Shown here in pieces: positions 1 through 34,061 of a DNA stretch of 34,061 bases (position 1 is its first letter; every line of letters begins with the position of its first letter). Origin of the DNA: Chlorobiota bacterium (GTDB lineage Bacteria; Bacteroidota; Bacteroidia; JAADEI01); contig JAADEI010000031.1 of assembly GCA_013153515.1 (NCBI GenBank), positions 1-34,061 of the forward strand, written 5' to 3'. Under the pieces are notes generated by a model that did not search any database, had not been told where the DNA came from, and worked only from the letters and a program-made list of their open reading frames with translations. Both the position numbers and the translations under genes were made by a program.

Positions 1-891
1 ATGCATGATGGATTTATTTTTAGGACAGGTGGCGGCCGAGGTGTAGTAGCTATAGACAGTTTAGGACGAATGGGAATTCGCACATTGCCGAGTGCGGACG
101 CATGGCAACATATTAACCATCAACCTTCTTTGTATGTGAACGATCGCATTGTTGCAAGGGGAGTTCCAGGTTATCCTGTTGACGGTTCTGAACTTCCCTA
201 TTTGCCATATCACTTTCCATGCAATATATTTCTTCACGACACGACGGTTGACATTGGAGATACGCTCAGGTTCTGGCTTGCAAGGTGCAAGAGTGTTGTC
301 TTATTTTTAGATAGCGGAAAAACATATATATGGAATGTACCAGTTACGGTAAGAGCGTTTCAAAGTTTGAGAATAACTACCAATGGCCCTCCGCAAGCGG
401 GATGTTGGTCAGGTAATACCTCACCTTGCGGAGCAACCATATTGATGACAAAAGTTGATACATATACGTATAATGGAACCGCCTATCGTGAGCCACTGAA
501 AGCTATACAGGGACCATTTTCTCTCCTTGAGTTGCTGCGTGTAACTGTTATTGACAGCAGTCAGGTTAATTTGCCATTGACTCCCCGTTCTTATAGAGCA
601 GGATTGTTCGTCGTTACTGATTTAGCCCGATTTTATGCAACTTATGTAAATTTGTATTCCAGCGAAAATATTGTTGTGTTCCCTGCGAGTCAATGGGGTT
701 TGGCGAATTTTACCATGGTTGATTTCGTCAATATCAATCCATCATTGAGGACTATATATCCCGCAGTTGACTTTCACGGTTGGAATGTTAGGGGAGGAGG
801 AGGAGTGGTTAAGAGAAGCTTACCAAATATCACTTTTGCATCTCCTGGAATATCATGGTCAACTTCGCCAGATATTATATACAGTGATTGA
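1..891 (+). CDS. C-terminal part of a secreted/surface hypothetical protein with a fibre-head-like motif (5' end probably outside window)
   Basis: Open frame from base 1 to TGA at 889-891. 'VVAIDSLGRMGIRTLPSADAWQHINHQPSLYVNDRIVARG' resembles 'GRVGIGTxxPxxxLxVNGxI' fibre motifs. No signal peptide is visible, so the ATG at base 1 is probably internal. Confidence 0.55.
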   Translation: MHDGFIFRTGGGRGVVAIDSLGRMGIRTLPSADAWQHINHQPSLYVNDRIVARGVPGYPVDGSELPYLPYHFPCNIFLHDTTVDIGDTLRFWLARCKSVVLFLDSGKTYIWNVPVTVRAFQSLRITTNGPPQAGCWSGNTSPCGATILMTKVDTYTYNGTAYREPLKAIQGPFSLLELLRVTVIDSSQVNLPLTPRSYRAGLFVVTDLARFYATYVNLYSSENIVVFPASQWGLANFTMVDFVNINPSLRTIYPAVDFHGWNVRGGGGVVKRSLPNITFASPGISWSTSPDIIYSD

Positions 892-970
892 GGAGTTAAT
901 AGAATCGTTGAGAAAACAAAACAATGTAAACTTCCGCTTCAAGATTTGTACGATTCTTGCAAACTTCAAT

Positions 971-1861
971 TTAGAAATATGCAAAATAAAACTCAACTCT
1001 TTGCTCAGGCAATGTCAACATCAATGCAGGACCAGGCACTTTTATTATGTTCAGAACCGAAGCGAGAGTTTTCCAGTATTTCCAGTTCACGTTTAATCTT
1101 TTCCAGTTTATAGTGAAAGAGAGGAGGAATTGCCTTTGTCTTGGTATGTTGGCACATATTTGTGTTCCGTTTTCTGTCCAGCAGTTGGATGTTCCTCCCA
1201 GCATTCCTTCTGCGGAGTAGCCTATGGCTGGCAGGATGACCCAGTTTTTGTGTCCTATGGCGAGCCAATAGGTTTGACCGTTGTAGTCTTTAAGAAGCGA
1301 AATAGGGAATGTTCCGAACAGTTGGCGAGCCCTTTCGGAATATTCATCAGGATATTTAACTGGATGGAAGGAGAATGAAGGGAAAATGGTTATTGATGGG
1401 TTTGTTTCTTGCCAAAGCGCAAGGGAGATTCCAGCGAAGTTAGCGATGGCGTCATATACAGATGCTCCCCACTTAGCGGAAAAGCCGTCCAGAATCTCAA
1501 TTCCAGTCATTGCCACGGCGGACCAAAGGGCTCCCATCAGTGCAGGATTCCTGTGGTTGGTCTGTTTCCAGACGTATGTTTGCAATCTTGTGAGCCAGTA
1601 TCCAGAGTAGAAATGTCCTGCTTTGTCCATTTGTAGCCATTCAGGCAGGTCGTTGAAAAAATGAAATTTTGTTTGCGGGTAGTTTTTATACCAAAGAAAA
1701 TAGAGTCCAGTGAAGGCGGTTAAGTGCCCGCCAGCCTCCATCAATAGCAAAGTAGTGTAGGACAGTTTGGACCTGCCAAGGGAATCAGTCGGTGTCTTTC
1801 CAGATGTTACAAAGGGCAAACAGACAAACGCAATTAAAAACTGCCTAAGTAATCCCTGCAA
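971..1861 (-). CDS. DUF2279-like predicted periplasmic/membrane protein
   Basis: 296-aa ORF with an N-terminal hydrophobic signal (MQGLLRQFLIAFVCLPFVTSG) and the characteristic run 'DKAGHFYSGYWLTRLQTYVWKQ...GALWSAVAMTGIEILDGFSAKWGASVYDAIANFAGISL'. Confidence 0.75.
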   Translation of the reverse strand: MQGLLRQFLIAFVCLPFVTSGKTPTDSLGRSKLSYTTLLLMEAGGHLTAFTGLYFLWYKNYPQTKFHFFNDLPEWLQMDKAGHFYSGYWLTRLQTYVWKQTNHRNPALMGALWSAVAMTGIEILDGFSAKWGASVYDAIANFAGISLALWQETNPSITIFPSFSFHPVKYPDEYSERARQLFGTFPISLLKDYNGQTYWLAIGHKNWVILPAIGYSAEGMLGGTSNCWTENGTQICANIPRQRQFLLSFTINWKRLNVNWKYWKTLASVLNIIKVPGPALMLTLPEQRVEFYFAYF

Positions 1862-3224
1862 TTTTTTTGAATTCAGCGATTAACTGTTTTGCTTCCTGTT
1901 CAGTGGGTGCCTCTGCATAGAGCCTCAGAACTGGCTCAGTCCCTGATGGTCTTACCAGTAGCCATCTCTTATCTCCTAAAATGAACTTGAATCCGTCAAT
2001 GGTTATGATGTTTGTCACTGTCCATTTCCCGAGTTTTTCAATTCCTGCCTTCGCTTTCTGAATAGCCTGTTCTTTTTGTTCTGGTGACAGGTGCAGGTCC
2101 TCCCTAACATATTCAAATTCGCCTACTATTTCATAAACTTCATTAACTAATCCATCAAGTGATTTCCCTGATGTGGCAATGAATTCAGCGATTGTCAAGC
2201 CCACAAAGATTCCATCTCTTTCTGGGATGTGCCCTTTTATTCCAATACCCCCTGATTCCTCCCCGCCAAGCAAAACGTCTTCCTCAACCATCTTGGGTGC
2301 TATGTGCTTGAAGCCAACTGGAACATATTCTATGTCCAACTCATAGTGCTTAGCCAATTTCCTCAAGCGTTCCGTTGCCGACACAGCAACAACAATCTTG
2401 CCTTTTTCCTTTTTGTAGCCAGCAAGATAGTGAACGAGTAGAAGAAGCAGGTGTTGGGCACTAAGGAACTTGCCCCCTTTCCTTATCAACGCTATTCTGT
2501 CTGCATCTCCGTCAGTGGCAAGGCATAGTTCATAATCGGAATTGGTTTTCATAAACTCAATTGCTTCTTTAAGATTTTTCTCAATGGGTTCGGGCGGGAT
2601 GCCTTTGAATGATGGATTCACTTCGCCGTGCAAGACGTGTGCATTTGGAAGCAACCTTTTCATAATGCGTTGTCCTGAGCCATACATGGCGTCATAGGCA
2701 ATCTTCAGTTTCCTTATAGCATCCAAGTCAAATTTCTTTGTTATGTAGTCATAATACTCATCTTCCAGTTGAGCAGTTGTTGGCTTTGCCTTGGAAGGAT
2801 ATGCATATTCAGGTGGGCAGAATGGAACCAGTTCTTCAATTTGCTTGAGTTGGTCTGTTGGCAGTGGACCGCCAAAGTCCGCTTTTAGTTTATATCCATG
2901 ATAGATAGGTGGGTTGTGGCTTGCAGTAAACATTATGCCCAATCCTGCATTGTGAGTTTTGGTGGCGAGTGATAGCATGGGTGTGGTAACAAAGTCTGTG
3001 TCTGGAACAATAACCTCAATGCCGTTCCTGGTAAGGATTTCCACAGCCACGTCCATAAAGACCTCTCCTGCAAATCGGGTGTCCCTGCCAATAACCACTT
3101 TTTGTGGCTTGTCCTGTTTCTTTAGCCACTGAGCAGTTCCCTCAACGATTCGGGACACGTTGTCCGTGGTGAATTGATAGCCTATTATAGCCCGCCAACC
3201 GTCAGTGCCAAACTTTATCTCCAT
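1845..3224 (-). CDS. Phosphoglucomutase/phosphomannomutase family protein (alpha-D-phosphohexomutase)
   Basis: 'MEIKFGTDGWRAIIG' N-terminus, phosphoserine loop 'TASHNPPIYHGYKLK', metal loop 'DGDADR', sugar loop 'GGEESGGIG', C-terminal 'RPSGTEPVLRLYAEA'. Start placed at the internal Met (3224) rather than the ORF start 3251. Confidence 0.93.
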   Translation of the reverse strand: MEIKFGTDGWRAIIGYQFTTDNVSRIVEGTAQWLKKQDKPQKVVIGRDTRFAGEVFMDVAVEILTRNGIEVIVPDTDFVTTPMLSLATKTHNAGLGIMFTASHNPPIYHGYKLKADFGGPLPTDQLKQIEELVPFCPPEYAYPSKAKPTTAQLEDEYYDYITKKFDLDAIRKLKIAYDAMYGSGQRIMKRLLPNAHVLHGEVNPSFKGIPPEPIEKNLKEAIEFMKTNSDYELCLATDGDADRIALIRKGGKFLSAQHLLLLLVHYLAGYKKEKGKIVVAVSATERLRKLAKHYELDIEYVPVGFKHIAPKMVEEDVLLGGEESGGIGIKGHIPERDGIFVGLTIAEFIATSGKSLDGLVNEVYEIVGEFEYVREDLHLSPEQKEQAIQKAKAGIEKLGKWTVTNIITIDGFKFILGDKRWLLVRPSGTEPVLRLYAEAPTEQEAKQLIAEFKKIAGIT

Positions 3225-3312
3225 ATAAAACTTTTTTGCTAATCTACGCAAAATTTGGCATGTAGAAGAAAATATCTTATCTTCAAATAAAATTTAGGTT
3301 AATTAAGTATCT

Positions 3313-3792
3313 ATGCGAAAGGCTTTAACTATTCTGACAATAGGTGTTTTAGTGGGCTTGAGTGCTTTCTGTCGCAAGGAAGACAAAGAAGGTCAGGATT
3401 CGGACGGTCAGCAACCCACAGTGGTCAGTTCAGCATCTGCTACCAGCCACTACAGTGGCAAGAACTGTATGAGTTGCCATAACGGAACGGATGCCTTCGC
3501 CTTCTCCATTGCAGGAACCCTCTATGACAGCACTAAAACCAATGTGTATGTAGGCGGAACAGTTGAGATTTACACTGGTTCCAACGGACAAGGAACATTG
3601 ATTGTTTCTTTGGTTTCGGACAAAAACGGCAATTTCTATACCACAGAACAAGTGAATCTTTCCAGTGGTGTGTATCCGTCTGTTAAGAACATGCATGGGA
3701 TGATGATGCACATGCCCCAGCCAACCACTTCAGGTGCTTGCAACTCATGCCATACGCAAGGTGGGACAGCCCCTCCCATCTGGGTGCCTTAA
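3313..3792 (+). CDS. Putative lipoprotein with two CxxCH (c-type haem-like) motifs
   Basis: Lipobox-like 'VLVGLSAFC'; 'CMSCH' and 'CNSCH' motifs; Met/His-rich 'MHGMMMHMPQ' before the second motif. Confidence 0.7.
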   Translation: MRKALTILTIGVLVGLSAFCRKEDKEGQDSDGQQPTVVSSASATSHYSGKNCMSCHNGTDAFAFSIAGTLYDSTKTNVYVGGTVEIYTGSNGQGTLIVSLVSDKNGNFYTTEQVNLSSGVYPSVKNMHGMMMHMPQPTTSGACNSCHTQGGTAPPIWVP

Positions 3793-4514
3793 TACTCAAA
3801 TGTTTTCTTTTTGCCTCCGACGGGCAGGAACCACGCTAAGCGAACAGTAGTGATGAAATCCCAACCAGTGGGTTGATAGGGCGTCGGCGTCAAGACAATA
3901 TCATACATAGACGTGGAATAAATGGCTTTGAACTCAACATTGAGTGCAAAGGTTAGCATTCTTTCAGGGTCGTCGTGCCACAGCCCAACGTTTAAGCCTC
4001 CATAAGGACCTTGGACCCTGCCCCGCAACGCTTTCCTTATTCGTTCATCGGTCAGCCACGACACAGTGCCTTCCCTAACGTGAATCCGCAACCAATGGGT
4101 GAAATATCCCCCTGATATGCCAGTGGTAAGAAGCATATTGCTTTCTGGTTGTATGGGAAACCTCAAAGTGAGAGACGTTCCAATGCTCCAGCCACGCCTT
4201 TCAATCTGCACGACAGCGGGAATGCCCTCATCATCATAGATGAACCCGTCAATGGAAACATAGTCTTCAAGTGGATTGTATGGCAATTTTTGACTGAAGA
4301 AGTATTCCCACTTGACTAAAGCGAAAGCCTTGTTGGTCATTAAGCCTATTGCCACTGATGGCGTGCCAAATAGCCCAGAAATCTGTTTTATGTTCCCTGC
4401 GGGAATACCTATGCCGTAACCAACTTGTAAAAAGCCATATTTGATAAATAATGAATCTTTGGCAAATAGTCCGAAACTACTCAGAATCGCTAAAATGAGT
4501 GCGTTTAATCTCAT
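3789..4514 (-). CDS. Outer-membrane beta-barrel-like hypothetical protein
   Basis: Signal peptide MRLNALILAILSSFGLFA after the internal start at 4514; alternating amphipathic/aromatic strands, Gly-rich; ends 'TTVRLAWFLPVGGKKKTFEY'. Confidence 0.6.
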   Translation of the reverse strand: MRLNALILAILSSFGLFAKDSLFIKYGFLQVGYGIGIPAGNIKQISGLFGTPSVAIGLMTNKAFALVKWEYFFSQKLPYNPLEDYVSIDGFIYDDEGIPAVVQIERRGWSIGTSLTLRFPIQPESNMLLTTGISGGYFTHWLRIHVREGTVSWLTDERIRKALRGRVQGPYGGLNVGLWHDDPERMLTFALNVEFKAIYSTSMYDIVLTPTPYQPTGWDFITTVRLAWFLPVGGKKKTFEY

Positions 4515-5496
4515 CAATAGGTATTTCTTGCCACACAACAATCGCATTGGGATATTTTTTAGACAGTTCAATTCTTGCCCTTCGGGCATCCATCAGCCTC
4601 AGGTAGTTGCCCACTTGCAGTTTGAACAATGGCGGGTCATAGACCACATAAGCGGGAATATCATTGTACTCTTTCAAAAACTTGGCTTTTAATTCAAAAA
4701 TTTCCTGTCTTTTAGGCGACATAGCCAATTGAACCCTGTAGCCCTGAATGGTCTTCCGTTCACTATTCTTTTTAATGAGCGATGAGTTAAGGGAATCAAT
4801 GTCTGGACTAATGTTAATGTGTTGCGGTTGTGGGAGGGCTAAGGGCTTCTGGGAAATAACCTTTTCTTTAATAACGACTGTGTCCTTAACCACAAACGCT
4901 CCTGGGTTAATCACTTTAACTTCTTCGGCGACTTGATAGGCTTCTTCGCATGAATAGGGACCTAACCAGATTCTCCATAAGCCCTCCTTTGAAACAATTT
5001 TTTGTGGGTATTTATCATACTTCCACGATTCGGTTATGGCATTTGCCCTGCTCATAAAGGAACCAACTTGAACATAGCATTTTGTTTCCATAGCAACAGG
5101 TTCTGCCTCGGCTTTATTATCCTTCTTAAAAGGAAATAGTAATTTTCTGTCATTGTTAACCACTTTGACTACAAAGGCATCCGGATAGTGCTTTTTTATT
5201 TTAATCAGGGTGTTCGTTGCCGAATCCTTAGTTGAAAAAGGACCGACTCTTAGTTTAATCAGATTGTTTTCTTTGACTTTGATAACAGGCATGTTAAGCC
5301 TCTTTTCCGCCGTCGTCAAGGCTTCCTTAGCAAGGGATTCATGACTGAAGGCTAAGAGTTGGATGTAATACGTGGTGTCAGATTTCAATTGTCCTGATGT
5401 CGTGTCGTCCTGTGCCATAACGCCAAGCCATAAAAACAAAAATCCCAGAAGGACCCCAAAATTCCTCATCATACCCGTCTTCAATGCAAATTTCAT
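4477..5496 (-). CDS. Secreted protein with three SPOR-type repeats
   Basis: Signal peptide MKFALKTGMMRNFGVLLGFLFLWLGVMAQ. Three SPOR-like units: 'YYIQLLAFS...KLRVGPFSTKDSA', 'CYVQVGSFM...RIWLGPYSCEEAYQVA', 'YRVQLAMSP...KLQVGNYLRLMDARR'. Confidence 0.8.
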   Translation of the reverse strand: MKFALKTGMMRNFGVLLGFLFLWLGVMAQDDTTSGQLKSDTTYYIQLLAFSHESLAKEALTTAEKRLNMPVIKVKENNLIKLRVGPFSTKDSATNTLIKIKKHYPDAFVVKVVNNDRKLLFPFKKDNKAEAEPVAMETKCYVQVGSFMSRANAITESWKYDKYPQKIVSKEGLWRIWLGPYSCEEAYQVAEEVKVINPGAFVVKDTVVIKEKVISQKPLALPQPQHINISPDIDSLNSSLIKKNSERKTIQGYRVQLAMSPKRQEIFELKAKFLKEYNDIPAYVVYDPPLFKLQVGNYLRLMDARRARIELSKKYPNAIVVWQEIPIDEIKRTHFSDSE

Positions 5497-5662
5497 ACCT
5501 GCTAAGTTATGATATAATTCAACGAATAACAGGAATGTTTAAGCATTATAAACAAGGCATGGATGTCCTGATTATGTTGCAAATCTTTTCAACTTGGTAG
5601 TAATATGACAAATCTTCAATTTTTTGTCCCAAAGCGTGATTATGTTAGAAAAAAATGGCAAG

Positions 5663-7285
5663 ATGAAAAGGTTAATTCTGGTTGGGCTCTTGACAATTCT
5701 GATTAGTTCTCAGTTGCACGCTCAGTTCTGTTCATATCTGAAGCAGTTCGGCGATGTTGATACGATGGTTAGATTCTCCGACGCAATAGTTCGTAATGAC
5801 ACACTTTTTATAGTGGGATATAAGGAGTTTAATGAGGGGTCGGCGTGGTCAGGATTCATTTTAGCTATGGATAATAATTCAGGTAATGTTTATTGGAAGC
5901 GAGAATATATGTTTGGTTCATCAGACACATCGCAAGTTCTGGCAACAGCCACTTTCCTTGGGAAAAATATCCTCTCAGGCGGATTAGCCAATGTGTCTTC
6001 CGGGGGCGGAATGGTTCTGCAACTCAATTCTCCTGATGGAACCCTTCTCTGGCGAAAAATATATCTCCTCTCAGGATACCCTTCAATAAACGGGGCAATT
6101 CCCGCTAATATGGAAGTTGTGGGAAATAAAGTATACATTGCCACATACTCAGGGGCTATAATTATAGATAGCAGTGGAACCGTTCAACAGGTTTTTATTA
6201 GTGAGCCTTATTTCATGACGGATGTTCAAGCCATAGGACCCAATAGGCTACTATGGTCAGGTGTGTATATGAATCAGGACACTAACGACATTTTTTACCT
6301 TGTTACCGACACGTTGTTAAATGTCTTGGTTGGCTATAAGTTAGGGACATGGCGTTTTGACGGCGGTTCCATTATTGTTTTTTATGACATTACATATCGC
6401 AATTTGTACGTAGTCAATGCCTTACTATATAAGCCTGACTCGTTAATCATAGTTGCACCAACCATCGGCATCTCGCCAGATCCGTATGTTGTTGTGAATA
6501 GCACAATGATGATCAAAGTGGGGTTGGGCAGCGGCAATATCCAGAAGGCTTATGCATTCTGGGGAAATACCTATGTTCCATCTGATATGGTAGTAAACAG
6601 ATCCCTCTTGCATCAAGATAACCTTTACATTTATGGAACGAGGAATTCAAGCGGTTCGGGCATAACAGATGCATTCCTCTTGAAAGTGAATCCGTCTGAT
6701 CTGTCAATAGTAAATTCATATCGTGCGGGATATAAAAATTATTCCACTTCCCTTCCCGTGCTCACGGCAACACCTGATGGAACCATATCTTTCGGATTTT
6801 GGACTGATGTTTGGGATGTTACGGGAAGCGTTATTAATCAATTCGGGTCTTGTCAAACTTGTTTCTCCGATTTCTCTACTGAAATAGCAGTTGTTCCTAT
6901 AAGGGATTCCCTTTCCGTGCGTCCCATCACTTCATCAGTGTTTGACTCAGTGTCCGTTTCGCCCATAGTGTATTCCTTCTCTCAGGATAAGTCCCTACCG
7001 GACTATTTAGTAGATGGGTGTCCTCTGGTTAGCTCAATAGAAATGGCAGAATCTTCCGAGGGAGAATCGGGCAAGATAGTTGCCATAGATGGACGCATTA
7101 AGTTAATTGGTTTCAAGGAAGCAGTCAAGCAAATTGAAGTTTATGATGCACTGGGTCGCAAAGTAGCATTCTTCAGTGGAAACATTACAGAACTTGAGTT
7201 GCCAAGCGAACTGCCCCCAACCCTGTTAGTGGTTAAAGTAACGACGGAAAATAGAGTAGTGACGGAGAAGGTGTGGGTGCAGTAA
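5663..7285 (+). CDS. Secreted propeller-repeat protein with T9SS type A-like C-terminal sorting domain
   Basis: Signal peptide MKRLILVGLLTILISSQLHAQ (alternative ATG at 5642; the supplied ORF starts at a TTG). About seven degenerate propeller-like repeats, Cys-cap segment, then 'IEVYDALGRKVAFFSGNITELELPSELPPTLLVVKVTTENRVVTEKVWVQ'. Confidence 0.75.
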   Translation: MKRLILVGLLTILISSQLHAQFCSYLKQFGDVDTMVRFSDAIVRNDTLFIVGYKEFNEGSAWSGFILAMDNNSGNVYWKREYMFGSSDTSQVLATATFLGKNILSGGLANVSSGGGMVLQLNSPDGTLLWRKIYLLSGYPSINGAIPANMEVVGNKVYIATYSGAIIIDSSGTVQQVFISEPYFMTDVQAIGPNRLLWSGVYMNQDTNDIFYLVTDTLLNVLVGYKLGTWRFDGGSIIVFYDITYRNLYVVNALLYKPDSLIIVAPTIGISPDPYVVVNSTMMIKVGLGSGNIQKAYAFWGNTYVPSDMVVNRSLLHQDNLYIYGTRNSSGSGITDAFLLKVNPSDLSIVNSYRAGYKNYSTSLPVLTATPDGTISFGFWTDVWDVTGSVINQFGSCQTCFSDFSTEIAVVPIRDSLSVRPITSSVFDSVSVSPIVYSFSQDKSLPDYLVDGCPLVSSIEMAESSEGESGKIVAIDGRIKLIGFKEAVKQIEVYDALGRKVAFFSGNITELELPSELPPTLLVVKVTTENRVVTEKVWVQ

Positions 7286-7510
7286 GACGTAATTAATTGC
7301 AACAGCAGGTGCAGTCAAGAACAGAAGAAGCCTGAAGGTGGCATCTTTGCCCGCTTGCAAAAATTAAAGACGCTGAATGGTTTTTCATGAATTTGCTTTG
7401 TTCCTTAGAGATTTTTACCTGTATCAAAGTTACAGTAATATGTTGGATTTTTGGAACTTAGCATATGTGGTGTGATAACAAAGTCTGTTTATGCGTTGAG
7501 AATATATAGT

Positions 7511-8008
7511 ATGACGAGCGCTGTGAAGAGGCTTGGAAAAGTAGTTAAGATAGCAGTTGACATTACCTTTGCGTTTTTAGTTATTGATTTGGTTGCCAAA
7601 GGTGGTTGGTTGGGAATTGCTTATGTGTTAGAAATGAGGGAGAGTAGTGTGTCAAAGATTGATTTTAATGAGGCTATAAGCACATTCTTCGTTTTCAGGC
7701 TTTATCATTGGATTCTTGTGGGAATTATTGCTGTGTTTTACGGTTTGAGAAAGGTGCTAAGACGAAAGATTGCTCTTGTTTTGATTATGAAGTATTTGGC
7801 AATGATTGTTTTTATTTATTTGGTTATTGCAGGTATTACAGTAAATGAGATTAATAAGGGAATCATTGAGAACCACCCATATCAATACACTGTCGGTGCT
7901 TTCGTGTATTTGCTAAGCGTATTAATTAGTGTGATTATTTTATGTGGATGGGATTGCTTTTGGCAAGGGTGTAAATGTAGTGAAAGGACAGTATCTAAAT
8001 CTACCTAA
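7511..8008 (+). CDS. Hypothetical multi-pass membrane protein
   Basis: ORF with about four hydrophobic helices (e.g. 'ITFAFLVIDLVAKGGWLGIAYVL', 'YLAMIVFIYLVIAGITV', 'YTVGAFVYLLSVLISVIILCGW'); start chosen at internal Met. Confidence 0.5.
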   Translation: MTSAVKRLGKVVKIAVDITFAFLVIDLVAKGGWLGIAYVLEMRESSVSKIDFNEAISTFFVFRLYHWILVGIIAVFYGLRKVLRRKIALVLIMKYLAMIVFIYLVIAGITVNEINKGIIENHPYQYTVGAFVYLLSVLISVIILCGWDCFWQGCKCSERTVSKST

Positions 8009-10667
8009 GCAACGTAACATCCCCTTTTTGTCTATAGGTCTTTTCCCCACATTGATAGATGAGGTGATAGACATATACGTCTGGTCTGAGCGGTCTGCCG
8101 TTGTATGTTCCGTCCCAACCTTCTAAGGTTCTCATTGTTGGCAGTCCCAGTGGTTGGTTTCTTAGTTCATATAGGAGGTTGCCCCATCGGTCGTAGATTT
8201 TAAAGAGTTTCAAAAAGGATTCGGCTGCTGAATAGACATAAAGTATGTCGTTTACGCCGTCGCCGTTGGGCGTGAATGCTGTCGGGACAAACACTGTTCC
8301 TGAGTCGCATTCGGGAATTTGGATAACTTTAATCCAGACCGTATCACTGCGGATACACATGTTTTCGCTGTAGGAGATGTAAACAACAGGGAATGTGTCG
8401 GGTTGGTCGTAGGTGAAGACCAGTGTTGAGTATGAAATGTCAGAGATAGGGAGCAGGTCTGGATATTGCCATTCGTAGGTGAACAGTTCAGGGCTAACTT
8501 CGGCTGTTAGGTATGCCGTCCCGCCAGTGAAAATAGAGGTATCTGAATGCAGTGTTACTGCTATTCCCGTGTCAACAAAAACTTTAATGTTGTCTGTCCA
8601 CTGGCAGCCGTATTGATTAGTTGTTGTGAGCGAAAGATTTAGGGTGGTTTGTGCAGTGTTTTCGTGCAGGACAGTGACTGTTGGGCATGTGTCGCAACTG
8701 ACCAATTGAGACGGTTCCCATTTCCATCGGACAATATCTGGCTGTGAAGCATCAAGAGTTAACTGGTCGTAGTAGCAAATTGTATGGTTCGGAAGGTCTA
8801 TTTCAGGCAGTGGCAGGACATTAATCGTTATTGTGTCGTAGTTATAGCATTTGTTAGCGTCAGTAACTTTCAATATGTAGGTCGTTGTATCGTAAGGGAA
8901 TGCGTATGTAGTGGAACACACGGGACAACTGAGGAAAGAGAAGGGCTTCCATCTGTATTGGTAGGGTTGGGTGCCGTGCACGGAAAAGATTGGTTCCAGA
9001 AGAACAGAATCGTATTTGCAAATGGAGGTGTCGGAAGCGATTGAGAACACGGGTCGTTGCCATACAGTCACATCAATGGAATCATAAGATATGCATCCTG
9101 CGGAGTTCTCTGCCCTGACTATGTATGTTCCAGAATGTTCAGGCAAGGCTGGATTGAAATATATGTGTGATGAATCAACAGTGGTTCCATCTGGTAAATA
9201 CCAAGTGTGTTGGTAATTCCCATTTTCGCCAATGATGAGGAAACTATCCTTGCAGACAGGAGCATTAGTCCACGGATTCAATTCAGGAGTGGGATGGACG
9301 ATTATCTGTTCCTTTGAGGAGTCCTTGCAACCTTTTGTGGAGGTAACTATCAATTTGATAGGATATGTCCCTGCTGAATCATAATTATGTGATACCGTAG
9401 TTGTGTTATTCACTATTGTTCCGTCGCCTAAGTCCCATGATAGCGAAAGAGGTGTGTTATCCCAAGGGTCAAAGGAAGTGCTTATGAATTGTGCTGTGTC
9501 ATACACGCAAATTGACGTGTCGCCTTGGAACTGAGCCACTGGTGGTGGATAAACCATTGCTGTTGTATATGCCGTATCAACACATCCAAGTGTGTCCCAT
9601 GCCACAACCATCACGTCATAAATCCCTGAATCTGGATATTGGTAATAAGCCACTGCGGAAGACGTAGCTATTGAATCGCCGTTGCCTACATACCACGTGT
9701 ATTGGTCTATCACATTGCCATTGAGAATGCTTGCTGATAGAGTTGTCTGGTCGCCAAGGCATACGGAGTCGGCACGGGCATCTATCTGCGGCGGGTCAAA
9801 TCCAATGGGTATCGTGATTGTTTTGACTGTTTGTGAGTTCCCGCATGAGTTGGGCAGTGCGAACCGAACAGTGTAGGTGCCTTGTTGCGTTAAGGTCTCA
9901 CATTGGTTTGTTGAAATGAGGTTGTTTGAAGGGTCATACCACTCATACCAAGCCATGTCTGGCGGAGCACATGCGTTGTAAGGAGGCTGCGTGCAGGGAT
10001 ATATATCCACGCCAAAATCTGTGTTTACGCACTCAAGGTCAAAATATGCATAAGCCCAGTCAACGTCATAGATACACCATCTAACTTCCGCTTCAAAAGT
10101 TAAAGTTTGTCCTATATAAGGCGTCAAGTCAAGCCAGATGGTTGTCCAAGGCACATAGGTAACGTTATAGCAACATTCAGTGCCACAGTTGCGATATGTT
10201 CCAGGTGTGGTATAATACGGAGCATTAGGGATTCCTGCGAATCCTGAACCACCTTCATAATAGACAGTATATCGGGGGCAAGCCAGTTCATTGCCACTGG
10301 GATCATAAAACTTAATAAACACTTTTGCTGCTTGAGAAACGTTGTGGGGATAGTTAAGAACAACCATAGCCATGTTAAGTTTAAGTACTGCATTAGCGGG
10401 GGTTACTTGAATGGAACGCCATATTCGCCCCCTAAGAGCACTGCCACATCTGTCCGTAGCCACCTTAACAGAGTGATTGCCAATTGCCTGAGGGAACCCA
10501 CCGTATGGGTCCACGGTGCCGGCATTGGTTATTTGCACGTCCCCTATGGAGAACCACCCATCAAGAGTGCCCTGCTCAAAATCAATGTTATAGCAGGGGT
10601 CTGGGTTCTGTGCAAAAGATAATACCCTTGCTATCAGGAGCCCTATGTGAACAATCCCCTTCCTCAT
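8001..10667 (-). CDS. Secreted PKD-domain protein with gliding-motility-associated (CHU_C, T9SS type B-like) C-terminal domain
   Basis: Signal peptide; PKD motifs such as 'YYQYPDSGIYDVMVVAWDTLGC' and 'SWDLGDGTIVNNTTTVSHNYDSAGTYPIKLIVTSTKGC'; C-terminus 'VFVPTAFTPNGDGVNDILYVYSAAESFLKLFKIYDRWGNLLYELRN...GWDGTYNGRPLRPDVYVYHLIYQCGEKTYRQKGDVTLLR'. Confidence 0.9.
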   Translation of the reverse strand: MRKGIVHIGLLIARVLSFAQNPDPCYNIDFEQGTLDGWFSIGDVQITNAGTVDPYGGFPQAIGNHSVKVATDRCGSALRGRIWRSIQVTPANAVLKLNMAMVVLNYPHNVSQAAKVFIKFYDPSGNELACPRYTVYYEGGSGFAGIPNAPYYTTPGTYRNCGTECCYNVTYVPWTTIWLDLTPYIGQTLTFEAEVRWCIYDVDWAYAYFDLECVNTDFGVDIYPCTQPPYNACAPPDMAWYEWYDPSNNLISTNQCETLTQQGTYTVRFALPNSCGNSQTVKTITIPIGFDPPQIDARADSVCLGDQTTLSASILNGNVIDQYTWYVGNGDSIATSSAVAYYQYPDSGIYDVMVVAWDTLGCVDTAYTTAMVYPPPVAQFQGDTSICVYDTAQFISTSFDPWDNTPLSLSWDLGDGTIVNNTTTVSHNYDSAGTYPIKLIVTSTKGCKDSSKEQIIVHPTPELNPWTNAPVCKDSFLIIGENGNYQHTWYLPDGTTVDSSHIYFNPALPEHSGTYIVRAENSAGCISYDSIDVTVWQRPVFSIASDTSICKYDSVLLEPIFSVHGTQPYQYRWKPFSFLSCPVCSTTYAFPYDTTTYILKVTDANKCYNYDTITINVLPLPEIDLPNHTICYYDQLTLDASQPDIVRWKWEPSQLVSCDTCPTVTVLHENTAQTTLNLSLTTTNQYGCQWTDNIKVFVDTGIAVTLHSDTSIFTGGTAYLTAEVSPELFTYEWQYPDLLPISDISYSTLVFTYDQPDTFPVVYISYSENMCIRSDTVWIKVIQIPECDSGTVFVPTAFTPNGDGVNDILYVYSAAESFLKLFKIYDRWGNLLYELRNQPLGLPTMRTLEGWDGTYNGRPLRPDVYVYHLIYQCGEKTYRQKGDVTLLR

Positions 10668-10677
10668 GCCCTTATTG

Positions 10678-10685
10678 CAAATATA
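10678..10685 (-). promoter_or_regulatory. Candidate Bacteroidota -7 element TATATTTG upstream of the CHU_C protein
   Basis: Matches TAnnTTTG 10 nt upstream of the ATG (10667, minus strand). No convincing -33 TTG found. Confidence 0.35.
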
Positions 10686-11078
10686 GGAAATTTCTTGTTA
10701 TGCTTAAAGAGGCTTTTGTATGCTTCAACACTTTGTCCATTGGTAATTGTAATTTATTTACCTTTCACTGCATGTGCATTACTATAAATGCATTGCTTAG
10801 GAAAGATACGTCCATAGCCGGTAGATTAACAATGGTATTTTTACATTTGCCTACAACCATGAGATTTCTCCGGAATTATGTGGCTGTTCAGGTTTGCCTT
10901 TGTGGTATAGAATCATAACAAAGAAAATGTTTCGCCAATAAGGATTAACCATTTCATTTGGCATAATTTAATGGGCTTGTCTATCCTATAAAATATTGAC
11001 ATTGATTTGTTTTTATGATAAATTCTTGTTTTATATTTTTTTGAGTTCAACTCTGTAAATTGTGAATTTTTAACTCTT

Positions 11079-13898
11079 TTATGGACAAATCTTAAGCAAT
11101 GTCCCGCCTGTTGCGGTGCTAAGCGAAATGTTTCCGCTACTACCGAAATTGGACACTGATGGTGAATAGTTTGCTATAGATGTCCAGTTGGTTGCTGTTC
11201 CCACTGTGGTTACTTGGCAACCTGTTGAACATGACAGTGTTCCGTCGGGACGAAGCTTTACTACGTACATATTAGGGGTTCCTGAACCGAATGAGTTGGT
11301 CATCCCTACGATGGTTATGTAATTACCTGTGAAGGTCGTTACTCTATGTGTCCAGTCAGTGGCACTGCTGCCGATAGCCCTGCCCCATAGATAATTACCT
11401 GCTGTGTCCAGTTTGAACACCCATCCATCTCTGGACCCCGCCCCTGCTGACTCTGTCCCGCCAGTGATGACTATTCCATCGTCGCTTGTGTATGCCACGT
11501 CTTCGGCAAAGTCAAATCCACCGCCAACATATACCCTGCGTGCCCAAATCAAATTACCCCCTGGATCAATCCTGTAAACAATAGCATCTCCGCCGTTGAC
11601 ACCATACGCCGTGGCTTCCACCACCACAGACCCATCTGGCAATGCAACCAGACCAATTGAGTTGTCGTCCGTGCCGCTTCCCAATGCTTTAGCCCACCTC
11701 AGATTGCCAAGAGTGTCAAAGTTTAGCAACAAGCCATCTTGATTGCCCAAAGGACCGTTTCTGACAAGCCCCGCAATATATATATTGTTTCCATGCACTG
11801 CCACGTCATACAATTGAATCAACTGCCCCCCAGCAATTGTCTTGCCCCATATCAAATTGCCTGAAGCATCAAGCATTCCAACAATGCCCCTGTCCCATCC
11901 ACCAGTGCTGTTCCCATATCTGTAGCCAGAATAGACTATCTTTCCACTGGGCATGACCGCTAAGCCCCGTATTACTTCCGTTTCCTCAGATACGAACCGG
12001 CCAACTCGTTTAATCCATTGTGTGTTCAAGTTAGCATCCAGTTTGATGACAATCGCATCGTAATAGGGCCAAGAACCTGTTTCCCCACCTATTAAATATC
12101 CACCATCTGGAGCTTGCACTATGGTATATCCATAGTCCTGCTGTGTCCCCCTATATCGCCTTGTTAATAATAGGCTGTTGCCATCGGATGAAATCCTTGC
12201 CAGAAAAACGTCTTGGTTACCGCCTCCTGACGCACCACCATATTCCCCCGCGACAATCAAGTCGCCATTAGGGGCTTCTACAACACCCCATAAATCATCA
12301 ACTGTATATGGACCAACAATAGCCAAGCAGAAACTGTGGCAAATGTCTGAACGCACAAACAAGGAATCCTGTCCTATGGCACAACCGTCTGTAACAGTAA
12401 CTTTTATGTAACCATCTGTAGCGTCTGGAATTAGCGTTATTGAGTCGCCACCGATAGTAACGACCGTCCACGATGGTGGATATTGCCATGTCCAGGAGGT
12501 GGCACCGCCAGGGTTGAGGTGCCAAGTGGCTGGCTGTCCAGAGCATAGTTTCGTAGGACCTGAAATTGTTGGGTTTAAGATTATATTCTGGACATTGACA
12601 GTATGCTGTATAGAATCGCATCCACAGGGATTGCACGCTTTCACCCAGAAAGTTCCTGAAGCACCTGCATTAGGAGGAATAACAATTATGGAATCTGCGG
12701 TTGTGCTACCGAGAGCAGTCCATGATGATGGAACGGTCCATTGCCAAGAGGTAACACCACCATCTGCAGAAGCATGAATGATAACCGTGTCTATTGGACA
12801 CACTGGGTTAGGGGGACTCTGCGTGGTTGTTATACTGAATGGTTGCGTCTGTCCTGTTATTAAAACGCTATCATAAGGCGAACATCCACACCAAATGCAT
12901 TCCTTGACCTTGAAACGGGAAGTGTCAGCACTGACAATTATAAACAAAGAATCTTTTGTTTGACCGAAATAATAGTTCCAGCCAGTTGGAATAATCCATT
13001 CGTATTTATGCGATTGGGAGCAACCGTGAGCGACGATGGAGACCGTGTCGCCAATGCATGTCCACACTGGAACAGTGAAGTTTATCCCGCAAGCAGGAAT
13101 AAGACAGTTCGGACAAGACAGAATCATCCACCTGTTCCTAACAGAGTCAAAAATTTCAAGACAGAGACTGTCTGTTTCAACAATGATTAATCCGTGTGCT
13201 GGTGACGGAATGACTTGACGCTGGGCAATTGTTAGGCGAGGGAAAAGCACGCCCCGACCGGAATCTATCACTTGCAAAATTGCGGATGGATGTGGAACGT
13301 TCATTCCAATACCTATTCCCGCTGTGTCTGGATTAGTTCCTGAAGGTGGTTGTATACAAGGAGTTACGCAACGTTTTTGGGTAAAAAGTGTTACCCATTT
13401 AGCTCCGTCAAAAATTTCCACTTTAAGAGTATCGCTTCTGGCAATGATGAGATATGGTGCTGGGGAAACAATTGAGCTCCGTTGGGCATAGGAAAGCATC
13501 GGCAATAGAATGCCTTTCGTAGTGATTTCAAGATGAAGCCGTGCTGAATGATGGATATTCCTTATTCCGACGGCAATGCCTTCAGGTGGTTGCGTTCCAG
13601 AGGGTTGAGGAGTGCAGGGTGGAGCGCACCCGAAGGTGTCGGCTACCACAACCCATCGCTTGGACACAGAATCAAACATTTCTATTGTAAAACTGTCTAT
13701 GTTAACTATAAGGAGTCCGTGGGCTGGAGAGGGAATGTTATCTCTTTGCGAAACGGTCAATCTGGGCAAAAGGATACCACGTTTGGTATCGTGAACTTCC
13801 AACCGAGCAGTGGGGTCAGGCGTAGAAGTGCCAATGCCTACACGTTGCCCATAAACAATGCTTACCCCTAAGAGAAAGCAAAGAGCCAATGCCCGCAT
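11079..13898 (-). CDS. Large secreted protein: three VGIGT-type head repeats, Cys-rich Ig/PKD-like repeats, seven propeller repeats, terminal Cys-capped tail
   Basis: Signal peptide MRALALCFLLGVSIVYGQ. Head repeats start 'VGIGTSTPDPTARLEV', 'VGIRNIHHSARLHL', 'IGIGMNVPHPSAILQV'. 'CIWCGC' and 'CNPCGC' repeats; seven ~50-aa 'DGxxIxxGxTxSxGxGxxDxxVxKLDxxGNxxWxxxxG' repeats; ends 'GGTLLKICP'. Confidence 0.85.
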   Translation of the reverse strand: MRALALCFLLGVSIVYGQRVGIGTSTPDPTARLEVHDTKRGILLPRLTVSQRDNIPSPAHGLLIVNIDSFTIEMFDSVSKRWVVVADTFGCAPPCTPQPSGTQPPEGIAVGIRNIHHSARLHLEITTKGILLPMLSYAQRSSIVSPAPYLIIARSDTLKVEIFDGAKWVTLFTQKRCVTPCIQPPSGTNPDTAGIGIGMNVPHPSAILQVIDSGRGVLFPRLTIAQRQVIPSPAHGLIIVETDSLCLEIFDSVRNRWMILSCPNCLIPACGINFTVPVWTCIGDTVSIVAHGCSQSHKYEWIIPTGWNYYFGQTKDSLFIIVSADTSRFKVKECIWCGCSPYDSVLITGQTQPFSITTTQSPPNPVCPIDTVIIHASADGGVTSWQWTVPSSWTALGSTTADSIIVIPPNAGASGTFWVKACNPCGCDSIQHTVNVQNIILNPTISGPTKLCSGQPATWHLNPGGATSWTWQYPPSWTVVTIGGDSITLIPDATDGYIKVTVTDGCAIGQDSLFVRSDICHSFCLAIVGPYTVDDLWGVVEAPNGDLIVAGEYGGASGGGNQDVFLARISSDGNSLLLTRRYRGTQQDYGYTIVQAPDGGYLIGGETGSWPYYDAIVIKLDANLNTQWIKRVGRFVSEETEVIRGLAVMPSGKIVYSGYRYGNSTGGWDRGIVGMLDASGNLIWGKTIAGGQLIQLYDVAVHGNNIYIAGLVRNGPLGNQDGLLLNFDTLGNLRWAKALGSGTDDNSIGLVALPDGSVVVEATAYGVNGGDAIVYRIDPGGNLIWARRVYVGGGFDFAEDVAYTSDDGIVITGGTESAGAGSRDGWVFKLDTAGNYLWGRAIGSSATDWTHRVTTFTGNYITIVGMTNSFGSGTPNMYVVKLRPDGTLSCSTGCQVTTVGTATNWTSIANYSPSVSNFGSSGNISLSTATGGTLLKICP

Positions 13899-14050
13899 TA
13901 ATGGAATTTTGTTGTGAACTTACGTAGATATTTAATCCCTATCGTTATAAAATCAGGTAAGTTTTATGTGAAATATAATAAAAATCTTGAACCCGGTTTG
14001 ATATAAATCCTTTGATGGCATTGCTCATAATAATATATAATTCACCAAAC

Positions 14051-15673
14051 TTAATGTTTTTGGGTAAAGCGTTGTTTTATGTTTTCCAAGGGCAAAAGCC
14101 AAACTGTTGCTCTTAAATTAGTTAGCTTAATTGTAGATGTAATTTTTGATTCTAATTCGGATGCTTTGAAGGGGGATTCCCAATTTCCTACAACCTTTTC
14201 AACCGAAACACCTTGTTGAAGGGCATATAGCATCGGCAAAAGCAGAACAGTTTTTTCAAGCCGTAACATAATTGGGTCTTCACGGTAAATCTCTATCAGT
14301 TTCTTGATGTATTCTTCTCTTTTCTTCGGAGTGCTGATGTTCCAATAATTGGTTAATTTCATTAATAAGTTGGGTAATTTGACGTTTAGTTTATGTCTGC
14401 GAGCCCACTGATAAAACAGATTTGCAAAGTTATATGCACTATTGAAAGCGCTGTTTTTAAGATAAAACACAATGTTGGCTATATAATAAACCTTTCCGTA
14501 CCACAGGTTGCTTCGTTGCAATTCCCTTAGTTTCTCGATGGTTCGCTTAAATAGATGCTCGTCGTTGTTGATTATTGAGATGTTCAAATCGCCTATAAGC
14601 ATGGCAATGAATGGAACAAATTTGAGTTTACTGGATGTCTCACTATCTAATAAATTCTTCACATACAATGCCTTGCCTGTAAACCCATGCAGAACATACC
14701 ATCGGTATAGTGTGGGATAAAGAACAATTTGATAATCAATGGGCAAATCGTCTTTAATCTCTTTCCATAGTTCAGTAGGAATCTTTTCAAACTCTAAAAT
14801 ATGTTTTTTATTAACATTATGTGCAACTAAATAGCCTGATTGAGCAAACATAACGCCCAAGAAGTTTAGTAGTATAGCGAAGTGGCGTCGGGGAAATCGC
14901 TCTCTTAAGACAATGGATTCGTTTAGTAGTTCCAGAACCACTGACACATATTTATTTATTGATTCTTGAAGATTAAGTTTTTGCAATATGCTGCTTAGAA
15001 TGTAGTAAAACGATAATAAATGGTAATTGTATGTTCCATTAGGCATTTTAAGAAGGTTTATTTTTTGTAGTGCTATGTCAAGAAGATTTGCTAATTCGCT
15101 TAATAATTCTTTTTCATGTATTGACATAGGCAATTTTGTGTGTGCATTATTTCCCAACCAAGCGGAAAATAGTTCAAGGTCAATGGCTTGCGTCATTGAA
15201 TTCAAGACATCTAAGGGAATGGCAGTTCCTTCAATGTATGTTTCAAATTCTGCACTAATGATACGCCACACAGAATCTTCAAAGAACCACTTATTTGAGG
15301 AGTATTTAAAATCTTTTGCCGGCTTAGGCAGGGCATGTCCAACGCCTTTGCGATTCCCAAGATATATCCATAGCATCATAAGTTTAATCTGCTCAAATGT
15401 TGAGGGGTCTGCGAAGGCATAGGACAGTAGGGCATCCATGACTATGTTCAGAGCCTGCTTGCGTAGGGACGCTAAGTAGGAATGCGAGTAGTTCTTCAAT
15501 ATTTGTTGTTCAATCTTCTGTCGCTCTTCATTATTTATAGAAGTGATAAGGTCTGTAAGGAATTTGTGTACTTCGGTGCCTTCATATTGACTGATGGCGT
15601 TAGCAATATAACGCTTTTCTTGTGTTGTAAGCAAATCAATCAGGTGCCAAAGCCTTGGGAGTCGCTTGGTCAT
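14051..15673 (-). CDS. Uncharacterised ~540-aa helical (TPR-like?) cytoplasmic protein, paralogue of 27100-28695
   Basis: No signal peptide. N-terminus 'LWHLIDLLTTQEKRYI' and C-terminal 'FYQWARRHKLNV...LIEIYREDPIMLRLEKTVLLLPML' correspond to similar segments in ORF 27100-28695. Confidence 0.7.
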   Translation of the reverse strand: MTKRLPRLWHLIDLLTTQEKRYIANAISQYEGTEVHKFLTDLITSINNEERQKIEQQILKNYSHSYLASLRKQALNIVMDALLSYAFADPSTFEQIKLMMLWIYLGNRKGVGHALPKPAKDFKYSSNKWFFEDSVWRIISAEFETYIEGTAIPLDVLNSMTQAIDLELFSAWLGNNAHTKLPMSIHEKELLSELANLLDIALQKINLLKMPNGTYNYHLLSFYYILSSILQKLNLQESINKYVSVVLELLNESIVLRERFPRRHFAILLNFLGVMFAQSGYLVAHNVNKKHILEFEKIPTELWKEIKDDLPIDYQIVLYPTLYRWYVLHGFTGKALYVKNLLDSETSSKLKFVPFIAMLIGDLNISIINNDEHLFKRTIEKLRELQRSNLWYGKVYYIANIVFYLKNSAFNSAYNFANLFYQWARRHKLNVKLPNLLMKLTNYWNISTPKKREEYIKKLIEIYREDPIMLRLEKTVLLLPMLYALQQGVSVEKVVGNWESPFKASELESKITSTIKLTNLRATVWLLPLENIKQRFTQKH

Positions 15674-15699
15674 CTGCTTGTGGGCATTATTGTTTTCTA

Positions 15700-15707
15700 C
15701 AAATATA
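15700..15707 (-). promoter_or_regulatory. Candidate -7 element TATATTTG upstream of 14051-15673
   Basis: TAnnTTTG match 26 nt upstream of the ATG; no clear -33 element. Confidence 0.3.
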
Positions 15708-15856
15708 CATTACGGTCCTTACAGTCCTTTGCTAAGTGGGGAAATAAGGGGAAATGAAAAAACGAAATAGTCAATGGTGTGTGTCGGAACATTTATCCCA
15801 AATAATGCAAGTTACAAAGTTATTTTTCAGGTTTTTACCTTATATCAGTTTGCTGC

Positions 15857-17050
15857 TCATTCCATATACAGTGCTTCTATTCCCGGCAGTGTTCCTGCTT
15901 CAAGGAATTTGAGCATTGCCCCTCCGCCTGTGGAGACGTGGGATACCTTGTCGGTAATGTTGAATTTGTTTGCTGCGGCAGCAGTGTCGCCACCGCCAAC
16001 CAATACGAAAGTTCCCCGTTGGTGTGCCGAGGCAAGCAGTGAGCAAATGCTTTGTGTCCCTTTAGCGAAAGGTTCCTGTTCAAAGACACCCACCGGACCG
16101 TTCCAAAATATTCTGGCTGCATTGAGTATCTCAGGTTCCCAATTGGCTATTGTCTCTGGACCGACGTCCATCGCTGCCCCTTCGGGGGGAATCTCGTTTA
16201 CTTTAACTGTTGCAGTGGTGTTGTTGGGAAGCAAAACAACGACGTCTATAGGGAGACTAATTTTAGATTCATATTCTTTAAGAAGTTGTTCTGCTATTTC
16301 TACGGCATCCTGTTCGTAGTATGACTTTCCGACGTTCAACCCCTGTGCTTTAAGGAAACAAGTTGCCATTGCCCCGCCGATGAGAACCCTGTCTGCTTCG
16401 TTTAGCAGTTTCTTCAGTAGTTTAACCTTGTCTGAGATTTTAGCCCCGCCTGTTATGACAACGTATGGTCTGGATGTTTCTTCAAGGAGTCGTCGTCCTG
16501 CCTGGATTTCTTTTAATAGTAGAGGACCGGCAAACCGCTTGTCTGGGGGGAATTTCAAGGGGAGGTGATATACCGAGGTGTGTTTCCGATGTGAGACGCC
16601 AAACGCTTCATTTACATAGAAATCTGAGAGGGATGCCCACATGTCGGCAAGGGACTCATCACCCTGTGTCTCACCGGGATAGAACCTCACATTTTCAAGC
16701 ATTATGACTGTTCTTGGTAAAGCCTCTTTGACGTATCCCCGCAGAATCTCTTTGTCTTCTGTAAAGGGAATAAAAAAGACTTCCCTCTGGATTAGTGAGG
16801 AGAGGTGTGAAGCCACCGGACGAAGGGAGAACTCTGGCTTAACCTTTCCTTTGGGGCGTCCAAGGTGAGAAAGAAGAATAACTATTGCTTCCCTTTCAAG
16901 GAGATATTCTATTGCAGGGAGGCTTTTCCTGATTCGTGTGTCGTCAGAAACCTGCCCGTCCTTCAAAGGCACGTTGAAATCAACCCTCATTATATATTTA
17001 TCCCCCCTGACAACAAAATGGTCTTGCAATGCTTTTATCTTGTCCAACAT
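15857..17050 (-). CDS. pgk: Phosphoglycerate kinase
   Basis: 'RVDFNVPLKDGQVSDDTRIRKSLPAIEYLL', 'LLSHLGRPKGK', 'VVITGGAKISDKVKLLKKLL', 'FWNGPVGVFEQEPFAKGT', 'VGGGDTAAAANKF...SHVSTGGGAMLKFLEAGTLPGIEAL'. Confidence 0.97.
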   Translation of the reverse strand: MLDKIKALQDHFVVRGDKYIMRVDFNVPLKDGQVSDDTRIRKSLPAIEYLLEREAIVILLSHLGRPKGKVKPEFSLRPVASHLSSLIQREVFFIPFTEDKEILRGYVKEALPRTVIMLENVRFYPGETQGDESLADMWASLSDFYVNEAFGVSHRKHTSVYHLPLKFPPDKRFAGPLLLKEIQAGRRLLEETSRPYVVITGGAKISDKVKLLKKLLNEADRVLIGGAMATCFLKAQGLNVGKSYYEQDAVEIAEQLLKEYESKISLPIDVVVLLPNNTTATVKVNEIPPEGAAMDVGPETIANWEPEILNAARIFWNGPVGVFEQEPFAKGTQSICSLLASAHQRGTFVLVGGGDTAAAANKFNITDKVSHVSTGGGAMLKFLEAGTLPGIEALYME

Positions 17051-17077
17051 TTCTTTATGCCTGTTTTACGTGTCTGG

Positions 17078-18139
<1,062 letters not shown>

Positions 18140-18197
18140 TCATGGAATTACACTTGGTTGTAAAGGAATGATTATTCCGAAATTTATGTTCATTTGA

Positions 18198-18707
18198 ATG
18201 AACCTTCTAAATAAAATGGAAATGGATAAGGAATTGCTTGATGCTTTGAACATTCAACTGAACAGGGAGTTTCATTCGGCATATTTCTATTTAGCAATGG
18301 CTGCATACTTTGAAAGGGAAAACTTGAAGGGTTTTGCTAAGTGGATGCGTGCTCAGGCGAAGGAAGAAGCCGACCATGCAATGAAGTTTTTTGATTTCAT
18401 TAATGAGCGCAATGAAACAGTTGTCTTGAAACCCATTGAAGTGCCCAAGCAAACGTGGAGTTCGCCTCTGGAAGTGTTTAAAGACGCCTATGAACACGAA
18501 CAAAAGGTTTCACACTATATCCATAGGCTCTATGAGTTGGCTCAGGAGAAAAGAGACTATCCAACTCAGGTGTTCCTGCATTGGTTCATCACAGAACAGG
18601 TTGAGGAAGAGGATCAGACCCTGCAAATAGTTGAACTTCTGGAGAAGGCAGGGGATAACTTCGCTGCCATCTTGGAATTGGATGAACAATTGGGTTCAAG
18701 GGAATAA
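18198..18707 (+). CDS. Ferritin (FtnA-type)
   Basis: 'LNIQLNREFHSAYFYLAMAAYFERENLKGFAKWMRAQAKEEADHAMKFFDFINER' with four-helix ferroxidase Glu/His pattern, then 'HWFITEQVEEEDQTLQIVELLEKAGD'. Start may be 18198, 18216 or 18222. Confidence 0.92.
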   Translation: MNLLNKMEMDKELLDALNIQLNREFHSAYFYLAMAAYFERENLKGFAKWMRAQAKEEADHAMKFFDFINERNETVVLKPIEVPKQTWSSPLEVFKDAYEHEQKVSHYIHRLYELAQEKRDYPTQVFLHWFITEQVEEEDQTLQIVELLEKAGDNFAAILELDEQLGSRE

Positions 18708-18708
18708 G

Positions 18709-19833
18709 TTACTTATAGAGATAGTATTTCCGGCTTTGTTCCTTGAACTGTTGCACTTGGTGTTGCCATAGGTTTTTGATTACTTGTCCGTCGGCACCTT
18801 TTTCTATTAACTCTCGGACTTTCCTATCACCAGTCAACTTGTTGAAGTATGAGTTGAAAAAAGGTTTTTCTGGAATGTGTTGTTTGTGCCAGAGGTAGGC
18901 TTGAACCACCCAGTGGAAAGGTAATTCGTCCCAATTGAGGAGGGAGTCCATGGGAATAGAACGGAAGGAGAATCCGCAACAGTCCTTGCCTTTACGAGAG
19001 AAACAGCTGGGGGCACTCGTGGGTTGTTCCCGGCAAATGAGTTCAAAAGGTGTTTGTGTGCCCCGACCCACCGACCAAGAAGTGCCTTCAAATAACACAA
19101 GTACAGGATAAAGCCTTATGGCACGGAGAGTTCGTAAATTGGGAGAGGGTGGCACAGGAGGTGTGTAAACAGTTGAACGGCTATAATTTTTCACTGGAAC
19201 GACTATGACTTGACATTTTTTCTCGGAAGGAAGCCAATTCTCACCATTTATCATCAGAGCCAATTCGCCGATGGTCATGCCATAAGAGAGGGGGACTGGC
19301 ACGACGCCAACGAAGGAACGCAGGCTGCTGTCGGTGAGGACAGGACCGTCAATAACATCAATGTTTGGATTGGGTCTGTCCAGAACCACTAATGGGATTT
19401 CCGTTCTGCTACATGCATCCATCGCATAAAAGAGGGTGGAAATGTAAGTATAGACCCTTACGCCAACGTCTTGTAAGTCAAACAGGAGAATGTCTATTCC
19501 TTCAAGGAGTTCGGGAGGAAATTCTTTGGTTTTACCATATACAGAAACAACCCGTATGTCTCGGTATGATGTGTCTGTTACCGGGACGCCGGGCGGCACC
19601 TTTCCGGTGAAGCCGTGCTCAGGAACATAGATTTTCTGAACATCTATTCCATGGGCAAGGAGGGTGTCCACAAGAAGGGTGTTTTCAACCAAAGAGGCAT
19701 GGTTCATCACTATTCCAACACGCTTGCCTTTCAAGATTGGCAGGTAGCTGTCCAGTTGCCACGAACCGGGAATTGGCTGATTCTGTCCAACCATAGGTAT
19801 GGTCCATATCGTAATAATAACATATCTTAACAG
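18709..19833 (-). CDS. DUF1343/NamZ-like exo-beta-N-acetylmuramidase family protein
   Basis: 'LKGKRVGIVMNHASLV', 'KIYVPEHGFTGKVPPGVPV', 'VSVYGKTKEFPPELLEGIDILLFDLQDVGVRVYTYISTLFYAMDAC', 'VLDRPNPNI...DGPVL', 'FEGTSWSVGRGTQTPFE'. The 5' end is ambiguous: no ATG between codon 33 (19917) and codon 74 (19794); 19833 is an in-frame CTG giving a plausible signal peptide. Confidence 0.85.
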   Translation of the reverse strand: MLRYVIITIWTIPMVGQNQPIPGSWQLDSYLPILKGKRVGIVMNHASLVENTLLVDTLLAHGIDVQKIYVPEHGFTGKVPPGVPVTDTSYRDIRVVSVYGKTKEFPPELLEGIDILLFDLQDVGVRVYTYISTLFYAMDACSRTEIPLVVLDRPNPNIDVIDGPVLTDSSLRSFVGVVPVPLSYGMTIGELALMINGENWLPSEKKCQVIVVPVKNYSRSTVYTPPVPPSPNLRTLRAIRLYPVLVLFEGTSWSVGRGTQTPFELICREQPTSAPSCFSRKGKDCCGFSFRSIPMDSLLNWDELPFHWVVQAYLWHKQHIPEKPFFNSYFNKLTGDRKVRELIEKGADGQVIKNLWQHQVQQFKEQSRKYYLYK

Positions 19834-19840
19834 TTGCTTT

Positions 19841-21064
19841 ATGAACCAGTGGATTTTAGCGTTGTGGATGGGCTGGAGGCTCTGGCGCTCTTCATTAACG
19901 CAAGCAGTCCGTTTCATCTTGCGTACGGGCATTGCTGTTATCGCTATATCTATTACTGTCATTGTTCTTGCCACGGCAATAGTTGATGGATTCAAAGATA
20001 ACATATATAACAATTTGTTTCTGTTACAGGGTCACCTGCAAATTAGGTCCTATTCCGCTTCCGCCCGTTCCCTTGAACCACCGCCCATTCAGAGGAACAA
20101 GAATGTTGAGGAATGGTTGCGTAACAATAAATTGGTCAAATTCTTTACACCGTTTATAATGAAGCCTGCACTTCTCACATTTAACAAACGGTTGGAAGGA
20201 GTGGTTGTGGAAGCCCAAGATAGTATTTTGCCCGAAATGGTGGAACAGTTATTAGAGGAGGGCAGGTGGGCTACTTCCGGCACGGAAATAGTCATTTCAA
20301 AAACACTTGCCCGCAAACTAAATATCCACATAGGTAATAAGGTGAGAGTATTCTTTTCCTACCGTCCTTTGAGAGTTAAAGAATTCACCGTTGTGGGGAT
20401 TTATCACACAGGCTTAAAAGAGTATGACGATGTGATTGTCTTTATGCCTCTGTCCACCGTCCAAATGATTCTGGGGTGGGATGAATTGATGGTTTCAGGA
20501 TACAAAATTTATCTCACTGATTGGATGGTTGAATCGGTTGTGCAAGAGGAATTGCTGGAAATAGTGCCTTTTGAGTTCTACGTGTTTAACAACAGGGAGC
20601 TAAATCCTAATTTGTTTGATTGGCTCAATCTTCATGAAACAAACAAAATGGTTCTAATTGGACTGCTCATCATCGTTAGTGTGGTTAATCTGTTTAGTGT
20701 GCTTATCACTTTCCTCTTGGAAAGAACGCCCATGATAGCTATGCTTTCGGCAATTGGTGCAACAGCTGGACTGATAAGGAGGCTATTAGTGGCTATAGGC
20801 ATATGGCTTCTCTTAGTGGGAACATTCATTGGGAATGTGGTGGCACTTGCCTTAGCACTAATTCAAATTAAATTCAAACTCATCAAGTTGCCTGAGGAAG
20901 CCTACTACGTGCCCTATGTGCCCTTGAAACTTGACCCCTTTAACATCTTCATTACTAATTTGGGTGTTGTGTTCTGGGTCGTAGCACTGCTCTTAATCGC
21001 ATCTATGTTCTACAAACTACGGACACCTTCCGAAGCCCTGAGATGGGGGCAGTTAAGAAGATAA
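19841..21064 (+). CDS. ABC transporter permease, LolC/LolE/FtsX-like
   Basis: N-terminal TM then periplasmic domain; 'FILRTGIAVIAISITVIVLATAIVDGFKDNIYNNLFLLQGHLQI' and three C-terminal TM helices ('MVLIGLLIIVSVVNLFSVLITFLLERTPMIAMLSAIGATAGLIRRLL'). Start at internal Met. Confidence 0.88.
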   Translation: MNQWILALWMGWRLWRSSLTQAVRFILRTGIAVIAISITVIVLATAIVDGFKDNIYNNLFLLQGHLQIRSYSASARSLEPPPIQRNKNVEEWLRNNKLVKFFTPFIMKPALLTFNKRLEGVVVEAQDSILPEMVEQLLEEGRWATSGTEIVISKTLARKLNIHIGNKVRVFFSYRPLRVKEFTVVGIYHTGLKEYDDVIVFMPLSTVQMILGWDELMVSGYKIYLTDWMVESVVQEELLEIVPFEFYVFNNRELNPNLFDWLNLHETNKMVLIGLLIIVSVVNLFSVLITFLLERTPMIAMLSAIGATAGLIRRLLVAIGIWLLLVGTFIGNVVALALALIQIKFKLIKLPEEAYYVPYVPLKLDPFNIFITNLGVVFWVVALLLIASMFYKLRTPSEALRWGQLRR

Positions 21065-21220
21065 GAAATTTAAGTTATGAGGCGTTGAAATGTAGTTTTG
21101 CCAGAAATTTTATGTCGTTTCTATCGTGAATTAAAAACAATACGTTTATTTTGTAAAAACACTTTATTGTATTAAAGCGTTGATAGGACGGGATAATTGC
21201 CGATAAATAAATAATTCAAG

Positions 21221-21730
21221 ATGTTCCCATTTTTGGAAGAACGGATGGGGGGAAAGACAAGTATAAAAGGAAATGATAAGATACGGGAAATTCTGGAATC
21301 TGAACCATTCAGGTCTTTGGAACATTTAAATATATTACCTCTGATTTATGATGAGAAACGCAAACTGTGTAATATAATGATTTTTGATATTGAAAAGGCT
21401 AAAAGGGATGCTTATAAAGTAGAATATGTGAAGCCCAATCAGGATAATAGAAGGAAATATCCTGTTTTTATTTTTTATAATGAGAAAGATGAGTATATCT
21501 GTGAGGTTAGATATGGAGGGAAGGATGCTAATGCACTTCAGAGAGGGTTTTGGACACATACTAAACGGGCTGAGCAGTATTTTGATAGCTTGACGGGTGG
21601 CTGGATAGATTATTCTGACAATGAGGTCTTAGTTAAACTGTTTAGATATGCTCTTGTTTCATCGGAGGAAGGGCATCAAAAGGCAGTAGAAAACTTGCTG
21701 AGTGATATAAAAAGATTAAAAAAGATGTAA
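21221..21730 (+). CDS. Hypothetical protein, candidate restriction endonuclease partner of the downstream methyltransferase
   Basis: 169-aa ORF 14 bp upstream of an adenine-specific MTase, same strand; AT-rich. 'YPVFIFYNEKDEYICEVRYGGKDANALQRGFWTHT' could contain a D/ExK-type core. REase call rests mainly on gene context. Confidence 0.5.
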   Translation: MFPFLEERMGGKTSIKGNDKIREILESEPFRSLEHLNILPLIYDEKRKLCNIMIFDIEKAKRDAYKVEYVKPNQDNRRKYPVFIFYNEKDEYICEVRYGGKDANALQRGFWTHTKRAEQYFDSLTGGWIDYSDNEVLVKLFRYALVSSEEGHQKAVENLLSDIKRLKKM

Positions 21731-21744
21731 AAAATGCTTGAGCG

Positions 21745-22887
21745 ATGACGGAAATAGTTTTGCCTAAAACACTTTTTAATGAGATAGACTTTACGAAGAT
21801 AAAGACAGAAGGCATAAAATATGTTGGTTCAAAGCATAAAATCATTCCATATATTTTAAAAATGGTTAGTAAGCTAAATGTTAAAACAGTATTTGATGGA
21901 TTTTCAGGGACTACGCGTGTGTCTCAAGCACTTGCTAAATTAGGCTACAGGGTCATTGCTAATGATTTGGCAATATGGTCTAAGGTGTTCGCTACTACTT
22001 ATTTATTGAATGAAAAAGATAGGGAGTATTACCGCCCCATGATTGAACATTTGAATAGTCTTCCGGGCAAATATGGCTGGTTTTCAGAACATTATGGTGG
22101 GGATCCTAAGGATCCGAATGCTAAGAAACCATGGCAGATTCATAATACGAAAAAATTAGATGCTATTAGAGAGGAGATTGAGGTTATTGCTAAGGATGAT
22201 ATAGAAAAATCTGTGTTATTGACAAGCCTGATTCTTGCTTTGGATAAGGTGGACAACACAGTGGGTCATTATGCTTCTTATCTCAAGGGCTGGGCAAAAC
22301 GCTCTTACAATCCGCTTAAATTGGAGGTTCCAATGCTCATCCCTAAGACCCAACAACATGAAGTGTATCAAGACGATATATTCAATCTGCTTCCAAAAAT
22401 AGAAGTAGATTTAGCATATTATGATCCCCCGTATGGTTCTAATAATGATAAAATGCCCCCGTCGAGAGTTAGGTATCAAGCATATTATCATATATGGACG
22501 ACGATAATAAAAAACGACAAACCAGAGCTTTTCGGCACTACCAACCGAAGGAAAGATACGTCTGATAAGGTAAGCTATTCGCCTTTTGAGGATTTCAGAA
22601 AGAGTTCAGATAGACGATTCGTAGCATCTGAGGCAATTGAAAAGTTGATCAGAATGACTAATGCAAAATATATCATATTTTCTTATAGTTCCGGTGGCAG
22701 AGTTTCCATTAGTGAGTTAATAGAAATTTTTTCTGATAACTCTACTCAAATACTTGAACTTCAGGAAATAGATTATAAAAAGAATGTTATGACTCATATG
22801 CGATGGACCAATGAATGGGTAAATGATAAAAAGGAGTCTCATAAAGAGTATCTGTTTCTCTTAGAAAAGAAATCATTAAGAAGGTGA
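21745..22887 (+). CDS. DNA adenine (N6) methyltransferase, D12/alpha-class-like
   Basis: Motif X-like 'IKYVGSKHKIIPYI', SAM motif I-like 'TVFDGFSGTTRVSQALAKLGYRVIANDLA', catalytic motif IV 'LAYYDPPYGSN'. Confidence 0.88.
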   Translation: MTEIVLPKTLFNEIDFTKIKTEGIKYVGSKHKIIPYILKMVSKLNVKTVFDGFSGTTRVSQALAKLGYRVIANDLAIWSKVFATTYLLNEKDREYYRPMIEHLNSLPGKYGWFSEHYGGDPKDPNAKKPWQIHNTKKLDAIREEIEVIAKDDIEKSVLLTSLILALDKVDNTVGHYASYLKGWAKRSYNPLKLEVPMLIPKTQQHEVYQDDIFNLLPKIEVDLAYYDPPYGSNNDKMPPSRVRYQAYYHIWTTIIKNDKPELFGTTNRRKDTSDKVSYSPFEDFRKSSDRRFVASEAIEKLIRMTNAKYIIFSYSSGGRVSISELIEIFSDNSTQILELQEIDYKKNVMTHMRWTNEWVNDKKESHKEYLFLLEKKSLRR

Positions 22888-22906
22888 GACAGAACGTTTA
22901 TGTCGG

Positions 22907-23152
22907 CTATTTGTCAAACAGGGTATTATATACTTGTCTGTATACTTCTTCCTTAATTCGCCTGTCCCTCTTCACTTGCCATGTTAGATACACAATTGCT
23001 TCCAGAATCCTTTTTCCTGTGAACACGTTTCCGAACATGTATGCTTTCCCATAAGCAGCAACCAATTCTTCCTTGGCTGCTTCGTAGGAACCAACCCTAA
23101 TCAATGCCAGAGCCTTGCTAATACACGGATCCCGATGCAGGTCGTAAAGCAT
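22907..23152 (-). CDS. Small hypothetical protein
   Basis: 81-aa ORF in the space between the MTase and gcvH; helical composition ('SKALALIRVGSYEAAKEELVAAYGKAYMFGN'). No family recognised. Confidence 0.45.
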   Translation of the reverse strand: MLYDLHRDPCISKALALIRVGSYEAAKEELVAAYGKAYMFGNVFTGKRILEAIVYLTWQVKRDRRIKEEVYRQVYNTLFDK

Positions 23153-23296
23153 CCCTACTCATCTTTTCTGGGTTCTTGCTATCTAATACGGTTAACAGGG
23201 TCGGTTTGGTTTCAATGAGGGCACATTGCTTTCTCACGAAGGACACTTTGTTCATATTTTTGTGATTGCATAACTTTACGTCCAAAACAGGGAACA

Positions 23297-23695
23297 ATGA
23301 ATATACCTGATGATTTGCTTTATACGCAGGATCACGAATGGATAAGGGTTGAGTCACAGGGAGACAAGCAGGTTGGTGTAGTAGGAATAACCGATTATGC
23401 TCAATCTCAGTTGGGAGACATAGTCTTTGTTGATGTCAACACAGTTGGAGAAACCCTTTCTCAACAAGAGATTTTTGGCACTATTGAGGCGGTCAAGACA
23501 GTGGCAGACCTGTTCATGCCTGTTTCCGGAAAAGTTGTGGAGTTTAATGAACAATTAAGGGACAAGCCAGAATTAATCAACCAAGATCCTTATGGAGAAG
23601 GGTGGATTATAAAAGTTGAACTAACTAATCCAGAGGAGTTAAATTCCTTGCTCAGTGCAGAACAATACAAACAACTCATTGGTGAAGAAGGTTAG
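23297..23695 (+). CDS. gcvH: Glycine cleavage system H protein
   Basis: '[12 protein letters not shown]', '[80 protein letters not shown]', with the lipoyl-Lys region '[10 protein letters not shown]'. Confidence 0.96.
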
Positions 23696-24092
23696 AGACC
23701 TTCTCAAGCATAATCTCTTCGCAATACTCTGGATGGTCTTCCTGGCTTTCGTAATGCTACTGCCATTGCCGACCCCAACACAACAAATGGAAAACTATCT
23801 TTTAGATAAACTAATCCACGCTATAAGTTATGGAATTCTCACTTTTTTCTGGGCATATGGGCTTTTCCGACAAAGAGACTTTATCCTGCTTAGGAACTAT
23901 GCCCTTCCCGTAGCAGCAACCATATCTTTCCTATATAGCATCTTATTAGAGGTTGGTCAGAGTGTCGTGCCCTATAGAAGCTTTGAAATTTGGGACGTTC
24001 TAGCTAACCTCTTGGGCATAATTTTTGCTTACCTAATAATGAGACGGCTCATTGCCGAAGCAAAACAAAAAACTCAAAAAGCACTGCTATGA
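23655..24092 (+). CDS. VanZ-like family membrane protein
   Basis: '[21 protein letters not shown]...[39 protein letters not shown]', typical VanZ-like layout. Overlaps the gcvH 3' end; true start may be slightly downstream. Confidence 0.85.
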
Positions 24093-24898
24093 AAGAAATT
24101 ATAATGGCTAACATGCTCAGGGACCTATCGGCAAAGCTTGGCTTAACTGGAATAATGTTCATAGCTTTTGCCGTTGTGTTTATCCTCGCTATCATAATAG
24201 GATTGGTGATAAAATATAGCATTGCCACTGATTATGAAGATGAGCCGCTTGGAGACGCCAAGGTGCTTGACAGATATAGAGGTCTTGCAATTAGAATAGG
24301 ATTTGTTCTCACATTTCTCGTCCTCCTATTCTTGTTCAACTTTAAAGTTTATGAGAGGAATACTGCCAAGCTCGGCGATATATATGTTCCAGAGGACATA
24401 GAAGTCGAGCCACCCCCAACAAAACAAGAGAAACCTAAGCCACCCCCACCGGTAATGCAGGTCCAAGAGGTGGAGGAATTGCCTGAGGAGGAGGAGCAAC
24501 CCGAGATAGAAGAGACTGAAGCCACGGAAGAGACAGTCGTTGAGGAGCCCCCACCCCCCGAACCAGAGCCAGTGGAAGAGGAGCCCCTTGTAATCGTTGA
24601 GGAAATGCCTGAATTCCCAGGTGGCGAAGAGGCTCTTATTAATTATGTATATAAAAACTTCCAATATCCAAAGGAATGTGAAGAAATTGGAGCACAGGGA
24701 ACCATTGTTGTGAACTTCGTTGTAGAGAAAGACGGCTCAGTATCTAACATAAGGATTCTTCGTGGCATTGACTGCGAGGCAGCCCATCAGGAAGCCATTA
24801 GAGTGGTGAAATCAATGCCCAAGTGGAAACCGGGAAGGCAACAGGGTCGCCCAGTGAGGGTATACTTCAATTTGCCGATCAGAGTTATTATTCAATAG
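24089..24898 (+). CDS. TonB family energy transducer protein
   Basis: Two N-terminal TM segments, Pro/Glu-rich linker, TonB C-terminal domain 'MPEFPGGEEALINYVYKNFQYPKECEEIGAQGTIVVNFVVEKDGSVSNIRILRGIDCEAAHQEAIRVVKSMPKWKPGRQQGRPVRVYFNLPIRV'. Confidence 0.93.
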   Translation: MKEIIMANMLRDLSAKLGLTGIMFIAFAVVFILAIIIGLVIKYSIATDYEDEPLGDAKVLDRYRGLAIRIGFVLTFLVLLFLFNFKVYERNTAKLGDIYVPEDIEVEPPPTKQEKPKPPPPVMQVQEVEELPEEEEQPEIEETEATEETVVEEPPPPEPEPVEEEPLVIVEEMPEFPGGEEALINYVYKNFQYPKECEEIGAQGTIVVNFVVEKDGSVSNIRILRGIDCEAAHQEAIRVVKSMPKWKPGRQQGRPVRVYFNLPIRVIIQ

Positions 24899-24947
24899 TT
24901 ATCACACATATTTGAGATTTGTATATGATAGTTTTTGTGGTGCCTAT

Positions 24948-26858
24948 ATGAAACATTTGCTTGTTGTCAGGCGTATTTTGGGGAAAGGAAGAGCTAAATA
25001 TCCGAGGATGGGGCTTCCAAATAGTTTGTGGTTCAGTGTTATTGGAGTACACATTATAGGGGCAAATGTTTTACATGGGCAAAATGGGTGCGTTAGTGTG
25101 GGCACTTCGGCGTTAGATAGGGGGTTTGATGCCATTGACTTAGCATCAGGCGGGATTCTTGCAATTGGATATACAGAGGGCGTAGGTAGTGGTTTAAGGG
25201 ACGGCTATTTTGCTAAAATTAATAGCGACGGAACCTTTGGATGGGGTAAGTCTTTCGGTGGAGGTAATCATGAAGAGCTATATGATATTGTCTTGTGGGG
25301 CTCTCATTATGCTTTGTTAGGATATACACGAAGTTATGGGGCAGGCAGTGCAGACGCCCTAGTGTTGATAATTGACGATGCAGGAACCATCTTGGGTTCA
25401 TATACTTACGGTGGTTCGGGGAGCGAGCAGGCTAAGGCGGGGATAGTTACGCCTTCTGGCAATTTAGTAGCAACCGGCTTTTCTTATTCTTACAGTTCAG
25501 GTGGGGCAGATATGTATGTTTTTAAAATTGATAATACTGGTAGTTTATTGTGGGGTGTTGGGATTGGGGGCTCTAGTGATGAGAGGGGACGAGGAATCAT
25601 TAATGTTGGAGACACTGGATATGTTGCTATTGGATATACTAATTCTGCCGGTGCCGGAGGATATGACTTTTACATCGTTTCACTTGATGTCAATGGTAAT
25701 GTCAAATGGACGAGAGCAATTGGCGGACCCAGTAATGATTTCGGACAAGATATTATATCCATTGGTGATACATTACTTATAGCTGTGGGCTATACATCCA
25801 GTTTTGGAAATGGAGGAGAGGACGTTTATGTCGTTGCCTTAGATGAAAGGGGGAATTTGAGATGGAGCGAGGCAATCGGCGGTTCTGGTAATGAGAGGGC
25901 GTGGAGCATTAGTGCCACGGCAGATGGAAACATTGTAATAGTGGGACAAACAAATTCTTTCGGTGCGGGAGGTGTGGATGGATATGTTATAAAAATGGAT
26001 TTATATGGAAACATTATGTGGACCCGAACAGTTGGCGGTACGGGGAATGACTACTTTCGTTCAGGGAAAGAATCTTCTTCGGGCGAATTAGTATTAGCGG
26101 GATGGACATCATCCTTTTCCCTTGGCGGTGACGACATCTTTATCGTGAAGCTGGATGCTAACGGCAACCTGAGCTCAGGATGCACTTCCTGTATCATTAG
26201 GAGTGGCGGTACTGCCGTGAGCGTTATTAGTGTGATCGGAGAATTTGGGAGCGTCTCCTCAGGCGGAGTTCAAGGAACTGGTAGTAATTCAACCAATGCC
26301 GGTGGGTCACTATTGGTAACATGTGTTTTAAATAATGTTTCTGTTGTGTTGAATGGGATGAAGCAAGGAGAAAATGTTGAACTAAAGTGGCACGTGGAAG
26401 GCTCAGACCTCATTCAAAAATTCATTATAGAAGGAAGCAATGACGGCACTCATTTTGAATTTATTGATGAGATTGATAATCACTACAGCGCTAAACAAGC
26501 ATATTCGTTTGAAGTGCCTGATTATTGGAGGTTTTACAGGGTGAAGGCAATAACGATTGATTATGCAGATGGAGTTTATTCTAATATTTGGGCAAAATCT
26601 CAAAGTACACAGAGCGATATTGCTATCCAAACAACACAAGTGGTGCATAATAACTTGGTTATTGAGATTTCTTCAAAAAGGGATAGAACATGTAACATAG
26701 AGTTAATCACAGTTGACGGCAAGATTATTAAAAGAGAAGTGGTTGCATTGCGTAAAGGAATCAATCGGATTGTTATAAATAATGTAAATAATGTTAACAA
26801 TCAATCCCTGCTTTTGTTAAGAATTGGGGAGCATAAAGCGATTGTGCAGGTGTTTTGA
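24948..26858 (+). CDS. Secreted seven-repeat propeller protein with a T9SS-like C-terminal region
   Basis: Seven consecutive ~51-aa repeats ('ERGRGIINVGDTGYVAIGYTNSAGAGGYDFYIVSLDVNGNVKWTRAIGGPSN' etc.), CxxC-cap segment, then Ig-like 'FIIEGSNDGTHFEFIDEIDN...' and 'IELITVDGKIIKREVVALRKGINRIVINNVNN...LLLLRIGEHKAIVQVF'. Confidence 0.82.
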   Translation: MKHLLVVRRILGKGRAKYPRMGLPNSLWFSVIGVHIIGANVLHGQNGCVSVGTSALDRGFDAIDLASGGILAIGYTEGVGSGLRDGYFAKINSDGTFGWGKSFGGGNHEELYDIVLWGSHYALLGYTRSYGAGSADALVLIIDDAGTILGSYTYGGSGSEQAKAGIVTPSGNLVATGFSYSYSSGGADMYVFKIDNTGSLLWGVGIGGSSDERGRGIINVGDTGYVAIGYTNSAGAGGYDFYIVSLDVNGNVKWTRAIGGPSNDFGQDIISIGDTLLIAVGYTSSFGNGGEDVYVVALDERGNLRWSEAIGGSGNERAWSISATADGNIVIVGQTNSFGAGGVDGYVIKMDLYGNIMWTRTVGGTGNDYFRSGKESSSGELVLAGWTSSFSLGGDDIFIVKLDANGNLSSGCTSCIIRSGGTAVSVISVIGEFGSVSSGGVQGTGSNSTNAGGSLLVTCVLNNVSVVLNGMKQGENVELKWHVEGSDLIQKFIIEGSNDGTHFEFIDEIDNHYSAKQAYSFEVPDYWRFYRVKAITIDYADGVYSNIWAKSQSTQSDIAIQTTQVVHNNLVIEISSKRDRTCNIELITVDGKIIKREVVALRKGINRIVINNVNNVNNQSLLLLRIGEHKAIVQVF

Positions 26859-27099
26859 GATAATATCAATTTAGCGTGGAGGTTGCGAAGTTTATGCTAA
26901 GACTATTAGCACAGGAATTAACGCTTTTAAAATCAATGGGTATCGTTGCTTTGAATATCTATATAGCGGATTAAAGTTGTAAAGGGCAAATTGATAGAGG
27001 AAGACAAAGAGAGGAGTATTTGAGGAACCTTGGCAAAGATGAGTTCTTGTTTCATTAAATCAAGATGTATGTGCTCTGTATATATTAATTTAACGACCT

Positions 27100-28695
27100 A
27101 TGCGGTCTGAAAAGTCCACTTTATTTTTATTGTGGGTGTCCCTTTCAAAAGGGGAAAAGACATTCATTAAGAAAAGGCTAAGGAAAGAGCTTTCTCCTTC
27201 AGGCAAGCTTTACCGCTATTTTCAGAGCATTTTTACAGAAGATGATGCTAATGTTGGTAAGTTACGACGAAAGGAGGAGAAGTGGAAGGAAAAGAATAAC
27301 CTGAGTATGAATGCTATATATGTCTTAAGAACACAACTGTTTAATAAAATAATCGCAATTTTGGGAGATTTTTACTTTAAAGAAGGGGATCGTCCTATAT
27401 TAGAGAATTTAGAACGTCTCAGTATTAACCTTATTCTGTCAAGACAAAATCCTGCATTAAAGCGGGTGGTAGAACGAAAAATAAGCAGGTGGGTTTTAAG
27501 TGAGCCATGGTGGAAAATACAATCTCCAGTATATGCCTTTGAATTCGCACAGTATTACAGTATTGAAAATTTATCCGAAGCACATAAGATTATAGATGAT
27601 GCGGCTATGTCACAGAAAATTATAAGCACGCTAACTCATGAACAATTCTCTATGAATAAGTTTTTAGAAAGACCGCCGATAGTAGCTGAAACATTGAGCC
27701 CATTGGATATTAAGCCATTCATAGAAATGATAGATGCGTTGATTGAGAAAGGAAAGGTTCCAGATATGGCTGCTGGAACAGGACTTCTGACTCTCAAAAT
27801 TCTTCAATGGTTATTTATATTCAGATACCAAGTTTTTCAGGAATTACTTCCAGTTTTTTATTCTTTCGTTAGACGTATGTTGCAGATAGCAAGCAGGGTG
27901 CCCAGACAAATACGCTCAATAACCGATGCATTAGTAATCTCTCTTCTTGACTTAAGTTATCCGTCCATCACAGGGGTTCCGTATCCCCGTTGGTTAGATG
28001 ATTACGCATTGAACATGCTCAAGACAAAGAAAAAGATAAGAAACACGCAGTACTCAACACTTCAACAGCTTATACTACTGCGTTGGCTTATCTACCATAA
28101 ACAAGAACTATTGTCTTTTTGTGAGGACATTCCGCAGACCAAGGAGATGCAACACATGTGGCTCCTAACACGCATTCCTGTTCTACTCAACAATAAGGAC
28201 TTTAATTCTCCATTGTATTATGAGGTGGAGCGATATTTGTCAGAGCAGGGTTCAGTGGATGAATATGGATATTTGCTTTTACAATTGTGGAAGTGGATTA
28301 TGGCTTTAGAATCCGACAACATAAAAGATTTGGACAAAATAGTTCATAGGTTTTATCAATGGGTTTTAAGGCATCGCTATGATTCCCTTCGTCCGTTGGT
28401 TAATTGGTTGCGAACAGTAAGTGCCAATGTAGTGAAGGCAAGCAGAAGAGTGTTTTGGAAAGAACATTTTGTTAAACTGAAACAAATATATAGGGAAAAT
28501 GCTCTTTTATATAATTTGGAATGGCATCTACCATTAATTAGGTATGTCTATTCCAAGTCAGAAGGGACGAGATTACTTGATCTCAAGTATTGCCATTATG
28601 AACACAAAGTAAGTTGGCGAAAAGAATATGATATCCAGGATATTGTAGGTAAAATAAGGTCTTTTGCTATGTTGATCAATCAGCAGAATCCGTAA
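27100..28695 (+). CDS. Uncharacterised ~531-aa helical (TPR-like?) cytoplasmic protein, paralogue of 14051-15673
   Basis: 'LFLLWVSLSKGEKTFIKKRL' N-terminus and 'FYQWVLRHRYD...LKQIYRENALLYNLEWHLPLI' C-terminus correspond to segments in ORF 14051-15673; no signal peptide. Confidence 0.7.
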   Translation: MRSEKSTLFLLWVSLSKGEKTFIKKRLRKELSPSGKLYRYFQSIFTEDDANVGKLRRKEEKWKEKNNLSMNAIYVLRTQLFNKIIAILGDFYFKEGDRPILENLERLSINLILSRQNPALKRVVERKISRWVLSEPWWKIQSPVYAFEFAQYYSIENLSEAHKIIDDAAMSQKIISTLTHEQFSMNKFLERPPIVAETLSPLDIKPFIEMIDALIEKGKVPDMAAGTGLLTLKILQWLFIFRYQVFQELLPVFYSFVRRMLQIASRVPRQIRSITDALVISLLDLSYPSITGVPYPRWLDDYALNMLKTKKKIRNTQYSTLQQLILLRWLIYHKQELLSFCEDIPQTKEMQHMWLLTRIPVLLNNKDFNSPLYYEVERYLSEQGSVDEYGYLLLQLWKWIMALESDNIKDLDKIVHRFYQWVLRHRYDSLRPLVNWLRTVSANVVKASRRVFWKEHFVKLKQIYRENALLYNLEWHLPLIRYVYSKSEGTRLLDLKYCHYEHKVSWRKEYDIQDIVGKIRSFAMLINQQNP

Positions 28696-28861
28696 TGTGG
28701 CTGAATTTAGTTCTGTCTAACGTAAGTGTTTATGGCTGGATATGTGCTGGTAATTAGGGCATTGTAATGAATGATTACTGCCGAAACGATTAAGAAAAGA
28801 GCGATATTGTGCCAATTTCGTGCTTTTGAGCCGTCTATCTTTGAAGAAAATAAGTAGGGAG

Positions 28862-29437
28862 ATGCAGTTCTTGGATAGGGTTAAAAGGAGGGCGTTGGGA
28901 CTCTTGATACTCATTATGATTTTGGGACTGGAGATTTCTGCCCAGAACGTTGGTGTTGGAACAACCGGTCCACATCCTTCCGCCGCACTTCATATATCTG
29001 ATTCGTCTCGTGGGGTCCTAATCCCAAGATTGAATACTTACCAACGAGATAATATCTCTGCGCCCGCTCATGGGTTAATTATATTCAATGTAGAAACATT
29101 TTGCTTAGAAACGTATGATGCTTATGCAAAAGAATGGAAAGTAATCAGTTGCCCGGGAACGTGTACGCCATGTGATACATGTCAATTGCCACAAGTAAAT
29201 AATTTACAAAGCTCTGCTAATAGTCTTTGTGAAGGCGACACCATTATGATCACTATTGAGGGCAGTGGGGGAAGCATGGTATCCTGGAACTTGCCTGTTT
29301 CGTGGCAGCAATTGAGTTGGAGCGATACGTTGCAAGCAATTGTCCATTCATCGGGATGGGTCTATGGAAGCTTATGTAATAAATGCGGTTGTGTTACAGA
29401 TAGTTTATATGTTAACGTCTCAAATTCTTGCCCATGA
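28862..29437 (+). CDS. Short secreted protein: one VGIGT-type head plus one CxxCGC Ig-like domain
   Basis: Signal peptide MQFLDRVKRRALGLLILIMILGLEISAQ; 'VGVGTTGPHPSAALHISDSSRGVLIPRLNTYQRDNISAPAHGLIIF'; 'CNKCGCVTDSLYVNVSNSCP'. Supplied ORF starts at 28820. Confidence 0.75.
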   Translation: MQFLDRVKRRALGLLILIMILGLEISAQNVGVGTTGPHPSAALHISDSSRGVLIPRLNTYQRDNISAPAHGLIIFNVETFCLETYDAYAKEWKVISCPGTCTPCDTCQLPQVNNLQSSANSLCEGDTIMITIEGSGGSMVSWNLPVSWQQLSWSDTLQAIVHSSGWVYGSLCNKCGCVTDSLYVNVSNSCP

Positions 29438-32400
29438 ACAAAGGATTTAATGGGCATTTCGTAGCATCATTTCTCCTCTTCTTACTTCTGCCCGTGAGGG
29501 CTCAACAGGTTCAAGGAGTTGGCATCGGAGTTATATATCCAGATCCAACAGCCATATTGCACGTTGAAGCAGAGGGACGCGGAGTACTATTACCACAATT
29601 ATCTGAGAAGCAAAAACAAAGCATTTTAAACCCTGCTCACGGATTAATTATTTGGAATTCCTCAACACAATGCATGGAAGCTTATGATTCCATAAGAGAG
29701 AAATGGTTTGCCTTCTCTTGTCCAATGACTTGTTCGCCATGCAGTGAGTGCCTCAACCCCATAATAACATTTGTTTCAGGAGCCCAAGATATTTGTCCCG
29801 GTAGTGAGTATAGCTACTACGTTATATCAAACGGTGGTAGAGCTATTTTTTGGATGGCTCCATCCCACTGGCGCCAATTGGTTAACGGAGATACAACGAG
29901 ATTTGTCGCTGGACACCCCGGATGGCTTAAAGTGGCTGTATGTAACGAATGTGGGTGTTCCATAGATAGCATTTATGCAAATATCGGTGCCCCCCCAACC
30001 GATACGCCTATTATTCTTCTTCCTTCTCAGGTTTGCAACTTAGACACCATTATGGTTTTGGGAGCCTATATGTCCCCTACAACAGCTATGGATTGGATTT
30101 GGCAAGTAGATTCTCCTTTGAGCGTGTTACCTCCCGTTAATAATGATACGATTTTAGTTGTTCTTCCCGACTCATCGGGAGCCTTGGGACTCTCTCTCCA
30201 AGTCTGTAACGGTTGTGGATGTAGTCCAATAAGAAAAACAACAATCCAAGTGAAAGGTCCTCCTGAACCAACTACGCTACAGGTACAGATAAATCCGGAC
30301 CCAGTGTGTCCAAATGATATAGTTCAGGTAATAGCATCAGGGAACAATGTTCATGGATGGGCATGGTTTGTTCCTCCAAATTGGGGATTAATAAGCAATA
30401 ACTTAAATGATACGATCTATGTGAGGGCTCCTGCATCTATCGGGACAGATACATTCCTTTTACAAGCCTGTAATGATTGTGGATGTACCTCACATATTCC
30501 AGTTCCTATCAGTGTTCAGGGGGCACCCCCATCGCCAACAGTTCGTGGACCAAATAGTGCATGTATTCAAGATACCATAGTGCTTGTTGCTAGTAGCCCC
30601 GGTGCAACAACATGGTCCTGGACACTTCCTTCAGGATGGGTCCCTCTTAATGGTTTAACCAATGATACATTAATTGCGCTAACAGGTAATGCATCTGGAA
30701 CGCATTCCCTTTCTGTTATCGCTTGTTCACCCTGTGGTTGTAGCTCCCCATCTTTCCACACTGTTTCTTTGAGCGATGGACCCTCCCTCTCTGTCAATGG
30801 GCCAACAACCATTTGTCCAAATGCTACTGTTTCATTTTCCGCTTCAGGTTCTGGAATTATTTCGTGGAATTGGCTTCTGCCTTCAGGGTGGACACCAACA
30901 GGTCCCATTACTAATAGTACGTTAACTGCGATAGCACCCTCTTCCGTCGGAACCTATACTATCCAGGTACGAGGATGTGATCAGTGCGGATGTACAACAG
31001 CTTCTTATCCCGTTACGGTTTCTTCATCTTCGCCAACAGTAAGTATTTCAGGACCTCCGACTGTTTGCCCGGGAGACACAGTAGTATATAATGCTAATGG
31101 CTCAGGAATTACATCTTGGACATGGACAATTCCACTCGGTTGGACACCGTTGGGACCAACTAATTCAAGCTCTGTAAGTGTTGTCGCCCCCCTCTCTCCG
31201 GGCACATCGGTTATTCGTGTGCAAGGGTGTGATTCCTGTGGATGTTCTTCTGATTCACTCATTGTTAATATAACAGGTTCCCCTGCACCGCCAAACATCT
31301 CGGGTCCTTCTTCGGTGTGCCTAGACGATACGGTAATCTTAATCGCTTCAGGCTCCTACAGTACTTGGACTTGGACCATACCAGCTGGGTGGACAGCTGT
31401 TAATTCACCCGCTGACGATACCCTTATTGTAGTAGCACCATCAAATTCGGATACTGCCATATTCACTGTTCAGGGATGTGGCTCATGCGGGTGCAACAGT
31501 TCAAACCATACCATAGTTAGTAGGGACACGTGCCAAGCGATGTGTTTTACCTTCGGAGGAAATTGGAGTGATGGGGAGGTGGGTTTGGATAGAGGAGCTA
31601 ATGTTACTTCTACTTCTGACGGTGGATTTATGATAGCAACTCGCTCCGTCTCTTTTGGAGGTATTTATCTGATAAAACTGGATCAAAATTTAAACGTTCA
31701 CTGGGCTAAATCACTTAACTATTCTCTCGGAGGGGCACAGTCAGGATACGAAGAAGCATGGGAAATAGAACCCACCCCAGACGGAAATTATGCTATTTGG
31801 GGAATAGTTGATAGTGCAGGGAAAAATGCCGATTTTTTTGTCGCAAAGGTAGATATTAATGGCAATGTCCTCATGGAACGAGCCATAGATACACGTGGTT
31901 GGGAGGTGGCTACCGATGGTACTATCACTACTGATGGTGGATACGTATTAATCGGTCATACAAACATCAATTCTTACCCAGAGATAACTTTAATGATAGC
32001 TAAAATTAGTTCAACGGGCAATTTGCAATGGAGCAAAATATACCCTTCACGAAAATCTCTAATTGCTATTGATTTTACCGACATAAAAGAATTTAACGGA
32101 AATTTAGTTGCATTATTTACGAACATTCGAAACACGGACACCACATATCTATTAGGTATTGACCCTGCTACCGGCAATGTGTTGTGGGCAAAAGCAATTT
32201 TATCAACGGACCCAAATAGCCCTCTGGAGCTTCATGAAATGCTTGTATCCTCAGACGGATCTCTTGTTCTGGCAGGCCAATATGGGGGAGATATGGCTAT
32301 CATAAAACTGAATGGTTCATATAATGTAGTATGGGCTCGTCAGGTGGGAACGGCATCCCTAGGTGAAGGAGGAGTAACAAAAATAATAGAGTCATCCACC

Positions 32401-32805
32401 GGTGATTATGTAGTAATAGGAGGGCAAACAAACGGTTCCTCTGCATATTTAGCTTACTTGGTTGCAATGACTCCTTCGGGGAATTTGTCTTGGACTAGGT
32501 CAATAGCCCATTCGAGCACTGCATATGATTATCGTCCCGGAGGAATAGCAGAAAATAGCGGTAAGATAATTGTTACGGGCTCAATGAGAGGGATAAGAGG
32601 AGGGGATGTGTTCATCTCTCGTGTTTATTTAAACGGGGAAGCAGGAACTCCGTGCACAAATTGTTATAACACCTCAATTGGTTCTTCCTCGCCGATCTCA
32701 GTTCAAATGATAAATGTATCTTTTTCAGCAGTAGATATAGGTTCATTGAGAATTCCTAACCATACCGTTAATAGCGGAGGAACACAACAGCCTTTGTGCC
32801 CATAG
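29434..32805 (+). CDS. Large secreted protein: one VGIGT-type head, about seven Cys-rich Ig/PKD-like repeats, seven propeller repeats, terminal Cys-capped tail
   Basis: ATG at 29434 overlaps the upstream stop (ATGA). Signal peptide MNKGFNGHFVASFLLFLLLPVRAQ; head 'VGIGVIYPDPTAILHVEAEGRGVLLPQL'; seven CxxCGC repeats; propeller repeats; ends 'NSGGTQQPLCP'. Confidence 0.87.
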   Translation: MNKGFNGHFVASFLLFLLLPVRAQQVQGVGIGVIYPDPTAILHVEAEGRGVLLPQLSEKQKQSILNPAHGLIIWNSSTQCMEAYDSIREKWFAFSCPMTCSPCSECLNPIITFVSGAQDICPGSEYSYYVISNGGRAIFWMAPSHWRQLVNGDTTRFVAGHPGWLKVAVCNECGCSIDSIYANIGAPPTDTPIILLPSQVCNLDTIMVLGAYMSPTTAMDWIWQVDSPLSVLPPVNNDTILVVLPDSSGALGLSLQVCNGCGCSPIRKTTIQVKGPPEPTTLQVQINPDPVCPNDIVQVIASGNNVHGWAWFVPPNWGLISNNLNDTIYVRAPASIGTDTFLLQACNDCGCTSHIPVPISVQGAPPSPTVRGPNSACIQDTIVLVASSPGATTWSWTLPSGWVPLNGLTNDTLIALTGNASGTHSLSVIACSPCGCSSPSFHTVSLSDGPSLSVNGPTTICPNATVSFSASGSGIISWNWLLPSGWTPTGPITNSTLTAIAPSSVGTYTIQVRGCDQCGCTTASYPVTVSSSSPTVSISGPPTVCPGDTVVYNANGSGITSWTWTIPLGWTPLGPTNSSSVSVVAPLSPGTSVIRVQGCDSCGCSSDSLIVNITGSPAPPNISGPSSVCLDDTVILIASGSYSTWTWTIPAGWTAVNSPADDTLIVVAPSNSDTAIFTVQGCGSCGCNSSNHTIVSRDTCQAMCFTFGGNWSDGEVGLDRGANVTSTSDGGFMIATRSVSFGGIYLIKLDQNLNVHWAKSLNYSLGGAQSGYEEAWEIEPTPDGNYAIWGIVDSAGKNADFFVAKVDINGNVLMERAIDTRGWEVATDGTITTDGGYVLIGHTNINSYPEITLMIAKISSTGNLQWSKIYPSRKSLIAIDFTDIKEFNGNLVALFTNIRNTDTTYLLGIDPATGNVLWAKAILSTDPNSPLELHEMLVSSDGSLVLAGQYGGDMAIIKLNGSYNVVWARQVGTASLGEGGVTKIIESSTGDYVVIGGQTNGSSAYLAYLVAMTPSGNLSWTRSIAHSSTAYDYRPGGIAENSGKIIVTGSMRGIRGGDVFISRVYLNGEAGTPCTNCYNTSIGSSSPISVQMINVSFSAVDIGSLRIPNHTVNSGGTQQPLCP
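29752..31530 (+). repeat. Protein-coding tandem repeat: about seven ~75-90-aa Cys-rich Ig/PKD-like units
   Basis: Unit pattern 'GP..(V/I)CP.DTV...A.G...(W).W..P.GW.........AP...G...I.V..C..CGC.S....V.V'. Seven CxxCGC motifs: CNECGC, CNGCGC, CNDCGC, CSPCGC, CDQCGC, CDSCGC, CGSCGC. Confidence 0.8.
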
Positions 32806-32954
32806 GAAAGTGTACTTATATTTTAAGTCGCTTGGTTGACTGTAACAAGAGACATTTTATCCCATTCATAGTATCTATTTAAATTAGTTTTGTATTAACA
32901 CAGAAAGCAAATGGCTTTCTTATAAATTTGCCGTGCATAAATATGCAAAAGCGT

Positions 32955-34061
32955 CTATATCCCCCCACATTTCCCTCCTCCGTATTTCATTGTCTTAATG
33001 GGAGAGGATTCCTCTTGGGTTTCTGTTTTATGTTCATGCCTGCCGTGGTGGTGCACAGCCCCTCCGCCTCCCATCATGCTCTCCATGCCCATTAGTTGAG
33101 CGGAGGCATCAACTTTAAAGACGCCATAAGTAACTATTTCCTCGCCCTCTTCAATGCCTGATTTGACAATGTAGTATTCTCCGAATCGTGGTCCCAATTC
33201 CACCTCCCGAAGTACGAACTTGAACTCGTCACCCGGCAGCTTGACCCACACCAGAGACCGTTTGCCAGTCCACAGAACAGCTGTTCTTGGAATAGCTAGA
33301 ACTTTCCTCTTTCCTGTTGACACTGTTACTTTGCCCCTTACAAACATGCCGGGTTTTAATTCCAAATTTGGGTTTGGCAATTCAACTCTGACTCGTGCTA
33401 TCCGCCGTGCTTTATCTACAAACGGGTCAATGTATGTGATTTTTCCTGCCCATGTCTTGTTCCCAAGCCCTTCAACTGAGATAGTAACTTTCTGCCCTAT
33501 GGATAGCCACGGAAGGTCCTGTTCGTAAGCTTCAAGCAACACCCATATGTTTTTACGCAAATTAGCAACCTCAAAAATTATTTCTCCTTCTTTCACATAG
33601 TCTCCTTCTTCAACTTTCATCTCTAAGACTGTTCCGGATACAGGGGACACAACAGGAAAATAGTATTTTATCTTTTTAGTTTTCAATATAGTATCTATTT
33701 CTGCTTCTGTGAGGGACCAGAGCAATAGGCGTTGTTTAGCAGCTTCAAACAATTGAGGGGATTGGTCTTTAAGTAGATAGGCTTCAAGCAATTCCTGTTG
33801 AGCACTAATTAGTTCCGGAGAGTAGATCAATCCTATGACTTGCCCTTTTCTTACTTCCTGTCCAGTGAATGAAACGTATAGTTTTTCAAGTCTTCCGAGG
33901 ACTCGTGCTGTCGCCCAAGCAATAAGTCGTTCGTCAGGTTCAATTTTCCCAAGCATGTATATAGTATGCGTAACTGGGATTTTTCTTACTGTATCAATAA
34001 CTATGTTTGCTAATGCCACTGCCTCGGGGCTCAGAGAATGAGCCATTTCGTCAGAACCTGA
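32955..34061 (-). CDS. RND/CusB-type efflux periplasmic adaptor subunit (N-terminus outside window)
   Basis: 'RLEKLYVSFTGQEVRKGQVIGLIYSPELISAQQELLEAYLL', 'SPVSGTVLEMKVEEGDYVKEGEIIFEVANLRKNIWVLLEAYEQDLPWLSIGQKVTI', 'GKITYIDPFVDKARRIARVRVELPNPNLELKPGMFVRGKV'. Frame stays open past the Met at 34046 to the window end. His/Met-rich C-terminal tail. Confidence 0.9.
   Translation of the reverse strand, partial: SGSDEMAHSLSPEAVALANIVIDTVRKIPVTHTIYMLGKIEPDERLIAWATARVLGRLEKLYVSFTGQEVRKGQVIGLIYSPELISAQQELLEAYLLKDQSPQLFEAAKQRLLLWSLTEAEIDTILKTKKIKYYFPVVSPVSGTVLEMKVEEGDYVKEGEIIFEVANLRKNIWVLLEAYEQDLPWLSIGQKVTISVEGLGNKTWAGKITYIDPFVDKARRIARVRVELPNPNLELKPGMFVRGKVTVSTGKRKVLAIPRTAVLWTGKRSLVWVKLPGDEFKFVLREVELGPRFGEYYIVKSGIEEGEEIVTYGVFKVDASAQLMGMESMMGGGGAVHHHGRHEHKTETQEESSPIKTMKYGGGKCGGI

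Follow-up and report, generated by a model that had tools for sequence, protein, structure and literature searches.

The Cys-capped tail encoded in the window (the whole stretch of DNA analyzed here, 34,061 nucleotides from a Chlorobiota bacterium) is a real accessory module of seven-bladed propellers of the SBBP/delta-60 type. Taking the predicted structures together with the anatomy of the tail, we consider it probable that the module forms a belt around the rim of the propeller, adding an edge strand to every blade and held by a Cys “buckle” and in many cases also a Cys “rivet”; such a belt would stabilize the exported propeller. Propeller folds are frequent among exported proteins of bacteria, and their familiar closures are velcro strands and single disulfides. 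In the literature searched we came across no such belt, and the balance tips slightly toward its being a new propeller topology, in which a repeat-encoded, Cys-buckled belt supplies a fifth edge strand to each of the seven blades, in at least two dialects and several phyla. If true, a disulfide-locked belt running around the circumference, with a single short strand for each blade, would amount to a novel means of reinforcing a toroidal fold, would account for the Ser/Thr/Gly-rich stretch that recurs, blank in the databases, in numerous surface proteins of Bacteroidota, and would offer protein designers a ready-made staple.

Tail copies in the window and their host propellers

A sequence-only reading of this DNA had proposed that two proteins share a 50-residue Cys-capped tail, and the ends of ORFs 11079-13898 and 29428-32805 confirm this. 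Protein A (ORF 11079-13898, minus strand) has the C-terminus CSTGC...GGTLLKICP, with 50 residues counted from the first Cys onward (codons 11231 to 11082; tail 11082-11231, minus strand; Cys1 codon 11229-11231, Cys2 11217-11219, last Cys 11085-11087). Protein B (ORF 29428-32805, plus strand) ends in CTNC...GGTQQPLCP, again 50 residues from the first Cys (32653-32802, plus strand; Cys1 32653-32655, Cys2 32662-32664, last Cys 32797-32799), and GGT occupies tail positions 42-44 in both. Domain profiles bear out the claim that A and B stop at the tail, as neither has a T9SS type A, B (CHU_C) or C domain at the thresholds used. The internal copy proposed for protein C (ORF 24912-26858, plus strand) is likewise upheld: it reads CTSC...LLVTC, 48 residues from Cys to Cys (26181-26324, plus strand; Cys1 26181-26183, Cys2 26190-26192, last Cys 26322-26324), after which the chain goes on. 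A fourth copy, missed by that reading, lies in protein D (ORF 5624-7285, plus strand), where a longer tail of 57 residues (CQTC...DGC; 6851-7021, plus strand) precedes a T9SS type A domain (TIGR04183; 7115-7282).

Every characterized tail copy comes after a propeller, in nearly all cases one of the SBBP/delta-60 type, which is built from seven repeats, each about 50 residues long, with the pattern DxYVVKLDxxGNLxWTxTIGG; for single proteins the TIGR02608 matches fall below the curated cut-off. In the window, the seven-bladed propeller of A spans 11232-12347 (minus strand) and includes the N-terminal closing strand FCLAIVG (Cys codon 12327-12329); that of B spans 31525-32652 (plus strand; closing strand MCFTFGG, Cys codon 31543-31545); the seven-bladed propeller of C spans 25077-26180 (plus strand; closing strand GCVSVGT, Cys codon 25089-25091); and the N-terminal strand Cys of D is at 5729-5731 (plus strand). 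AlphaFold2 models of A (pLDDT 91.6, pTM 0.92, from a 28-sequence alignment) and C (pLDDT 89.2, pTM 0.88, with the tail at only 59-79 pLDDT) contain 28 propeller strands, that is, seven four-stranded blades, and in A the outer strand of blade 7 is supplied by the N-terminal strand, which closes the propeller. The best Foldseek matches are propellers.

The tail is about one blade long and begins directly past the last one, as it would if it were only the last blade or a velcro strand closing the propeller, which the sequence-only reading had considered and proposed to settle by structure prediction. However, in both models the seven blades are already complete without the tail, the 28 strands including the closing N-terminal one, and tail-less relatives keep the same seven blades and end right past the same strand or pass straight into a type A domain. 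The tail is thus an optional extra, and we have set closure by the tail aside as highly improbable. No clear case of a tail-bearing propeller with six or eight blades was found, the apparent six-blade cases being missed repeats, and two propeller loci from viral contigs both lack the tail.

Length, periodicity and cysteines of the tail

The first and last Cys of the tail are 46-49 residues apart in 51 of 64 exploratory tails, and among exploratory seven-bladed proteins with a Cys directly past the last blade, the next distant Cys falls at position 46-49 in 37 of 53. A held-out set comprised 80 separately fetched loci, mostly from genomes not used before, and 76 of them were seven-bladed. Among these, 56 proteins have a Cys directly past the last blade, and in 46 of them the partner Cys falls at 45-51; this fraction is no measure of prevalence, as these loci were picked with a profile that includes the tail. 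Set against a Cys frequency of 1.6% per residue, these sequence counts indicate that the conserved spacing exceeds chance. Autocorrelation gives a repeat period of six residues in a Gly dialect (SSGGTx) and of seven in a Pro dialect (SPTVTxV), and we counted seven segments in both. Tails from a genome of the same family (G003) read CPGGCQ-(xSGGTx)n-LTNICP, and other lineages have SPTVTxV-like units (e.g. L156 and L174). The constant distance of about 47 residues from Cys to Cys and the seven segments recur, with exceptions such as L046, which has seven blades and a 25-residue tail, and an SprB-associated dialect, in which the last Cys is absent from its usual place. This different dialect (L268, L279, L287 and L293) follows seven-bladed propellers as CGTG...TKLPLGVLITTTGVTC, with the last Cys missing at 47 and SprB/PKD-like repeats coming next.

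A second tail Cys, where present, lies near the first in the form CxxC, CxxxC or CC, and its presence covaries with a Cys in the N-terminal closing strand, one position past the usual Trp/Phe of that strand. Both were present in 24 cases, the strand Cys only in none, the tail Cys only in one, and neither in 16 (Fisher p=1.6e-10); the corresponding held-out counts were 3, 0, 2 and 41 (p=6.6e-4), and both p-values are nominal, since the counts include related sequences, though the pairs span several genera. In L062, L249 and L299 the second tail Cys has no closing-strand partner. The covariation fits a putative rivet joining the two ends of the propeller. If the second tail Cys pairs in this way, the first and last Cys remain to pair with each other, which would close the tail on itself.

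These regularities bear on whether the tail is a flexible linker with no defined structure. It is of low complexity and rich in Ser, Thr and Gly, with almost nothing conserved besides the Cys, and no entry in Pfam, NCBIfam or the PDB matches it; single weak matches, such as that to NF047709 RiPP_TigB (1 of 34, E=0.003), were put down to composition. A linker of this kind would nevertheless be hard to reconcile with the conserved Cys-to-Cys length, the periodicity, the covariation with the N-terminal strand and the confidently predicted strands in the model of A, and we regard it as a most improbable explanation.

Distribution and position within proteins

The rest of the window genome (a 2.2 Mb draft) holds at least six more terminal copies (C69, C98, C54, C94, C146 and C106), a short variant (C53) and internal copies (C105, C66 and C76). 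Beyond it, the tail occurs in many families of the same class. It also reaches other classes of its phylum (L200-L202), MAGs of Ignavibacteria and Chlorobi, and individual MAGs labeled Calescibacterium, Fischerbacteria and Moraniibacteriota, these names being labels only; it was found across Bacteroidota and a few other phyla. A strict tail-only profile recovered few members from 396 genomes of the phylum (four at E<=1e-4), and we give no prevalence figure because the tail is too variable for a census by sequence. In a protein of the Calescibacterium MAG (L146), two seven-bladed propellers stand in tandem and a separate Cys-to-Cys tail follows each of them, which makes this protein useful as a natural test of the module. 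G003, a JALWYU01 MAG, carries about 20 propeller-plus-tail paralogs in one 2.1 Mb genome (L078-L097), some of them in tandem (L340), and their very similar blades suggest recent amplification.

The sequence-only reading had also raised the possibility of an unrecognized sorting signal. A C-terminal sorting or anchoring signal, of the T9SS or another system, would agree with the 29 exploratory proteins, mostly of the window family, in which the tail is terminal and stops one residue past the last Cys, with the lack of known T9SS domains in terminal copies, and with the SprA and C25 peptidases of the window genome. However, when we asked whether homologs are terminal, as that reading had proposed, the tail proved mostly internal outside the window family, lying before type A domains (often), PKD/SprB-type sequence or a second propeller, and L146 has two copies in one protein; the terminal position is mainly a habit of the window family. 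The tail does not match the sorting-domain profiles TIGR04183, TIGR04131/PF13585 or NF033708, and it is confined neither to the C-terminus nor to genomes with a T9SS translocon, as internal and duplicated copies and genomes with no SprA match attest. SprA had no match in the genome of L174, where the tail is terminal and a C25 peptidase is present, or in that of L146; G062, a Bacteroidia genome encoding type A domains, likewise lacked an SprA match, and absence from a draft genome is not absolute. The internal place, the double copy and the genomes with no SprA match led us to reject a T9SS signal, and a sorting or anchoring role of any kind seems very unlikely. What stands of the earlier reading is an unrecognized module of conserved length and Cys, distinct from type A and CHU_C; its definition by a terminal place does not. 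C-termini of the window type should not be counted as new T9SS signals, which removes a false lead.

In place of a T9SS domain, the terminal-tail proteins of the window family mostly have N-terminal VGIGT-type and PKD_6 modules. The N-terminal part of A contains three tandem copies of one unnamed module (VGIGTxxPxPSAxLxVxDxxRGxLxPRLTxxQRDxIxxPAHGLIIxN), with which most terminal-tail proteins in its family begin. A stand-alone short ORF (28820-29437, plus strand) encodes one copy of this module and one PKD-like domain, and about 10 of its bases are shared with the start of gene B; the tail gene of C98 has a similar short VGIGT ORF just upstream of it (L331, 5978-6592). A divergent family of proteins of about 530-590 residues with no Pfam match is encoded at 14051-15673 (minus strand) and 27100-28695 (plus strand) of the window, and also in L330, L334 and L337. 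Its genes lie directly upstream, on the same strand, of the tail-propeller genes A and B. The same arrangement holds for the tail-propeller genes of C69 and G001 C215 and for a propeller gene of G003 C94; other copies do not adjoin propellers.

A proposed rim belt and its relation to known systems

AlphaFold2 places seven short strands in the tail of both A (between 11085 and 11216, minus strand) and C, starting every 6, 7, 6, 6, 7 and 6 residues, although the two predictions rest on one common shallow alignment and are not independent. The tail of A appears to be docked, because its pTM of 0.92 exceeds about 0.88, the ceiling for an undocked tail of 50 residues; for C, with a pTM of 0.88, the argument is silent. 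If each seventh of a circle is spanned by 6-6.6 residues at 3.3 Å, the radius comes to about 23-25 Å, close to the rim of a seven-bladed propeller. A belt is the best fit, because such a ring matches the rim and would place the first and last Cys next to each other.

We propose that, past the third strand of the last blade, the chain would leave the propeller beside the N-terminal strand that completes that blade, and would then circle the rim once in seven short beta-strands, with GG or SP/NP turns between them, giving one edge strand to each blade. The first and last Cys would meet at the end of the lap and form a disulfide, the buckle, and the second tail Cys, where present, would pair with the closing-strand Cys as the rivet. 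Such a lap would stabilize the exported propeller and bring the chain back to its start, where the protein can end or enter another domain. The analysis establishes the module, its length and periodicity, its link to seven blades, the Cys covariation and the seven predicted strands; these features support the model, as do the tandem propellers of L146, each with a tail of its own. We infer the rim position and the disulfides from these features, and the anatomy of the tail suggests the stabilizing role.

The main alternative, to which we assign a clearly smaller though real likelihood, is that the seven short strands fold into a small compact domain, either a tiny solenoid or a lid, sitting on one face of the propeller with the same disulfides, the number seven being a coincidence of length. 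The pTM of A speaks for docking and not for the rim in particular, and solenoids also show regular repeats of six to seven residues with short strands. Yet the models of A and C each show seven strands, the Gly and Pro dialects each have seven segments, and the blades beside them always number seven; the tail also has few large hydrophobic residues with which to build a core of its own.

The proposed belt can be set beside several known systems. The host domain is that of the SBBP/delta-60 seven-bladed propellers (TIGR02608, PF17164 DUF5122), with the CylK propeller (7ron, 7roo, 7fh6) as the nearest solved structure (profile E about 1e-33, Foldseek TM about 0.77); no tail module has been described for these families, and the tail profile has no convincing PDB match. 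T9SS type A (TIGR04183), type B (TIGR04131/CHU_C) and type C (NF033708) domains are, like some tail members, C-terminal in exported Bacteroidota proteins, whereas the tail matches none of these profiles, can precede type A in one protein, and occurs where SprA is not found. The hexapeptide repeats of left-handed beta-helices share a period of about six residues, but the tail has no Pfam hexapeptide match, is Cys-closed at a constant length and is tied to a propeller. Velcro or disulfide closure, of which hemopexin is an example, likewise holds the N- and C-terminal parts of a propeller together, and a Cys-Cys link between the two ends is predicted here as well. In contrast to closure of the hemopexin type, the propeller described here is already closed, and about 50 further residues would add seven extra strands with a Cys pair of their own.
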